Assembly (NCBI RefSeq): GCF_000215955.2
Contig: NZ_AFNV02000012.1
Span: 62,001 to 126,000 of the forward strand
Length of the DNA: 64,000 nucleotides
Direction: 5' to 3'
DNA from: Salinisphaera shabanensis E1L3A
GTDB lineage: Bacteria; Pseudomonadota; Gammaproteobacteria; Nevskiales; Salinisphaeraceae
Every line of letters begins with the position of its first letter. Within the stretch, counting starts at the first letter, position 1. Below the pieces are notes generated by a model, which was not told the origin of the DNA, made no database searches, and saw only the letters and a program-made list of their open reading frames with translations. Position numbers and translations under genes: made by a program. Shown one piece after another: positions 1 through 64,000 of the stretch.

Positions 1-2
1 AT

Positions 3-743
3 GATGATCGCCCGGTATCGGCCGGCAACATGACGGTGCGCTCGGAGTCGATCGAACCGCTGACGCTGCATTTCAGCTTCGTCGCCATGGCCATTCTGGT
101 GGGCCTGGGCATTCTCGAGGCCATGAGCTGGGTCGAAAGCGTGACCTGGGGTGCGGGTGAAAACGGCGTCGAACTATTGAGCGCGGTGCCGCTGTTCCCC
201 TTGGCCATGATCGGTGGCCTGGTCGTACAGCAATTGCTCACCCGCTTCGACAAGCACAACCTGCTCGATCGCGACCTGATGGTGCGTATCCAGGGGTTCG
301 CGCTGGATCTGCTCATTGCGGCGGCCATCGCCAGCCTGTCGCTGACCGTGATCGCCGATCATTGGGCGGCTTTCCTGATGCTCGGCCTGGCCGGCATCGC
401 CTGGAACGTGGGCATGTTCCTGTGGCTCGCACCGCGGGTCATCCCGAAGTACTGGTTCGAGCGCGGCATTGGCGATATCGGCCAGTCCATGGGTGTGACC
501 GCCACCGGCCTGATCCTCATGAAGATCGCCGATCCGGACAACAAAACGCCCGCCTACGAGGCCTTCGGCTACAAGCAGATGGTGTTCGAGCCGTTCTTCG
601 GCGGCGGCCTCGTCACCGGCCTGGCCTTGCCCATCATCTACAACTTCGGCCCCTGGCCGTTCTTTGGGGTGATGCTGGCGCTGGTGGTGTTGGGCATCGG
701 CTCCGGGCTGCTCTACTTCGGGCGCTTGAAGCAGGACTACTAG
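3..743 (+). CDS. Sodium/glutamate symporter, GltS-like (C-terminal part)
   Basis: The reading frame is open to the left edge, so this is the last 246 residues of a longer inner-membrane protein. It is very hydrophobic, with about six membrane segments. The stretch around GDIGQSMGVTATGLILMK followed by EAFGYKQMVFEPFFGGG resembles the C-terminal half of GltS-family sodium:glutamate symporters, where a Gly-rich re-entrant loop precedes the last helices. A methionine at position 30 could be mistaken for the start, but the upstream codons remain coding-like and a GltS protein needs about 400 residues. Expected role is Na+-driven glutamate uptake; the exact substrate is inferred. A hairpin terminator follows the stop. 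Confidence 0.75.
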   Translation, partial: DDRPVSAGNMTVRSESIEPLTLHFSFVAMAILVGLGILEAMSWVESVTWGAGENGVELLSAVPLFPLAMIGGLVVQQLLTRFDKHNLLDRDLMVRIQGFALDLLIAAAIASLSLTVIADHWAAFLMLGLAGIAWNVGMFLWLAPRVIPKYWFERGIGDIGQSMGVTATGLILMKIADPDNKTPAYEAFGYKQMVFEPFFGGGLVTGLALPIIYNFGPWPFFGVMLALVVLGIGSGLLYFGRLKQDY

Positions 744-757
744 CTCAGCGCTCTATG

Positions 758-796
758 GCGCGATATTCGGCCAAGACGGCTGGATATCGCGCTTTT
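758..796 (+). terminator. Rho-independent terminator after the GltS-like gene
   Basis: A perfect 9-bp inverted repeat, GCGCGATAT and ATATCGCGC, encloses a 17-nt loop that can itself pair partly (GGCC with GGCT). Four T follow directly. It starts 15 nt after the symporter stop codon, in the right orientation. Confidence 0.7.
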
Positions 797-965
797 GTTC
801 TCGGTCGCCGAGCAAGTTGTCGTCAAGACTCGCAGCTCACACTGTTTGTTTCCTAAACCAACCATAAAGGTGAATTTGGCCTTCGGGTTTCGCACTGCAG
901 CGCGAAACAAAAGGTCCAACAAACTCGTGAGTACCGACACCCTCGTGAACCGTTCGAGTTCTTGC

Positions 966-1838
966 TCAGTCGTCGAACTGACGAATAGCCGCCGACAAAC
1001 TCTGCCGATGCCGGTCGATCTCCGCCCAGGGACAATCCCGCTGGCCAAGTCGACGAAAGATATTCCCCAGATGAAACCGCTGTGGCCCGATTTCGGCGTC
1101 GCTCAGCTCGTCCCAGTCCAGCGGCGTGGCGATCGGCGCGCCGGGTTTGGCGCGTAGCGAATACGGCGCGATGCCGGTCTGGGCATAGGCATTGCGCCGA
1201 ATATCAAGATACAGCCGCCCGTGACGTTTGTCCTTGCGGTGGGCGGTGGTGAAATTATCCGGGTGTTCGTCGGCAAGTTGCTCAGCCACACGCTCAGCGA
1301 AATCCCGCACCGTGTCGAAATCGGCGCTGCGATCCAGCGGGACCACGACATGCAGGCCAGAGGAACCGGTCGTCATCACGAACGCCTGTAGCCCGAGCCC
1401 GTCGAGACGCTCGCGCACGCAACGCGCCGCCTTCACCACGAGATCGAAGTCGTCGCCCGGCGGATCCAGATCGAAGATCAGCCGGTCCGGATAGTGCGGC
1501 TTGTCGGCGCGGGACAGCCAGACATGGAATGCGATCGTGCCCTGATCGACCAACCAGGCTAGCGTGTCGGCATCGCCCGCAAGGGCGTGGGTGATCTCGC
1601 CGTCTTCCTTGTCGACGGTCACCCGCTTTATCCAGTCCGGATAGTGATCCTGAACGCTTTTCTGGATGAAATTCACCCCCGCGATACCGTCTGGGAAACG
1701 ATGCAGCGTCAACGGCCGGTTCTCGATATGGCGCAACATCTCGGCCGAGATACGCTGGTAGTAATCGGCGAGATCGCCTTTCGTGTAACCCGCATCGGGG
1801 AAAAACACCTTGTCGGCGTTATCGATTTCGATACTCAT
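966..1838 (-). CDS. ligD-pol: LigD polymerase (PrimPol) domain as a stand-alone protein
   Basis: This 290-residue protein is the archaeo-eukaryotic-primase-type polymerase module of the NHEJ protein LigD, which fills or extends broken DNA ends with dNTPs or rNTPs before sealing. The metal-binding DLDPP motif gives Asp123 and Asp125, and the third catalytic acid is Asp212 in RLYLDIRRN. The conserved GLHVVVP strand is present, but it is preceded by TGSS where many LigD polymerases carry Lys one residue before the Gly. The start codon ATG overlaps the stop of the upstream ligase gene by 4 nt (ATGA), implying translational coupling. It is the last gene of a three-gene split LigD operon. A single-domain PolD-type primase is the alternative. 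Confidence 0.9.
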   Translation of the reverse strand: MSIEIDNADKVFFPDAGYTKGDLADYYQRISAEMLRHIENRPLTLHRFPDGIAGVNFIQKSVQDHYPDWIKRVTVDKEDGEITHALAGDADTLAWLVDQGTIAFHVWLSRADKPHYPDRLIFDLDPPGDDFDLVVKAARCVRERLDGLGLQAFVMTTGSSGLHVVVPLDRSADFDTVRDFAERVAEQLADEHPDNFTTAHRKDKRHGRLYLDIRRNAYAQTGIAPYSLRAKPGAPIATPLDWDELSDAEIGPQRFHLGNIFRRLGQRDCPWAEIDRHRQSLSAAIRQFDD

Positions 1839-2851
1839 GGCGCATTTTCGGGTTGTTCGCGCACGACTTCGCGTGCGTCCTTGTCGTCACGCTCGCCGAG
1901 ATAGCTGGGATGACGCAAGCGGCCGTCGTCGGTCCATTCGGTGAAGGCGAATTCCGCGACGCGCTCGGGCGTAACCCAGTGCACGCCGGCCTGATCGGCA
2001 GGCGGATCGATAAAAGGCGACGTCTTACGCTCGATTCTGTCGAGTGCGCTGCGCAGCCGGCGCAGTTCGTTTTCATCGAAACCGGTACCGACACGGCCCG
2101 CGTAGCGCAGCGCTTCATCCTCGTCGTAGTAGCCGACCAGCAACGCCCCCAGCCCGCTGCGGCTGCCCTGTGGATTGGTGAAGCCGCCGATGACCAATTC
2201 CTGGCCGTGGCTGCACTTGAGCTTAAGCCAGCGCTTGGAACGACCGCGCCGATACGGGCTGTCGGCCTGTTTGGCGACAATCCCTTCCCAGCCCTTGGCG
2301 CGTGCTTCGGCCAGATAATCTTCGCCGCTGGCGTTGCGATGGGCGGTGTAGCGCAGCGCCTTGCCGAAGTCGAACTGGCTGCGCAGCAACTGCTTGCGAT
2401 CGCGCAGGGCGACACGGCGCAGGTCGAGACCGTCCAGCCACGGGCAGTCGAACGCATAGAAATAGACCGCAACATCGCTTGCGCGCGCCGCGTCCGGGTC
2501 GCTGATACCGGAACGCTGTTGCAGCCGCGAAAAGCTCGTGACTTTGCCGTCGAAGGCAACAACCTCTCCGTCGAGCACGAAGCGCCGATGCGGCTGCGCG
2601 GCAAAGCACGCCACCAGCTCCGGAAAATGGTCGGTGCGCGACTTGCCGTTGCGGGTGAGCAGTTCGACATGATCGCCGTCGCGAAATACCAAAAGACGGA
2701 TACCATCGAGCTTGCGTTCGAAGATCCATTCGTCGTGCGAAAACGGCGTGTCGGACAACGTTGCCAGCATCGGTTCGAAATGACGCGGCATGGCAAGCCG
2801 ACGCGCGCTGTCGAGCACGTGCTCGGGCAGTTCGTCGCGCCAGTCAGCCAT
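1835..2851 (-). CDS. ligD-lig: LigD ATP-dependent DNA ligase domain as a stand-alone protein
   Basis: A 338-residue ATP-dependent DNA ligase core (adenylation plus OB fold) of the LigD class, sealing nicks and double-strand ends in bacterial NHEJ. The adenylated lysine is Lys47 in the KxDG motif of ERKLDGIR; further ligase motifs are visible as VLDGEVVAFDG, GWEGIVAK and WLKLKC. It has no N-terminal DNA-binding domain, as is typical of the LigD catalytic module. It overlaps the upstream phosphoesterase gene by 8 nt and the downstream polymerase gene by 4 nt, so all three are probably translated from one mRNA. The order phosphoesterase-ligase-polymerase equals the domain order in fused Pseudomonas LigD. 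No Ku gene is present in the window. Confidence 0.92.
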   Translation of the reverse strand: MADWRDELPEHVLDSARRLAMPRHFEPMLATLSDTPFSHDEWIFERKLDGIRLLVFRDGDHVELLTRNGKSRTDHFPELVACFAAQPHRRFVLDGEVVAFDGKVTSFSRLQQRSGISDPDAARASDVAVYFYAFDCPWLDGLDLRRVALRDRKQLLRSQFDFGKALRYTAHRNASGEDYLAEARAKGWEGIVAKQADSPYRRGRSKRWLKLKCSHGQELVIGGFTNPQGSRSGLGALLVGYYDEDEALRYAGRVGTGFDENELRRLRSALDRIERKTSPFIDPPADQAGVHWVTPERVAEFAFTEWTDDGRLRHPSYLGERDDKDAREVVREQPENAP

Positions 2852-3467
2852 CGTCGTTCGACTGCGCCTGCGCGGCGATGTCGTCGATAGTGCGGTCGCT
2901 GAGTACCGAGCCAGGCTCGCTGTTCACCGGCTTGCGACGCGCATCCGCCTGGTCGTCGTCCATTTTCACGAGCAACCACTGGCGCTTGCCGTTCTCACTG
3001 CGAAAGTGGGTCAATGAATAGCCGCCGCTGAGTTTTTCGCCGTGCAGCACCACAGTGAGATGACCGTCTTCGAAACAATCGGCCAGGCTTTTTACGATAC
3101 GGCCCTCGTCGTCGCGCTTGGCGTTTTCAAAGGCGCCGGTATCCCACACCAGAACGGTGCCACCGCCGTATTGATCGTCCGGGATCGTGCCTTCGAAGTC
3201 GGCATAGTCGAGCGGGTGATCCTCGGTCTCCACAGCGAGGCGTTTTTCGCGTGGGTCGGTGGAGGGCCCTTTCGGTACCGCCCACGATTTCAGCACGCCG
3301 TCGATCTCGAGGCGGAAATCATAATGCAGCGTCGAAGCATCGTGCTTCTGAATCACGAAGATCGGCGTATCGCCGCGCTGGCCAGCGGCGGCCGTGCCCG
3401 CGGGCTCGGGGCTGCGCGAAGAATCGCGGCGATCACGATAGCGGGCAAGCGTGTCTTGTCTGGCCAT
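2844..3467 (-). CDS. ligD-pe: LigD 3'-phosphoesterase domain as a stand-alone protein
   Basis: A 207-residue phosphoesterase module that heals 3' ends by removing 3'-phosphates or 3'-ribonucleotides before ligation. The residues known to be essential in Pseudomonas aeruginosa LigD fall at the same numbers here: His42, His48, Asp50 and Arg52 in KHDASTLHYDFRL, and His84 and Tyr88 in EDHPLDY. The tail, beyond about residue 170, is polar and lacks the linker to a ligase; instead the reading frame stops and the ligase gene starts 8 nt earlier in another frame. First gene of the operon, divergent from the cytosine deaminase gene with about 150 nt between them. Confidence 0.92.
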   Translation of the reverse strand: MARQDTLARYRDRRDSSRSPEPAGTAAAGQRGDTPIFVIQKHDASTLHYDFRLEIDGVLKSWAVPKGPSTDPREKRLAVETEDHPLDYADFEGTIPDDQYGGGTVLVWDTGAFENAKRDDEGRIVKSLADCFEDGHLTVVLHGEKLSGGYSLTHFRSENGKRQWLLVKMDDDQADARRKPVNSEPGSVLSDRTIDDIAAQAQSNDDG

Positions 3468-3621
3468 GTCGACTCCTCGCGTGTTACCTGATTTTTAGCC
3501 TGTCGCGCCTGTGCTGCCTATTCGCAGTTTTACCCATGCGCGCGCGGGCGGCGCAACCAGACCGGGCGACTCGCCTGCCAACGTTTGAACGCCTAAACTC
3601 TCGCTTTTGCGGATCTTTTGT

Positions 3622-4065
3622 ATGAACCACAGCGATTACATGGCCCAGGCACTGGCCCAGGCCCAGCTCGGCCTGGATGAAGGCGGCGTGCCTATCGGCT
3701 GCGTACTGGTACGCGATGGCGAAGTGGTCGGCGTCGGCCACAACCGCCGCGTACAGCGCGATAGCGCCATCCTGCATGCCGAAATGGACGCGCTTGAAGC
3801 TACCGGGCGCCGCCCCGGCGCGTTCTACAAGGACGTCACGCTCTACACCACGCTCTCGCCCTGTGCCATGTGTACCGGCGCGATTCTGCTCTACGGCATT
3901 CCGCGCGTGGTGATCGGCGAAAACGAAAGCTTCATGGGCGAAGAAACCCTGCTGGCCGAACGCGGCGTCGACGTCGAGGTACTCGGCGATGCCGGCTGTC
4001 GCCAGTTGATGGTCGATTTCATGCGCGACCGCCCGGATCTGTGGAACGAGGATATCGGCGTCTAG
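3622..4065 (+). CDS. Cytosine deaminase, yeast Fcy1 type
   Basis: A 147-residue zinc deaminase that should convert cytosine to uracil. Zinc ligands are His52 in the HAE motif and Cys81 and Cys84 in PCAMC, with Glu54 as the proton shuttle. The fold is that of the small CDA superfamily, and it is closer to fungal Fcy1 than to guanine deaminase or TadA: the LYTTLSPCAMCTGAI block, the YGIPRVVIGEN block and a C-terminal Trp-x-x-Asp-Ile-Gly match Fcy1, including Asn41 and Phe104 at the spacing of its substrate residues. The ATG at 3622 is preferred over an upstream TTG. The upp-uraA pair 7 kb away could use its product. Creatinine, guanine or other base deamination cannot be excluded. Confidence 0.8.
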   Translation: MNHSDYMAQALAQAQLGLDEGGVPIGCVLVRDGEVVGVGHNRRVQRDSAILHAEMDALEATGRRPGAFYKDVTLYTTLSPCAMCTGAILLYGIPRVVIGENESFMGEETLLAERGVDVEVLGDAGCRQLMVDFMRDRPDLWNEDIGV

Positions 4066-4071
4066 CCACGC

Positions 4072-6144
4072 TTACTGCCACAGCGCCCGTGCGCCCGCGG
4101 CGATATCTATCTGCGGCGGGCTCGGGCTATGCGGTGTCGATGCGGCGCGCGCTTCGACACCGCCATCGGTGACCGCTTCGAAATACCGCATGACGCGCGG
4201 GGTGAGAAAGCGACTGGTCGCGCCATAGACATGGCGATCGCCGTGGCGATGCTGTTCGGTGACGTAGTAGCGCAGCGGCGACACGATCTCCAGCGTGTTC
4301 TTGGCCCGCGTGAAAGCGACATACATCAACCGGCGTTCTTCATCGAGCGCCGCATCGCTGGATGTCGAGTACTCGTTCGGAAAGGTGCCGTCCGCCACGT
4401 GCAACAGATAGACGCTGTCGAACTCCCGCCCTTTCGCGCTGTGCACGGTCGATAGCACCAGATAATCCTCGTCGAGGTGGGCATCGTCGTTGTGATCCCC
4501 GGTCGCCGACGGCGGATCGAGCGTGAGATCGGTCAGAAACGTGGCTCGATCGGCATGTTGGCCGGCCATACGCACCAGATCGTCGATATCGCCCGCCCGG
4601 GCCGTGGTCGGGGGCTCGAAGCGTTCGTCTAGGGTGCGCTTGTACCAGGCGGCCAGCGGTTCGACGCCGCCCGGCCAGTCGGCATGCACCGCGTCGGCAA
4701 GCTGGCCCGCCAGCGCCTGCCATACGCCACGATCGCCGCGCGGCAGGCGAAAGCCGGCCAGGGCCGCGAGCGAGTCGTTATGCGATTGCACATGCTCGAA
4801 CGCTTGGCGGGCGGTGCCAGGGCCCACGCCCGGCACGAGCTGGAATACCCGATAGGCAGCGATCTCGTCGCGCGGGTTTTCGGCGAGGCGCAGCAGCGCG
4901 AGCAGATCCTTCACATGCGCGGCTTCAAGAAACTTCAGCCCACCGTACTTGCGAAACGGAATATCGCGCCGGATCAGCTCCACTTCCACATCGTTGGCGT
5001 GGTGCGAATTACGAAACAGCACGGCCTGTTGTGTGAGTGCGACCCCGGTTTCCCGCCATTCGAGCACCCGATCGACCACATAACGGGCTTCATCCACGCT
5101 ATCACGCACGGTGACATGACGCGGCTTCATGCCGGCCCCGCGATGGCTGTACAGGGTCTTGTGATAGCCCGCGCTGGCCTCGCCAATCAACGCATTGGAT
5201 GCATCGAGAATCGCACCGGTGGAGCGATAGTTACGCTCCAGGCGTACGGTCATACACCCCGGGTAATCGTTGGCAAAGCCGAGAATATTGGCGACCTCGG
5301 CGGCGCGAAAGCCATAGATTGCCTGGGCATCGTCACCCACCACGCACAGCCCGCGGCCGTCCGGGCACAGGCGCTTCAAAATCGCCGCCTGGAGGATGTT
5401 CGTATCCTGGTATTCGTCGACAAGCACGTGGTCGAAGCGCGCGGCCACGGATTCAGCCAGGCCGTCGTGGCCCATCATCATCGCCCAGTAGAGCAGCAGA
5501 TCGTCGTAGTCGAGCGTGGCCTGTGCGAGCTTGCGTTCGGTATAGGCCGCGAACAGGGCTTTGAGCCCGTCGTGGTGATCCACGCACCAGGGATAGCGCG
5601 TAGCCAGCACATCCGCGAGCGTGGCCTGGCGATTGACCACCTGCGAATAGATGCCCAGGCAGGTGTCCTTGCGCGGGAACCGCGTCTTGCCCGCCCCCAG
5701 ATCGAGACGCTGGCGACAAACATCGAGCAGATCGGCGGCGTCGCCACGATCGAGTATCGAAAACTGTTCGTCCAGACCCAGCGCGCCGGCCTCTTCGCGC
5801 AACAGCCGGGCGCCGATGGCATGAAACGTCCCGGCCCACGGCAGCTTCAAACCGGCGCCTTTACGCCCGCGCGCGGCGAATGCGGCCTCGACCACGGCAT
5901 GCGCACGCCGTGTCATTTCGTCGGCGGCACGGCGCGAGAACGTCAGCAAAAGAATACGCCGCGGATCCACGCCAGACAGGATCAGATGCGCCGCCCGGTG
6001 CGACAGCGCCTGGGTCTTGCCACTGCCTGCGCCGGCGATCACCAGCAGCGGGTCGGAATCGAAACGCCCATCGACACGCACACCGTGGGTCACGGCCTCG
6101 CGCTGGGCGTCGTTGAGATCGTCGAGATAAGCCGTATCGGACAT
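4072..6144 (-). CDS. UvrD/Rep-type ATP-dependent DNA helicase
   Basis: A 690-residue superfamily 1A helicase, expected to unwind DNA 3'-to-5' in repair or replication restart. Visible motifs are Walker A GAGSGKT with Lys43, motif Ia LTFSRRAADEM, the DEYQDTN Walker B at about 243-249, motif III GDDAQAIYGFR, LERNYRS, and the C-terminal VLSTVHSAKGREFDSVY and EERRLMYVAFTRAK. It ends about where UvrD does, without a long extension, and is a UvrD paralogue of the COG0210 kind rather than clearly UvrD or Rep. The ATG giving MSDTAYLDDLNDAQ is preferred over a GTG 42 nt upstream. It converges on the deaminase gene with 6 nt between the stops. Confidence 0.88.
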   Translation of the reverse strand: MSDTAYLDDLNDAQREAVTHGVRVDGRFDSDPLLVIAGAGSGKTQALSHRAAHLILSGVDPRRILLLTFSRRAADEMTRRAHAVVEAAFAARGRKGAGLKLPWAGTFHAIGARLLREEAGALGLDEQFSILDRGDAADLLDVCRQRLDLGAGKTRFPRKDTCLGIYSQVVNRQATLADVLATRYPWCVDHHDGLKALFAAYTERKLAQATLDYDDLLLYWAMMMGHDGLAESVAARFDHVLVDEYQDTNILQAAILKRLCPDGRGLCVVGDDAQAIYGFRAAEVANILGFANDYPGCMTVRLERNYRSTGAILDASNALIGEASAGYHKTLYSHRGAGMKPRHVTVRDSVDEARYVVDRVLEWRETGVALTQQAVLFRNSHHANDVEVELIRRDIPFRKYGGLKFLEAAHVKDLLALLRLAENPRDEIAAYRVFQLVPGVGPGTARQAFEHVQSHNDSLAALAGFRLPRGDRGVWQALAGQLADAVHADWPGGVEPLAAWYKRTLDERFEPPTTARAGDIDDLVRMAGQHADRATFLTDLTLDPPSATGDHNDDAHLDEDYLVLSTVHSAKGREFDSVYLLHVADGTFPNEYSTSSDAALDEERRLMYVAFTRAKNTLEIVSPLRYYVTEQHRHGDRHVYGATSRFLTPRVMRYFEAVTDGGVEARAASTPHSPSPPQIDIAAGARALWQ

Positions 6145-6317
6145 CTGACGAGCTTGACCCAGCCAGTGGGTCAGATCGTGACCCACCGCTTAAGCAGATC
6201 ACGTCCCAGAGCCACAGTGTTCGCAGGCGCATTCGGCAGCAGCCGGCCGAGACGTTAAACTACGGGCCGCAACCCGCGCGCGCGTTTTGTGTCGCGCAGC
6301 GAAACACGAGGAAAACG

Positions 6318-7508
6318 ATGTTCGAATCGATTGAGCGAGTGCCTGGCGATGCCATTCTTGGGCTGATCGAGGCCTTCAAGAGCGACAAAAACCCGAACAA
6401 AGTCGACCTGGGTGTCGGCGTCTATCGCGACGAGCAGGGCACCACGCCGATCATGCGCGCGGTCAAGGAAGCCGAAAAGCTGCTCATCGATAATGAGAAA
6501 ACGAAGGCCTATATCGGCTCGCACGGCGATCCGGAATACGGCGCGGACATTCTCAAGACCGTGTTCGGCGCCGAAAGCGACGTGCTGGCCGCCAATCGCG
6601 CGAGCGCGACCCAGTCGCCCGGCGGTACCGGCGCCCTGCGTCTGGCCGCGGGTTTCATCAAGACCAATCTGCCGGGCAAGTCGATCTGGCTGTCCGACCC
6701 GACCTGGCCGAACCATCTGGGCGTGTTCGGCGCGGCCGGTCTGAATATCGAAAAATATCCCTATGTCGACGCCGACAACCGGCTCGATTTCGACGGCATG
6801 CTCGCCGCCCTCAAGCAGATCCCGCAGGGCGACGTGGTGCTGCTGCATGCCTGCTGCCACAACCCCACCGGCTTCGACCTGTCGCAGGACCAGTGGCAAC
6901 AGGTGCTGGCCGTTCTGCAGGAGCGCGAGCTGCTGCCGCTGGTCGACTTTGCCTATCAGGGCTTCGGCGATGGCATGGATGAAGACGCCTACGGCGTGCG
7001 CCTACTGGCGAACACGCTCGACGAAATGCTCATCACCCAGTCCTGTTCGAAGAACTTCGGCATTTATCGCGAGCGCACCGGCTGCTTCATTGCCGTGGCC
7101 AAGGACGCCGACGACATGGCCGACGTACGCTCGCAGCTGGCGATCACCGCGCGTGAGAACTATTCCAACCCGCCCGGTCATGGCAGCGCCATCGTAGCCA
7201 CCATCTTCAACTCCGACGAGCTGACCACGATGTGGCGCGAGGAACTCGACGAAATGCGCGGGCGCATCAACGGCCTGCGCAACGATTTCGTGAAAGGCCT
7301 CGCCCCGCATGGTCTCGACCAGCGCTTTGCCCATGTCGCCGAACAGCGCGGCATGTTCTCGTTCACCGGGCTCACGCCGGCGCACGTGGAGAAACTGCGC
7401 GACGAGCACAGCATCTATATGGTGAAGTCGGGCCGTGCCAACGTGGCCGGTTTGAACAGCGCCAATCTCGAGTATGTCTGCAACGCGATTGCCGACGTCG
7501 TGAAATAG
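6318..7508 (+). CDS. Aspartate/aromatic aminotransferase (AspC/TyrB family)
   Basis: A 396-residue class I PLP-dependent aminotransferase, full length for AspC or TyrB. It should exchange amino groups between aspartate, tyrosine or phenylalanine and 2-oxoglutarate in the cytosol. The Schiff-base lysine is Lys245 in SCSKNFGIYRERTG; Asp210, which holds the PLP ring nitrogen, and Tyr213 lie in VDFAYQG; HNPTG carries the PLP-contacting Asn182. The start has a GAGGA ribosome site 6-7 nt upstream. The sequence is of the gammaproteobacterial AspC/TyrB subgroup (SDPTWPNH, YVDADN), but substrate choice between aspartate and aromatics cannot be read. It is transcribed alone, ending in a hairpin. Confidence 0.9.
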   Translation: MFESIERVPGDAILGLIEAFKSDKNPNKVDLGVGVYRDEQGTTPIMRAVKEAEKLLIDNEKTKAYIGSHGDPEYGADILKTVFGAESDVLAANRASATQSPGGTGALRLAAGFIKTNLPGKSIWLSDPTWPNHLGVFGAAGLNIEKYPYVDADNRLDFDGMLAALKQIPQGDVVLLHACCHNPTGFDLSQDQWQQVLAVLQERELLPLVDFAYQGFGDGMDEDAYGVRLLANTLDEMLITQSCSKNFGIYRERTGCFIAVAKDADDMADVRSQLAITARENYSNPPGHGSAIVATIFNSDELTTMWREELDEMRGRINGLRNDFVKGLAPHGLDQRFAHVAEQRGMFSFTGLTPAHVEKLRDEHSIYMVKSGRANVAGLNSANLEYVCNAIADVVK

Positions 7509-7553
7509 ACTCGTTGCCGCCCGCGCGGGCGGCGATCGACCTAGCGCATCACG

Positions 7554-7576
7554 AAGCCCGCCATCCAGCGGGCTTT
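7554..7576 (+). terminator. Rho-independent terminator after the aminotransferase gene
   Basis: Arms AAGCCCGC and GCGGGCTT enclose a 6-nt loop and run into TTGTCGTTT. It lies 45 nt past the stop codon. A second GC-only hairpin (GCCGCCCGC/GCGGGCGGC, 7515-7533) precedes it but has no T-tract. Confidence 0.6.
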
Positions 7577-7606
7577 GTCGTTTCAGGCAACCGTTGGCTC
7601 ACCGCA

Positions 7607-8521
7607 ATGGCCGAGAAACCCGCCTCCGAACAATCACGCTGGACAATCCCGTTCGCACTGTTCGTTGCCGTGCTGGGCGTGTCGTCCTCGGCGCCGCTGG
7701 TCAAACTCGCCGATGCGCCGGCACCAGCTGTCGCCGCTTATCGCATGCTCTTCTCGGCGCTCATGCTGCTGCCCGTTGTGGCCTGGCGCCATCGCGCCGA
7801 GCTGGCGGCCATGCGGCGCAGCGATCTGCTGCGCTGTATCGCGGCCGGTGTACTGCTGGGCTTTCATTTTCTGAGCTGGTTCACATCGCTGGACTACACC
7901 ACCGTGGCCAGTGCGGTCACGCTCACCACCCTGCAGCCGCTGTTCGCGTTCGTGCTGGCCTATGTCATGTTCGGCGAGCGTCTGCGCTTCAAGGCGTTTC
8001 TCGGTGCGGCCCTGTCGATCGCCGGCGCCATGATCATCGGCTGGGGCGATATCGCCGTGTCCGGTATGGCCCTGTTTGGCGATGCGCTGGCCCTGCTCGG
8101 CGCGGCGCTGGCCACCGGTTATTTCTTCGTGGGGTTTCGTGCCCGCCAGCACCTGTCGCTCAACGCCTACACCTTCCTGATCTATTCGGCCGCGGCCGTG
8201 GTGCTGTTCGCCTACTGCCTGACGCTGGACGTGCCCCTGGGCGGCTATGCCCATAGCGACTGGGCCGTGTTCGTGGGGCTGGCGATATTCCCTACCCTGC
8301 TCGGCCACTCGGTGTTCAACTGGAGCATGCGCTGGGTGAGTGCGACCGTGATTTCCGTGGTCGTGCTCTGCGAGCCGATCGGCGCCTCCGCGCTGGCCTG
8401 GCTGATCTTCGGCACGCTGCCTCAGATCAGCCACTATATCGGCGGCGCAGGCGTGCTCGTGGGCGTGCTGATCTTCATGCGCTATCGTAATCCGCCACCC
8501 TCGGTAAGCGGCGCGGGTTAG
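7607..8521 (+). CDS. EamA-family drug/metabolite transporter
   Basis: A 304-residue inner-membrane protein of the DMT superfamily with about ten predicted membrane helices in two EamA repeats (first around residues 15-145, second around 155-295). FHFLSWFTSLDYTTVASAVTLTTLQPLF is the usual core of helices 3-4 in this family, and the second repeat ends in LCEPIGASALAWLIFG. Members export amino acids, nucleobases or other metabolites; the substrate here cannot be told. The start is the ATG giving MAEKPASEQ; the frame is open further upstream but only through the aminotransferase terminator. It converges on the monooxygenase gene with 3 nt between the stops. Confidence 0.85.
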   Translation: MAEKPASEQSRWTIPFALFVAVLGVSSSAPLVKLADAPAPAVAAYRMLFSALMLLPVVAWRHRAELAAMRRSDLLRCIAAGVLLGFHFLSWFTSLDYTTVASAVTLTTLQPLFAFVLAYVMFGERLRFKAFLGAALSIAGAMIIGWGDIAVSGMALFGDALALLGAALATGYFFVGFRARQHLSLNAYTFLIYSAAAVVLFAYCLTLDVPLGGYAHSDWAVFVGLAIFPTLLGHSVFNWSMRWVSATVISVVVLCEPIGASALAWLIFGTLPQISHYIGGAGVLVGVLIFMRYRNPPPSVSGAG

Positions 8522-8524
8522 CGC

Positions 8525-10015
8525 TTAGCCCACGCGATCGTATTCGCGGAGCTTGAAACGGCGCATCGACAGCGCGTATTCCGTGGCCAGCCCGGGAAAC
8601 AGCGTATGGTTCTCGCCGTGTTCGTCGAGATACCAGCTCTGGCAGCCCGAGGTCCAGGAGGTATAGCGCATGCGGTTCTGCAGCCGTTCGTGATAGCGGC
8701 GCATGACCTTGGGCTTGACCGCAATCGCGGTCAGGTCGCGTTCGAGAAGCGTCGAGATCGCTTCGGTGATATAGCGCGCCTGCGCTTCGGTATAAATAAG
8801 CACCGACGTATGGCCCGGGCCGGTATTCGGCCCGAGCATGAAAAACCAGTTCGGCACGCCGGCCGTAGCCACGCCCTTGTAAGCCTTGCCGCCCGGCCCG
8901 CGCCAGATATCGGCCAGCGATACGCCGTTTTCGCCGATGATCGGGAACGGCGGGCTGGCGATATTGATCTTGAAACCGGTGGCGGTAACGATCACGTCGG
9001 CCTCGATCTCACGCCCGTCGCTCAGCCGCAGGCCGTTCTCGGTAAAGCGCTCGACGCCGGCAGTCTCGAGATCGACGTTGTCGCGCGTGAACGCCGGATA
9101 ATAGTTGCTGGCAAACAGCACCCGCTTGCAGCCAATTTCGTAGTCCGGCGTGAGTTTGTCGCGCAAAACCGGATCCTTCACCGCCGAGCGCATATTCCAT
9201 AGCGCGAGTTTTTTCATGCCCGTCGCCAGGGGCGAATCCAGAATGACCGCCGGGCCGACCAGGCCTTCGGTGATGGCGAGGATTGCGCGCCGAAACGCGG
9301 TCTGGGCGAACGGCAACCGCCGGAACGTGGCCTTCATCAGCTCCGGCAGCGCCTTGTCGAGCTTGGGCAGCACATAAGGCGCGCTACGCTGAATGACGGT
9401 CAGGCGTTCGACATCCGGGGCGATCGACGGGATCACCTGAATAGCGCTGGCGCCGGTGCCGATAATCGCCACCTTCTTGCCGGCCAGCGATATATCGTGG
9501 TTCCAGCGCGCGGTATGCATGATGTCGCCGGCGAAATCGTCCATGCCGGCAAAATTCGGCGTGGATGGCTCCACGAGACCGCCCACCGCCGAAATCACGG
9601 CGCGAGCGGTGTAGCGCGTCCCGTCTTCGCTGGTGAGATGCCAGACGCCACGCGCGTTGTCGAACTCGGCCTTCGCAATGCCCACACCGAAGTGCAGGTG
9701 GGCCTGCAGGCCGTATTTCTCGGCACAGCGCTGGATATAGGCATGGATCTCGGCCGAACCCGAATAGGTGGTCGACCAGTCCGGGTTCTGTTCGAACGAG
9801 TAGGAGTACAGATGCGACGGCACATCACAGGCACAGCCGGGATAGGTATTGTCGCGCCAGGTGCCGCCCACATCGGCGGCACGCTCGAGAATCACGAAAT
9901 CCTCGATGCCTTCCTGCTTGAGACGAATACCGGCATTGATGCCGGAAAAACCGGCACCGATGACGATCACGTCATGGGCGATCGCGGTGCGTTCACGTTC
10001 TGGGGCCTGGGGCAT
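8525..10015 (-). CDS. FAD-dependent monooxygenase, Baeyer-Villiger type
   Basis: A 496-residue class B flavoprotein monooxygenase, expected to oxidise ketones to esters or lactones, or hydroxylate a lipophilic substrate, with FAD and NADPH. The N-terminal dinucleotide motif GAGFSG is at 20-25, the NADPH motif GTGASA at about 187, and between them sits the Baeyer-Villiger fingerprint FxGxxxHTxxW (Phe161 to Trp171). It also carries GGTWRDNTYPG and a C-terminal ATG motif (VTATGFK). Size and motifs fit the roughly 500-residue BVMOs of hydrocarbon- or steroid-degrading bacteria. The ATG at 10015 is preferred over a TTG 18 nt upstream. No obvious pathway partner lies beside it, so the substrate is unknown. 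Confidence 0.85.
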   Translation of the reverse strand: MPQAPERERTAIAHDVIVIGAGFSGINAGIRLKQEGIEDFVILERAADVGGTWRDNTYPGCACDVPSHLYSYSFEQNPDWSTTYSGSAEIHAYIQRCAEKYGLQAHLHFGVGIAKAEFDNARGVWHLTSEDGTRYTARAVISAVGGLVEPSTPNFAGMDDFAGDIMHTARWNHDISLAGKKVAIIGTGASAIQVIPSIAPDVERLTVIQRSAPYVLPKLDKALPELMKATFRRLPFAQTAFRRAILAITEGLVGPAVILDSPLATGMKKLALWNMRSAVKDPVLRDKLTPDYEIGCKRVLFASNYYPAFTRDNVDLETAGVERFTENGLRLSDGREIEADVIVTATGFKINIASPPFPIIGENGVSLADIWRGPGGKAYKGVATAGVPNWFFMLGPNTGPGHTSVLIYTEAQARYITEAISTLLERDLTAIAVKPKVMRRYHERLQNRMRYTSWTSGCQSWYLDEHGENHTLFPGLATEYALSMRRFKLREYDRVG

Positions 10016-10076
10016 GATGCATTTCCGTGCCAATCCGACACGGCAGTAGATAACGTGACATTACACGCTGTCAACA

Positions 10077-11342
10077 TCAACGCCCCATCCGCCCCCAGGG
10101 CAAGACCAGATTAAGCAGTACACCCAGCACACCGGCCAGGGCGATGCCTTCGAGCGCGAATTCGCCCGCCGAGAAGCTCAAACCACCCACGCCGGTGACC
10201 AGAATGATGCCAACGATCGACAAATTGCGCGGCTCGGTGAGTTCTTCACCGGATTTGGCCAGGCTGTTCATGCCCACGACAATAATCGCGCCGAATAGCA
10301 GGACGATGATGCCACCCATAACCGGCGTCGGAATACTCGCCAGCAGCGCGCCGAGCTTGCCGACGAAGGCGAATACGATGGCGAAACCCGCAGCCCAGGT
10401 CATCAGGGCCGGGTTGTATGCCTTGGTTAGCGTGACAGCGCCGGTCACTTCGGAATAGGTCGTATTGGGCGGCCCGCCGAGGGCGGCCGCCAACGACGTG
10501 GCCAGGCCGTCGCCGAGCATGGTGCGATCGATGCCGGGGTCTTTGAGATAATCGCGCCCGGTGACCGACCGAATGGCCACGATATCGCCAAAATGCTCGA
10601 TCGCCGGCGCGATGGCCACCGGCACCATGAACAGCACCGCCTGCCAGTTCCATTCCGGGGCCACAAAATTCGGCATCGCAAACCAGGGCGCGGCCGCGAT
10701 CGGGGCGAAATCCACCAGCCCGAACGGCAGGCTCACCAGATAACCGGCGACCACGCCACACAGAATGGGCACCAGCGAGAGAAAGCCGCGCGCGAACAGC
10801 GATACCGCCACCGTCACCGCCAGCGACACGAACGAGACGATCATCGCGGCGGAAGGATCGACCAGCTCGGTATTGCCGTTGCCATCGAGGCCCATGGCCA
10901 GATTGACCGCCACCGGCGCGAGCACCAGTCCAATGACCATGATCACCGGCCCGGTCACAATCGTCGGCAACAAGCGCGTGATCACGCCCACGCCGCGCAG
11001 CCGGATGAATAGCGACAACAGCATGTATACGCCGCCAGCCGCCATGAGCCCGCACAGCGTGCCCGGTATACCCCAGGTCTCCACGCCGTAGATGATCGGC
11101 GCGATGAAAGCGAAGGACGAGGCCAGAAATACCGGCACACGACCGCGCGTGACGATCTGAAAGACCAGCGTACCGAGCCCGGCCGTGAACAGCGCCACGT
11201 TCGGGTCGAGCCCGGTAAGCAGCGGCACCAGCACCAGCGAGCCAAAAGCCACGAACAGCATCTGTGCACCGAGCAGGCCGTCGCGTGCACGGAATCGATA
11301 CGCGCTCGCCGCGCTATCGCTTTGTTCTGGCTCTACCGACAT
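10077..11342 (-). CDS. uraA: Uracil/xanthine permease (NCS2 family, UraA-like)
   Basis: A 421-residue nucleobase:proton symporter with about 14 membrane segments. The beginning, LLGAQMLFVAFGSLVLVPLLTG, and the segment ending in GGPPNTTYSEVTGAVTLTKAY are characteristic of UraA/NCS2 proteins; the latter contains the conserved Asn-Thr-Thr-Tyr-x-Glu loop of helix 10 that binds uracil. It lies 63 nt downstream of upp on the same strand, the usual upp-uraA order, so uracil entering by this permease is trapped as UMP by the neighbouring enzyme. The C-terminus is normal. Xanthine transport is less likely in view of the neighbour. Confidence 0.9.
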   Translation of the reverse strand: MSVEPEQSDSAASAYRFRARDGLLGAQMLFVAFGSLVLVPLLTGLDPNVALFTAGLGTLVFQIVTRGRVPVFLASSFAFIAPIIYGVETWGIPGTLCGLMAAGGVYMLLSLFIRLRGVGVITRLLPTIVTGPVIMVIGLVLAPVAVNLAMGLDGNGNTELVDPSAAMIVSFVSLAVTVAVSLFARGFLSLVPILCGVVAGYLVSLPFGLVDFAPIAAAPWFAMPNFVAPEWNWQAVLFMVPVAIAPAIEHFGDIVAIRSVTGRDYLKDPGIDRTMLGDGLATSLAAALGGPPNTTYSEVTGAVTLTKAYNPALMTWAAGFAIVFAFVGKLGALLASIPTPVMGGIIVLLFGAIIVVGMNSLAKSGEELTEPRNLSIVGIILVTGVGGLSFSAGEFALEGIALAGVLGVLLNLVLPWGRMGR

Positions 11343-11405
11343 GACCCCGCCCCTTGCTCATCGGCCCAATCGCGCGCATCTGCGGCAGCGCGCCGCTACC
11401 GTGCG

Positions 11406-12038
11406 TTATTTCGTGCCGTACATCCGGTCGCCGGCATCGCCCAGGCCCGGCCGGATATAGCCGTGGTCGTCGAGCCGCTCGTCGATGGCCGCCGTGAAGA
11501 TCGGCACGTCCGGATGAGCTTCGCGCAGGGCCGCCACGCCTTCGGGTGCGGCCAGCAGGCACAGGAACTTCATGTTCTGCGCGCCCTGCTTTTTTAGATG
11601 CGTGATCGAGGCGATGGCCGAGTTGCCGGTGGCCAGCATCGGGTCGACCACGATTACACGGCGCTCGCCGATATCCTGCGGCACCTTGCAGTAGTACTCG
11701 ACCGCTTCCAGCGATTCCGGGTCGCGGAACATGCCGATATGGCCGACGCGCGCTGAGGGCATGAGTTCCACCATACCTTCCAGCAGACCGTTACCGGCAC
11801 GCAGGATCGACACAAAGCACAGCTTCTTACCGGCCAGCGTGGGCGCTTCCATCTCCTGCATCGGCGTTTCGATCACCTCGGTGGTGAGCTCGAGATCGCG
11901 GGTAATTTCGTAGGTGAGCAGGTGGGCGACTTCACGCAGCAGGCTACGAAATTTCTGCGTGGACGAGTTCTTGCGCCGCATCAGCGTGAGCTTGTGCGCG
12001 ATCAGCGGATGATTGATGACGGTAACGTTCTCGTCCAT
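11406..12038 (-). CDS. upp: Uracil phosphoribosyltransferase
   Basis: A 210-residue cytosolic enzyme that converts uracil and PRPP to UMP, typical length for Upp. The PRPP-binding motif [12 protein letters not shown] is at 130-141, the N-terminal [12 protein letters not shown] block matches the family, and the C-terminus ends in the uracil-binding [13 protein letters not shown]. The ATG giving [12 protein letters not shown] is used; an earlier in-frame start adds 32 basic residues that no Upp carries. First gene of the upp-uraA operon, consistent with the deaminase gene at 3622 feeding uracil into the same route. Confidence 0.95.
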
Positions 12039-12180
12039 GGGCAGCTTCCTTCTTCGAAGACGGTTTCGCGGGCGAACGCGCGCATTAGACCTGATCCGGC
12101 GCCCGATCGGAAACCCCGGTCGCGCCGCGCGCATCCATACTACGTACTGACGGCCCCGAATCGGCGCTGCAAGATTCGTG

Positions 12181-13116
12181 CTATGACGAATCGCGGCGAA
12201 AGCGCGCGGCCTGATCGATCAACCAGTGCGCGAACGCGCTGGCCGCAGCAGGCACATCACCGCCAGCTGGCATGATCAAATCGTAGGAAAACGGCGAATC
12301 CATCACATGGCGCGTACCGAACGGCGCGACGAGCACACCGCTGGCGAGCCGGTCGGCCGCCAGCACACTGGTTGCGAGCGCCACACCGTGCCCGGCGATG
12401 GCCTGATCCAGTGCCAGGCCGAACAACGAATAGCGCCGATGTACGTCGATGGTCACCTCGTGGGCACCGGCGGCCTGCAGCCATTCGCGCCAGCCCGGGA
12501 ACAGCTCGGCCTGGTTCGACAGCCACTTCACATGCAGCAACGTGTGGCCGGCCAGATCGGCCGGCGTGTCGAGTGCCGGCCCGTGCGCCAGCAGCGAGGG
12601 CGCACAGACGGGGAACAGCGTTTCCAGCATCAACGGCTGGCTGCGTACGCCCGTCCACGGCCCCTGCCCGTAGCGGATGGCGAGCTGGGCACGATCCTCG
12701 TGCCAGCCCGGCTCGACCAGCTGGGCGCTGGCCTCCAGCGCCAGGGCGATATCCGGGTGGCGGGATTCGAAATCGGCCAGCCGTGGCAGAAGCCAGTGCT
12801 GGATGAGCGACGGCGAGGCGCTGACGGTGAGCTGGGCGCCGCCGCTGCTCGTCTTGCGTGCGGCTTCGACGCTGCGCGCCAGCCGTGAGAACGCCTCGCC
12901 GGACTCGTCGGCCAGCCGCGCGCCGCGTTCGGTCAGACTTACGCCCTGGGCATGGCGCACGAACAGATCCGCGCCGAGCAGGGTTTCCAGCTGCTTGACG
13001 TGGCGGCTGACCGCGCCGGGGGTGACATGCAGATCGAGTGCCGCGGCCTTGAAGCTTTCATGGCGTGCAGCAAACACGAAGGCACGCAGCGCGTTCAACG
13101 GCAGTCGATCAATCAT
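12181..13116 (-). CDS. LysR-family transcriptional regulator (GcvA-like)
   Basis: A 311-residue LTTR with an N-terminal winged helix-turn-helix (residues about 5-65: [23 protein letters not shown], then [13 protein letters not shown]) and a substrate-binding effector domain. The [10 protein letters not shown] start and SRHVKQLE helix resemble the GcvA/AmpR group. It is divergent from an EamA-family exporter gene with 100 nt between starts, which makes that exporter its most likely target. The effector cannot be read. I found no clean T-N11-A dyad in the intergenic region. Confidence 0.88.
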
Positions 13117-13216
13117 CGCAATTGAGTTTTCCTGAGCCTGACAGCCCAGTTTAATGGTTTGCGCGCACTGTTCGCCGATGCTCTCCTAGGCGCCTCGTTT
13201 TCCCACCGGCAAGCCG

Positions 13217-14170
13217 ATGAGTACAGGCGCAAACAAGCTCTCGAACACGCAACCGGCGCCCAGCCGACGCGCGCTCGACATGCAGGGCAGCCTGCTCATG
13301 CTCGTATTCTGCCTAGCGCTCGGGTTGCAGCAGGTTGCGATCAAGTGGGTCGCGGTTGATATCGCGCCGATTGCCCAGATCGCGATTCGCTCGCTGCTCG
13401 CCGCGGTACTCGTGATCGGCGTCGCCTATGCCCGCGGCGTGCGCCTCGCCGATGCCCGGGCAGTGTTCTGGCCGGGCGTGGCCGTGGGCATCGGCTTCAC
13501 GGCAGAATTCTGCTTCGTTGCCCTCGGGCTCGAGTACACCACCGCATCGCATATGTCGGTGTTTCTCTACACCGCACCGGTATTCGCCGCGCTTGGACTA
13601 CATTTTCTCGTGCCCGGCGAGCAATTGAGCCTGCGCCACTGGACCGGGATTGGCATCGCCTTCGGCGGCATCGTGCTCGCCATGGCACCCACGGGCGGCG
13701 CTACCGACGGCCCGGATGTGGCCTCGCTGATCATCGGCGACATTCTGGGCACGATGGCCGGCATGGGATGGGCGGCCACGACCGTGGTGATTCGCACGAC
13801 CGCGCTATCCGAGCAGCGGCCGACCCTGACGCTGTCTTTTCAGCTGGTCATCGCCGGCGTGTCGTTGTTCGCGCTCGCCGCGGCGCTCGGCCATATCGGC
13901 GACATTCGTGTCACCGCGCCAGTGCTGGTGAGCATGAGCTTTCAAACCTTCGGTATCGCCTTCGGCGTGCTGCTGCTCTGGTTTGCCCTGCTGCGCCGCT
14001 ATCTCGCGTCGCGCCTGGGTGTGTTCTCGTTCCTTTCGCCCGTGTTCGGCGTACTTTTCGGGGCGCTGCTACTGGGCGAAGCGCTGACCTGGAACTTCGT
14101 CGTCGGCGGTGTCGCCATCATCGCGGGCGTAATCATCGTCAGCGCGCCCACACGGCGTACGACGCGCTAG
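13217..14170 (+). CDS. EamA-family drug/metabolite transporter
   Basis: A 317-residue DMT-superfamily permease with two EamA repeats and about ten membrane helices. Typical stretches are GFTAEFCFVALGLEYTTASH in the first repeat and FALLRRYLASRLGVFSFLSP in the second. It lies divergently from a LysR regulator, a common layout in which the regulator senses the exported amino acid or metabolite. A second in-frame methionine (MQGSLLML, about residue 22) begins just before the first helix and could be the true start; the first 21 residues are polar. Substrate unknown. Confidence 0.82.
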   Translation: MSTGANKLSNTQPAPSRRALDMQGSLLMLVFCLALGLQQVAIKWVAVDIAPIAQIAIRSLLAAVLVIGVAYARGVRLADARAVFWPGVAVGIGFTAEFCFVALGLEYTTASHMSVFLYTAPVFAALGLHFLVPGEQLSLRHWTGIGIAFGGIVLAMAPTGGATDGPDVASLIIGDILGTMAGMGWAATTVVIRTTALSEQRPTLTLSFQLVIAGVSLFALAAALGHIGDIRVTAPVLVSMSFQTFGIAFGVLLLWFALLRRYLASRLGVFSFLSPVFGVLFGALLLGEALTWNFVVGGVAIIAGVIIVSAPTRRTTR

Positions 14171-14209
14171 GGGCAGGCCGTGAACGGCCGCACCCACCCG
14201 TTTCGCGGT

Positions 14210-15103
14210 CTAGTGCTTGGTCGCATAGGCCGCGTCGGTCTTTTCCACCAGGTCGTCGATGAGCTTCAAGTGGTGGCTGTTGTTCTGCTGCCAGGGGTGG
14301 AAGCCGTAGCGGAAATACGCCGCCCATTCGGGAATCTGACGACGCAGCACGCCGGGTGAAGAACCAAACAACGTGTTGAACACTTTCAGATGCCCGCGCC
14401 AACCCTCTTTCCTGCATTCGACGCTGGCCCGACTCATTCGATAATAGAAGTAGGCGACCAGGGGCCAGAAAATCGCTGTCGCCACGACCATACCGGTCGC
14501 ACGTTCCGCATAGGCACGCGGGCCACGGCCGATGCACCGATCATAGACGTCGAAGGCCACCGACTTGTGCTCGATCTCTTCGAGCGCATGCCATTGCCAC
14601 ATGCGTTTGTAGTCTTCCTGTGAGCCCTCCATCGTTTCCGGGTAGTCAAGAATCGAGTTGCCCATGAGCGCGGTGAAGTGCTCCAGCGCAATCGTGGCCG
14701 ATAACGGAAAGGAGCGCGGCGTACGCTTCTTGATGAAATCCAGAAACGACCACACGAACGCATCGAGCTGGGCGGCCGGCAGCCCCTGGCGCTCCATGAG
14801 ATCGTTGTATTCCTTGTGCTCGCGGCTATGAATGGCTTCCTGGCCGATGAAAGCGGTGGCGGCCTTCTTCAAGTCCGGATCCGGAATTTCTTCGCGATAG
14901 TCGCGCACGGCATCGATGAACATGCGCTCACCGGCGGGAAAGAACAGGCTCAACGCGTTCATGAACTGGGTCATGTGGGCGCCAAGCACGTGCCAGTCGT
15001 GAATGCGGTCCTCTGGTGGCAGAAAGTGCAGATCGCGACGCTCGGGCACGACATCCGGCTTTCCGTCGTCGGTGTGTTCGATAGGTTCTAGAGCTGTGGC
15101 CAT
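14210..15103 (-). CDS. Predicted metal-dependent hydrolase (COG3687 family)
   Basis: A 297-residue protein of the family usually annotated as predicted metal-dependent hydrolase (PF10118). Acidic and histidine residues placed on helices look like a ferritin-type di-metal site: FFPAGERMF, IGQEAIHSREH, EHFTALMG and WHALEEIEHKSVAFD give Glu, ExxH, Glu and ExxH ligands. The biochemical reaction is not established; members are frequent in bacteria that use alkanes, lipids or steroids. The ATG at 15103 has GGAGG four bases upstream and is preferred over an upstream in-frame start. A 16-bp perfect palindrome lies 36 nt upstream and is probably its operator. The gene stands alone. Confidence 0.75.
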   Translation of the reverse strand: MATALEPIEHTDDGKPDVVPERRDLHFLPPEDRIHDWHVLGAHMTQFMNALSLFFPAGERMFIDAVRDYREEIPDPDLKKAATAFIGQEAIHSREHKEYNDLMERQGLPAAQLDAFVWSFLDFIKKRTPRSFPLSATIALEHFTALMGNSILDYPETMEGSQEDYKRMWQWHALEEIEHKSVAFDVYDRCIGRGPRAYAERATGMVVATAIFWPLVAYFYYRMSRASVECRKEGWRGHLKVFNTLFGSSPGVLRRQIPEWAAYFRYGFHPWQQNNSHHLKLIDDLVEKTDAAYATKH

Positions 15104-15138
15104 GACGCCTCCGGGATGAATTTTTCTGCCACCGACGA

Positions 15139-15154
15139 CTGTCATCGATGACAG
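15139..15154. promoter_or_regulatory. Perfect 16-bp palindrome upstream of the metal-dependent hydrolase
   Basis: CTGTCATCGATGACAG is a perfect dyad centred about 43 nt before the start codon at 15103, in the promoter position. Size and symmetry suit a TetR- or MarR-type repressor; no such regulator gene is in the window. Confidence 0.5.
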
Positions 15155-15270
15155 ACTTTAAAAATCCTCCGTTTCAGATCGCGAGTCAATACCGCATTTT
15201 TACCAATGCCACCCCGTGGGTGACCATGTATGCGAGCGCGGCCCGTGTGCGAGAGCCGATCTTCAGACAT

Positions 15271-15313
15271 AAAAAAGCCCGACCCTGACCGACATGCCGA
15301 GGGCCGGGCTTTT
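15271..15313 (-). terminator. Rho-independent terminator of the 66-residue gene
   Basis: Read on the minus strand, AGCCCGGCCCT pairs with AGGGTCGGGCT (11 bp, one G-T wobble) around a 13-nt loop and is followed by six T in total. It begins 13 nt after the stop of the gene at 15326. Confidence 0.8.
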
Positions 15314-15325
15314 GGCGAAAGCGCG

Positions 15326-15526
15326 CTAGCCCATCTTGGCCAGTTCACGCCCGGTCTGGATCGCTTCTTCACGGGTCTTGGGCGTGCGATCGGTGGTGCG
15401 GGACTCGGTATTGTCGTCGAAGCGCACTTCGATCTCCCAGCCGTTTTCTTTTTCGATGCCGATGGTTTCAAAACCACGGGTGTCGTCGCGTTCCAGGGTT
15501 TCCCAGTCGGTCAGGTTCTTGGTCAT
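15326..15526 (-). CDS. Small hypothetical protein, 66 residues
   Basis: A short, charged, soluble protein with no signal peptide or membrane segment. The middle (WEIEVRFDDN) looks like two beta strands and the end (KTREEAIQTGRELAKMG) like a helix, a beta-beta-alpha arrangement reminiscent of DUF2188-type proteins, though I cannot assign it to a family. It is supported as a gene by a methionine start followed by a compact charged sequence, by a strong terminator 13 nt after its stop and by lying free of other genes on both strands. Function unknown. Confidence 0.6.
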   Translation of the reverse strand: MTKNLTDWETLERDDTRGFETIGIEKENGWEIEVRFDDNTESRTTDRTPKTREEAIQTGRELAKMG

Positions 15527-15617
15527 AGCTTGATTACAGTCGTTTTAAATGAACGGGCGAATCGTAACAGGCCGGCGTGCGTGCTGCGCCCGCTGTTTGA
15601 CCGCCCTGGCCGCATGC

Positions 15618-17810
15618 TCAGGCCGAGTGTGCTGCATCTCTTCCCTTTGTACCGCCGACGCCGCCGGTCATGAACAACGCGACCGCGATCAACGCACCGA
15701 GACCGTCGCTAATCCAACCCGGATAAATGAGCGCGAGCGCGCCAATCAGCGCAAGCACGCGCCAGGGCGCGGCCAACGGGCGGCGCAGATACCCCTCTAC
15801 CGCGACGGCGAGCAGGCCCACGCCCACCACGCCGGTCACCGCGACCGTCGCCACATTCATCCAGGTCGCATCGATCATGAGCATGCTGTGGGCAAACACG
15901 AACATGTACGGCACCACGAAGCCGGCGATCGCCAGTTTCATTGCCTGTACGCCGGTGGCATTCGGCGAGCCGCCGGAAATTCCGGCACCGGCATAGGCTG
16001 CGAGTGCGACCGGCGGGGTGAGATTGGCGAAGATACCGAAATAGAACACGAACATATGGGCGACGAAGATCGCCGTGTCGTTGGATCCGGCCAGTTCCCG
16101 AAATAATGGCAGATTGAGCAGAATCGGCGCGGCCATCGTTGAGGTAATGATGTAGCAGGGAATACTGGGCAGGCCCATGCCGAGCACGATCGAGGCGCCC
16201 ATGGTTAGTGCCAGGGTCACCAGTAGACGCAGCATTTCCGACGGAATCGCCTGACCGAGATTCACCACGGCATCCGCGGCATCGAGAGCAATGCCGGTGA
16301 GCGTGGCAATCCCCACGACGATGCCCACCGCCGCACAGGCGATCGCCACCGGGATCGAGTTGCGTACGCCTTCGGTCATCGCATCGCGACAATCGACCAG
16401 GTTCATGACTTCCGATTCCAGACCGAGTCGGTTACGGATGGCGTTGATCGCCATCGGGACGGCGATAATGGCGAACAGCCATAGCCGCGAAGCCGGCAAG
16501 CCGGGCAATGGTCGGGATTCGATCAACGCCCAGATCTGGGGCTCGAACACGAGGGCGACGAGCACCGCCGCGAGACCCACCACCAGATTGCGCGTACCAC
16601 AGATCAGAATCGTCGCCGCAATCGACCAGAACGCAGCAAAGAACGGCGCCCGGCCGTCGAAGATCAGCCACAGCAGCACGACCATGGGCAGTAAAAGGTG
16701 CCCGCGTTCGAGCAGCACGCTTTTAAGTGGCGTGAGCTCGGAGCGCGGGATACCTTCCAGGTCGTTGCGCATGGCCCTGAGATGCACCTGAAACAGAATA
16801 CCCAGATAGAACAGCAGCGCCGGGATGATGCCGGCGAGCATCACCTGGGTGTAAGGCACCGCCAACACCTCGGCCATGATGAACGCGGCCGCGCCCATGA
16901 TCGGCGGCAGAATCTGCCCGCCGACACTGGCCGCCGCTTCCACCGCACCGGCGAAATTGGCGCGATAGCCGGTGCGTTTCATCAGCGGAATAGTGAACGC
17001 GCCGGTGGTGACCACGTTGGCAATCGCCGACCCGTTGATGGAGCCCAGAAAACCACTGGCGACCACGGCCACCTTGGCCGGCCCACCGCGGCTCGGCCCG
17101 GCCAGCGCCAGGGCGAGATCGTTGAACAGCCGCCCCAGCCCGGATTTGACCAGAAAAGCGCCAAACAGAATGAACAGGATGATATAGCTCGCGGATACGG
17201 CGATTGCCGTGCCCAGCAGACCTTCGGTGATATAGACCAGATGCGACACGATCTGGCGCGTGCTCGCCAGCACGATGGATTCGGTGAGCTGCGGATAGAA
17301 CGAGAGCTTGGCGTAGAAGCCATAGATCAGAAACACGATCGCCAGCCCCGGCAGCCCCCAGCCGGTCACCCGCCGGGCGGCATCGATGACCAGCGCGAGC
17401 GCGGCCAACCCCACGATCATATCCAGCGTATTGATACGCCCCGCCGAGGCGATCACCCGATCGGCCGAGAAAACCATATAGATGCCGATCGCAAAGGCGG
17501 CTACGGCCAGGATCACATCGCCCACAGCCACGCGATCCCGCGCGCCGCGCATCGCCCACGGGTAAAGCACGAAGGTGAGCCCGAGCAGCACGTACAGATG
17601 AATACTGCGCTGGACGACGTCGACAAGCGGCCCGGAAAACGACGTATACAGATGAAACAGCGCCAGCAGCACGCTCAGCGCGATCACGAACTGCATCACC
17701 CGTTTGGGCAGCGCGTGGCGCACACGGCTTTCGCGATCGTATTTTTCCAGTGTTTCCGGGTCGGCGACGGCTGGTTCGACCGCGTCGGGTGCTTGCTTGG
17801 CTTGATTCAT
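15618..17810 (-). CDS. TRAP transporter fused permease (4TM/12TM, TAXI type)
   Basis: A 730-residue inner-membrane protein in which the small (DctQ-like, about residues 40-190) and large (DctM-like, about 200-650) TRAP permease subunits are fused, as is usual for TAXI-type systems. The large part shows the family sequence NGSAIANVVTTGAFTIPLMK and AAASVGGQILPPIMGAAAF. It takes substrate from the periplasmic binding lipoprotein encoded two genes upstream, driven by a sodium or proton gradient. The ATG giving MNQAKQAPDAVEP overlaps the stop of the DUF1850 gene by 4 nt. Substrate unknown; TAXI systems are little studied, with glutamate/2-oxoglutarate-type acids as the known examples. Confidence 0.9.
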   Translation of the reverse strand: MNQAKQAPDAVEPAVADPETLEKYDRESRVRHALPKRVMQFVIALSVLLALFHLYTSFSGPLVDVVQRSIHLYVLLGLTFVLYPWAMRGARDRVAVGDVILAVAAFAIGIYMVFSADRVIASAGRINTLDMIVGLAALALVIDAARRVTGWGLPGLAIVFLIYGFYAKLSFYPQLTESIVLASTRQIVSHLVYITEGLLGTAIAVSASYIILFILFGAFLVKSGLGRLFNDLALALAGPSRGGPAKVAVVASGFLGSINGSAIANVVTTGAFTIPLMKRTGYRANFAGAVEAAASVGGQILPPIMGAAAFIMAEVLAVPYTQVMLAGIIPALLFYLGILFQVHLRAMRNDLEGIPRSELTPLKSVLLERGHLLLPMVVLLWLIFDGRAPFFAAFWSIAATILICGTRNLVVGLAAVLVALVFEPQIWALIESRPLPGLPASRLWLFAIIAVPMAINAIRNRLGLESEVMNLVDCRDAMTEGVRNSIPVAIACAAVGIVVGIATLTGIALDAADAVVNLGQAIPSEMLRLLVTLALTMGASIVLGMGLPSIPCYIITSTMAAPILLNLPLFRELAGSNDTAIFVAHMFVFYFGIFANLTPPVALAAYAGAGISGGSPNATGVQAMKLAIAGFVVPYMFVFAHSMLMIDATWMNVATVAVTGVVGVGLLAVAVEGYLRRPLAAPWRVLALIGALALIYPGWISDGLGALIAVALFMTGGVGGTKGRDAAHSA

Positions 17811-18328
17811 GGCTTTCCTGTATCCGGGGCCCGCCATGCGCCGACGATGCCGGCCCACATCCCGATGACCGTGCCTTGGCGCACGGCAAAACTCATAATT
17901 GGCGCTTCGCCATTCTGCGACAAAGCAAACCAGCGACCGCCATAACGCATCCGGTAATGCTCGGCGCTCGCGGCCTGAACGGCCAGCGGGTCCACAACCC
18001 GCTCGATGGCATCCATCACCACCCAGCCGTTCTCCAGGCGCGTTTGATGCCCGGCCCGCTCCGGCACACCGGCGCCGAAGGTCTTGAACCGGGTTGATAC
18101 CAGTACGATCGATCCGTCGTCGATACGAAAGGTTTCGACCCAGTTCTCCTTTTCTACCGAATGCATCCAGGCCAGTGAAAACCGGCTGTCGCCCTGCACC
18201 ACAAACGCGTAACGCAGCCCCTCGGCGTCGCGCACTGCAAGCCAGGTTCGCGGCCAGCCGACCAACCCGGCAAGCACAATAAGGAGCACCGCGCAGACCC
18301 CGTAAAAGCCTGCACGAAAGTGGGCCAC
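17807..18328 (-). CDS. DUF1850 protein of the TAXI-TRAP operon
   Basis: A 173-residue protein with one N-terminal membrane segment (residues about 8-28) and a periplasmic domain. It belongs to DUF1850, small proteins encoded between the binding protein and fused permease of TAXI-TRAP operons; the SLAWMHSVEKENWVETFRI stretch (His-Ser-Val-Glu-x) and the GAGVPE motif are typical. The role is not known; because it is always part of the transporter operon it may help assembly or couple the binding protein to the permease. It starts 15 nt after the binding-protein gene and overlaps the permease gene by 4 nt. Confidence 0.85.
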   Translation of the reverse strand: MAHFRAGFYGVCAVLLIVLAGLVGWPRTWLAVRDAEGLRYAFVVQGDSRFSLAWMHSVEKENWVETFRIDDGSIVLVSTRFKTFGAGVPERAGHQTRLENGWVVMDAIERVVDPLAVQAASAEHYRMRYGGRWFALSQNGEAPIMSFAVRQGTVIGMWAGIVGAWRAPDTGKP

Positions 18329-18343
18329 GAGCCGGCCGTGGCG

Positions 18344-19441
18344 CTAGCTGTCACTCCCCTCGGTGTCATCCTCGCCCGTTTCGTCTGCGTCGCCGCTCTG
18401 GCCGTTGTCGCTGTCATCGGCGTCGGATTTACCGTTCAGGCTGTCGTAGAACGACTGCGCGCCCGCTGCCAACGGCACGACCACATCGTCGCCCATACGT
18501 GAACGGTCGAACTGCTTGAGCGCGCCTACCGATACCTTGTCGGTACCCAGATAATCGTAGAAGCGTTTGGCCAGATCGCGACTGACCTCTTCCGACATCG
18601 AGGCGGGTGCGATCAGCAGGTTGCGGATTGCGACCGTATTCACTGCGTTATCGAGGTCGTAGCGCTCGCGCGCGCCGGCCGGGATGTCATAGGTTTCGTA
18701 GTAGGGATACTTCTCGAGCAGCTTGTCGGCGGTCTCGCCGTCGACGTTGACGAACGTCACGTCGGTGTTCTGCATCAGCCCGGTAATGCTCGAATTGGGC
18801 ACGCCGGAGGTGAAGAAGGCGGCATCGAGATTGCCGTTGCTCATTTCAGTCACGCTGTCGGCATAGCCGGTATGGCTCACCCGGGCGAGATCGTCATAGC
18901 TCATGCCGGCAGCTTCCAGAACCTTCTGCGCGCTTTGTTCGACGCCGGAGCCGACCTTGCCCACGCCGATGCGCTTGCCTTTCATATCGGCAACGCTCTG
19001 AATACCGCTATTGGCGGTGGCCACGACCTGCACCACATTCGGATACAGCCCGGCAATGGTCTTGATATCGGCGGTGCGGCCCTCGAACTGGCCCTGGCCG
19101 TTGATGGCGTCATAGGCGACGTCGCTCATCACGATGGCCAGCTGGTTGGTGCCGTCCTCGATGTTGTTGATGTTCTGTACCGATGCGCCGGTCGAGACCA
19201 CCTGCACCTGCGCCACCTGATCGCTGTCCTCGAACACGCGTTTGAGCGCACCGCCGATCGGGTAATAGCTGCCGGATGTGCCGCCGGTGCCAAAGATCAG
19301 ACTCACCGGCTCGCTGGACTGGCTATCGGTAGAGCTGTTGGCATCGGTCTGGCCAGCGTCGTCGTCGCCGTTGCCGCAGCCGGCCAGCAATAAACTCATG
19401 CAGGCCAGGCCCGCTATCCACAGACCGCTTTTGGTGGCCAT
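18344..19441 (-). CDS. TAXI-family TRAP transporter solute-binding lipoprotein
   Basis: A 365-residue periplasmic binding protein. The signal peptide ends in a lipobox (SLLLAGC), so it is probably membrane-anchored, followed by an acidic Ser/Asp-rich linker. The mature part starts with LIFGTGGTSGSYYPIGGAL, the hallmark of TAXI proteins, and continues with STGASVQNINNIEDG. The last 25 residues are a highly acidic tail (Asp/Glu/Gly/Ser), which is unusual and fits a halophilic periplasm. GGGGAC lies 8 nt before the ATG, which makes this start secure. First gene of the three-gene transporter operon. The ligand is not evident. Confidence 0.9.
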   Translation of the reverse strand: MATKSGLWIAGLACMSLLLAGCGNGDDDAGQTDANSSTDSQSSEPVSLIFGTGGTSGSYYPIGGALKRVFEDSDQVAQVQVVSTGASVQNINNIEDGTNQLAIVMSDVAYDAINGQGQFEGRTADIKTIAGLYPNVVQVVATANSGIQSVADMKGKRIGVGKVGSGVEQSAQKVLEAAGMSYDDLARVSHTGYADSVTEMSNGNLDAAFFTSGVPNSSITGLMQNTDVTFVNVDGETADKLLEKYPYYETYDIPAGARERYDLDNAVNTVAIRNLLIAPASMSEEVSRDLAKRFYDYLGTDKVSVGALKQFDRSRMGDDVVVPLAAGAQSFYDSLNGKSDADDSDNGQSGDADETGEDDTEGSDS

Positions 19442-19578
19442 ATATCGTCCCCTGTTCAATCGTTGTTCCATGGCCGGCCAATGAACGCCAGCCCAAACAC
19501 CAGAAATACCAGACGCCCACGAGGCGTGGCAATTAGGCCATGGTGGCATCTTCGAACAGCGCGTTCTCTGTGAGTGAA

Positions 19579-20427
19579 TTACGTCGCGCCGGCAACGCGC
19601 TCGGCGTGGGTATATACGTTGAAACGATCGCCGCGCAGAAACCCCACCAGGGTCACCCCAAACTGTTCTGCCAAGGTGACTGCATAGCTGCTCGGTGCCG
19701 ACACCGCGCATACGATCGGCACACCGGCCATCACGCTTTTCTGCAGCAGCTCGTAGCTGGCCCGGCCCGACAGCATGACGATGCAATCCGACAGTGGCAG
19801 CCGATCAGCGAGCAGCGCCGCACCAATAAGTTTGTCCAGGGCGTTGTGGCGGCCCACATCTTCACGCACCGACAGCAGCTCGCCTTGCGAATCGAACAAG
19901 CCTGCCGCGTGGATTCCGCCGGTGGATTCGAACACGCCCTGTTCGGCGCGTAGCCGGTCCGGCAACGACAACAACAGCGCGGGCGCGACTCGGCCGGGCT
20001 CGGCCTGTGTCGGTTGTCGCGCCCCCGGCGTCGGTGGCGAAAAACTGGGTTTGCCACAGACGCCACAGGCGCTGGTCGCCAGCGTATTGCGCTCGACGCG
20101 ATCGAGCCGCGCCCGCGCTTCGGGCTTGAGCATGAGCCGGATGACGTCCGCCTCGCCCGGGGCGGCACGCAGGTAGACGATATCGTCGCGCGAGCGAATC
20201 ACGCCTTCGCCGTGCATGAGGCCAGCCGTGAGCTCGGCGTCTGCGCCGGGTGTACGCATGGTGATCAGCGGCTCGGCCCCGGCGACATGAATTTCGAGCG
20301 CACGCTCCACGGCGAGCGTATCGTCGCGCGCAGCGAAACCGTCGCGCATATACGCCTGAATACGCACGGACTCGCGCGCGCAACCGGTGTCGCGGGCGCT
20401 GGCGGAATCGGCAGGGTTGGCGCTCAT
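19579..20427 (-). CDS. fdhD: Formate dehydrogenase accessory sulfurtransferase FdhD
   Basis: A 282-residue cytosolic protein that passes sulfur from a cysteine desulfurase to the bis-MGD molybdenum cofactor, a step needed for active formate dehydrogenase. The sulfur-transferring CxxC is Cys121/Cys124 in SACGVCGK; GGIHAAGLFD, VREDVGRHNALDK and SGRASYELLQK are family signatures. It is on the same strand as the formate dehydrogenase, moeA and mobA genes, interrupted by the AEC permease on the other strand. It has its own upstream region shared with that divergent permease gene. Confidence 0.95.
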   Translation of the reverse strand: MSANPADSASARDTGCARESVRIQAYMRDGFAARDDTLAVERALEIHVAGAEPLITMRTPGADAELTAGLMHGEGVIRSRDDIVYLRAAPGEADVIRLMLKPEARARLDRVERNTLATSACGVCGKPSFSPPTPGARQPTQAEPGRVAPALLLSLPDRLRAEQGVFESTGGIHAAGLFDSQGELLSVREDVGRHNALDKLIGAALLADRLPLSDCIVMLSGRASYELLQKSVMAGVPIVCAVSAPSSYAVTLAEQFGVTLVGFLRGDRFNVYTHAERVAGAT

Positions 20428-20589
20428 TGGCCCACGGTAACCGATCGCTCACGCCTTGGGCAGACGGCGTACCGCGAACGCGGCAGAATCTGTGTATTCT
20501 GCACGCGCGCAGTCCCTCTCGGCGTGGTCCAGCCGAATCCGGCACGGCGCATGCAACCGTTCAAACCTCCAGCCGTGCACGATCTCGAC

Positions 20590-21546
20590 ATGGATCTTTT
20601 CGCTGTATTCGTTCAGACCCTCAACGTCACCCTGCCGGTGTTCTCGATGGTCTTTCTGGGCATTGGCTTGAAACGCATCGGCTGGATCGACGATGCCTTC
20701 ATCAACACGGCCTCGACCCTGGTGTTCAAGGGCAGCATGCCGACACTGGTGTTCATCAGCATCGTCAAGGCGGATTTGTCACAAGCGTTACTGCCGGGGC
20801 TGATGCTGTATTTCACGGCAGCGACGCTGGCGTGTTTCGGTCTGGCCTGGCTATGGGCGATCTGGCGGGTCGAACCCGTGGAGCGCGGTGTGTACGTACA
20901 GGGCGCGTTTCGCGGCAACTGCGGCATCGTCGGCCTGGCGCTGGCGGCCAGCATGTACGGCGATTTCGGACTGTCCGCCGGCGGGATCCTGGTCGGTTTG
21001 GTGATTCTGCTCTACAACGTATTGTCGGTGGTGATTCTGGCCTGGTATCAGCCCGACCAGAAAGCCGACTGGCGCAGCATCAGCCGCGGCATCATCACCA
21101 ACCCGCTGATCATCGGCACGCTAGTGGCTATACCGGTCGCCGCCGCTGGCCTGCCGATTCCCGAGTGGGTGATGACCTCGGGCGAATATTTCGCCCGTCT
21201 CACCCTGCCGCTGGCGCTGATCTGTATCGGCGGCACGCTGTCGCTGGGCGCGCTTTATGAAGCCCGCGGCATCGCGTTTTCCGCGTCTGTTATCAAGATG
21301 GTGGTCTTTCCTGGCGTGGCCACGCTCATTGGCTGGCTGTGCGGCTTCGACGGGCGCGAGCTCGGCCTGCTGTTTCTGTATTTCGCCGCGCCGACCGCGG
21401 CGGCCAGCTTCATCATGGTGCAGGCCATGGGCGGCAACGCCCGCCTGGCGGCCAACATCGTGGCCGTGACCACGCTGGCCGCCAGTGCCACGATCACCGC
21501 CGGCGTGTTCGTTCTCAGCGCGTTGGGGATGATCGCGACCGCATAA
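20590..21546 (+). CDS. AEC-family (auxin efflux carrier type) permease
   Basis: A 318-residue membrane protein with about ten helices in two halves, of the AEC family that includes malonate and other carboxylate carriers such as MdcF. The start LPVFSMVFLGIGLKRIGWID and the segment GAFRGNCGIVGLALA (the conserved Asn-Cys-Gly after helix 4) are typical. The ATG at 20590 fits the family N-terminus; another ATG 39 nt upstream adds 13 polar residues. It lies between fdhD and the formate dehydrogenase genes, but on the opposite strand, so a role in formate or another small acid is only suggested by position. Confidence 0.82.
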   Translation: MDLFAVFVQTLNVTLPVFSMVFLGIGLKRIGWIDDAFINTASTLVFKGSMPTLVFISIVKADLSQALLPGLMLYFTAATLACFGLAWLWAIWRVEPVERGVYVQGAFRGNCGIVGLALAASMYGDFGLSAGGILVGLVILLYNVLSVVILAWYQPDQKADWRSISRGIITNPLIIGTLVAIPVAAAGLPIPEWVMTSGEYFARLTLPLALICIGGTLSLGALYEARGIAFSASVIKMVVFPGVATLIGWLCGFDGRELGLLFLYFAAPTAAASFIMVQAMGGNARLAANIVAVTTLAASATITAGVFVLSALGMIATA

Positions 21547-21555
21547 CGCGGCGGC

Positions 21556-22065
21556 TTAATCGGCGGCGTCGTCGCCCTTTTTCGCCTTCTCGCTTGCGTT
21601 CTCTCGACGCGCCTCGGAAAAAGCCTTGGCGCCGGCGATCAGCGGCGACAGCGTGGCCCATAGTTCCTTGTCGTGCAGCAGCTTGAACACGCCGGTCACG
21701 CCCGGTGGGTTGTAGGGCGTATCGTCGCTGACCGGTTTGGCAGCCTCGGTCATGCCGGCGTTGACGGCTGAAAAGGTGCGTTCCAGCTGGTCGGGGTCGA
21801 TCTTGCCCAGCTGCTGGGCAACCACCAGCAGATTGCGCATGCCGGCATGGCCCTGCGGCGTGTTCATGCTCTCCACGGCAATGCTCGAAATCTGCGGGAA
21901 CGCGCCGGCGAAATCCTTGAGCCAGCGAATCAGCCCGGAATCGTAGAGCTCATCGAGCAGACCGTTGATTTCGGCGACCCGCCCTTCCAGGCGCTCGAAC
22001 TCGGCCAGTGTGTCCTGACGGTATTGTTTGGCCTCGGCGGGCCGGTAATGAATCTGTTCTGCCAT
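21556..22065 (-). CDS. DUF1641 protein associated with formate dehydrogenase
   Basis: A 169-residue soluble, helix-rich protein of the DUF1641 family (Bacillus YjgD/YrhD). Family members are encoded directly beside formate dehydrogenase alpha subunits of the YjgC/YrhE type, as here, 48 nt downstream of that gene. The GVTGVFKLLHDKELWATLSPLIAGAK stretch is the most recognisable part. The C-terminus is charged and rich in Lys, Ala and Asp. Function unproven; it may be a small subunit or maturation partner of the enzyme. It contains no cysteine, so it binds no Fe-S cluster of its own. Confidence 0.85.
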   Translation of the reverse strand: MAEQIHYRPAEAKQYRQDTLAEFERLEGRVAEINGLLDELYDSGLIRWLKDFAGAFPQISSIAVESMNTPQGHAGMRNLLVVAQQLGKIDPDQLERTFSAVNAGMTEAAKPVSDDTPYNPPGVTGVFKLLHDKELWATLSPLIAGAKAFSEARRENASEKAKKGDDAAD

Positions 22066-22113
22066 GGCGAAGTCCTGAAAAATCGATATGCGAAGACGAA
22101 TGCGGGGCCCTGA

Positions 22114-25110
22114 TCAGAGCCCGCTATCGGTCGGCCGGGCCTTGGGCGGGCGCTTGTAGTCTTCGCGCTTCCACTTGGCATTGACCTGTACGCCCGAGAC
22201 CGGGTTCGGCGTGGCATTGCGCTGATTGTTTGCCTTGAGCGGCGCATGCCCGTCGACGCTGAGTATTTCCATCTTCACCGCCAGCTCCTTGTAGGCCGGC
22301 GTGTCGGTGTCCTTGTCCGACTCGAAGCTGGTGAGCACGTTGATCGCTTCGATGTTCTTCTTGCCGTGCATGGGCATATACATCTGCTTGCCCGCCACGC
22401 GATCGGTGACTTCGACGCTGGCCTTGATCGCGCCGCGACGCGACACGAGCCGTACGATGCTGCCGGGTTTTACGCCGCGCTCGGCCGCGAGCTCGGGTGA
22501 CACTTCGACAAAGCTGCCCGGAATCTTGAACACGATGCCGGCGGTCTCGTCGGTGAGGTTGCCTTCGTGGAAGTGCTCGAGCAAACGACCGTTGTTCAGG
22601 TGCAGATCGTACTCGTCATCGGGCTGGTCGGTCGGCTCGGTCCAGTGCACCGGGTGGAAACGGGCCATCCCGTTCTCGAAATGAAACTGGCCGTTCGAAT
22701 ACAGATTGGCCTGGCTCGTGCCATCGGCCGCGACCGGCCACTGCTGTGAGTTGAAGCCTTCGAGCCGATCGTAGTGGACGCCCGCGAACATATCGGCAAT
22801 CGAGGCGGCCTCGTGCATGATTTCGCTGGGGTGGCTGTAGTTCCAGTCCGCGCCCATCGCACGCGCCAGCTCGGTATGAATAAGCCAGTCGGGTTTGGAA
22901 TCGCCCAGCGGCTCGAAGACCTTGTACAGGCGCTGAATACGGCGCTCGGTGTTGGTGAACGTGCCTTCTTTCTCTACCGACGGGCTGGCCGGCAGGACCA
23001 CATCGGCGAACTCGCAGGTGCGCGAGAAGAACATGTCCTGCACGACCATGAATTCGAGCTTCTCGAAAGCCGACTGCACATGCAGCGCATCGGAATCGAC
23101 AATGCCCATGTCTTCACCGGCCACATAGAGCGCTTTCAGGTCACCGTCGTGCATATGGGTGACCATCTCGTGGTTGTTCAACCCCTTACGTGTGGTGAGT
23201 TCCACACCCCAGGCCTGCTCGTAGCGGGCGCGCACGGTGTCGTCGGTCACGAAATCGTAGCCGGGGAAACGCCCTGGCATGCAGCCGAAGTCGCTCGCGC
23301 CCTGCACATTGTTATGGCCGCGCATCGGGTAACCGCCGGTAGCGAAGCCGCCCATGTTGCCGGTGAGCAGCAACAGGTTGCACAGCGCGGTGGCGGTGTC
23401 CGACCCCATGGTGTGCTGGGTCACGCCCATGGCCCAGATGCCGCAGATGGTCTTGGCTTCGAGCACCATGTCGACAATACGATCCAGCTCGTCCTGGCTC
23501 AGGCCACAGCGCTGCTGGGCGAATTCCATCGTGAACGGCTCGAGGCTTTTGACGTAGTCGTCGTATTCTTCGACAGACTTTTCGATGAAGGCGTCGTCGG
23601 CACGCCCCAATTCGACGATGCGCTTGGCCACCGCATTCAGCCAGATCATGTCCGTACCCGGCTCGGGTTTGACGAACATATCGGCACGCTGCGCCATTTC
23701 GTTCTTACGCAGGTCGGCGACGATATGCTTCTGGCCGTGCAGCTTCTTGGCGCGCTTGAGCCGGGTCGCGATCACCGGATGGCTTTCAGCCGTGTTCGAA
23801 CCCACGATGATCAACAGTTCCGAGGCAGCCAGATCGGCAATCGAGCCGGTGTCCGCGCCGTAGCCGACGGTACGCCAGAGGCTCTCGGTCGCGGGCGCCT
23901 GGCAGTAGCGCGAGCAGTTGTCGATATTATTCGTGCCCATCACCGCGCGCGCGAACTTCTGCATCAGATAGCCTTCCTCGTTCGTGCATTTCGAGGAGGC
24001 GATATAGGCCAGAGCGTCCGGCCCATTGGCCTCGCGGATTTCGTTGAAACGACGTGCGATCAGCGCATAGGCTTCCTCCCATTCGGCTTCGCGGAAGGCG
24101 CCGTTTTCACGGATCAGCGGCTTGGTCAGGCGATGTTCGCTGTTGATATGGCCCCAGCCGAACTTGCCCTTGATACAGGTTGAAATGCCGTTGGCCGGTG
24201 CTTCCGGCTGCGGCTGCACCTTGAGCAGTTCGCGCCCGCGCGTCCACATCTCGAACGAACAGCCCACACCGCAGTAGGTGCACACGGTCTTGGTGCGTTT
24301 GAGCTCGGTTTCGCGCATCGCCGCGTCGACTTCCGAGACGGCAAAGATCGGCCCAAAGCCCGTGGTGTGCTCAGCCGCCTTGACCAGTTCGATCGCCGAG
24401 CGGCCCAGCTGCTGGTAACGCCCACGCGCCTGTGGCGACAGCGCGGTCATCGGCCCGACATTGCCGATCATGGTTTTTTCCAAGAGCGCGTTGCAGGGGC
24501 AGACCGTCACGCAGTGCCCGCAGGAGACACAGGAGGAATCTTCGATCGGGATATCGTCGTCCCAGATCACGCGCGGGCGGTCGCGGCTCCAGTCGATCGA
24601 CAGCGTTTCGTTGACCTGCAGGTTCTGGCAGGCCTCGACACAGCGGCCGCACAGGATGCACTGGTCCGGATCGTAGATATAGAACGGGTTCGAGTAGTCC
24701 TTTTCGTAGGGCTTGCCGCGAAATTCGTAGTGCTGACCCGGCACTTCCATGTCGCGCACGGTGTTGTGCACTTCACAGTTGCCGTTGTTGTTGTCGCACA
24801 CCGAGCAGTACAGATCGTGATTGGAGGCGATGCGGTCGATGCCTTCGTGACGCGCTGCATGCGCGGTATCGCTTTCGATCGTGACCTCAAGGCCGGGTTT
24901 TACCGCCACGCTGCAACCGCGCACAAGATTGCCGTCGATCTCTACAAAACAGGTATCGCAGGTTTGCAGCGGGCCCAGGCTGGGGTGATAGCAGACATGT
25001 GGCAGATAGATGCCGGTGCCATCCAACGCCTCGGGCAGCAGCTGGCCGGGGCGTGCCCATACCGTACGCCCATCAACCGTGATTTCGATCTGTTCGGCGA
25101 CGTCATCCAT
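22114..25110 (-). CDS. fdhF: Formate dehydrogenase alpha subunit, cytosolic FdhA/YjgC type
   Basis: A 998-residue molybdenum/tungsten bis-MGD oxidoreductase expected to oxidise formate to CO2. Domains in order: 2Fe-2S ferredoxin (Cys40, 51, 54, 66); NuoG-like His-Cys3 cluster (His98, Cys102, 105, 112); two 4Fe-4S clusters (Cys151-161 and Cys194-204); then the catalytic part with its own 4Fe-4S cluster (Cys277, 280, 284, 312). The Mo ligand is Cys403, where E. coli FdhF has selenocysteine. The next residue is Gln404 instead of the His normally needed in formate dehydrogenases. No NAD-binding diaphorase subunit is encoded nearby. AGGAGA precedes the ATG at 25110. DUF1641 follows in the same operon. 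Confidence 0.88.
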   Translation of the reverse strand: MDDVAEQIEITVDGRTVWARPGQLLPEALDGTGIYLPHVCYHPSLGPLQTCDTCFVEIDGNLVRGCSVAVKPGLEVTIESDTAHAARHEGIDRIASNHDLYCSVCDNNNGNCEVHNTVRDMEVPGQHYEFRGKPYEKDYSNPFYIYDPDQCILCGRCVEACQNLQVNETLSIDWSRDRPRVIWDDDIPIEDSSCVSCGHCVTVCPCNALLEKTMIGNVGPMTALSPQARGRYQQLGRSAIELVKAAEHTTGFGPIFAVSEVDAAMRETELKRTKTVCTYCGVGCSFEMWTRGRELLKVQPQPEAPANGISTCIKGKFGWGHINSEHRLTKPLIRENGAFREAEWEEAYALIARRFNEIREANGPDALAYIASSKCTNEEGYLMQKFARAVMGTNNIDNCSRYCQAPATESLWRTVGYGADTGSIADLAASELLIIVGSNTAESHPVIATRLKRAKKLHGQKHIVADLRKNEMAQRADMFVKPEPGTDMIWLNAVAKRIVELGRADDAFIEKSVEEYDDYVKSLEPFTMEFAQQRCGLSQDELDRIVDMVLEAKTICGIWAMGVTQHTMGSDTATALCNLLLLTGNMGGFATGGYPMRGHNNVQGASDFGCMPGRFPGYDFVTDDTVRARYEQAWGVELTTRKGLNNHEMVTHMHDGDLKALYVAGEDMGIVDSDALHVQSAFEKLEFMVVQDMFFSRTCEFADVVLPASPSVEKEGTFTNTERRIQRLYKVFEPLGDSKPDWLIHTELARAMGADWNYSHPSEIMHEAASIADMFAGVHYDRLEGFNSQQWPVAADGTSQANLYSNGQFHFENGMARFHPVHWTEPTDQPDDEYDLHLNNGRLLEHFHEGNLTDETAGIVFKIPGSFVEVSPELAAERGVKPGSIVRLVSRRGAIKASVEVTDRVAGKQMYMPMHGKKNIEAINVLTSFESDKDTDTPAYKELAVKMEILSVDGHAPLKANNQRNATPNPVSGVQVNAKWKREDYKRPPKARPTDSGL

Positions 25111-25182
25111 GCATAGTCTCCTAAGTCGGCCCTGATACATTGCATCTTCGCACGATCATGTTGCACGCAAGATAAAGGCCAT

Positions 25183-25214
25183 AAAAAAGCCCGTCGTGCG
25201 AGGCACGACGAGCT
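25183..25214 (-). terminator. Rho-independent terminator after the OFA carrier and small subunit
   Basis: On the minus strand, AGCTCGTCGTGC pairs with GCACGACGGGCT (12 bp, one wobble) around loop CTC, followed by six T. It separates the transporter pair from the formate dehydrogenase gene, 36 nt after the small-subunit stop. Confidence 0.85.
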
Positions 25215-25249
25215 TCAGACGATGGCGGACGCTGCCTACTGGCCAGCGT

Positions 25250-25384
25250 TCAGCCGGTGAACAGACGTAGCGCCTTCACCAGCGTTTCGCAAAAACCCCA
25301 GAGGGCGGGGATCGTGACCAGGGCCCAGAGGGCGGCGATCTGCCATGTCGGCGTCGTGGCCGCAGATGTGGCTTCGGTATTCAT
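25250..25384 (-). CDS. Small membrane partner of the OFA-family MFS transporter, 44 residues
   Basis: A 44-residue protein with one hydrophobic helix (residues about 15-33: WQIAALWALVTIPALWGF) and a short basic tail (KALRLF). It was found by reading the gap between the carrier and the terminator: AGGAG lies 7 nt before the ATG, the frame ends 36 nt before a strong terminator, and it follows the carrier gene by 68 nt. It resembles the little-known small proteins that accompany oxalate/formate-type MFS carriers in Proteobacteria (MFS transporter small subunit); that match is from memory, not from a search. A second ATG immediately upstream could also serve. Probably a single-pass subunit or stabiliser of the carrier. 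Confidence 0.65.
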   Translation of the reverse strand: MNTEATSAATTPTWQIAALWALVTIPALWGFCETLVKALRLFTG

Positions 25385-25452
25385 CATTGTCTCCTGCATG
25401 ATGCAGCAAATCAAATCCGTAAATTCATGGAGCGCGCAACGCGGCGTGTGGC

Positions 25453-26814
25453 CTATTCGGGATTACTGGGGTCGCCTTCGTGGTGGTGCTTGTCGTCCAC
25501 CGGGCGCACGAGCAGGTTGCAGACCAGTCCCACGGCCAGCAGAGCCACCATGATGTAGAGCGTCGTGGTATAGGCATCCGCGGGCGCCACGCCGGCGTCG
25601 ATACGCCCTTCGCGCAGCTGGTTGAGCAGCACCGGCCCTGCCACGCCGGCCGCAGCCCAGGCCGTGAGCAGGCGGCCATGAATGGCGCCGACGTGCATGG
25701 TGCCGAAGATATCGCGCAGGTAAGCCGGCACGGTGGCAAACCCGCCACCATACATCGACACGATGATGCAGCAGGCCAGCACGAACAGCACGATGTTGCC
25801 GCCGGCCGCGATACTCGGCACCGCGGCATAGAGCAGCATGCCGAGCACGAAGAAGATGACGTACGTCATCTTGCGGCCGATGTAGTCCGAGGTGGAGGCC
25901 CAGAAGAAGCGCCCGGCCATATTGAAGATCGACAACACGCCCACGAAGCCCGCAGCCGCGGCGGCGCTGGTGCCGACCATTTCCTGGGCCATCGGCGAGG
26001 CTTGCTCTAACAGCGCGATACCGGCGGTGACGTTGAGAAACAACACCATCCAGATGAAATAGAACTGTGGCGTTTTCATCGCCTGGTTCACGTGCACATG
26101 ATTGCGCGTGATCATCTTGTCCTGTTTACCGTCCTGTTCGGGATCGAAGCCCTGCGGCTGCCAGTCCTTGGCGGGGATACGCACAATCAGCGCGCCGATC
26201 ATCATGAACAGGAAGTAGATGATACCCATGGCCACGAACGTGGAACCCACGCCGACCGTGTCGGGCCCGGAAAACAACCCCATCAGCGATGTCGCCAGCG
26301 GCGAGCCGATCATCGCACCGCCACCGAAACCCATGATCGCCATACCGGTGGCGAGTCCGGGCCGGTCGGGAAACCACTTGATCAGCGTGGATACCGGCGA
26401 GATATAGCCGATACCCAGGCCGATGCCGCCGATCACGCCGTAGCCCAGATAGACCAGCCAGATCTGATGCCACCACACGCCAAAGGCCGACACGATAAAG
26501 CCACCGCCGAAGCAGGCTGCGGATAGCGTCATGGCCTTGCGCGGGCCGACCCGCTCCAGCCACCGGCCGCCAAAGGCTGCGGACAGACCGAGTGCCGCGA
26601 TGGCCAGTGAAAATATCCAGGCCAACGTCGACTGCGACCAGTCTGCCGGCGCGGATTCGGTTACGCCGACGATCTGTGTCAACGGAATCTTGAATACCGA
26701 AAATGCATACACCTGCCCGATACACAAGTGGATACACAGCGCAGCAGGCGGGACCATCCACCGATTGAACCCCGGTTTGGCAACCGTACTGGATTTATCG
26801 AAAAAACCGGCCAT
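25453..26814 (-). CDS. OFA-family MFS transporter (oxalate/formate antiporter-like)
   Basis: A 453-residue, 12-helix major facilitator of the OFA family, which exchanges or imports small carboxylates such as oxalate and formate. Family marks are WMVPPAALCIHLCIGQVYAFSVF in helix 1, GYGVIGGIGLGIGYISPVSTLIKWFPDRPGLATGMAIMGFG between helices 4 and 5 (the region from about residue 125 to 165), and a cytosolic 4-Fe-independent tail rich in His and Asp at the end. The ATG giving MAGFFDKSST is used, not an upstream start. Oxalate-degrading genes (frc, oxc) are absent here, while a formate dehydrogenase follows, so formate uptake is the better guess. It shares a transcript with the 44-residue gene. 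Confidence 0.85.
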   Translation of the reverse strand: MAGFFDKSSTVAKPGFNRWMVPPAALCIHLCIGQVYAFSVFKIPLTQIVGVTESAPADWSQSTLAWIFSLAIAALGLSAAFGGRWLERVGPRKAMTLSAACFGGGFIVSAFGVWWHQIWLVYLGYGVIGGIGLGIGYISPVSTLIKWFPDRPGLATGMAIMGFGGGAMIGSPLATSLMGLFSGPDTVGVGSTFVAMGIIYFLFMMIGALIVRIPAKDWQPQGFDPEQDGKQDKMITRNHVHVNQAMKTPQFYFIWMVLFLNVTAGIALLEQASPMAQEMVGTSAAAAAGFVGVLSIFNMAGRFFWASTSDYIGRKMTYVIFFVLGMLLYAAVPSIAAGGNIVLFVLACCIIVSMYGGGFATVPAYLRDIFGTMHVGAIHGRLLTAWAAAGVAGPVLLNQLREGRIDAGVAPADAYTTTLYIMVALLAVGLVCNLLVRPVDDKHHHEGDPSNPE

Positions 26815-26952
26815 ATCTTCCCCCAGACAAAGACTCGGTGCAGGCAGCACGCATGAGCTTGACCGCACCCTAGCAGCTGCATGCCGTATGCAACCGCTTC
26901 TCCGACCAAAGTTGAGTCACGCGCCGATACGGTGGATCCGCCGCGGCCAGGT

Positions 26953-28227
26953 TCAGTCCACAGGATGGCCCCAGATCGTCTGAGCGAACGGCTCGACCGT
27001 CACGATCTCGCCGGCCGGCACGTCGTTCTGCGCAGCAGGCAGCACGATGAAACAGTCCGCCGTGCTCATCGAACGCATCACACCCGAACCCTGGTGATCG
27101 ATCGGATCAACGGCCAGCCGGCCGCTATCGGTTGTCACCAGCCGTGCGCGCAGGAAGTTCTCGCGGCCCGGGCTTTTGCGCAAATCGGCCAGCGTGGGCA
27201 GGTCCAGGCGTACAGGCGCCGCCGGATGCCCGCCTGCCATGCGTACCAACGCCGGGCGCACCAACTGAATGAAGGTGACTGCGGTGGATACCGGATTGCC
27301 TGGCAGGCCGAAAAAGCGTGCATTGCCCAGCATACCGAAGGCCAACGGCTTGCCTGGTTTGATGGCGACCCGCCAGAAGTCCACCGATCCTTGTTCACCC
27401 AGAACATCCAGCACGAAATCGGCTGCGCCGACCGATACGCCGCCGCTGGTCACGACCGCATCGTAGGCGGCGGCTTTCTCGAATGCCGCCCGCAGCGCCT
27501 CGGGCGAATCACCCACCACGCCCAGATCGATGCCTTCCATACCCAGCTCACTGAGTAGCGCGGCCAAACCGTGGCGATTGCTGTCGTAGATTTCGCCCGG
27601 CTCGATCGGCCCGTCGATCGGGCGCAGTTCGTCGCCGGTCGAAAAGAAAGCAACCCGCGGCCGGCGCACGACGCAAACCTCACTCACACCGACCGACGCC
27701 AGGACCGCGATATCGGACGGGCGCAGATAAGAACCGGCGGCCAGCACCGTGGCGCCCGCGGCAATATCCTCGCCCGCTGCACGAATATTGCTGCCGGGCT
27801 TCGGCCGCTGCGCCACCACCAGTCGATCGCCCTCGGCATGCGTGTTTTCCTGCATTACCACCGTGTCCACGCCGGCAGGCACCACGGCGCCGGTCATGAT
27901 GCGTATACACTGGCCAGTGCCGAGCGAACCGGTATAGGGATGTCCGGCCATACTCTCGCCGACGATCTCCAGCGCGCCGCCGTCTTCCGCCATGTCCGCA
28001 GCGGCATAGCCGTAGCCGTCCATCGACGAGTTGTCCGCGCCTGGCACATCGATATCCGAGACGACCTTTTCTGCGAGTACGCGGTGCAAAGCCGTCCGTA
28101 ACGGCACGCGTTCATGCTCGCGAATCGGCGTCATCGTGTCGACGATCCGCGCGCGTGCCTGTTCGAGCGGCATGGGTTTGTCTTTTGGCGTCGGACGAAA
28201 ATCCGACGGTTCGGAGGGTTGCGGCAT
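26953..28227 (-). CDS. moeA: Molybdopterin molybdenumtransferase MoeA
   Basis: A 424-residue cytosolic enzyme that inserts molybdate into adenylated molybdopterin to give Moco. Visible signatures are PGADNSSMDGYGYAAADM at about 63-80, the GAVVPAGVDTVVMQE segment, STGDEL, and the MPT-binding TSGGVSVGAADFV and GLPGNPVSTAVTF. Length is usual for MoeA. It is followed by intergenic DNA before the OFA gene and lies 36 nt downstream of mobA, so mobA-moeA are probably one operon that supplies cofactor for the neighbouring formate dehydrogenase. Confidence 0.95.
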   Translation of the reverse strand: MPQPSEPSDFRPTPKDKPMPLEQARARIVDTMTPIREHERVPLRTALHRVLAEKVVSDIDVPGADNSSMDGYGYAAADMAEDGGALEIVGESMAGHPYTGSLGTGQCIRIMTGAVVPAGVDTVVMQENTHAEGDRLVVAQRPKPGSNIRAAGEDIAAGATVLAAGSYLRPSDIAVLASVGVSEVCVVRRPRVAFFSTGDELRPIDGPIEPGEIYDSNRHGLAALLSELGMEGIDLGVVGDSPEALRAAFEKAAAYDAVVTSGGVSVGAADFVLDVLGEQGSVDFWRVAIKPGKPLAFGMLGNARFFGLPGNPVSTAVTFIQLVRPALVRMAGGHPAAPVRLDLPTLADLRKSPGRENFLRARLVTTDSGRLAVDPIDHQGSGVMRSMSTADCFIVLPAAQNDVPAGEIVTVEPFAQTIWGHPVD

Positions 28228-28263
28228 CGAATAAGTCTCGGCAGTAAAACGAAGCGACGGCGC

Positions 28264-28851
28264 TTAGCGTGTGCTTGACCACGCCTGCACATCACGCGGG
28301 GCGTTGATATTGGCAAACGTGCTCGCCTCGGGCCAATCCACTTCGCGAACGGTTAGACCGCCCTGCCAATCGGTCACACGTGCCATGCCGGCCGCAAGCG
28401 CTGCCTCGAGCGAGGCCAGAACGCGCGTATGCATCAGCGCATGTAACGGCTGGCGGCGCTGCCCGGCACGCGCGCAGACCAGGTCGATATCGGGCGTCAT
28501 GGCCGCGGCAAGGCGCACCCCGAGATCACGCGGCAGTGCCGGCGTATCCACCGGCACAACCAGAAGATAAGGCGTTGGCGCCGCGCGCAGAAGACTGGCC
28601 AGGCCCATCAACGGGCCGGCATAGCCCGGTTCGCGATCGACAACAACTTCATGACCGAATGTGCGATAGCGCGCCAGCGAACGGTTGGCGCTAATCAGCA
28701 GATGACCCACCTGGGGTTGGAGACGCGCTAGGGTGTGCTCGATCAACGCCCGACCATCAACCCGATACCAGCCTTTGTCTAAGCCGCCGAGCCGCCGCGC
28801 GGCGCCACCGGCCAGAACGCCGGCCGTAATCTGGCTGCTGTCAATTTCCAT
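28264..28851 (-). CDS. mobA: Molybdenum cofactor guanylyltransferase MobA
   Basis: A 195-residue enzyme that adds GMP to Moco to form the guanine dinucleotide cofactor used by the DMSO-reductase family, including formate dehydrogenase. The GTP-binding loop AGGAARRLGGLDKGW (with the conserved Gly-Arg/Lys pattern LAGGxxxRxGGxDK) is at 14-30, then ISANR, DREPGYAGPLMGL and VPVDTPALP, all as in MobA. The ATG at 28851 is used; an upstream start adds 30 residues unlike the family. C-terminus NINAPRD is typical. First gene of mobA-moeA. Confidence 0.95.
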   Translation of the reverse strand: MEIDSSQITAGVLAGGAARRLGGLDKGWYRVDGRALIEHTLARLQPQVGHLLISANRSLARYRTFGHEVVVDREPGYAGPLMGLASLLRAAPTPYLLVVPVDTPALPRDLGVRLAAAMTPDIDLVCARAGQRRQPLHALMHTRVLASLEAALAAGMARVTDWQGGLTVREVDWPEASTFANINAPRDVQAWSSTR

Positions 28852-28964
28852 CGTCGTGATTCTGGGCCGGCACGCACGACGAGGCAACGAACTGGGCGTT
28901 CGCTTGTATACGTGTGTGCCACGGTATGATCGCGAAGGCACCCATCAAAGGACACCTTCTGCCC

Positions 28965-29717
28965 ATGCGACGCAGACTTATCAGCTTCATTGCCAGCGGC
29001 GCTCTGGCCGCCGCCGCGACGACCGCCGGCGCGCAGAGCCTGGGCGATCGCTTCAAGCAATTCGTGGGCGGCCTCGACGGCGGCGACGCCAGCGCACAAC
29101 AACTGCCCGAAAGCGAAGTGGTAAGCGGCCTGCGTTCAGCCCTGGCCGACGGCGCCTCGGCGGCCGTCACGCAGCTCGGCCAGACCGACGGTTTCTGGGG
29201 CAACGCCGCCCGGCGCATCCCGCTGCCCGGCTGGATGGGCCAGGCTTCGTCGGCTCTGCGTGGCGCCGGTTTTGGCGATCAGCTGGACAGTTTTCAGCTG
29301 TCGATGAACCGAGCCGCCGAACAGGCAACGGCCGAGGCCGGCCCGATCGTGCGCGAAACCATCAACAACATGAGCGTTCGCGATGCCTACGACATCCTTC
29401 AAGGGTCGGACACAGCCGCTACCGAGTATCTGCGCAAGCAGGCCGGCGACGATCTCGCCGCCAAGTTCGAGCCGATCATCACCAACACGACGGCGCAGTC
29501 ACAGGCGGTATCACGCTACGAAGCACTTACCTCGAGAGCCAAGCCCATGCTGGCATTCGTGCCGGGCATGAATCTGGACGTCAACGACTATGTCACCCAG
29601 CAGGCCCTGGACGGGCTGTTCGCAGTGATCGGTCAGCAGGAACAAAAGATTCGCGCCAATCCGGCCGCCGCCGGTAGCGCCATCGCCAAGAAAGTGTTTT
29701 CGACCGTCTCCCGATAG
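28965..29717 (+). CDS. DUF4197 periplasmic protein
   Basis: A 250-residue exported protein with a Sec signal peptide (residues 1-24, cleavage after TAGA). The mature part is helix-rich and matches DUF4197, whose members have no known role: GLRSALADGASAAVTQLG, the ANRAAE-like MNRAAEQATAEAGPI and MSVRDAYDILQGSDTAATEYLR are the typical blocks. The ATG at 28965 starts just before MRRRLISFIASG. It diverges from mobA-moeA and converges on the HNH endonuclease gene. Family members are usually solitary, and the neighbourhood says nothing about function. Confidence 0.8.
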   Translation: MRRRLISFIASGALAAAATTAGAQSLGDRFKQFVGGLDGGDASAQQLPESEVVSGLRSALADGASAAVTQLGQTDGFWGNAARRIPLPGWMGQASSALRGAGFGDQLDSFQLSMNRAAEQATAEAGPIVRETINNMSVRDAYDILQGSDTAATEYLRKQAGDDLAAKFEPIITNTTAQSQAVSRYEALTSRAKPMLAFVPGMNLDVNDYVTQQALDGLFAVIGQQEQKIRANPAAAGSAIAKKVFSTVSR

Positions 29718-29719
29718 CG

Positions 29720-30295
29720 CTAAGCGTCGAAACGCGCGCTGCGCTTGGGCGCTAGGCGTTCGAGAAAGGCTTGCTGATCGGCCAGGATACGGCGGTTCGC
29801 AAGAATCAGCCATTCTGCGAGATTGGGCTCATAAGGCAACGCGAGCAGCGTCATGCCGGCTTGTTCCGGGGTGCGGTCGTCCTTGAACCGATTGCAGCCT
29901 TCGCAGGTCGACACGACGTTCGTCCAGGCATGTTCGCCGCCCTTGGAACGCGGCATCACATGCTCGATCTGCATCTGCGAGAAACTCAAGCGGGTACCGC
30001 AGTACAGGCACAGGCCGCCATCGCGGTGAAACAACTCACGCCGCGTCAGCGCCGGCACCAGATTACGGGCAAAACGATGCGAACGATCGCGGACCGCGAT
30101 AATGGAATCGATCTCGATCTGGCTGCGCAGGCCGGTCGAACGCGAGCGCCCGCCGCGCAGACAAATCTTTTCGCTGCCCGCCTCCCAGGCGATCTTGTCG
30201 GTAAAGTACAGGCTGACCGCTTCGCGCCAGTCCACCCATTCCACGGGCAGGCCGCCGGCATCCAGTTTAAGTATGCGTGGAATCGTTGCTGCCAC
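29720..30295 (-). CDS. HNH endonuclease family protein
   Basis: A 191-residue protein with a zinc-stabilised HNH nuclease domain in the middle: CLYCG (Cys96, Cys99), the catalytic IEHVMPRSKGG with Glu111-His112, TNVVSTCEGCN with Asn126, Cys131 and Cys134. This is the conserved HNH protein found as a single chromosomal gene in many Proteobacteria, with the N-terminal block WVDWREAVSLYFTDKIAWE. It is not flanked by an intron, integrase or methyltransferase, so it is unlikely to be a homing or restriction enzyme. Substrate and purpose unknown. Confidence 0.88.
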   Translation of the reverse strand: MAATIPRILKLDAGGLPVEWVDWREAVSLYFTDKIAWEAGSEKICLRGGRSRSTGLRSQIEIDSIIAVRDRSHRFARNLVPALTRRELFHRDGGLCLYCGTRLSFSQMQIEHVMPRSKGGEHAWTNVVSTCEGCNRFKDDRTPEQAGMTLLALPYEPNLAEWLILANRRILADQQAFLERLAPKRSARFDA

Positions 30296-30506
30296 GACGC
30301 CTCATCCTCTATTGCGACCGCGCCATCGGGCCACGGCACCGGCCGGTCGGTTTATCGGCTAGCCTCACACGGCGATATGACCGTATGTTGACGCGCATGA
30401 ACCTTGTTTTACCGGATATTTATGATAGCGCGCAACGCCCTGCGCGCCCGGCTATTCATAACCATACCGCCGCACTCACAACGCCGATGCGACCCGGCCG
30501 CCGCGC

Positions 30507-31712
30507 ATGGCTCGACCGATGAGTCGGCGTAGCGCACTTCTGCTTGCCGGCGTTGTCCTGCTGACCCTGTTGTGGCTGTTTTTCGGCTATCGATCAGGCG
30601 GCGACTTGAGGCCAAGCGAAGCCGCGGCCGGGCGGGTAGCGGTCGAAACACGCCCCGCCGAGCGCCGCTCGATCACCGACATACGCGAGTTTTCGGGCAC
30701 GCTCGAGGCCAGCGCCACGCTGACCGTCGCCCCTAAAGTGGGCGGGCAGATCGCTTCTATTGCGGCCGATATCGGCGACCCCGTGCAAAGCGGCGATGCA
30801 CTCGTCCGACTCGACGACCAGGAATACCGGCAAGCGCTGGCCGAGGCCGAGGCGCAACTACAGGTGGCGCGCGCCCAGTACGAACAGGCGCGCAGCGATG
30901 CCCGCACCGCCGAGCGCACGCTCGGGCGAGTGCGCTCGCTCAACGACAAGGGCATTGCCGCGACCGCCGAACTGGACAGCGCCGAGGCCGATGCCGGCAA
31001 CGCCAAGGCTGCCGCCACAGTCGCCCGGGCGACGATTGCGCAGGCCGAGGCCCAGGTCGAGACTGCGCGTATCCGGCTGGGCTATACCGATATCCGCGCG
31101 CACTGGACGAACGACGAACAGCCGCGCCAGATTGGCGAGCGCATGGTCGAGCCCGGCGATACGGTAGCGGCCAATACGCCCCTGCTGCGTATCGTGGCCG
31201 TGCGCCCGCTCACGGCCGTGATTCAGGTACCGGAAGCGCTTTATCCGATACTCGAGGTCGGCCAGTCTGCACAGCTGCGTATTGCCGGCGCGCAAACGGC
31301 GAACTTCGAGGCCGAGATCGCGCGCATCGCGCCGGTGTTTGACCCGGAAACCCGGCGGGCACGCGTCGAGCTGACGGTGCCCAACGATGACGGCCGGCTT
31401 GCCCCCGGCATGTTCGTGCAGGTCGGCCTGGTCGCCGATCGGATGCCATCGGCACTCGTGGTGCCACGCGCAGCCTTGGTACGCCGCGACGGTCGAGAAG
31501 GCGTTTTCGTCGTCGATACGACAGCGAACGTCGCCCATTTTGTTGCCGTGGACGTGGCATTTACGCAGGGTGATGACGCCGCGCTGCGCGCGCCTGACAC
31601 ACTCGACGGGCCGCTGGTCACGCTCGGCCAGGCCCAGCTCGAAGACGGCATCGGCGTGGCCGTGGACGACGACGCGGCCCGTTCCGCCGATAGCGCGACC
31701 GACGGCGCATGA
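30507..31712 (+). CDS. RND efflux periplasmic adaptor (membrane fusion protein)
   Basis: A 401-residue periplasmic adaptor of a tripartite RND pump. It has an N-terminal membrane anchor (LLLAGVVLLTLLWLFFGY), a lipoyl/barrel-sandwich half motif TLEASATLTVAPKVGGQI near 66-83, an Ala/Glu-rich coiled-coil hairpin (about 105-180), and a C-terminal beta-barrel domain ending near residue 370. It links the inner-membrane transporter to the outer-membrane channel. It overlaps the transporter gene by 4 nt. Two starts are possible (MARPMSRRS); the second, MSRRS, is as plausible. No regulator gene lies next to it. Confidence 0.9.
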   Translation: MARPMSRRSALLLAGVVLLTLLWLFFGYRSGGDLRPSEAAAGRVAVETRPAERRSITDIREFSGTLEASATLTVAPKVGGQIASIAADIGDPVQSGDALVRLDDQEYRQALAEAEAQLQVARAQYEQARSDARTAERTLGRVRSLNDKGIAATAELDSAEADAGNAKAAATVARATIAQAEAQVETARIRLGYTDIRAHWTNDEQPRQIGERMVEPGDTVAANTPLLRIVAVRPLTAVIQVPEALYPILEVGQSAQLRIAGAQTANFEAEIARIAPVFDPETRRARVELTVPNDDGRLAPGMFVQVGLVADRMPSALVVPRAALVRRDGREGVFVVDTTANVAHFVAVDVAFTQGDDAALRAPDTLDGPLVTLGQAQLEDGIGVAVDDDAARSADSATDGA

Positions 31713-34700
31713 TGAGCCTGCCGGCATTTTCGGTCGCGCGCCCGGTCGCGACCTCCATGATCATGGCGATCGCGCTGTTGCTCGGCGCGGTCGGCTTGAG
31801 CCGGCTGCCGGTCGATCTGCTGCCCAGTATCGAAACACCCTCGCTCACGATCTCGGTCGATTACGAAAACGCCGCGCCCGAGACCATGGAAGAACTGGTC
31901 ACCCGCCGCGTGGAACAGGCGGTCGCAGCCACGCCGGGCCTGGAAGAGATGGAATCCACCTCGGTGGAAGGCACGGCCGACGTGACCTTGCGTTTCGGCT
32001 GGGACGTGGATATCGATGCCGCGGCCAACGATGTGCGCGACCGGTTGTTTTCCGAACTCGACGAATTGCCGGAAAACGCCAGCCGTCCGCGCCTGCGCAA
32101 GTTCGATACGGCCGATCTGCCGCTGATGGGCCTCGGCCTGGCCAGCAGTATCGATCCCATCGAACTGCGCCGGCTCATCGACAATCAGCTCTCCTATCGG
32201 CTGCAGCAAATTCCAGGGGTGGCCGCCGTCGATATCTGGGGCGAGCCCGAGCGCGAGATTCAGATCAATCTGGATATCGACCGGGTGCGCTCGCTAAATC
32301 TATCACTCACCGATATCCGCGATACGCTGGCCGCGGCCAATCGTAATCTGCCGGCCGGTTCGATCGAAATCGGCAACCAGGAACTGGTGCTGCGCACGCC
32401 CGGGCGGTTTTCCGATCTCGACGATCTGCGTCGTGCGGTGGTGCTCGTACGGGACGGCACCCCGATCACGCTCGGCGAACTGGCCACCGTACGCGATACC
32501 CAGCAGCGCGCCGACCGACTGGTACGGATCGGTGGCGAGCGCGGCGTGCGCATGGGCGTACGCAAGCAATCCGGCGCGAATACGGTCGAAGTGGCCGAGC
32601 GCGTGACCCGCGAAGTGGCCGAACTCAATCGTGAGTTCCCGCAGGTACGCATCACCCCATTTTTCAACACGGCCGACTATATCAACCGCTCGATCGCCAA
32701 CGTGTCGCGCGCGCTTTTATACGGAAGCGTGCTGGCATTCGTGGTGCTGCTCGTTTTTCTGGGCCATTTACGCGCCGCGGCCGCGGTATCGGTCGCCATT
32801 CCCGTATCGCTGGTTGCCACGTTCGCGCTCATGTACGGCTTTGGCTACACCATCAATCTGATGACCCTCGGCGGCCTGGCGTTGGGCGTGGGCCTGATGG
32901 TGGATTCCGCCATCGTGGTGTTGGAAAACATCCAGCGCCGACGCATGGAGCTGGGCGAATCCGATCATGTGTCGGCAGTGGCCGGCAGTAACGAAATCGT
33001 CGGCCCGATCGTGGCCAGCACGTTGACCACGCTGGCGATCTTCATACCGATGCTGTTCGCGCGTGAGCTCACCGGCCAACTGTTTCGAGAGCTGGCCATC
33101 GTGGTGGCCCTCGCCCTGGCCTGCTCGCTGGTGGTGGCACTCACCATCATGCCCATGCTCACCGCACGTTTCGTGGGCACACGCCGCGCGCCGCAAGGCG
33201 CGACGATGCGCCGTTTAGCGACCACCGGCGCCCAGGTATACGACCGCGTGGATACGAGCTATCGCCGCCTGCTCGAACGCGCACTCGCCGCGCCCCGGCG
33301 CGTGATCGCCGCGGCCGTGGTCGCAACGCTGCTGGCGCTGATCGGCTTCACCCAACTGGGAACCGAATTCATGCCGGCCACCGACGAAGGCGAGGTACGC
33401 GTGGGCCTGGAAATGCCGCCCGGTACACGGCTGGAACTCATGGATGACCAGGCGCGTAAGGCGGAAGCAGTGGTACGCCGTATCGTGCCGGAGGCCGTGT
33501 CCGTGGTCACGACCGTGGGCAGCGGCGGCTATCGCGCCGATGCGGGCGCGGAAGCGGATATTCGTATCGAACTGCCGTCAGCCGGTGCACGAGCGCGCAC
33601 CAGTCAGCAGGTCGCCGCCGATCTGCGCGCCGCTATCGGCAACCTCGCTGAAACCGAGGTGCGCGTGCGGGTACGCCAGCCGTTCTTTTTCCGCATGCTG
33701 GATGTCGGTAGCGCCGACGAAAGCCTGGAAATCGAGATTCGCGGCTATGATTTCGGCGTGCTGCAAGGCTTATCCAAGCGTATTCAGCAACGTATCGCGA
33801 GTGTTGACGGCATTACCGATCTGCGCGCCTCGCGCGAAGGCACCGCCCCCCAGCGCGACGTGATCATCGACCGCGCGGCGGCGGCCGATCGCGGTGTGAC
33901 CGTCGAAGCCATCGGCCAGACCGTGGAAACTGCGATCGCCGGTACCAATGCCGGTTACTTTCTCGACGACGGCGACGAGGTGCGCGTACGCGTGCAACTG
34001 GACAACCCCAGGCAAGTCACACCCGATCAGATACTGGACCTGCCCGTGCCCGCCGGCGACGATCGACGCGTGCGCCTGGGTGATGTCGCCCGGATTGTGC
34101 AAGCCACGGGGCCGATCGAAATCGATCGCCGCAACCAGCAACGCCTGGTGAGCGTGAACGCCAATATCGCCGGCCGCGACCTCGGCTCTGTGGTCGAAGA
34201 CGTACAGGCCACGCTCGACGATATCGCCATTCCGGCGAACTACGACGTGCAGCTCGTGGGCGAATACGAAGCCCAACAGGCCGCGTTTCGCGAGATCGGC
34301 GTGAACGTCGCGCTCGCCCTGCTGCTGGTCTATATGGTCATGGCCTGTCTGTACGAATCGCTGATCGATCCGCTGATCGTGATGGTCACCGTGCCGCTGG
34401 CGCTGATCGGCGTGGTCGCCACGCTCATACTCACGGATACCACGCTGAATTCGCAGTCGTTGCTGGGTTGTCTGATGCTTATCGGTATCGTGGTCAACAA
34501 TGCGATTCTTATCGTCGATCAGGCCAATTTGCTTCAGCACGAAGGCATGAGCGCCACCGATGCCGTACGCGAGGCCGGGCGACGCCGGCTGCGTCCGATT
34601 CTGATGACCGCCGCGACTACTATATTCGCGCTCGTGCCGCTGGCGATCGGCCTGGGCGAAGGCTCGGAATCGCAGGCGCCGCTGGCGCGCGCAGTCGTCG

Positions 34701-34801
34701 GCGGCATGACCACGGCCACGCTGATCACGCTGATCGTGATTCCGGTGGTCTATACCGGCGTGCATCGGGCCTGGCCAAACCGTGGCGGCACACCGGCATG
34801 A
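31709..34801 (+). CDS. RND multidrug efflux transporter, HAE1/AcrB type
   Basis: A 1030-residue proton-driven inner-membrane pump, full length for the family, with 12 membrane helices and two large periplasmic loops. N-terminal SVARPVATSMIMAIALLLG and the loop start LPSIETPSLTISVDYENAAPETMEELVT are typical. The proton-relay in helix 4 reads GLMVDSAIVVLENI, keeping the first Asp of the AcrB VDD pair but with Ser in place of the second, as in several non-AcrB HAE pumps. Helix 10-11 contain GCLMLIGIVVNNAILIVD. Substrates cannot be predicted from sequence. Translationally coupled to the adaptor and channel genes. Confidence 0.92.
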   Translation: MMSLPAFSVARPVATSMIMAIALLLGAVGLSRLPVDLLPSIETPSLTISVDYENAAPETMEELVTRRVEQAVAATPGLEEMESTSVEGTADVTLRFGWDVDIDAAANDVRDRLFSELDELPENASRPRLRKFDTADLPLMGLGLASSIDPIELRRLIDNQLSYRLQQIPGVAAVDIWGEPEREIQINLDIDRVRSLNLSLTDIRDTLAAANRNLPAGSIEIGNQELVLRTPGRFSDLDDLRRAVVLVRDGTPITLGELATVRDTQQRADRLVRIGGERGVRMGVRKQSGANTVEVAERVTREVAELNREFPQVRITPFFNTADYINRSIANVSRALLYGSVLAFVVLLVFLGHLRAAAAVSVAIPVSLVATFALMYGFGYTINLMTLGGLALGVGLMVDSAIVVLENIQRRRMELGESDHVSAVAGSNEIVGPIVASTLTTLAIFIPMLFARELTGQLFRELAIVVALALACSLVVALTIMPMLTARFVGTRRAPQGATMRRLATTGAQVYDRVDTSYRRLLERALAAPRRVIAAAVVATLLALIGFTQLGTEFMPATDEGEVRVGLEMPPGTRLELMDDQARKAEAVVRRIVPEAVSVVTTVGSGGYRADAGAEADIRIELPSAGARARTSQQVAADLRAAIGNLAETEVRVRVRQPFFFRMLDVGSADESLEIEIRGYDFGVLQGLSKRIQQRIASVDGITDLRASREGTAPQRDVIIDRAAAADRGVTVEAIGQTVETAIAGTNAGYFLDDGDEVRVRVQLDNPRQVTPDQILDLPVPAGDDRRVRLGDVARIVQATGPIEIDRRNQQRLVSVNANIAGRDLGSVVEDVQATLDDIAIPANYDVQLVGEYEAQQAAFREIGVNVALALLLVYMVMACLYESLIDPLIVMVTVPLALIGVVATLILTDTTLNSQSLLGCLMLIGIVVNNAILIVDQANLLQHEGMSATDAVREAGRRRLRPILMTAATTIFALVPLAIGLGEGSESQAPLARAVVGGMTTATLITLIVIPVVYTGVHRAWPNRGGTPA

Positions 34802-36432
34802 TCAAGACACGGCGATCGCGATGGACGGCCCTCGCACTGCTGGCCTGTACCGCGCCGGCCAGCGCCTTGCTCAACCCACAAGCGCTTGTGTGGCCGGAAA
34901 AACCGCTACCCGGTCAGGCTAACGCCGAGCACAGCACGCCGGCGCAACCCGTGCGGACCAACGACGATCTCGCCGCGCTCGGCGCGCTCGGCGCGCGCAA
35001 CCGGCTCGAACTAAGCGTGGAAGAGGCCGTGGCGATGGCGGTCGAACACAATCCGTCACTGAGCGCACAACGTCTGCAACCCTTGATCGCCGGTACGTTC
35101 GCGGCGGTCGAACGCGCCGTGTTCGATCCAAGCGTGTTCGCGCGTATCGAAACGTCGCGCGAAGTCGCCCAGCGCGTGTCCGAGGATATTCAACAGAACT
35201 TCGATGTACGCAATGACGGCGAAGCGGCCCGCGCCGGTATCCGCCAAACCCTGCCGACCGGCACCGAACTCGAACTCAGCCTCGAACAGGACCTGAGCGA
35301 ATCCAACCGCTCGCCGCGCCAGGCGAGCACGCGCGTCGGCCTCACGCTCACTCAGGCTCTGCTCAGCGGTTTTGGTATGTCCAGCAACCTCGTGGCGCTG
35401 CGCCAAGCGCGTGCGGATACGCTGGCCTCGGCCTACGAACTGCGGGGCTTCATCATCTCGCTCGTGGCCGATGTCGAAACCACCTACTGGGATTATCTCG
35501 GCGCACGCCGACGTATCGAAATTCTCGAAAACGCGCTCGACGTGGCCGAACGACAATCCGATGAAGCCCGACTGCGTATCGAAGCGGGCACGGTCGCGCG
35601 TGTCGAACAGGCCGCATTCGCTGCCGAAGCCGCACGGCGCCGCCAGGACCTGATTGACGGCCGCGCCGAAGCAGCGCGTTTGCGTATTCGGCTGCTGCAA
35701 TTGATCAGCGCGCCCGATACGTTGCATTACGAGCGCGCCATCGAGCCCTCGACCGAGGTCGTCACCGATGCCACGCCGCTCGATCTTCCGGCCGACTACG
35801 CAGCCCTCGCCGAACAACGCCGGCCGGAGCTCAACCAGGCCCGCCTCGATGTCGCACGTAACGAACTGGAAGTGGTCGCGACACGCAACGGTCTGTTGCC
35901 GCGCCTGGATCTGTTCGTCACCCTCGGCCAGACCGGTTTCGCCCGCAATTATGGCGGCGCCTATGAAAATCTGGACGGCGGCGACACCTACGATCTATCC
36001 GGCGCGCTGGAATTCGAATATCCGCTGGGCAATCGCGCCGGTCGTGCGCTCGAGCAGCGCGCCAAGGCAAGCGTACGCCAGGCCCGTGCCAGTCTCGACA
36101 ATCTGGAACGCGTGATCGAGGCCGAGGTGCGCTATGCACTCATCGAGGCCGAACGCGCATCAGCGCAGATCGAAGCCAGTGCCGCCACGGTACGCCTGCA
36201 ACGCGAAACCCTGGAAGCCGAACAGGCGCGCTTCGACGTCGGGCGCTCGACCGGGCTGCTCGTCGCGCAGGCACAACGCGACCTGCTCGCCGCCGAGCTC
36301 GATCGTATTGATTCCTTCATCGCCTATCGCCAGGCCTTGATCGACTTGCATGTGGCCGACGGCAGTCTGCTCACGCGCCGGCTATTGGACGCGCCCGGCG
36401 AGCTGCCGCCGACCCTGCCCTGGCGCGACTGA
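34798..36432 (+). CDS. Outer-membrane efflux channel (TolC family)
   Basis: A 544-residue protein with a Sec signal peptide (about residues 1-21, ending ASA) and two repeats rich in Ala, Glu and Arg helices, as in TolC/OprM-type channels: the LSVEEAVAMAVEHNPSL motif begins the first repeat and DLPADYAALAEQRRPELNQARLDVARNELEV the second (about residues 320-355). It forms the exit duct for the RND pump. No lipobox cysteine is evident, so it is closer to TolC than to lipidated OprM. It begins with ATGA overlapping the pump stop by 4 nt. Confidence 0.88.
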   Translation: MIKTRRSRWTALALLACTAPASALLNPQALVWPEKPLPGQANAEHSTPAQPVRTNDDLAALGALGARNRLELSVEEAVAMAVEHNPSLSAQRLQPLIAGTFAAVERAVFDPSVFARIETSREVAQRVSEDIQQNFDVRNDGEAARAGIRQTLPTGTELELSLEQDLSESNRSPRQASTRVGLTLTQALLSGFGMSSNLVALRQARADTLASAYELRGFIISLVADVETTYWDYLGARRRIEILENALDVAERQSDEARLRIEAGTVARVEQAAFAAEAARRRQDLIDGRAEAARLRIRLLQLISAPDTLHYERAIEPSTEVVTDATPLDLPADYAALAEQRRPELNQARLDVARNELEVVATRNGLLPRLDLFVTLGQTGFARNYGGAYENLDGGDTYDLSGALEFEYPLGNRAGRALEQRAKASVRQARASLDNLERVIEAEVRYALIEAERASAQIEASAATVRLQRETLEAEQARFDVGRSTGLLVAQAQRDLLAAELDRIDSFIAYRQALIDLHVADGSLLTRRLLDAPGELPPTLPWRD

Positions 36433-36472
36433 CCCGCGCGTCGGCTTTGTTCGTGTAACGGACCGGAAAGGC

Positions 36473-36499
36473 AAAAGAAAAAGCGCTGGCGACCGATAG
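36473..36499 (+). promoter_or_regulatory. Possible sigma-28 (FliA) promoter of the chemoreceptor gene
   Basis: AAAAGAAA, 11 nt, then ACCGATAG resembles the FliA consensus TAAAGTTT-N11-GCCGATAA, matching AAAG and CCGATA. It lies about 62 nt before the receptor start, where a flagellar-class promoter would be expected. Confidence 0.4.
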
Positions 36500-36560
36500 T
36501 AGTCAAACACTAGGATTCGCCGCTCACCCGCGGCGATGGTTTGATCTTCGCGAGCGTGTG

Positions 36561-38267
36561 ATGAAGCTACTGGACAACATGAGCGTCAAGACCAGCTGGG
36601 CACTGGTACTGGCGAGCTTTACCGGCCTCATACTTCTGGTCGGCGCGATTGGCGGTTACACCATCTGGTACAGCCAGGGCGCGCTTGCGAAGGTGCGCGA
36701 TATCCAGGTCGAACAGAAATCGCAACTCAACCAGGCCAATAGTGCCCTGCTCAACCTGCGCCTGCATATCCAGGACAGCTACGAAGCGAGTCTCGCGCCG
36801 GGGACGACGCGTGCCGCACGCGGCGATCTGGCCAGCGAAGCTGCGGCCGTCGACGCCCTCTTCCAAGGCTTTTTCGCCATGGACTTCGCGCCGCGCTACC
36901 AGGCGCCGGTAGCGCAAATCCAACAGGCTTATCGGGCGCTCGTCGACAATGCCATCACGCCTCGCATTCGCGCCCTCGCCGACGGCGATCGAAGCGCCTA
37001 TCTTGCCCTCAGTGATGAAGCCGAACGTCTGACCCAGCGCTTTTCCACCCTGGCCGTGGGTTATTTCGTGCTGGTAGAGGAACAGGGCGGCGCGCTTTAC
37101 GACACGTTCCAGAACACCGCCATTGGACTCGAATTCGCCATGGGCGGCGCGTTCATTGTCACGGTGCTATTGATCGTAGTGGTGGTCTGGGGCATTACCG
37201 TGAACGTAACCCGTCCGATGAGCCGCCTTGTCGACCACGTTGAGCGTATTGCCCAGGGCAACCTGCATGGCCGGATCGAGCGCCGCGGCGACAACGAAAT
37301 CGGCCGCCTTTTCGCGGGCCTTACACACATGCAGAAAGCGTTGGCCGATACCGTGGGCCAGGTCCGTGAAAGCAGCGACGCGATTCATTCGGATTCGCAA
37401 ACGATCGCGCGCGGCAACAGCGATCTGTCGGCGCGTACCGAGCAACAGGCGGCGTCACTGGTCCAGACCGCTTCCAGCATGGAAGAACTGACCTCCACGG
37501 TCGATCAGAATACCGAGAATGCCCGCGAGGCCCGCCAACTCACACACGAGGCGTCCGCCACGGCCGAACGCGGCGGAAAAATCGTCGACGAAGTCGTGGA
37601 AACGATGCACGGCATCAGCCGTAGTTCGCACGAGGTCAGCCAGATCATCGACATGATCGAGTCGATCGCGTTCCAGACCAATCTGCTCGCACTCAACGCC
37701 GCGGTGGAAGCCGCCCGTGCCGGCGAACAGGGCCGCGGCTTTGCAGTCGTCGCCGGCGAGGTACGCAGCCTCGCGACCCGTTCGGCCAAGGCCGCAGAAG
37801 AGATTCGCGGACTTATCGACGTTTCGGTTACTCGCGTCGACGCCGGGTCGAAGCTGGTGGATCAAGCAGGTAGCGCGATCAGCGACGTGGTATCAGCAGT
37901 CAAACGGGTCGATCAGATCATGACTGAAATCGCCACCGCCTCCGAAGAACAGGGTCGCGGTATCGGCCAGGTGAATCAGGCCGTCACCGAACTCGATCAG
38001 GTCACCCAGCACAATGTGCGCCTGGTGTCTGAAGCCTCCAGCGCCGCCAACGCGCTCGAAGCCGAGGCTCGCACGCTGCGCGAGGCGGTGGCGGTGTTCC
38101 AACTCGATCTTACCGGGCCAACGCTCGCGTCCAGCGCGCCATCCGAACCGGCGCCGGCCAGCGCCCAGCCCATTCGCACGGCAGCCGCGAGCGCAAAGCC
38201 GCCAACCGCCAAGACGAACGTATCGTCGCCCGCCGACAATTCCGATCTGGAATGGCAGACCTTTTAA
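36561..38267 (+). CDS. Methyl-accepting chemotaxis protein with CheR-docking pentapeptide
   Basis: A 568-residue transmembrane chemoreceptor: TM1 about 14-38, a periplasmic four-helix-type sensing domain (about 40-190), TM2 about 193-214, a HAMP domain, and the signalling coiled coil with the kinase-contact tip around IAFQTNLLALNAAVEAARAG and GFAVVAGEVRSLATRS. The C-terminus EWQTF looks like the xWxxF tail that tethers CheR and CheB in Tar/Tsr, after a flexible Ala/Pro linker. The start is the ATG following a GTG. It is 128 nt downstream of the efflux operon, with its own probable promoter. Ligand unknown. Confidence 0.92.
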   Translation: MKLLDNMSVKTSWALVLASFTGLILLVGAIGGYTIWYSQGALAKVRDIQVEQKSQLNQANSALLNLRLHIQDSYEASLAPGTTRAARGDLASEAAAVDALFQGFFAMDFAPRYQAPVAQIQQAYRALVDNAITPRIRALADGDRSAYLALSDEAERLTQRFSTLAVGYFVLVEEQGGALYDTFQNTAIGLEFAMGGAFIVTVLLIVVVVWGITVNVTRPMSRLVDHVERIAQGNLHGRIERRGDNEIGRLFAGLTHMQKALADTVGQVRESSDAIHSDSQTIARGNSDLSARTEQQAASLVQTASSMEELTSTVDQNTENAREARQLTHEASATAERGGKIVDEVVETMHGISRSSHEVSQIIDMIESIAFQTNLLALNAAVEAARAGEQGRGFAVVAGEVRSLATRSAKAAEEIRGLIDVSVTRVDAGSKLVDQAGSAISDVVSAVKRVDQIMTEIATASEEQGRGIGQVNQAVTELDQVTQHNVRLVSEASSAANALEAEARTLREAVAVFQLDLTGPTLASSAPSEPAPASAQPIRTAAASAKPPTAKTNVSSPADNSDLEWQTF

Positions 38268-38308
38268 CCCGGTTAATCGGTCCTTTGAAAGACCCGCACA
38301 GCACATAG

Positions 38309-38337
38309 AAAACCGGCCGGCGCTTGGCGCCGGCCGG
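38309..38337 (-). terminator. Hairpin terminator, probably of the thiolase gene
   Basis: A perfect 11-bp stem CCGGCCGGCGC / GCGCCGGCCGG with a 3-nt loop is followed on the minus strand by only TTTTC. It lies about 220 nt after the thiolase stop and 42 nt past the chemoreceptor stop, so it may serve both; the plus strand has no T-run. Confidence 0.5.
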
Positions 38338-38558
38338 AAGCCGCGATCGTACAGCGATTCAGTAGAAAACTTGGGCGCAGGCGCATTGGAGGAGAACAAC
38401 ACGGCGCGAAAATCACTGTACGCAAGTAGTAATGCAAAACCGATGCCAGCCTATCCGGCATGCGCCGCCTGGCTGTTAATCAAAGGCCAGACGAACCACT
38501 TAAAAAACTGACGAAACAGCAGGTTGCCACTCTTACCGGCAACCCGCCTGACTCGGGC

Positions 38559-39740
38559 TCAGCGCTCGATCGCCAGCGCGACGCCCTGCCCGCCACCAAT
38601 GCATAGCGTAGCCAGACCTTTCTGCACGTCGCGGCGCATCATTTCGTGGATCAGCGTGACCAGAACACGACCGCCCGATGCACCAATCGGGTGCCCCAGG
38701 GCGATCGCGCCGCCGTTGACGTTGACCTTGTCGCTGTCCCACTCCAGCTGGCGGCCCACCGCGACCGACTGGGCGGCGAAGGCTTCGTTGGCTTCGATTA
38801 GATCCAGATCGGCGACCTGCCAACCCACGCGCTTGAGACAACGCTGCGTAGCCGACACCGGCGCGATGCCCATGAGCGCCGGATCGACGCCGGCATTGGC
38901 ATAGCCGGCGATACGACAAAGCGGCGTCAGCCCGAGGGCTTCGCATTTTTCCCGCGTGGTGACGACCACAGCGGCTGCGCCATCGTTCAGGCCCGAGGCA
39001 TTGCCCGCGGTGACGGTGCCGTCTCGCGTGAAGGCCGGTTTGAGACCACTCAGGCCTTCTGCCGTGACCCCCGGACGCGGGCCTTCATCGCGTGCGAACG
39101 AAATCGCATCGCCTTTCTTCTGTGGTACTTCGATAGGCAGCACTTCGTCCTCGAAGCGGCCATGCTTGAGGGCTTCTTCAGCGCGTTGTTGGGAACGGGC
39201 GGCAAACTCATCCTGTTCCTGTCGGGACACACGATATTTTTCGGCCACGTTTTCGGCGGTCTGGCCCATGTGATAACCGTTGAAGGCATCCCAGAGACCG
39301 TCTCGGATCATGGTATCGACCAGTTCCCAGTCGCCCATGCGCTTGCCGTTACGGGAATTCGGCAACACATGCGGTGCCGAGCTCATGTTCTCCTGGCCGC
39401 CGGCAACGATCAATTCAGCATCGCCGAGTGCCACCGCCTGGGCGGCCAGCATGACCGCCTTCAGGCCACTGCCACAGACCTTGTTGATCGTCATCGCCGG
39501 GGTGACATCGCCGAGCCCGGCGCGGATCGACGACTGGCGGGCCGGATTCTGGCCGGCACCGGCGGCAAGCACCTGGCCCATGATCACTTCGTCGACCTGA
39601 TCGACCGGAATATCGTGACGGGCGAGCAGCGCACGGATGGTATGTGCGCCCAGTTCGGTGGCACCGATACCGGCCAGGGTGCCGCCGAAGCGGCCGATCG
39701 CGGTGCGGCCAGCGGCAGCAATAACGATGTTGTCTTTCAC
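38559..39740 (-). CDS. Acetyl-CoA acetyltransferase (thiolase II)
   Basis: A 393-residue biosynthetic-type thiolase that joins two acetyl-CoA into acetoacetyl-CoA or cleaves it. Catalytic Cys89 is in NKVCGSGLKAVM, His350 in GHPIGASGGR and Cys380 in CIGGGQG, all as in PhaA/AtoB. It is a single gene; the PHB synthesis genes phaB and phaC are not in the window, so storage polymer, leucine/fatty-acid breakdown or isoprenoid precursor roles remain open. The neighbouring acetyl-CoA synthetase, on the same strand, makes its substrate but has a separate terminator. Confidence 0.93.
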   Translation of the reverse strand: MKDNIVIAAAGRTAIGRFGGTLAGIGATELGAHTIRALLARHDIPVDQVDEVIMGQVLAAGAGQNPARQSSIRAGLGDVTPAMTINKVCGSGLKAVMLAAQAVALGDAELIVAGGQENMSSAPHVLPNSRNGKRMGDWELVDTMIRDGLWDAFNGYHMGQTAENVAEKYRVSRQEQDEFAARSQQRAEEALKHGRFEDEVLPIEVPQKKGDAISFARDEGPRPGVTAEGLSGLKPAFTRDGTVTAGNASGLNDGAAAVVVTTREKCEALGLTPLCRIAGYANAGVDPALMGIAPVSATQRCLKRVGWQVADLDLIEANEAFAAQSVAVGRQLEWDSDKVNVNGGAIALGHPIGASGGRVLVTLIHEMMRRDVQKGLATLCIGGGQGVALAIER

Positions 39741-39913
39741 TTGGCGATACTCCTGAACTTAAATTTGATCACCGCATAGCGGCGCGATGGCCGCCATGTT
39801 ACGAAAAATCGGGGCGATAGGTGACCCATAGCAGAACATCACGCCGGTTGGCGGAGACACACGGGTCGGCCAAGCGCCGACCAAACCGCCCAGCGCCTCG
39901 ACCGAGCAGACAT

Positions 39914-39958
39914 AAAAAAGGCCGGCACCGGCGCGCGTCATGCGCAACACCGGGCCAG
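39914..39958 (-). terminator. Weak terminator after acs
   Basis: On the minus strand a GC-rich, imperfect hairpin (GCGC/GCGC and GCCG/CGGC arms) runs into six T. It lies about 65 nt past the acs stop. The stem is short, so confidence is limited. Confidence 0.4.
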
Positions 39959-40021
39959 CCACCCCCTGCGATCGTCAGCGACGGCGCCCGTTCGGCACCG
40001 CCACTTCAAACAGCCTCGACG

Positions 40022-41977
40022 TTAGCTGCCCTTGGCCTGCAGCTGATCGATGATTTGCGGATTTTCCAGCGTCGACACGTCCGATGTGATCTCCTCATCG
40101 CGCGCCACGGTACGCAGCAAACGACGCATGATCTTGCCGGAACGGGTCTTGGGCAGGCCGTCCGCGAAACGGATTTCCTCGGGCTTGGCAATCGCACCAA
40201 GCTGTTCGGTTACCCAATCACGCAGCTCTTTTGCCAACTCGTCGCTGCCGCCGTCTTCCTTGAGGATGACGAAGGCCACGATGCACTCGCCCTTGACCTC
40301 ATGCGGGCGGCTGACCACCGCCGCTTCGGCGACCGCCTTGTGCGCCACGAGTGCCGATTCGACCTCCATGGTGCCCATGCGATGGCCGGAGATATTCACG
40401 ACGTCGTCGATACGACCGAGGATACGGAAGTTGCCCTGTTCGTCGCGCTGGGCCGAGTCGCCCGCGACATAGGTATGCTCGTCGAACATACCGAAATAGG
40501 TTTCGCGGTAGCGCTCCGGATCGCCCCAGATCGTACGCAGCATATAGGGCCACGGCTTGTTGATCACCAGAATGCCGCCGGCGTTGGCATCACTGACCCG
40601 TTCACCGGATTCATCGATGATATCGGCGGCGATGCCCGGCAGCGCCTTGGCGACCGAGCCCGGTTTGGTGGGCGTGGTCGCCGGGATGGGCGTGATCATG
40701 TGGCCACCGGTCTCGGTCTGCCACCAGGTATCCACGATCGGGCAACGTTCCTTGCCGATCATTTCGCGATACCACATCCAGGCTTCGGGGTTGATCGGCT
40801 CGCCGACCGTGCCCAGCAAACGCAGACTGTCCAGCGCATGGCGCTGCGGATACTCGTCGCCCTGCTTCATGAGCGCACGAATCGCGGTGGGTGCGGTATA
40901 GAAGATGGTGACCTGGTGGGTATCGACCATTTTCCAGAAGCGATCGGCTTCCGGATAGGTCGGCACGCCTTCGAACATCACCTGGGTCGCACCGCAGGCG
41001 GTCGGCCCGTAGGTGATATAGGTATGCCCGGTGACCCAGCCGACATCGGCCGTGCACCAGAACACGTCGCTGTCGTTGAGATCGAAAACCCAGCGACAGG
41101 TACAGATTGCGCCGAGCAGATAACCACCGGTGGAATGCTGGATGCCTTTCGGTTTACCGGTGGAGCCGGACGTATACAGAATGAACAGCGGATGCTCGGC
41201 ATCCACCCATTCGGGATCGCATTCGTCAGCCTGACCGTCGACGGCATCGTGCCACCACAGATCGCGGCCGTCGGCCATGGTCACATCGGCGCCAGAGCGC
41301 TTGTAGACGATGACCTTCTCGATGCTCTGGCAACCTTCCGATAGCGCCTTGTCGGCTGTTTCCTTGAGCGGGATCAGCTTGCCGCCGCGGTAATTACCAT
41401 CGGCCGTGATGAGCATTTTCGCTTCGGCATCATCGATACGATCGCGCAGCGACACGGCCGAAAAGCCGCCGAACACCACGGAATGAATCGCGCCGATACG
41501 GGCACAGGCCAGCATGGCCACCGCCGCCTGCGGGATATTGGGCAGATAGATGACCGCACGATCGCCCTTGCCCAGGCCATTGGCCTTGAGCGCATTGGCA
41601 AAGCGACATACACGCGCATACAGCTCGCGATAGCTGATGTGCTCGACCTCACCATCGTCGCCTTCAAAGATGATGGCGGTCTTGTCGCCCTTGCTGTCCA
41701 GATGCCGGTCGAGGCAGTTGTAGGAGACATTGAGCTCGCCGTCGGCGAACCATTTGAAGAATGGGGCGTCAGATTCATCCAGAGCCTGATTGAACGGCTT
41801 GTGCCAATCGATCTTGTCGCGTGCCTGATCGGCCCAGAAACTTTCGTGGTCGGCTTCGGCCGACTTGTAGAGAGCCTCGACATCGGCCGCCTTCAGCGTT
41901 GCTTTGTCGAGGAACGCCTGTGGCGGATCGAACTGTCGATCCTCTTTCAGAACCGATTCGATCTTGTTGTCACCCAT
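40022..41977 (-). CDS. acs: Acetyl-CoA synthetase (AMP-forming)
   Basis: A 651-residue cytosolic enzyme that activates acetate to acetyl-CoA through acetyl-AMP. The P-loop-like [14 protein letters not shown] is near 265, WWQTETGG carries the adenylate-binding region, YVAGDSA and [14 protein letters not shown] follow, and [11 protein letters not shown] ends with Lys615, the catalytic lysine whose acetylation switches the enzyme off in other bacteria. Length is standard for Acs. GGGAGA lies before the ATG at 41977; an upstream in-frame start adds 10 residues. It is transcribed separately from the TonB operon, whose Fur box lies about 140 nt upstream on the opposite strand. Confidence 0.96.
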
Positions 41978-42118
41978 AGAGTCTCCCGATGCGGATTTTG
42001 CAAACACGAATCAGCATACGCACTTGCAAAGCCTGTCTGCATAAGACGAAAGGCGCATGAGGCCGATCCGCTCCGGTTGGCCGCAGCGATTGCGCCGGAA
42101 CAGCACGCGAGGCCTCTC

Positions 42119-42137
42119 GGTAATAATAATCGTTCGC
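42119..42137 (+). promoter_or_regulatory. Candidate Fur box upstream of exbB-exbD-exbD-tonB
   Basis: GGTAATAATAATCGTTCGC agrees with the classic 19-bp Fur site GATAATGATAATCATTATC at 14 positions. It lies 77 nt before exbB, and in otherwise GC-rich DNA. This supports iron repression of the TonB operon, by inference from the E. coli-type Fur regulon. Confidence 0.6.
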
Positions 42138-42214
42138 ATTTGGCGGCGGTTTGGTTCATACTCCCGCGCCTTATCGCGCAATGCCTTAAACGTCCCACAG
42201 TCGAGAAAACTGTC

Positions 42215-42940
42215 ATGACATCCGATAGTTCCGCGGTCTTCGATCTGGCCGGTCTGGTCGATCTTTTACGCCTGGGCGGCCCCGTGGTGGCCGTGCTGGT
42301 GGCCATGTCGGTCATCGCCCTGGCGATCGTGCTGCTCAAATGCTGGCAATATGCGAGCGCTCGTGTGGGCAAGCGTCGCTTCATCAAGCCGGCACTGGAT
42401 CAATGGCACAGCGGCGACCGGCAAGGCGCGATCGCCACCCTGGCCGACGAACGCAACCCGATTGCCGATACCTTGGCTGTGGCCATGCGTGGCATCAATG
42501 CCGGGGCGAACGTCTCGGTCGTACGTGAAGAAGCTGCCCGCGTCGGCGCCCGCCATCTGAGCCAGATGCGCAGCTATTTCCGGCCGCTCGAAGTGATCGG
42601 CTCGCTCGCGCCACTACTCGGTCTGCTGGGTACGGTCATGGGCATGATCACGGCATTCCAACAGCTCGCCAACGCCGGTAGCCAGGTTGATCCTTCGGTG
42701 CTGTCCAACGGTATCTGGGAAGCGCTGCTTACCACCGCAGTCGGCCTGGTTGTGGCGATCCCGGCCGTTGTCGCACTCAACTGGTGCGAGCGCATGATCG
42801 AACGCCTGCATGAAGATATGCAAGACGCGCTGACCCGCTTTTTCACGCGCCACGAAGCGGGCGCACTCAACACGGCCGAGAAAGTGCCAGCTGCCTCGCA
42901 AACGCCACCGGCCGCACAGACCTCCACCGCGCACGCCTGA
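42215..42940 (+). CDS. exbB: MotA/TolQ/ExbB proton-channel protein
   Basis: A 241-residue inner-membrane protein with three membrane helices (about 20-42, 128-150 and 165-190), forming the proton channel that energises TonB. The LRPLEVIGSLAPLLGLLGTVMGMI-type segment (YFRPLEVIGSLAPLLG then LGTVMGMITAFQ) and ILTTAVGLVVAIPAVVALNW-like stretch are hallmarks of ExbB/TolQ. The first ATG after the Fur box is used; the frame continues upstream but through non-coding DNA. A run of Ala/Pro/Thr ends the protein. First gene of a four-gene operon. Confidence 0.88.
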   Translation: MTSDSSAVFDLAGLVDLLRLGGPVVAVLVAMSVIALAIVLLKCWQYASARVGKRRFIKPALDQWHSGDRQGAIATLADERNPIADTLAVAMRGINAGANVSVVREEAARVGARHLSQMRSYFRPLEVIGSLAPLLGLLGTVMGMITAFQQLANAGSQVDPSVLSNGIWEALLTTAVGLVVAIPAVVALNWCERMIERLHEDMQDALTRFFTRHEAGALNTAEKVPAASQTPPAAQTSTAHA

Positions 42941-42945
42941 TCGAC

Positions 42946-43356
42946 GTGCATATCGAGACGTTCGAGCGGCGAAAACACTCGATCAGCCTCACACCGCTGA
43001 TCGATGTCGTCTTCATACTGCTCGTATTCTTCATGCTGGCCACGAGCTTTACCGACTGGCGCCCCATCACCTTGGCGACCGGCACAAGCGAAGCCGCGCC
43101 GAGCGATACGCCGCCCGCCGTGGTGCGCGTGGATGCAGATGGCACGTTGCGCTATGACGGCAATGACACCCGCGACACCCGCGCTCTCGCGCGGCGCTTG
43201 AACGCCTCGATTGAAAGCGGTGACATTTCGGCTGTCATCGTCCAACCCGACGCAGAAGCCACGCTTGATGTAACCGTCGGCGCGCTCGACGCGCTGTCCG
43301 GCGCAGGCGTCGCCCCGATGTCGCTGGCCACCGGCTCGAAGGGTGATCGGCCATGA
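42946..43356 (+). CDS. exbD: ExbD-type biopolymer transport protein (first copy)
   Basis: A 136-residue inner-membrane protein with a single N-terminal helix and a periplasmic domain. SLTPLIDVVFILLVFFMLATSF is the ExbD/TolR anchor, with the Asp (residue 20) that takes part in proton transfer. It starts with GTG 5 nt after exbB and overlaps the next gene by 4 nt. Having two different ExbD genes in the operon suggests a heteromeric ExbD ring or two substrates of the motor. Confidence 0.88.
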   Translation: MHIETFERRKHSISLTPLIDVVFILLVFFMLATSFTDWRPITLATGTSEAAPSDTPPAVVRVDADGTLRYDGNDTRDTRALARRLNASIESGDISAVIVQPDAEATLDVTVGALDALSGAGVAPMSLATGSKGDRP

Positions 43357-43754
43357 TCGTCGCCCCGCCCAAACGACCACGCTCCACCGAAGAGAACGTG
43401 CTTCCGCTGATCAACATCGTCTTTCTGTTGTTGATCTTTTTCATGCTGGCCGGCGTTCTGGCGCAAAACCCACCATTCGAACTCACACCGCCGGCCACTG
43501 CCGACACCGAACAGTCAACCCAGCTCGAAAACAAGGTGTTGGCCATGGCCGCCGACGGCCGTCTGGCCTTCGGCGGCGAACCGATCGAGCGCGAGGCGTT
43601 GCCCGAGGCACTGGCCGACTGGCCGGATGACAAGCCGCTTCAGATTCGTGCCGATGGCGGCCTCAAGGCGGACGCCCTCGGCGAGCTGTTCGCCACGCTG
43701 CGCGGTGCCGGCATCGCTGAAGTCAACCTGCTGACCCAGCACAAAGATCCATGA
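43353..43754 (+). CDS. ExbD-type biopolymer transport protein (second copy)
   Basis: A 133-residue protein with the same plan as the preceding one but clearly different in sequence: [20 protein letters not shown] replaces the usual anchor, with Asn at the position of the conserved Asp of ExbD/TolR (LIDVVF in the first copy). The periplasmic part ends in [35 protein letters not shown], typical ExbD (residues about 94-128). The missing Asp means it may be structural rather than proton-conducting. Coupled by overlap to both neighbours. Confidence 0.85.
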
Positions 43755-44647
43755 AACGCATCGGCCTGCACCACTGGGTGATCGTGCTCGCGATCGCTAT
43801 CGCTGCCCATGCCGCGCTGCTGATCCGCTTCCAGGTAGAGGACACGATCACCACGGCAGATACCGGCGCGGCCGGCGTGCGCATCGCACTCGCGCCCACT
43901 CAGGGCGAGCCACAGCCTGAGCAGGTCGCCGCGGATACGGCAGAACCCGACGACGCGCCCGAAGAAGAACCAACCCCGGAGCCAGAACCGGAACCGGAAC
44001 CGGAACCTGAGCCAGAGCCAGAGCCCGCGCCGGAACCGGAACCCGCACCAGTGCCCGAGCCTGAGCCCACACCGGAGCCAGAACCCGAGCCGACGCCGGT
44101 ACCCGAACCGAAACCCAAGCCACAGCCAAAACCGGAGCCTAAACCGCAGCCGAAGCCTGAGCCAAAACCCGAACCCAAGCCCAAACCGCGCCCGAAGCCC
44201 GAGCGCCCGAGCGAGCCTGAGACGACCACGGCCAGCCGCAGCGCGCGTCGCGACAAAAACGCAAAACCGGCCGGCGGCCAGGACCGGACCAACGCGCCTG
44301 CCAAGGCACCCCAGACCGCGCAGACAACGCAGCAAGGCACGACCGGCAGCGTGTCCGATACGCCACCCGACTATCGCAGCGAGCTAGGCGCCTGGCTACA
44401 GCGCTACAAGGACTATCCGCGGCGCGCCCGGCGCCTGCGCCAGGAAGGCACGGTGTTGCTCTATTTCGTCATGGATCGAAACGGGCACGTGCTGAGCTGG
44501 GAAATTCGCCAAAGCTCGGGCCATGAACTTCTCGATGAAGCCGTACGCGACATGATCCGCAAAGCGGACCCCTTGCCGGCGCTGCCGGATAGCGTCTCCA
44601 TGCAAAGACTGGCATTGACCGTACCGGTGCGTTTTCAGCTGCGCTGA
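43751..44647 (+). CDS. tonB: TonB energy transducer with Pro-Glu/Pro-Lys linker
   Basis: A 298-residue periplasm-spanning protein: one N-terminal helix (about 9-27), a long proline-rich spacer that changes from Pro-Glu (residues 73-120) to Pro-Lys (121-150), and a C-terminal TonB domain (about 213-298) with [18 protein letters not shown]. It passes the energy of the ExbB/ExbD motor to TonB-dependent receptors for iron chelates and other large nutrients. No receptor gene lies in the window. It overlaps exbD2 by 4 nt and closes the operon. The acidic then basic linker mirrors E. coli TonB. Confidence 0.92.
43967..44200 (+). repeat. Pro-Glu/Pro-Lys coding repeat within tonB
   Basis: Near-perfect dipeptide-coding tandem repeats (GAGCCN/GAACCN, then AAGCCN/AAACCN variants) form the periplasmic spacer of TonB. 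Length variation by slippage can be expected between strains. Confidence 0.85.
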
Positions 44648-44682
44648 TGCCCCCGCAGCGCACCGCCAGCGGTCGAAAACCG

Positions 44683-45183
44683 CTAGCGCTGTTCGCCAGC
44701 GGCGACAGCCGCCGATAGATTGCGTTTGAGTTCGTTCGCGTCGTAGACCTCGGCGCCCTGATCCGGCACCTCGTCGCCAATCTGTATCTCGAGCACGGTT
44801 TCGTAACGCGTACGGCTCGACCCACCCGTCGAGTAGCCGATACTCGTGCCCCAGAACGGGTAGCCCCAACCGTAGCCGATGCTCGTACTCGGACCACCAC
44901 CGTAAGTGCTGGTCACCGGCGAAGTCTCGCGCGAGTTAATACGAAAACGCTCGGCACCATGATTGATGGCGACATCCGCTGCCCGGAACAAAGCGAAATT
45001 CTCGACCGTTTCCCGCGCCGTACCGTAGTCGCCGGCAAAGCTCACCCGATAACGATCGGCCGTGAGCTGGGTATCGCGGTAGCCATAATCATCGGCTTCG
45101 GGCGCGGCACGATAGGCCGGGCCACTGGCGCATGCCCCTAACAGCAAGCTGGAAAGTACGACGAACCATAATTTCGTGTTCAT
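44683..45183 (-). CDS. CC0125/CC1285-family lipoprotein
   Basis: A 166-residue exported lipoprotein: signal peptide with lipobox LLGAC (Cys18), then a periplasmic domain with TARETVENFALFRAADVAINHGAERF, the family core (residues about 55-80). A Gly/Ser/Tyr-rich low-complexity segment (GYGWGYPFWGTSIGY) lies in the middle. Family function is unknown. It converges on tonB with 35 nt between the stops, without a clear terminator, and diverges from the acylase gene. Confidence 0.75.
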   Translation of the reverse strand: MNTKLWFVVLSSLLLGACASGPAYRAAPEADDYGYRDTQLTADRYRVSFAGDYGTARETVENFALFRAADVAINHGAERFRINSRETSPVTSTYGGGPSTSIGYGWGYPFWGTSIGYSTGGSSRTRYETVLEIQIGDEVPDQGAEVYDANELKRNLSAAVAAGEQR

Positions 45184-45473
45184 AGCACTAATATAGCGCT
45201 GAATCGCCCTAGCGGATGCAAACGCTCAAAAGTATTTCTACCCGCCTTTCGCGGGCGTCATGCGAAAGCGCTATCGCGGCCCGTGTTTTTAGGTGCAAAC
45301 CGGGGTACGTACCGCTATTATCCATGGGCAATCGAACAGCCGAACATCGCGCTGTTTCTGTACGCCTTTGAACATTGAAGCCGGCACCTGCACGGCCTTT
45401 CTTTTCAAGGGTTTCGCGGCCTATATCCGCGACCGACGTGCGACTTGGGCACTTTATAATTCGAGGGGAGAAC

Positions 45474-48233
45474 ATGAAAACATTCAATTGGAAGCGACCA
45501 TTGCTCGCGGCCAGCGTTTCGTTATGCCTGACGACCGGCCTGATCGGCTGCTCATCCGGCGGCGGGGATGACGATGTGGATAGCGGCAATGACCGCGGTA
45601 CCGGCCCGGCGGCACTGCGTGCCAGCCAGATCAACGCGCCGGACGGCAAACTGTCTGCACGTATCCAGACCACGACCGGCGGCGTACCGCATATCACCGC
45701 CGACAACCTCCAATCCGTGGCCTTCGGCTCGGGCTATGTCCAGGCACGCGACAATATCTGCATCATCGCGGATTCCATCGTGCGTGCGCGCGGCGAGCGG
45801 GCGATGTACTACGGGCCGGGCACGCCGATCAATCCGGATGCGCCGCCGCGGGGTCAACTGGGCATCAACATCGTTACGGATTTCAGCTACAAAGCTCTTG
45901 GCCTGCTCGAAAAAGCCCAGGACGAATTCGACGAACTTTCGGCCCCGTCTCAGGCCATGCTGCGCGGTTTCGCTGCCGGCTATAACAAATACTTCGATGA
46001 AACCGGCAAGGCGAGCCTGCCCGCCAAATGCAAAAACGGCGACTGGGTACGGCCGATCACGGCGACCGACGTCTATGCCTATTATCAGCTGGTAGCACTC
46101 TATGCGAGCGGCGATCAGTTCACCGGCGGGCCCATTTTCCTGGCCGTGCCCCCCAACACCAGCCCGGCGCCGGTACCTGCCGCACGGGTCGGCACAGCTT
46201 CACAGACCTCGTCGCCGTTCGCGAGCGCCGAGCCGGCCGCGATCAACGCCTTCAATGCCGAGTCACTGGCCCGGTTCGCGCGTGCCGCCACGCCGGAATC
46301 CATTGGCGCCAAGACCGATTTCAACGATCGCGGCATGGCCAGCAACGGCTGGGGCATCGGCTCGGAGATGACCGAAAACGGCAAAGGCGCGCTGCTGTCG
46401 AACCCGCATTTCCCCTATACGGGCAATCGCCGCCTGTATCAGATGCAGATCAACGTACCCGGCGTTTATAACGTCAACGGCGCGGGGTTGATCGGCGTCG
46501 TTGTACCGCTGATCGGCTTCAACGAAAACGTCGCCTGGACCCATACCGTGTCCAAGGCACAGCATTTCACGCTCTACGATCTGGAACTGAGCCCGAGCGA
46601 TCCGCTCGTCTATATCAAGGACGGCGAGCCCAAGCAGATCGAACAGCGCGAACTCGCAATTAACGTGCTGCTTGATCCAGCCCAACCGCCAGTGCCGTTC
46701 ACGCGTACGTTCTATTTCTCGGAGTACGGCCCGATGCTCGCCGGCAACGTGATCAACGAAAACCTGCCGGCCTGGGGCGGCGATTTCGCCGGACGTGAAT
46801 CAGCGCTGACCTATCGTGACGCCAATACCGAAACCGCCCGCCAAGTCGTCGACCAGTGGCTGAACATGGGCCGGGCATCCAATCTCGCCCAGTTCAAGAA
46901 GCCGTTCGAGGCCTGCGGCAGCGTGCTGTGGGTGAATACCATGTATGCCGACGATTCCGGTCAGGCGTTTTATATCGATGGCACCTCGGTCCCGCAACTC
47001 TCGCCCGGCGCGCTGCAGGCGTTTCAGGCGCGGGTGAACTTCAACCCCGTGGTGGCCGGGCTGTTCGACGCCGGCGTGACCCTGCTCGACGGCAGTCGCT
47101 CGCTCAACGATTGGATTGAGGGCGACTGCGACGGACGCGTGCCCTATGCCAACGCGCCCAAACTCGAACGTCGCGACTATGTCCAGAACTCCAACGACAG
47201 CTATTGGGCGACCAATCCGGACGCGTTCCTGACCGGCTATTCGCCGCTTTACGGCAAGACCAACAGCATTCTCTCGCCGCGTACGCGCATGGGCCTGAAA
47301 ATGCTGGAGAACCCGACCGACCCCGGTCTGTCGACGGTGGCACCCGCCGGCAGTGACGGCAAGTTCACGGGCGAGGAGATCATCAACGCGCTCTATTCCA
47401 ACCGTGCCTACTACGCCGAGACCCTGCTCGACGAACTACTCGAGCGCTGCCGCAACGCCGGCGATACCGCCATTAATACCGGTGCGGGCAGCCGCTCGGT
47501 GGCCCAGGGCTGTGCCGCACTCGCGGGCTGGGACGGCGTCTACGATGTAGACAGCACCGGTGCCCACGTTTTCCGCGTCTTCATGGCGAACTACAACCCG
47601 ACCTACCCGGCTCAGTTCTCGGTGGACTTCGATCCGGCCAATCCGGAAACCACGCCGAGCACGCCCAATGCCGCACCCAGCGATCCGGCCCAGGATCCCA
47701 TGCTGGCCTCGCTAGCCCGCGGCCTGAACCGGCTCGATCAGGTGGATATTGCCTACGACGCCCGCCTGGGCGATGTTCAGCGCCAGCAGCAAACGGCGGG
47801 CACACCGCCCAACGGCATGCCGGAGCCCTCTGGCAGCCGGATCGAATGGCACGGCAACCAGAACCTGGAAGGCGGCTTTAATATCGTGCTGCCCAGCGTG
47901 AGCCCCGTGGAAGACGGTACCCGCTATCCGCGCGTCGCGCCGGCAGGCACGCTCGACAATACGGGTGATCTGTCGAGCACGAATAACGAAGGCTGGTTGA
48001 TCGCTTACGGCACGAGCTGGCACTTCGGCCTGAGCTTTGGTGACAACGGTCCCGAAGGCTATGGCCTGGTCAGCTACGGCCAGTCCGATGATGCCGAGTC
48101 GGACCATTTCGACGACCAGGATCAGCGGTATTCGAACAAGAACTACCGCACGCTGCTTTATCGTCAGGCCGATATCGACAACGATCCCAATCTGGAAACG
48201 GAAACCATCGAAGCCACCGCCGACGCGCAATAG
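45474..48233 (+). CDS. Penicillin-acylase-family lipoprotein (possible N-acyl-homoserine-lactone acylase)
   Basis: A 919-residue Ntn-hydrolase, larger than typical PvdQ/QuiP. The signal peptide ends with a lipobox LIGC (Cys26), followed by a Gly/Asp linker, so it is a membrane-anchored periplasmic enzyme. It should self-cleave before Ser290 in GMASNGWGIG, giving an alpha chain (about 27-289) and beta chain from Ser290, with oxyanion partners in GFNENVAWTHTVS. GGVPHITADNLQSVAFGSGYVQARD is the usual alpha-chain start. A strong GAGGGGAG lies 5-6 nt before the ATG. Substrate may be acyl-homoserine lactones, long-chain amides or beta-lactam side chains; it cannot be told from sequence. A terminator follows. 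Confidence 0.88.
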   Translation: MKTFNWKRPLLAASVSLCLTTGLIGCSSGGGDDDVDSGNDRGTGPAALRASQINAPDGKLSARIQTTTGGVPHITADNLQSVAFGSGYVQARDNICIIADSIVRARGERAMYYGPGTPINPDAPPRGQLGINIVTDFSYKALGLLEKAQDEFDELSAPSQAMLRGFAAGYNKYFDETGKASLPAKCKNGDWVRPITATDVYAYYQLVALYASGDQFTGGPIFLAVPPNTSPAPVPAARVGTASQTSSPFASAEPAAINAFNAESLARFARAATPESIGAKTDFNDRGMASNGWGIGSEMTENGKGALLSNPHFPYTGNRRLYQMQINVPGVYNVNGAGLIGVVVPLIGFNENVAWTHTVSKAQHFTLYDLELSPSDPLVYIKDGEPKQIEQRELAINVLLDPAQPPVPFTRTFYFSEYGPMLAGNVINENLPAWGGDFAGRESALTYRDANTETARQVVDQWLNMGRASNLAQFKKPFEACGSVLWVNTMYADDSGQAFYIDGTSVPQLSPGALQAFQARVNFNPVVAGLFDAGVTLLDGSRSLNDWIEGDCDGRVPYANAPKLERRDYVQNSNDSYWATNPDAFLTGYSPLYGKTNSILSPRTRMGLKMLENPTDPGLSTVAPAGSDGKFTGEEIINALYSNRAYYAETLLDELLERCRNAGDTAINTGAGSRSVAQGCAALAGWDGVYDVDSTGAHVFRVFMANYNPTYPAQFSVDFDPANPETTPSTPNAAPSDPAQDPMLASLARGLNRLDQVDIAYDARLGDVQRQQQTAGTPPNGMPEPSGSRIEWHGNQNLEGGFNIVLPSVSPVEDGTRYPRVAPAGTLDNTGDLSSTNNEGWLIAYGTSWHFGLSFGDNGPEGYGLVSYGQSDDAESDHFDDQDQRYSNKNYRTLLYRQADIDNDPNLETETIEATADAQ

Positions 48234-48251
48234 ATCGGCGCCAGCCCTATG

Positions 48252-48283
48252 GCCCGGTGCGCAACAGCGCGCCGGGCTTCTTT
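48252..48283 (+). terminator. Rho-independent terminator after the acylase gene
   Basis: GCCCGGTGCGC pairs with GCGCGCCGGGC (11 bp, one wobble) around AACA, followed by TTCTTT. It lies 18 nt past the stop codon. Confidence 0.8.
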
Positions 48284-48426
48284 ATGGGGCTTTTGCCGTA
48301 TCGGCTCAGCACCCAGCCTGGCACGGCACCCGGCTTGGGCTTTGCGCATGGGGTCGGCTAGAATCGCTGCCCTGCCCGCTTGCGCTTGACGCGGGTCTTT
48401 TTTCGAATGCCCGGTAAGGAGACAAA

Positions 48427-48999
48427 GTGAACATTCTGCTGGGTGTATCGCGCGCTATCGACGGCTTCTCCACGTTCGTCGGCCGTATGATGTGGTGGCT
48501 GACCGTCGCCATGGTGCTGATTGGCGCCTATAACGTGATCACCCGCTATCTGGGCCAGTATCTCGGTGTGCAGCTGTCGGCCAACGTGTATCTCGAGCTG
48601 CAGACCTATGCCTTCGATCTGATCTTTCTGTTGGGCGCAGCCTATCTGCTGCGTGAAGACGGCCATGTGCGTGTCGATATCGTCTACAGCCGCTTGGGTC
48701 CGCGTGCCCGGGCGTGGATCGATATCTTCGGCACGCTGTTCTTCCTGGTGCCGTTCTGCATTTTTGGACTCTATTTCTGCCTCGGCTATGTCGAACGCTC
48801 CTGGGCGGTAATGGAACAAAGCCCAAACCCGGGCGGACTGGCCCGCTACCCGATCAAGACCGTGATGCTGGTGGCGTTCGCGATGCTCATCCTTCAGGGC
48901 ATTAGCGAGCTGATCAAGAATATCGCCTATCTGGCGCGACAACCGGGCTTTGCGGAGAACGAAGCCCACCGGGCGACCCAGGAAACCGAGGGCCTCTAG
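48427..48999 (+). CDS. TRAP transporter small permease subunit (DctQ family)
   Basis: A 190-residue inner-membrane protein with four helices, the DctQ-type partner of the large TRAP permease. The pattern LRGAAYLLREDGHVRVDIVY-like (AAYLLREDGHVRVDIVYSRL) and the ERSWAVMEQSPNPGGLARYP loop are typical of the C4-dicarboxylate/oxoacid subclass. AAGGAGAC lies 6 nt before the ATG. It is followed 43 nt later by the large subunit gene. The matching binding protein is encoded on the other strand, 150 nt past the large subunit. Confidence 0.88.
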   Translation: MNILLGVSRAIDGFSTFVGRMMWWLTVAMVLIGAYNVITRYLGQYLGVQLSANVYLELQTYAFDLIFLLGAAYLLREDGHVRVDIVYSRLGPRARAWIDIFGTLFFLVPFCIFGLYFCLGYVERSWAVMEQSPNPGGLARYPIKTVMLVAFAMLILQGISELIKNIAYLARQPGFAENEAHRATQETEGL

Positions 49000-49042
49000 G
49001 CCAGCCGTACATGCGCGCATACCCCGACAACAGGCCCTGACC

Positions 49043-50413
49043 GTGGATTATCTTGCGCTCTGGATGTTCGCGACCGCGATCGGACTGCTGCTGATCGGCT
49101 ACCCCGTGGCATTCACGCTCGGCGGCACCGCCGTGCTGTTCACCCTCATCGGCAGCGACATGCTCCCGGATATGGGTGTGGCCCTGCCGTGGGAACCCGC
49201 GTTCCGCATGGCCCGGCTCAATATCCTGCCGGGGCGTATCTTCGGCAACATCATGGACAACTACGAACTGGTCGCCGTGCCGTTCTTCGTGTTCATGGGC
49301 GTGATGCTGGAAAAATCACGGCTGGCCTCCGACCTGCTGCAGACAATGGGCCTGTTGTTCGGGCGTGTACGCGGTGGGCTGGCCATCTCGGTCGTGGTGG
49401 TCGGCACATTGCTGGCCGCCTCGACCGGCGTCGTGGGTGCCTCAGTGGTCACCATGGGCGTGCTCGCCCTGCCGGTGATGCTCAAGTACAACTACGACAA
49501 AGGCCTTGCATCCGGCACCGTCGCTGCATCCGGCACGCTCGGCCAGATCGTACCGCCGAGCATCGTGCTGATCATTCTCGGCGATCAGATGCAGGTATCG
49601 ATCGGCGACCTGTTCCTGGGCGCGCTCGTCCCCGGCATCCTGCTATCCGGGCTGTTCGTGCTCTGGATCGTCTACGTGGCCCTGCGCCATCCCGAACGTG
49701 CACCGGCGCTGCCGGCCAGCGAACGCGCGATTAGCCGCGGCCATCTTCTTGCACGCGTGCTGGTCATGATGGCACCGCCGCTGGCGCTGATACTTATCGT
49801 GCTGGGTACGATCTTCGCTGGCATCGCCACGCCGACCGAAGCCGGCGCCATGGGTGCACTGGGCGCGACTCTGCTGGCCCTGATCAACCGCCGCCTGAAC
49901 TGGCAGAGCCTGAGCGCGGTGATGGACCAGACGGTCAAACTCACGGCGATGGTATTCATCATCCTGCTCGGCGCGACCGCATTCACTATGGTGTTTGCAT
50001 CGCTGGGCGGGCCGCAGCTGGTCGAAGAGATCCTGCTCGACCTGCCGGGCGGTGCGCTGGCTTTCCTGTTCTTCACGATGCTCACGATCTTCGTGCTCGG
50101 CTTCTTTGTCGACTTCATCGAGATCAGCTTCATCGTGGTGCCAGTGATCACCCCGATCGCCATCCAGCTGGGCATCGACCCGCTGTGGTTTGCCGTGCTC
50201 ATAGCGGTCAATCTGCAGGCGTCCTTCCTGACCCCGCCGTTCGGTTTCGCGCTGTTCTATCTGAAAGGCGTGGCGCCGCCTGAAATCCGCACGGTCGACA
50301 TCTATCGTGGCGTGGTGCCGTTCATCTGCCTGCAGCTGTTCGCGCTCGTGCTGCTCTGGGTTTTCCCGCAGCTGGTGCTCTGGCTGCCGCAGTTGAGTAA
50401 CGCGGTTCAGTAG
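49043..50413 (+). CDS. TRAP transporter large permease subunit (DctM family)
   Basis: A 456-residue inner-membrane protein with about 12 helices that moves the substrate, driven by the sodium gradient. GVALPWEPAFRMARLNILPGRIFGNIMDNYELVAVPFFVFMGVMLEKS, the region from about residue 45 to 95, and GTLGQIVPPSIVLIILGDQM are as in DctM. A GTG at 49043 gives MDYLALWMFATAIG; an ATG seven codons on is also possible. The family type with TakP-like partners transports 2-oxoacids or lactate. Ends in a hairpin region shared with the convergent binding-protein gene. Confidence 0.88.
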   Translation: MDYLALWMFATAIGLLLIGYPVAFTLGGTAVLFTLIGSDMLPDMGVALPWEPAFRMARLNILPGRIFGNIMDNYELVAVPFFVFMGVMLEKSRLASDLLQTMGLLFGRVRGGLAISVVVVGTLLAASTGVVGASVVTMGVLALPVMLKYNYDKGLASGTVAASGTLGQIVPPSIVLIILGDQMQVSIGDLFLGALVPGILLSGLFVLWIVYVALRHPERAPALPASERAISRGHLLARVLVMMAPPLALILIVLGTIFAGIATPTEAGAMGALGATLLALINRRLNWQSLSAVMDQTVKLTAMVFIILLGATAFTMVFASLGGPQLVEEILLDLPGGALAFLFFTMLTIFVLGFFVDFIEISFIVVPVITPIAIQLGIDPLWFAVLIAVNLQASFLTPPFGFALFYLKGVAPPEIRTVDIYRGVVPFICLQLFALVLLWVFPQLVLWLPQLSNAVQ

Positions 50414-50497
50414 TCAGCTCGGGGCATCCGCAAAGCGGAGCAGCCGCGCGACGCGCTAGCCAATACGGGCGTTGTACACCCCTGATACGACAAGCAC

Positions 50498-50534
50498 AAA
50501 AAAGCCGCGCTGCTCAGTCAAGCAGCGCGGCTTT
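50498..50534 (-). terminator. Terminator between the convergent TRAP genes
   Basis: A 14-bp perfect inverted repeat (AAAGCCGCGCTGCT and AGCAGCGCGGCTTT) with a 6-nt loop is followed on the minus strand by six T. It ends the binding-protein gene; the plus strand has only three T but the symmetrical stem could also stop read-through from the permease side. Confidence 0.85.
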
Positions 50535-50564
50535 GGTTGCATACCCCTGACGCCGTAGCAACCG

Positions 50565-51656
50565 TTAGGCGAGATCGCCGTTGATATAGCGCAGGAAGTT
50601 GTATTCGCTGACGTCGGTCCAGGCCCGCACTTCGTCGCGAAAGCCCTGCCACTGGTCGTAGACCTTGGCATAGAGCTTGTTCTTGTCGGCGTGCTCTTGC
50701 TGGATCTCGTCGGTATAACCCTTGAGCACGTCGAGCACTTCGGACGGGAACGTGCGCACCTGCGCACCGCCGGCGATCAGGCGCTTGAGTGCCGGCCCGT
50801 TGCGCGCCATGTACTGGGCAAACATGCGCTCGTTGGCGGCCTCGGCGGCCACCGGGATTGTCTCGCGAATATCCTTGGGTAGATCCTTGAAGATATCGTT
50901 GTTCACATACAGACCGAGCGTCGCACCGGGTTCTGCCCAGCTGGGCATATAGTAGTACTTGGCGGCCTTGTGCAGCTGCAGGATCTCATCGTCGTAGGGG
51001 CTGACCCAGTCCGCGGCGTCGATCACGCCGCGCTCGAGCGCGAAATAGACCTGCCCGCCCGGCAGGTTCTGAATATTGACGCCGGCACGCGCCATTACCT
51101 GCCCGCCGACGCCAGGGAAGCGCATCTTCAAGCCTTTGAGATCGTCGGGCGAGTTGATTTCCTTATTGAACCAGCCGCCGGTCTGGCCGCCGGTATTGCC
51201 GGCCAGAAAAGCGACCAGGTTGCTGCGCGCGTTGAGCTCGTTCCAGAGATCACCACCGCCGCCTTCCTCGATCCAGGCGTTCTGCTGCTGACCGGTCAGC
51301 CCGAACGGCATGGACGTGAAGAAGGCGTGGGTCGGATCCTGACCGATATAATAATAGGAGGCCGTATGGCCCATCGCGAAGGCGCCGCTGGAAACACTGT
51401 CGTACACCTCCAGGCCGCCAACCTGCTCGCCGGCCGCAAAGACTTCCACCTCGACATCGCCATCGGTCGCATATTCGATGGCACGGCCGATGTACTCGGC
51501 AGTGCCGAACAGCGTGTCGATGGACGAGGGCCAGGACGTGACCATGCCCAGACGATATTTCTTGTTTCGCGCGATCGTCATCGGCGAAAACACGGTACTC
51601 GCGGCTGCGACCGCACCGGCCGCTCCGGTCAGAAACTGACGACGTTTGATGCTCAT
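50565..51656 (-). CDS. TRAP transporter solute-binding protein, TakP-like (Tat-exported)
   Basis: A 363-residue periplasmic binding protein. The N-terminus KRRQFLTGAAGAVAAAS (Arg5, Arg6) is a twin-arginine signal, cleaved near residue 25-30, so it is probably exported folded. The mature part LGMVTSWPSSIDTLFGTAEY, the GGQTGGWFNKEI loop and GVIDAADWVSPYDDE are characteristic of TakP/2-oxoacid- and lactate-binding DctP2 proteins, which bind a carboxylate with a metal ion. Its permeases (48427-50413) converge from the other strand, so binding protein and permease are on separate transcripts. Ligand: monocarboxylic 2-oxoacid most likely. Confidence 0.88.
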   Translation of the reverse strand: MSIKRRQFLTGAAGAVAAASTVFSPMTIARNKKYRLGMVTSWPSSIDTLFGTAEYIGRAIEYATDGDVEVEVFAAGEQVGGLEVYDSVSSGAFAMGHTASYYYIGQDPTHAFFTSMPFGLTGQQQNAWIEEGGGGDLWNELNARSNLVAFLAGNTGGQTGGWFNKEINSPDDLKGLKMRFPGVGGQVMARAGVNIQNLPGGQVYFALERGVIDAADWVSPYDDEILQLHKAAKYYYMPSWAEPGATLGLYVNNDIFKDLPKDIRETIPVAAEAANERMFAQYMARNGPALKRLIAGGAQVRTFPSEVLDVLKGYTDEIQQEHADKNKLYAKVYDQWQGFRDEVRAWTDVSEYNFLRYINGDLA

Positions 51657-51860
51657 GGCTCCCCTTCGCTCAGCCGCCGCTCGCGCCGCGAGTCGGCTGC
51701 ATAGCCTGCTTGTCGGTTATTTATAGTTCGGTCGGCGTCATTCACTACAACACGCGCGCCGCCAATGCGTCAGATTGCCGCAAAATGGCGGCTACGAAAA
51801 GTCGACCAATGATTGAGCCCGGTGTGAGACCGGCCGCCTGCGTATGGGCGCTTCAAACGG

Positions 51861-52517
51861 CTAAGGGTAAATCCGCGGGCCGCCCTGTTTGCGCCAGTAC
51901 ATCATCAACCCGAAGCCGAACGCCATGCCGCCGAGATGCGCGAAATGCGCCACGCCGGCCTGCGTGCCTGTCACACCGAAAAACAGCTCCATCGCCCCGT
52001 AACCGATGACCAGCCACTTGGCCGTCATCGGAATCGGCGGAATGAGCAACATCACACGAGCGTTCGGAAACATCATCCCGAACGCCAACAGCACGCCGAA
52101 CAGGCCACCGGACGCGCCGACCGTGGGTACCGGTTGACCCGGCGAAAGCAGCGCCAGCGTCAGCACCTGCGTCAAACCGGCACCGACGACGCATACCAGG
52201 TAATAAAGCAGAAAACGCTGACCACCCCACACTTGCTCGACCACACGGCCGAACATCCACAAGCCAAACATGTTGAAGAACAGATGGCCGAAGCCGCCGT
52301 GCAGGAACCCATAGGACAGCAGTTGCCAGATTTCGAACCCGACACTGCCGACACCTGCGGACGTCCGTACGGGATACTCGCCCAGCGGCCATAGCGCGAA
52401 ATACTGCATGACCGGTTCCTGCGCATACATCAGGAACAAAAACCCCAGCCCGTTCGCGATCAGTAGCCACTTGATCATCGGTGGAACGCTGGAAACGGCA
52501 AAAGGATCCTGTCGCAT
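51861..52517 (-). CDS. Rhomboid-family intramembrane serine protease
   Basis: A 218-residue six-helix membrane protease that cleaves helices within the membrane. The catalytic Ser is in GASGG and the His in AHLGG; an HGGFGHLFFNMFGLW block carries the conserved His-x-x-x-Asn of helix 2. It is a Gram-negative basic six-TM form. The ATG at 52517 gives a 36-residue polar lead; a later methionine (MIKWLLIANG) is a second candidate because no good ribosome site is seen for either. Substrate unknown. A solo gene, its stop 204 nt from the TRAP binding-protein start. Confidence 0.85.
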   Translation of the reverse strand: MRQDPFAVSSVPPMIKWLLIANGLGFLFLMYAQEPVMQYFALWPLGEYPVRTSAGVGSVGFEIWQLLSYGFLHGGFGHLFFNMFGLWMFGRVVEQVWGGQRFLLYYLVCVVGAGLTQVLTLALLSPGQPVPTVGASGGLFGVLLAFGMMFPNARVMLLIPPIPMTAKWLVIGYGAMELFFGVTGTQAGVAHFAHLGGMAFGFGLMMYWRKQGGPRIYP

Positions 52518-52615
52518 CGGCAGGTAGACTCGGCTCGGGAATGAAATCCCGCCAAGCATAACGCATCGCCTTTTTACCGGCAGCACAACGCAGACACGCC
52601 CGTTTCGTGGGCAAT

Positions 52616-52646
52616 AAAAAACCCGGCGCTGCTAAGCAACGCCGGG
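52616..52646 (-). terminator. Rho-independent terminator of the BCCT carrier
   Basis: On the minus strand, CCCGGCGTTGC pairs with GCAGCGCCGGG (11 bp, one wobble) around a 3-nt loop, followed by six T. It lies 25 nt past the carrier stop. Confidence 0.85.
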
Positions 52647-52670
52647 CTGGTCTGCGGCCGAGAGGGACGC

Positions 52671-54671
52671 TTAACGCACCAGGTACAGGAAGTGCAGATG
52701 CTTCTCGTACTGGTCCAGTATGTCGCCGATGAGCTGTTCCTTGGTATAGCCCACGACGTTGTACTGCTGACCGCCTTCGCGCAGGAAGACTTCGGCACGG
52801 AAGTGCTCGCGCTCTTTCGCCTTCTTCTGCTCTTCACTGCGGGTCAGTGCGCCCATATAGAACGTCGGCGCCGTAAAGCGACGCGCACGCACACCGTAGA
52901 CGAAATCGATCTCGGCACCATGGTCGACGTCCAGATAGCAACGATCGTCCTCAACGCTGATCTTCGTACTCATGCCGCTTTCCTCGAACTGCTTGGAAAC
53001 GGCTTCCATAGCCGGCTTGACGACCTGCGTCAGGAACTCGTCCACCTGCTTGCGCCGCGGCGAGGTGACCAACGTCTTGAGACGATTCTCCCAGCTGCCA
53101 CCGCCGAAGCCGGCGACATTGGAAGGTGTATTCATCGCATGACGCAGGCTGTCCTGCTTGACCAGTTCGATGCTCAACGACCGATAGAGGCAATAGGCCA
53201 TGATCAAAATAATCACGGTAATCGGCAATGCGGAGGCAAGCGATGCGGCCTGCAAAGCGCCGATACCACCCGCGGCCAGCAAAACGATCGCCACCAGACC
53301 TTCGAGCACAGCCCAGAAGATGCGCTGCCATACCGGCGGCTCATCGCCATCCTTGGCGGTGAGGATATCGATGACCAACGAACCGGAGTCCGATGAGGTC
53401 ACGAAGAACGTGATCACCAGCATGGTGCCGAGAATCGAGGTCAGCCAGGTGAACGGGAACTGCTCAAGAAACACGAACAGCGCAGTCGAGGTGTTCTCAT
53501 CCACGGCATCGAGCACGGTGGTCATGCCGTCGATCATGATCATGTGCAGCGCGCCATCACCGAAGGCGGTCAGCCACAGGAAGGTGGCACCGACCGGCAC
53601 CAGCAACACGCCGAGCACGAACTCACGAATCGTACGGCCACGCGACACGCGCGCAACGAACATGCCCACGAACGGCGACCAGGAAATCCACCAGGCCCAG
53701 TAGAACAGCGTCCAGCTGCTCATGAAGGTTTCAGTATCGTCGTTCCCGGTATACACCCATGAATTGAAGGTCATGTCCACGACAGAGGACATGTAGTTAC
53801 CGATGTTCTGGATCAGCGACTGGAAGATGAACAGCGTTGGCCCCATCACGATCACGAACAACAGCAATGCGGCTGCCAGCCACAGATTGAGCTCCGACAC
53901 GCGGCGAATACCGCCGTCGAGTCCGAGCACGACCGACGTCGTAGCCATCGCCGTGATGATGCAGATGAGCACGATCTGGGTGCTCAAGCCTTCCGGCACG
54001 CTGAACAGGAAGTTCAAGCCGGAATTGACCTGCTGGGCGCCAAAGCCAAGCGAGGTGGCCACGCCGAACAGCGTACCGAACACGGCAAGAATATCGACGG
54101 CATTACCGATCGGCCCGGAAATACGCTTACCGATCAGCGGATAGAGCGCCGAGCTCATACGTAGCGGAAGATCGCGCCGGAAGCTGAAATAAGCCAGGCA
54201 CAAGCCCACGACCGCATAGATCGCCCAGGCATGCATACCCCAATGGAAGAAGGTAATACGCATGGCCGAGCGCGCGGCTTCCGCGGTTTCGCTCGTGCCT
54301 TGGGGTGGGTTCGCGTAGTGCATGACCGGTTCGGCCACGCCGTAGAACATCAGCCCGATGCCCATGCCCGCGGAGAACAACATCGCGAACCAGGATATGT
54401 AACTGAAATCCGGCTCACTGTGATCCGGCCCCAGCCGGAACTGCCCGTAGCGCGATAGCGCCAACACGATGCAGAAAATCAGATACGCCCCGACGGCGCC
54501 CAGATAAAGCCAGCCAAACGTACTGATCAGCCAGCTTTGCATTCCGCTGAAGAAGGTATTGGCCTTCTCGGGGAAGACCGCACCAAAGACGACGAGTACG
54601 CCGATAACGGCGACTGACGGAAAAAATACCGGCGGATTGATACCCGCCTTTGTAGGTTGGCTATCGCTCAT
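52671..54671 (-). CDS. BCCT-family choline/betaine transporter, BetT-like
   Basis: A 666-residue, 12-helix sodium- or proton-coupled carrier of quaternary ammonium compounds (choline, glycine betaine, carnitine), used against osmotic stress. Landmarks: GAYLIFCIVLALSRYG, GMGIGLMFYGVAEPV, the aromatic WTLFYWAWWISWSPFVGMFVARVS substrate/sodium region (helix 8), and a long soluble C-terminal tail from about residue 510 to the end, as in BetT, where it senses osmotic strength. The start ATG is unambiguous. A 20-bp inverted repeat lies 45 nt upstream. No bet genes are adjacent, so choline or betaine cannot be told apart. Confidence 0.9.
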   Translation of the reverse strand: MSDSQPTKAGINPPVFFPSVAVIGVLVVFGAVFPEKANTFFSGMQSWLISTFGWLYLGAVGAYLIFCIVLALSRYGQFRLGPDHSEPDFSYISWFAMLFSAGMGIGLMFYGVAEPVMHYANPPQGTSETAEAARSAMRITFFHWGMHAWAIYAVVGLCLAYFSFRRDLPLRMSSALYPLIGKRISGPIGNAVDILAVFGTLFGVATSLGFGAQQVNSGLNFLFSVPEGLSTQIVLICIITAMATTSVVLGLDGGIRRVSELNLWLAAALLLFVIVMGPTLFIFQSLIQNIGNYMSSVVDMTFNSWVYTGNDDTETFMSSWTLFYWAWWISWSPFVGMFVARVSRGRTIREFVLGVLLVPVGATFLWLTAFGDGALHMIMIDGMTTVLDAVDENTSTALFVFLEQFPFTWLTSILGTMLVITFFVTSSDSGSLVIDILTAKDGDEPPVWQRIFWAVLEGLVAIVLLAAGGIGALQAASLASALPITVIILIMAYCLYRSLSIELVKQDSLRHAMNTPSNVAGFGGGSWENRLKTLVTSPRRKQVDEFLTQVVKPAMEAVSKQFEESGMSTKISVEDDRCYLDVDHGAEIDFVYGVRARRFTAPTFYMGALTRSEEQKKAKEREHFRAEVFLREGGQQYNVVGYTKEQLIGDILDQYEKHLHFLYLVR

Positions 54672-54715
54672 GCACTTTCTGTTATCGTGAATTCCCTCTT
54701 TTATCTATAACACGA

Positions 54716-54735
54716 CTGTCGTTCATTAACGACAG
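54716..54735. promoter_or_regulatory. Inverted repeat upstream of the BCCT carrier
   Basis: CTGTCGTTCATTAACGACAG has two perfect 8-bp arms (CTGTCGTT and AACGACAG) around a 4-nt spacer, centred 54 nt before the carrier start, in promoter position. Probably an operator for a TetR- or MarR-type regulator. It is not the BetI box of E. coli type. Confidence 0.5.
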
Positions 54736-54786
54736 CTGAAGATGGAGTGCATGAAGGCCAAAAAGCGGCGCAACGCCTGACGACGC

Positions 54787-55383
54787 CTATAATCGAGCGG
54801 GATTACCGAATCGGTCGGCGAACACAAATTCGCTTAACGCACGACGCTCCCGTGGCTTGCTGTCGCGCTCGATGAGCGCCTGATTCATGTTGTCCGACGT
54901 CTGGCGATAACCGATCGCCATGGCAGTGAATGCTTCGGCATGATCGGGAATTGCGAACTCGGTGCGTGCGGCCTCCGGATCCATGCCGATCATCTGGTGT
55001 ACAAACAGCTTACGCGTGGTCGCCTCGGTGACCAGGTTGGCCGACGCCAGCCCCAGATCATGCTCGGCGGCTTTGTTCGATTCGCCGTTCAGGCTGAAAG
55101 TGCGAACCACCACGCCCAGGGCCAGCACCGGCGCGTTCTGCGCCCAGGCGCGGTTGCCTTCGACAAGACATTCGAGAATCCGCGCGTGCGTATCGCCTTC
55201 GCCCTTGATCCCGACGATATAACGCCAAGGCTGCTCATTGTAGGAAGACGGCGCCCAGCGCGCGGCCTCGAACAAGCTGGCAAGATCCTGAGCCGGCACG
55301 GGCTTGTCGCTGAAGGCGTAGGGGCTCCAGCGCACAGCCAACGTGTTGTGAATACGGTGATCGGTCGCTGCGTTTTTGCTCAT
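54787..55383 (-). CDS. Nitroreductase family protein
   Basis: A 198-residue FMN-binding oxidoreductase. The N-terminal RWSPYAFSDKPVP and the AARWAPSSYNEQPWRYIVG block form the FMN-phosphate site of this family; EAFTAMAIGYR near the C-terminus is also typical. Such enzymes reduce nitro compounds or quinones with NAD(P)H; the natural substrate is rarely known. It is on the same strand as wrbA, 44 nt downstream of it, so the two probably form an operon for quinone/nitro-compound detoxification. Confidence 0.85.
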   Translation of the reverse strand: MSKNAATDHRIHNTLAVRWSPYAFSDKPVPAQDLASLFEAARWAPSSYNEQPWRYIVGIKGEGDTHARILECLVEGNRAWAQNAPVLALGVVVRTFSLNGESNKAAEHDLGLASANLVTEATTRKLFVHQMIGMDPEAARTEFAIPDHAEAFTAMAIGYRQTSDNMNQALIERDSKPRERRALSEFVFADRFGNPARL

Positions 55384-55427
55384 GCCCCTATCCTTGCGAT
55401 TGTGTATCGGCGTATGCGTGAACTGTG

Positions 55428-56030
55428 TCAGAGGCTCAACGCCGTGGCTAGTCTGGCCACTTTTTCGCCCTGGTAACGGGCGATCGACAACTCTTTTTCA
55501 CTGGGCTGGCGCGAACCGTCGCCGCCGGCGTAGGTCGATGCGCCATAGGGCGAGCCGCCGCGCAGTTCGGAAATATCGAACAGCTCCTGTGCGCCCGCGT
55601 AATCGACCGGCACGATCAGCATGCCGTGATGCGCCAACGTGTTCCAGAAGGAGGTAATCGTGGTTTCGTTACCCGCGCCGGTGGCGCTGGAGGTAAATAC
55701 ACTGGCGAATTTGTTTACCAGCTTGCCGTTGGCCCACAGGCCGCCGGTCTGATCCAGGAACGTGCGCATCTGACCAGCCATATTGCCGAATCGCGTGGGC
55801 GTACCAAAAACGATGGCATCGTAGTCCGCAATCTCGCCCGGCTCGGCCACGGCGGCACCCTGATCGGTCTTTGCGCCGGCGGCTTCCAGCGCCGCGTCGC
55901 TCATGGTTTCGGGTACGCGCTTTAGCGTAACTTCCACACCATCGACGCTTTTCGCCCCGTTGACGACCGCGTTGGCCAGCGTCTCGATATGACCGTACAT
56001 CGAGTAATAGAGCACCAGAACCTTTTTCAT
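55428..56030 (-). CDS. wrbA: NAD(P)H:quinone oxidoreductase WrbA
   Basis: A 200-residue flavodoxin-like FMN enzyme that reduces quinones by two electrons, avoiding semiquinones. The FMN-phosphate loop [15 protein letters not shown] is at 8-22, [12 protein letters not shown] at about 77-88 and the [20 protein letters not shown] loop near the end binds the isoalloxazine, all as in WrbA. Length is usual. The ATG giving [10 protein letters not shown] is used; the open frame upstream is not coding-like. Upstream lie a LysR regulator gene (divergent) and its operator-like dyad. Confidence 0.93.
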
Positions 56031-56203
56031 AACGACATCCGTTTTTTTTCGCGGCTTGCAGCCCAAAGGCTGCAGACCAGTAAATGACAGCACCGGGCAG
56101 ATTCGCTCGACCCGCCGTAACGAATCGAGCAACGCTTCGGTTACACGGTGCAACATAAAACGTGCGTCACGGCGATGAAAGCGAAGCCTTTTGGCATACT
56201 CTT

Positions 56204-56216
56204 TCAAATTATTTGA
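56204..56216. promoter_or_regulatory. LysR-type operator (T-N11-A dyad)
   Basis: TCAAATTATTTGA is a perfect palindrome with the LTTR spacing T-N11-A, 16 nt before the LysR start and in the wrbA-lysR intergenic region. It suits autoregulation and possibly control of wrbA, 174 nt away. Confidence 0.6.
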
Positions 56217-56231
56217 CTGAGTTTCCTTGCC

Positions 56232-57137
56232 ATGGCTACCCAGGGTTCGCCGGTGCGACTCGAAGCGCTCGAGGCGCTGGATGCGATTGCTCGTTATGGC
56301 AGCTTCGCCGCCGCAGCCGCATCGCTGTACCGCGTACCTTCAGCGATCTCGTACACGATCAATCAGCTTGAATCGGATCTGGGCATTACCGTATTCGACA
56401 GAAGCGGCCATCGCGCGGTGCTCACCCCCGCGGGACAACTGCTACTCGACGAAGGCCGGCGTATATTGACCGCCAGCCGCGAGCTCGGCGCAGCCGCGCG
56501 GCGCCTGGCCGACAACTGGGAACCTGAACTGCGCCTGGCGCTCAACGGCCTGATCGCACCGCGCGAACTCTGGCCGGCGCTCGCCGACTTTCATCGCGCC
56601 CATCCCGCGATCAATGTGCGCCTGCGCGAAGAAATCCTCGGCGGCACCTGGGAAGCATTGATCGAAGACCAGGTCGATCTGGCCATCGGCGTGGCCGACC
56701 CGCCAACCAAAACCGGTATTCAGCGTGCGCTGTTCAACCCCGTGGAATTTGTGTTCTGTTGCGCGCCCAATCATCCGTTGGCCGCTCATGAACAACCGTT
56801 GACCGAGGATGCATTGCGGATGCATCGCGCCGTGGTGGTCGCCGATAGCGCGCGGGCCCTTGCACCGCGCAGCGCAGGACTGCTCGACGGGCAGCCACGG
56901 CTCACCGTGGCCAGCATGCACAGCAAGATCGAGGCCATAGAACAGGGCCTCGGCGTCGGCCATTGCCCTGCCGGGTGGGTGCGCGACCATCTACAAGCGG
57001 GGCGTCTTGTTACCTGTGAACTGGCGACGCCACGCGCTGTGCAGCCGTCATATCTGCTCTGGAAAAGCACCACCGCAGGGCGGGGTTTGCAGTGGTTCAT
57101 CAATCGCCTGGCGGCGCCGACGAACCCACGCGTCTAG
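56232..57137 (+). CDS. LysR-family transcriptional regulator
   Basis: A 301-residue LTTR: N-terminal winged helix ([38 protein letters not shown], residues about 8-46) and periplasmic-binding-like effector domain with typical [11 protein letters not shown] and [21 protein letters not shown]. It is divergent from wrbA, which makes the nitroreductase-wrbA operon its likely target. Effector probably a quinone or other electrophile by context only. Confidence 0.88.
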
Positions 57138-57140
57138 GCT

Positions 57141-57938
57141 TCAGCTCAGACCGCGCGCCTCGCAAATACGTTCGTAGGCGGCACCGATCTCGCGCGTTTT
57201 CTCTTCGGCCATTTCCCGCATGCTTTCCGGCATGCCTTTGGCCGCGAGTTTGTCGGGGTGGTTCTGGCTCATCTGACGACGATAGGCTTTCTTGACCTCG
57301 CCATCGCTGGCAGAGGAATCTACGCCGAGCACCGTATATGCCTGCTCGAGCTGCTCTTTCGGGTCGACACCCGCTTTCGAGCCCATACCGTCGCCCGAGG
57401 TGCTGCCCGGGCCGCGGCCGGACAGCATCGCTTCGAGCTGGCGGATTTCCATTTCCGACAGACCCAGCCCGCGCGCCACACGCATGAGCATGTCGTGCTC
57501 GGCATTGCTGACCTTGCCATCGGCCGCAATCGCGGCGATCTGCACCTGCAGAAACATCTGATGCAACGCGCGCTGGCCGCGTGCGACCTTACAGAACTTT
57601 TCGACCTCGCCGTCCAAATCGAAATCGTCGGCCTTGCCACGATTGAACGACGCCCGCGCCTGCGCTTTCTGCTCGTCATTAAGCCGCAGCTTGGCGAACA
57701 GATCCTCGGCCACGCGTATTTCGTCGCGCGTGACTTGGCCATCGGCCTTGCACAGCGCGCCCATGACCGCGAACGTGGAATCCAGGAACTGCGCACGGAT
57801 AGTGCCAAGCGCGCCCTTGAGCAGCGTCATGGCCAGCATCTGCGCGCCCGCGAAGCCAAGAACACCGCCAAGCAACACGCCGGGCAAACCCATAATGGCG
57901 CCACCGATCACGGCACCGATGATCATTGCAATAAGCAT
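57141..57938 (-). CDS. djlA: Co-chaperone DjlA
   Basis: A 265-residue membrane-anchored J-domain protein. An N-terminal glycine-rich helix (IGAVIGGAIMGLPGVLLGGVLGF) anchors it in the inner membrane; a TerB-like domain follows (about 45-180) and a C-terminal J domain (about 200-265) has the DnaK-stimulating HPD in YRRQMSQNHPDKLAAKG. It recruits DnaK at the membrane. The ATG at 57938 is preferred to one 39 nt upstream. It converges on the LysR gene with only 3 nt between the stops. Confidence 0.9.
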   Translation of the reverse strand: MLIAMIIGAVIGGAIMGLPGVLLGGVLGFAGAQMLAMTLLKGALGTIRAQFLDSTFAVMGALCKADGQVTRDEIRVAEDLFAKLRLNDEQKAQARASFNRGKADDFDLDGEVEKFCKVARGQRALHQMFLQVQIAAIAADGKVSNAEHDMLMRVARGLGLSEMEIRQLEAMLSGRGPGSTSGDGMGSKAGVDPKEQLEQAYTVLGVDSSASDGEVKKAYRRQMSQNHPDKLAAKGMPESMREMAEEKTREIGAAYERICEARGLS

Positions 57939-58111
57939 GGGCGTGATTCTACCTGTCGCGCGCGCGGCTTGCTTCATCTCGCACGCCGAGCCCTGTCGGC
58001 TATGTCGTCACACGATTGTCATCGCAGTGTCACGTTGACGGCACAAGGTGTGCATCGGCCGCGCACCGCGGCCTCGATCATCCATGCATTCACGAGCGCC
58101 GGGGACTTGTC

Positions 58112-58810
58112 ATGTCGCGTTTCGCTATCCGTTTCATCCTTCAGGCGGGCCTGATCACCGGCCTGATCGTTCTTGCCGGCTGTGCCGGCGTACGTCAAAT
58201 CGACACGGGCAACACCCCAGGGGCCGCCAGCGCCGAGTTGTTCGTGCCCTATCAGTATCAAGTGCAAGCGATCGATGGCACCGAACTGCGCAGCAGTTTC
58301 TACAGCTTCGACGGACGCGACCAGACCCTGCGCGTCGCGCCCGGCGAGCACACGCTCGTATTGCGCTATTTCGATCTCATCGAAGACAACGGCGACCGTA
58401 CCGACGACTACGCTCGCGTGCTCTCGGAGCCCATTACGGTGAGTTTCACCGCCCGCGCGGACAGCCGCTATGCAGTGACCGGCGAGCGCCCGAGCACCCC
58501 GAGCGCGGGCGAAGCCTTTGCCGCCAACCCGAGCCTGGCGATCGAGAACCGGGCCAGCGGCGACACGGTCAGCGGCGAAATTGCCGTGGCCGAACCCGAA
58601 ATCGAAACCATCCGGCGCGGCAATACGGTGTTCGCACCGGTGGGCAAAACCGCGGCCGCCAGCGCGGATACCCCGCAGCCCGCCCCCAAAAACGCACCGC
58701 CACAGTCGCTGCAGATGCTCAAATACTGGTGGGACAATGCCAGCCAGGCCGAACGCGACCGTTTCGAGGCCTGGCGCCAGCAAAGCGCCGGCCAAAGCGG
58801 CGTTCAATAA
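58112..58810 (+). CDS. DUF2057 family lipoprotein (YccT-like)
   Basis: A 232-residue exported lipoprotein: signal peptide with lipobox VLAGC, then a beta-rich domain PYQYQVQAIDGTELRSSFYSFD and APGEHTLVLRYFDLIED, which match DUF2057. The last third is Pro/Ala-rich and ends in a helical segment ALKYWWDNASQAERDRFEAW-like (LKYWWDNASQAERDRFEAW). Function unknown. It converges on the pdeM gene with 28 nt between the stops. Confidence 0.7.
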   Translation: MSRFAIRFILQAGLITGLIVLAGCAGVRQIDTGNTPGAASAELFVPYQYQVQAIDGTELRSSFYSFDGRDQTLRVAPGEHTLVLRYFDLIEDNGDRTDDYARVLSEPITVSFTARADSRYAVTGERPSTPSAGEAFAANPSLAIENRASGDTVSGEIAVAEPEIETIRRGNTVFAPVGKTAAASADTPQPAPKNAPPQSLQMLKYWWDNASQAERDRFEAWRQQSAGQSGVQ

Positions 58811-58838
58811 TGGCGTCGAAGAAGCCGGGCAGCGGCGA

Positions 58839-59522
58839 TTACCCCATCGCCGCCTCAATCACCTCGTCGTCGCCGACCACGAACACGCGGTCGCCCTCGG
58901 CCGGCGAAATCCGCTGGCCGCCGGCAAAGCTGCAGAATGCCGGCAGCATCAAGCCATCGGCATGGCGCCAGAACACCGGCACGCGGAGCCGTTCGCGACC
59001 GGCGCCCAGATGAACCACGGGATGCACGTGGCCGGCGAGCACCGGCCCGCGCGCGTCCGCCTCGGGTTCGTGGCGTAGCACGAAGGGCGCCTCGAACAGG
59101 CTGCCCGCATGCCAGCGCACGTCGCAGTCGATAGGCAAGCGCTCAGCCCGATCGTGATTGCCACGTGTGACGATCATCTCGACATCGGCATGGCGTACGC
59201 GCCATGCGGCAAAGCGAGCCAGCCAGGGCGTATCCACTGCCGGCGGCGCATGGACAAAATCCCCGAGCACGATCAGTCGCCGGGCCTGGGTTTCGGCCAG
59301 CGCTATGCCCAGGCGCGCCAGATCCGCGTCGGTCGTGCCGCTGGGTACGCCCAGGCCCTGGCGTCGAAACACACCCGCCTTGCCAAAATGCGTATCCGCC
59401 ACGAACAACGTCGCGCGCGCCGGCCAGAACACGCTGTGATCGCCGCGTAGCCATAGCGGCTCGCCGCCAATATCGAGTTCGAGTTGGCCGACCGGCCGCG
59501 CTTGTTCGGCTTTCAGTGACAT
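58839..59522 (-). CDS. pdeM: Ligase-associated DNA-damage-response phosphoesterase PdeM
   Basis: A 227-residue calcineurin-type metallophosphoesterase. The two-metal motifs are present: DTHFGK (Asp43, His45), GDFVHA (Asp88), GNHD (Asn122, His123) and GHVHP (His165, His167). It belongs to the subgroup always encoded with an ATP-dependent ligase, an Lhr-type helicase and usually an exonuclease in bacteria, all presumed to act together on damaged DNA; its true substrate is unproven. The ATG at 59522 is used. It is last in the cassette seen here, 178 nt from the helicase gene, and on the same strand. Confidence 0.88.
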   Translation of the reverse strand: MSLKAEQARPVGQLELDIGGEPLWLRGDHSVFWPARATLFVADTHFGKAGVFRRQGLGVPSGTTDADLARLGIALAETQARRLIVLGDFVHAPPAVDTPWLARFAAWRVRHADVEMIVTRGNHDRAERLPIDCDVRWHAGSLFEAPFVLRHEPEADARGPVLAGHVHPVVHLGAGRERLRVPVFWRHADGLMLPAFCSFAGGQRISPAEGDRVFVVGDDEVIEAAMG

Positions 59523-59700
59523 GGCTTTTTCGGTACGAAAACGATCTCTAGCGTTCTCAAACAACGCGGTTCGGCGATATAGCTTAGGGCGCTGGGCACC
59601 ATTGCAACCAGCAGGGTCTTACGACCTCGATCCGCGTCTCGCTGCCCATGCGTCGGCATGGCCTTCTGACGGGGTGCGTTCGAGATATTCGCCGGGACGC

Positions 59701-62178
59701 TCATTTGCGCGCTTCGTTCTTCGGCTTCTTGTCTGCGGCCTTTTCCAGCTGCACGGTCATGCGTTCGACCCGGTCGCGCCAGGACTCGTTCGAGACCTGG
59801 CTGGCCACGCGCTCGACCCAGAGCGGAAACCCCAGCGGCGTGAGCCGCGGCGGGTTGGCCACACACAGCGACTGGCGCGCGATGCGTTCGAGCGCGGCAT
59901 GTACGCGATTGAACTCCAGTTCGCGTTCCAGCACTTCGCGACGGGCCTGGTCGAGCAGCAGGTTGGCGGCGTCGTAGCGGGTAAGCACATCGAAGACCAA
60001 CCCGCTCGAGGCCTGCACCTGACGCGCGCTCTTGTGGGCACCGGGATAGCCGGAAAACACCAGCCCGGCGATCCGGGCGATATCGCGAAATGCCCGCTTG
60101 GACAGCTCGGCAGCATTCAGACAGGCCAGCAGGTCGTCCACCAGATTATCCGGCGAGAGTGCGGCGCGCAGCTCGGCCTCGCTGAAATCGACCTTGTTGC
60201 GGGTAACGAGTTCGAAGCCGTAATCGTTGACCGAAAACCGGAACGAGGCCTTATGCATCTGCGCCAGCCGCCAGGCCACCAGCGCCGACAGGCCTTCATG
60301 GGCAAGCCGGCCCGCAAAAGGGTAGAAGAACCAGTGTCGGCCTTCGCGGCTGGTGACATGCTCGATGAGCAGTTCGTCGGCCGCCGGCAACGCCGACCAG
60401 CGGCGCTGAATCTCCAGCAGATCGCGAATCGCCGCCAGTTCGGGCTCGCGGTAATCGCCGTCGCGGGCGGCTTCCAGCAAGCCACGAATCGCGTCGGCGA
60501 GCGTCCCGGAAATCGCCATGCGTCCGCCGGCCCAGCGCGGCACCTGGCGGTTCTTGCGGGTGGCCGCTTTCACATAGGCCGTGAGCTCGCGTACACGCAC
60601 CAGTTCCAGCAGCCGGCCCGAGAACAGAAACACATCGCCCGGCTTGAGTTGGGCGATGAAGCGCTCTTCCACCGTCCCCAGACGCCCACCTTTCATGAAG
60701 CGCACGCTAATGGCCGCATCGGAGGTGATCGTGCCCATGGTCATACGATGCCGGCGCGCAATACGCCGATCGGTCACCGCCAGGCGCCCGTTGGCGCGTT
60801 CGACGCGCTGGAATTCGGGATAGGCCGAGAGTGCCGCGCCGCCACGGGTGACGAAATCCAGCGTCCACTGCCATTCATCATCACTCAGATCGCGATAGGC
60901 ACGGCTGCTGCGAACTTCGGCCAGCAATGCGTTTTCATCGACCCCGCCATCGCGCGTGCTACCCAGCGCGCGGGTCACGAGGTGCTGTGAGAGCACATCG
61001 AGCGCACCGGTCAACGGTACACGCGCTTCGACCTCGCCCGCCATGGCCTTGCGCCGGGCGGCGGCGATCTCGACCAATTCGAAGGCATGGGTGGGCACAC
61101 ACAGAATACGACTGGCCACGCCCGGCCGATGACCGGAACGCCCAGCACGCTGCAGCAGCCGCGCCACGCCCTTGGGGCTGCCAATCTGGATGACCTGATC
61201 GACCGGCGAGAAATCCACGCCGAGATCGAGGCTGGAAGTGGCCACCACGCAGCGCAGGCGGCCATCCGCGATCATCGCCTCGACCTGCTCGCGCAGCCCG
61301 CGATCGAGCGAGCCGTGATGCAACGCAATCTGTGCCAGCCAGTCGGGGCGCGCACGCAGTAGAGCCTGATGCCACAGCTCGGCCTGTGAGCGCGTATTGG
61401 TGAATAGCAGCGTCGTTTGGGCGGCTTCAAGGGCTTCCACCACCGGTTCGACCAGACGCGTGCCCAGATGCCCGGCCCAGGGAAAACGCTCGATCGTATC
61501 CGGGATAAGTGCGGCGATTTGTGTCTCGGCCGGCACCACCCCCCGAATTTCGTGCGCGCTCTGGCCGCCGGTCAACGCATCGGCGGCCTGGTCGAGATTG
61601 GCCAGCGTGGCTGATAGCCCCCAGGTTCGCAGTGCCGGGCGCAGCGTACGCAATCGGGCCAGTGCGAGTTCGAGTTGCACGCCACGTTTGGTCGACAACA
61701 GCTCGTGCCATTCGTCGACCACCACGCCTTGAAGCTGGCCAAACAGCGTTTCGTGATCGGCATACGACAACAACAGCGCCAGGCTTTCAGGCGTAGTGAC
61801 GAGCGCACTCGGCAGTTTCTTGCGCTGGCGGGCCTTGATATGGCTTTTGGTATCGCCGGTGCGCTGTTCGACGGTCCAGTTCAGGCCCAGTTCGGCCGCA
61901 CTTGCGGCCAGGTGTGCGGTGGTATCCGCAGCCAGGGCCCGCAGCGGCGTGATCCAGAGCAGCGTCAGGCCCGGCGTGGCGTCCGGATCGTCGGTACGGG
62001 CAAGCCAGTCGCCAAGGGCCGCGAACCAGGCCGCCAGTGTCTTGCCGGTGCCGGTCGGCGCATGAATCAGACCCGATTCGCCTGCGCCATAAGCCGCCCA
62101 GGCTTCACGCTGAAAATCGAAGATCTGCCAGTTGCGCGCGGCGAACCAGCGCTCGATGCGCTCGTGAGCTGGCCCCAT
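59701..62178 (-). CDS. Ligase-associated DEXH-box helicase (Lhr family)
   Basis: An 825-residue superfamily 2 helicase, the short bacterial Lhr-type form of the ligase-associated cassette. Walker A PTGTGKT with Lys46, VVVDEWHELL (DEWH, Asp155-His158), SATLANL, and the C-terminal domain with VATSSLDLGVDF and QRAGRSGHRPG are visible. It unwinds DNA or DNA:RNA in repair. Its ATG follows the stop of the small membrane-protein gene without any gap (TGA-ATG), suggesting translational coupling. Confidence 0.9.
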   Translation of the reverse strand: MGPAHERIERWFAARNWQIFDFQREAWAAYGAGESGLIHAPTGTGKTLAAWFAALGDWLARTDDPDATPGLTLLWITPLRALAADTTAHLAASAAELGLNWTVEQRTGDTKSHIKARQRKKLPSALVTTPESLALLLSYADHETLFGQLQGVVVDEWHELLSTKRGVQLELALARLRTLRPALRTWGLSATLANLDQAADALTGGQSAHEIRGVVPAETQIAALIPDTIERFPWAGHLGTRLVEPVVEALEAAQTTLLFTNTRSQAELWHQALLRARPDWLAQIALHHGSLDRGLREQVEAMIADGRLRCVVATSSLDLGVDFSPVDQVIQIGSPKGVARLLQRAGRSGHRPGVASRILCVPTHAFELVEIAAARRKAMAGEVEARVPLTGALDVLSQHLVTRALGSTRDGGVDENALLAEVRSSRAYRDLSDDEWQWTLDFVTRGGAALSAYPEFQRVERANGRLAVTDRRIARRHRMTMGTITSDAAISVRFMKGGRLGTVEERFIAQLKPGDVFLFSGRLLELVRVRELTAYVKAATRKNRQVPRWAGGRMAISGTLADAIRGLLEAARDGDYREPELAAIRDLLEIQRRWSALPAADELLIEHVTSREGRHWFFYPFAGRLAHEGLSALVAWRLAQMHKASFRFSVNDYGFELVTRNKVDFSEAELRAALSPDNLVDDLLACLNAAELSKRAFRDIARIAGLVFSGYPGAHKSARQVQASSGLVFDVLTRYDAANLLLDQARREVLERELEFNRVHAALERIARQSLCVANPPRLTPLGFPLWVERVASQVSNESWRDRVERMTVQLEKAADKKPKNEARK

Positions 62179-62484
62179 TCAGTCGCGCTTGCCTGGGTTC
62201 CATCGCGCGGCAACGGCACGCGCCTGTTGTGCGATCCACGGGAAGCGCCGCTCGAAACGTCGCAGCTGTTTCTGTACCCAGATCGAATACGGCGCCAACA
62301 GAATCGCCGAAATGATCAGGAACAGGATGCCCTGCAGAATCGGCAGCACGAGCCCTGCGATACCGAGCAGAAAAAAGAACACACCGAGACCGATACGCAC
62401 ATAGTCGCGCCAGGTCATGTCGGCAAAACGAATCCGCGTGGGTTCGGGTTCGGCCGATTCATGTGATGAACGCGGCGTCGTCAT
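62179..62484 (-). CDS. Small membrane protein (PGPGW/YbaN-like) in the ligase cassette
   Basis: A 101-residue protein with two hydrophobic helices (about 29-47 and 50-65: GLGVFFFLLGIAGLVLPILQ then GILFLIISAILLAPYS) and a basic C-terminal tail (KQLRRFERRF). The LGxxGLVLPxxxGxLFL pattern resembles PGPGW- or DUF454(YbaN)-type proteins; function unknown in both. It sits between the ligase gene (52 nt upstream) and the helicase gene (0 nt), inside a DNA-repair cassette where such a protein is not part of the usual set. Confidence 0.75.
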   Translation of the reverse strand: MTTPRSSHESAEPEPTRIRFADMTWRDYVRIGLGVFFFLLGIAGLVLPILQGILFLIISAILLAPYSIWVQKQLRRFERRFPWIAQQARAVAARWNPGKRD

Positions 62485-62536
62485 ACCGAGCGCAACGGCG
62501 GTCGCGCCATTGTAGGCGTAGACGGTGTTAAAGAGA

Positions 62537-64000
62537 TCATTCGATACGTTCCTCGATCGGTAGCAACGCTTTCACGCCGTCGAGCGTATCGGCGTCTTCG
62601 ATACGCTTGTCGTGACGCCAGCGGGCAATACGCGGAAAGCGTACGGCGATGCCGGACTTGTGGCGGTTGGACGCCTGAATGCCTTCAAAGTGCAATTCGA
62701 ACACATGCGTGGGCTCGACCGAGCGTACCGGGCCAAAGCGTTCGCGGGTGTTGCGACGTATCCAGTGATCGACCTGGCCGATTTCTTCATCGGTGAGTCC
62801 GGAATAGGCCTTGGCAAACGGCACGAGATTCTCGCCGTCCCAGACTGCGAAGGTGTAATCGGTGAGCAGGCTGGAACGTCGACCGCTGCCGGGCTGGGCA
62901 TAGAGCAACACCGCATCGATCGAATACGGATCGACCTTCCATTTATACCAGTCGCCGCGGGTGCGCCCGACCCGATACGGCGAACCGGCCCGCTTGAGCA
63001 CGAACCCTTCGGTGGCGAACTCGCGGCTGCGCTCACGCAGGGCGGCCAGTTCGTCCCAGCCGGTGGATTCTACGTTCGCCGATACCGCGATGCGCGTATC
63101 CGACTCAAGTCCGTCGACCAACGACTGAAGCTTCGCGCGGCGATCCTCGATGGGCGACTCGCGAACATCGGCGCCGTCGTATTCCATCAGGTCGTAGGCC
63201 AGAAAACGCACCGGGTGCTTGGCCTGCATGTTCGCCGACGGCTTGAGCCGGCCGATACGCCGCTGCAGGCGCGCGAACGGCAGCGGCCGCGGCTCGCCCT
63301 CGGCCCAGGCCAGAATCTCGCCGTCGAGCACGCAGCCATCAGGCAGATCGGCCGCCGCGGCCTCCAGCTCGGGGAAACGCCCTTCCATCAGGTCTTCGCC
63401 GCGCGACCAGATATGACACTGGCCCTGGCGACGAATGAGCTGGGCCCGAATGCCATCCCATTTCCATTCCGCATGCCACTCGCTGCGCGCGCCCAGGTCC
63501 GCCATCGCCGCGATCGGCGCCTGCTCGATCGGCGAGGCGAGAAAGAACGGATAGGGCTGGGCGGCGTCCTCGCCGCGATCTTCCGGGTCGATAAGGCGTT
63601 CGAAGAACTGCGGCGTGGGCCGCCAGCGGCCCATCAGCCGATGGGCGATCCGGGCAGGTTCGATATCGGCTGTCTCGGCCAGCGCCCGGGTAACCAGCCG
63701 GCGCGATACGCCCACGCGAAACGCGCCGGTCAAAAGCTTGTTGAGAGTAAAGCGGGCATCGGTGGGCAGTTCCCGCCAGAAGCCGACGATGCGCGCCTTG
63801 CGGGCCTCGTCGTCCATATCCCGCAGCGGCAGGATGCGCTGCTCCACCCAGTCATGCAGGGCGATCTCCAGGCCGGTATCGCCGGTTTCGATTTCATCGA
63901 GCAACAGGGTGACGGTTTCGGCCAGATCGCCGACCGCCGAATAGCTTTCCTCGACCAGCCACAGGGGCATGTCGATCGCCTCGGCGGTCCATTCGCGCAG
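62537..64000 (-). CDS. ATP-dependent DNA ligase of the ligase-associated cassette (5' end cut by window)
   Basis: The frame runs off the right edge; 487 C-terminal residues are seen. The visible start LREWTAEAIDMPLWLVEESYSAVGD lies inside the N-terminal DNA-binding domain of this ligase class, so about 40-50 residues are missing and the methionine at 63970 is not the start. The adenylated lysine is in the EWKWDGIR motif (KWDG), VLDGEILAW, FVLKRAGSPYRVG and WYKWK are further ligase motifs. It acts with PdeM and the Lhr-type helicase downstream; the exonuclease gene of the usual cassette would be beyond the edge. Confidence 0.9.
   Translation of the reverse strand: MREWTAEAIDMPLWLVEESYSAVGDLAETVTLLLDEIETGDTGLEIALHDWVEQRILPLRDMDDEARKARIVGFWRELPTDARFTLNKLLTGAFRVGVSRRLVTRALAETADIEPARIAHRLMGRWRPTPQFFERLIDPEDRGEDAAQPYPFFLASPIEQAPIAAMADLGARSEWHAEWKWDGIRAQLIRRQGQCHIWSRGEDLMEGRFPELEAAAADLPDGCVLDGEILAWAEGEPRPLPFARLQRRIGRLKPSANMQAKHPVRFLAYDLMEYDGADVRESPIEDRRAKLQSLVDGLESDTRIAVSANVESTGWDELAALRERSREFATEGFVLKRAGSPYRVGRTRGDWYKWKVDPYSIDAVLLYAQPGSGRRSSLLTDYTFAVWDGENLVPFAKAYSGLTDEEIGQVDHWIRRNTRERFGPVRSVEPTHVFELHFEGIQASNRHKSGIAVRFPRIARWRHDKRIEDADTLDGVKALLPIEERIE

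Follow-up and report, generated by a model that had tools for sequence, protein, structure and literature searches.

A small gene behind an MFS carrier

An MFS carrier is commonly regarded as complete with a single chain. We asked whether a short reading frame that follows an MFS carrier gene in Salinisphaera shabanensis E1L3A is a genuine gene, and whether its product and the carrier form a single two-part transporter, as an earlier note on this DNA had proposed. In the window, the whole stretch of 64,000 nucleotides that was analysed, both frames read on the minus strand as that note had stated: a carrier of 453 residues and a small protein of 44 residues (MNTEATSAATTPTWQIAALWALVTIPALWGFCETLVKALRLFTG) (Table 1). 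The two genes are 68 nt apart, and the small gene is present in a single copy in the genome. Alternative in-frame ATGs would lengthen its product to 45 or 49 residues. The AGGAG site claimed for the small gene was confirmed ahead of the ATG of the 44-residue reading, and GGAG was found within 18 bases ahead of the start in 20 of the 22 relatives that carry a separate gene, the exceptions being L038 and L066. The claim that carrier and small gene share a terminator was likewise borne out by a strong hairpin with a T run, which sits between the small gene and the formate dehydrogenase gene. Its 61-nt stretch folds at -29.7 kcal/mol, and 0 of 200 shuffles folded as well. A terminator consensus scan of 25100-27000 returned 3 sites against 1.4 (sd 1.4) expected from shuffles, one inside the carrier gene, one inside the small gene and one overlapping the end of the 25189-25213 hairpin.

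Table 1. Features of the carrier locus, in window coordinates
Feature	Position	Strand	Remarks
Small subunit gene	25250..25384 including stop (codons 25253-25384, stop at 25250)	-	44 aa plus stop
AGGAG ribosome-binding site of the small gene	25391..25395	-	6 nt ahead of the ATG of the 44-aa reading
MFS carrier	25453..26814 including stop (codons 25456-26814, stop at 25453)	-	453 aa, ATG start; NF049980, Pfam MFS_1
Intrinsic terminator 3' of carrier and small gene	25183..25213 (stem 25189-25213, then T run TTTTTT)	-	folding z = -6.2
Formate dehydrogenase alpha subunit, next gene downstream	22114..25140	-	TIGR01591, 788.6 bits (cut-off 666.25)
FdhD sulfurtransferase	19579..20427	-	NF001943, 285 bits (cut-off 269)
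MoeA molybdopterin molybdotransferase	26953..28227	-	NF007960, 534.3 bits (cut-off 440)

The small gene belongs to a catalogued family, NCBIfam NF047966 (MFS_OXA_tail_dom), named 'MFS transporter small subunit'. Its product matched this model over residues 13-43 with 30.2 bits (cut-off 24; E = 2.4e-7), a low score for a protein that nothing else separates from the family, and approximately the same residues form its one predicted helix, in agreement with the single helix read in the earlier note. A Pfam search with E up to 1 returned no entry. Selection was estimated from nine copies of the small gene in the Salinisphaera group, a set without L072, which is a near-copy of L036. Pooled over the 36 pairs, pN/pS was 0.38; the window gene gave 0.02 against L035 (16 synonymous and 1 non-synonymous change) and 0.29-0.53 against the other seven relatives. 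Purifying selection thus acts on the small gene, which, together with the family match, shows it to be genuine. Loss of the short frame among relatives had been named in advance as one result that would speak against the proposal; the frame was conserved with pN/pS below 1, and the helix was present in all 45 relatives whose locus is intact at the 3' end.

It is therefore hardly credible that the frame is a chance ORF or the decayed C-terminal tail of a formerly fused carrier. A tail form is known in relatives, as a decayed tail would suggest, but the frame has its own ribosome-binding site and start, has pN/pS values of 0.02-0.53 across the eight relatives and matches a curated family, and both explanations were rejected because of selection, family match and ribosome-binding site together. 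A decayed tail is further opposed by the rooted tree described below, in which branches with a separate gene flank the fused ones, the deepest branch order being unsupported.

Carrier type and gene neighbourhood

The carrier had been labelled a member of the OFA family, which now appears doubtful. It failed the cut-offs of TIGR00890, the model of the oxalate/formate antiport (OFA) family (203 bits, cut-off 374.85), and of TIGR04259, the model of OxlT (128.1 bits, cut-off 335), but passed NF049980, the model of the SfMCT L-lactate MFS transporter (357.9 bits, cut-off 320); Pfam MFS_1 was matched at 2.7e-34. The model of a fused relative, from which 12 helices are predicted for the carrier, found its best fold matches in 6hcl and 6zgs, with SfMCT and OxlT first and human MCT8 and MCT1 after them. 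SfMCT of Syntrophobacter fumaroxidans (6g9x, 6hcl, 6zgr-6zgu) thus shares with the carrier the NF049980 match, the best fold, a Tyr in TM4 and an Asn and an Arg in TM8. These residues of SfMCT, Y119, N276 and R280, serve carboxylate binding (PMC6573034) and align with Tyr153, Asn332 and Arg336 (L051 numbering). Among the carriers that have the helix as partner, the TM4 Tyr was present in 76/76 rows with a residue there, and the TM8 Asn and the TM8 Arg in 69/69 each; all three were also present in 18/18 partnerless rows.

OxlT (8hpj, 8hpk) has the same fold and a distant sequence kinship with the carrier. Its Arg272 and Lys355 are both essential (PMC10070484). Arg272 (TM8) is kept in the carrier, whereas Gln34 is not, and the column of Lys355 (TM11), counted on the alignment, holds Trp in 69/69 partnered rows with a residue there; in the 18 partnerless rows it holds Trp (10), Phe (7) or Tyr (1). 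Because Lys355 is replaced while the Arg is kept, oxalate is unlikely to be carried. An oxalate antiporter was rejected as first choice given this replacement and the scores below the OFA and OxlT cut-offs, and oxalate, which had been suggested as an assay substrate beside formate, is doubtful in that use, formate being likelier. By its sequence the carrier would be an SfMCT-type (SLC16-like) monocarboxylate carrier, and the label of oxalate/formate antiporter is unsupported.

The window neighbours of the carrier include MobA in addition to the genes of Table 1. A formate dehydrogenase-like gene was found in the available flanking DNA, at most 4 kb on either side, in 29 of the 46 loci assembled below, a raw count in which some loci are near-copies and some genes encode distant molybdopterin enzymes of ~25% identity. 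The 17 loci with no such gene in this flanking DNA include several on short contigs. Among 93 neighbour proteins from 23 of the 46 loci, molybdopterin enzymes of the formate dehydrogenase type were the commonest, with 6 members in this pooled count, which is not a count per locus. Formate dehydrogenase genes also lie beside the carrier in 2 of 4 plasmid records, including that of Deinococcus deserti. These neighbours suggest that the carrier probably imports formate for the adjacent formate dehydrogenase. There is a substantial chance, somewhat below even, that the substrate is instead another monocarboxylate (lactate, pyruvate, glycolate) or oxalate and that the formate dehydrogenase neighbourhood is incidental: the best curated match is an L-lactate carrier, and the 17 loci would fit. 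Such a reading is opposed by formate dehydrogenase, FdhD or molybdopterin genes adjoining the carrier in several distant groups, Deinococcus among them, and, for oxalate specifically, by the replaced Lys355.

Two other genes of the window were noted. The gene at 21556-22065 (minus strand), after the formate dehydrogenase gene, had no NCBIfam match at E 1e-5, and the gene in the same place in Deinococcus deserti is annotated DUF1641. The product of the gene at 29723-30295 (minus strand) is a small HNH-type protein; among curated models it matched part of Cas9d (1.7e-17) and IscB best, in both cases far below the cut-off.

Helix and carrier across genomes

The earlier note had suggested a search for the same pair in other genomes, and the pair was found. 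Genome contigs were scanned with the carrier, which gave 46 loci, or 45 after L076, whose carrier is cut by the contig end, was dropped. The helix was found in all 45: in 22 it is encoded by a separate gene, downstream of the carrier and on its strand, and in 23 it closes the carrier chain as a C-terminal tail. The helix profile used here was built from these loci and 32 earlier ones, and its weakest match among the 45 was L063 (E 2e-3). The closest named relatives were Salinisphaera, with a carrier identity of 96%. Two loci stood out for their labels. L035, titled Endozoicomonas sp. G2_2, has a carrier 92% identical to that of the window in a Salinisphaera gene order and is perhaps a mislabelled or mixed assembly; L069 holds tandem fused carriers (1-1416 and 1574-3268) on a contig whose assignment to Candidatus Paceibacterota may reflect a binning error.

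Independently, 398 genomes drawn across phyla and 14 control genomes were scanned with NCBI's own NF047966 model. This gave 54 helix matches in 52 of the 398 genomes and none in the controls. The helix was in the carrier's own frame in 41 matches (39 were read, and G217 and G253 were judged by equal frame length) and a separate gene in 12, so that 53 of the 54 lay in or beside a carrier. A listed carrier was directly upstream on the same strand in 50. The remaining four comprise G143 and G271, which are fused, G139, whose upstream carrier is divided between two overlapping frames, and G166 (L116 1971-2315), which has no carrier. In G166 the tail helix ends a frame of 92 residues whose start resembles carrier helix 2 by eye, and it is probably a remnant after an internal deletion.

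The partnered carriers depart early from the SfMCT model, which has 378 positions: in all 50 the match stopped at 363-365, whereas among the 150 matches listed only 1 of the 100 carriers without an adjacent helix ended that early (G039, below cut-off). Carriers of this draw were scored for, as a rule, at most four candidates per genome, and the 150 listed matches were examined; 100 of these carriers of the wider family had no partner beside them. In a careful tree of 85 carriers, nine partnerless ones formed one side of a branch (support 100/100). Among these sequences the helix thus marks one carrier clade.

On the same tree the fused state required 2 changes, and 0 of 200 bootstrap trees could do with only 1. 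The second fusion comprises L109 and L110; support for the grouping with their closest relatives is weak (47/94). An earlier quick tree, which showed a single fusion, lacked the rows or labels of the second one and is superseded. It was made without L007, L021, L055 and L067 (short matches), without L001, L094, L097, L100 and L105 (repeats of other loci) and without the partnerless L092, L095, L096 and L103, which the window carrier did not match at E 1e-20. For the tree of 85 carriers, 26 further near-copies were removed, L021, L055 and L067 were restored, and L115 and L120 were not included; L108, L127 and L128 are repeats of L110, L104 and L003, and L116 is without a carrier. Both trees carry a long-branch warning. 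With a long outgroup and no support for the deepest branch order (49/0), the ancestral form, fused or separate, is not readable from the tree. Recurrent fusion of the same two partners is classically taken to mean that they act together in a complex, and a fused state with at least two changes argues for a permanent subunit.

Over 91 distinct helices, P15 and G19 of the motif GIPLxWG were invariant, as was F31 where present (80 rows), and W9 (97%), V12 (96%) and T23 (92%) were strongly conserved. The window helix has T and A where most of the 91 have the G and L of GIPL. The moment of conservation peaked at 100 degrees per residue. Over columns 7-31 the value at 100 degrees was reached by 143 of 20,000 shuffles, and by 59 of 3,000 with the best angle from 90 to 110 taken; over all 31 columns the counts were 213 of 20,000 and 108 of 3,000. 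The pattern points to a single conserved face (W, V, L, T, A and a neighbouring G), as expected for a one-sided contact; Pro15 and Trp18 lie off this face. AlphaFold2 models of two fused relatives placed a tail helix of 29 to 30 residues behind a poorly ordered linker, with pLDDT of 81-93 in 10-residue blocks of the helix (71 at the last residue of the second model) and 43-61 in the linker, values that describe the helix itself and not its docking. Clade-specific carrier residues, in a corrected count, were scattered over 11 of the 12 helices and singled out no docking site.

For topology the two available cues differ. If the carrier core has 12 helices with both ends inside, as presumed, the tail helix should begin inside and end outside. 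Positively charged residues generally favour the cytoplasmic side, and the helix has its K/R residues towards the C terminus; by this positive-inside rule they would indicate the orientation opposite to the one derived from the fusion.

Proposed role and known systems

Taken together, it is fairly probable that the 44-residue protein is a permanent single-helix subunit of an SfMCT-type carrier, docked by its conserved face, in the service of formate import. In the mechanism that we infer for docking, topology, need for activity and substrate, the helix would pack through this face (W, V, L, T, A and the nearby G) onto the outside of the 12-helix carrier, with the N terminus of the small protein cytoplasmic and its C terminus periplasmic. 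It would maintain the fold of the carrier or a conformation in which the carrier works, and the carrier would bring in formate for the formate dehydrogenase encoded alongside. The two-part carrier of the earlier note is hence probably right in substance, the pairing having strong support from conservation, adjacency and fusion, while its OFA label is doubtful.

The helix may instead be an assembly or stability factor only, an insertion chaperone or a protection from proteolysis with no role in transport after folding, and we give this reading a good chance, if not quite an even one. It has precedents in the basigin and embigin partners of MCT1-4, which serve trafficking and are seemingly no prerequisite for transport (PMC6573034), and in MgtU and MgtS, which stabilise MgtB and MgtA (PMC10710835). 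A permanent tail fusion fits a stability role as well as a working role, and the sequence data, compatible with either, contain nothing specific against it. It is unlikely that the small protein regulates or inhibits the carrier under certain conditions, in the way of SgrT, MgtS or AcrZ. Small proteins on bacterial transporters do act as regulators of activity, specificity or turnover (PMC10710835), but the helix is fused in 23 of the 45 relatives and at two places in the tree, where it has no independent supply, and in the window the first strong terminator past the carrier comes after the small gene, which also speaks for a constant subunit.

The nearest working likeness is the MCT1-basigin complex, offered for its layout, with no kinship claimed. 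The human monocarboxylate carriers MCT1-4 (6lz0, 7ckr, 9l0b) have the same fold, and their partner, basigin or embigin, crosses the membrane with one helix; the basigin helix contacts TM6 of MCT1 (PMC11176948). Basigin and embigin differ in being glycoproteins with Ig domains, whereas the small protein here has just 44 residues and no Ig domains. In SfMCT, from which the partnered clade departs early at the C-terminal end, the crystallised chain of 420 residues aligns with the carrier to residue 411, so that it has no room for a tail helix. AcrZ, MgtS, MgtR, SgrT and others are likewise of about 50 residues or fewer and act on a transporter. Their targets are RND, P-type ATPase, phosphate, manganese and PTS carriers (PMC10710835), and in the passages drawn on here from that review of how bacterial transporters are modulated, none of the small proteins has an MFS carrier as its target or is said to be fused to the transporter it acts on.

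We consider more tentatively, and with some doubt, a broader reading: a clade of bacterial SLC16-like carriers with an obligate basigin-like docking helix needed for the transport cycle, that is, a minimal counterpart of MCT-basigin which arose independently and was at least twice turned into a thirteenth helix. The whole clade appears to need the extra helix, either as a tiny gene, which gene finders may miss, or as a tail. Where the helix has a gene of its own, a carrier expressed in its absence may seem inactive, and the natural fused and separate versions offer a direct route to testing what an added helix does to an MFS carrier. Within its family the small gene is thus unremarkable, and it raises a good structural question. 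What is added here to the catalogue entry is the link to a clade, the at least two fusion changes, the conserved face and the assignment of the carrier to the SfMCT type.

Such accessory subunits had been called little described. The kind was already named as NF047966, although a literature search for 'MFS transporter small subunit' and broader terms, at the level of the titles and abstract starts listed, found no paper on the family; at listing level, a search for proteomic support in Deinococcus deserti gave nothing usable. The small gene had also been thought easily missed by gene finders. This held for one of four plasmid records, whose gene table, incomplete by its own description, omits the gene that is present in the DNA; the other three list it, two under the name 'oxalate:formate antiporter' and one as a 'hypothetical protein'. 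All four records name the carrier relatives 'OFA family MFS transporter'. Caballeronia strains are among the relatives in which the small gene is separate. A tblastn search of plasmids with a relative of 40 residues had no match at E 1e-3, which we attribute to sensitivity because the carrier search reached plasmid records that contain the small gene. Two records named Neisseria gonorrhoeae, NZ_CP119142.1 and NZ_CP119140.1, are of chromosome size (2.17 Mb) and hold a carrier 58% identical to that of the window. A further 96 plasmid records, from Lactococcus, match the carrier at E 1e-60 or better.
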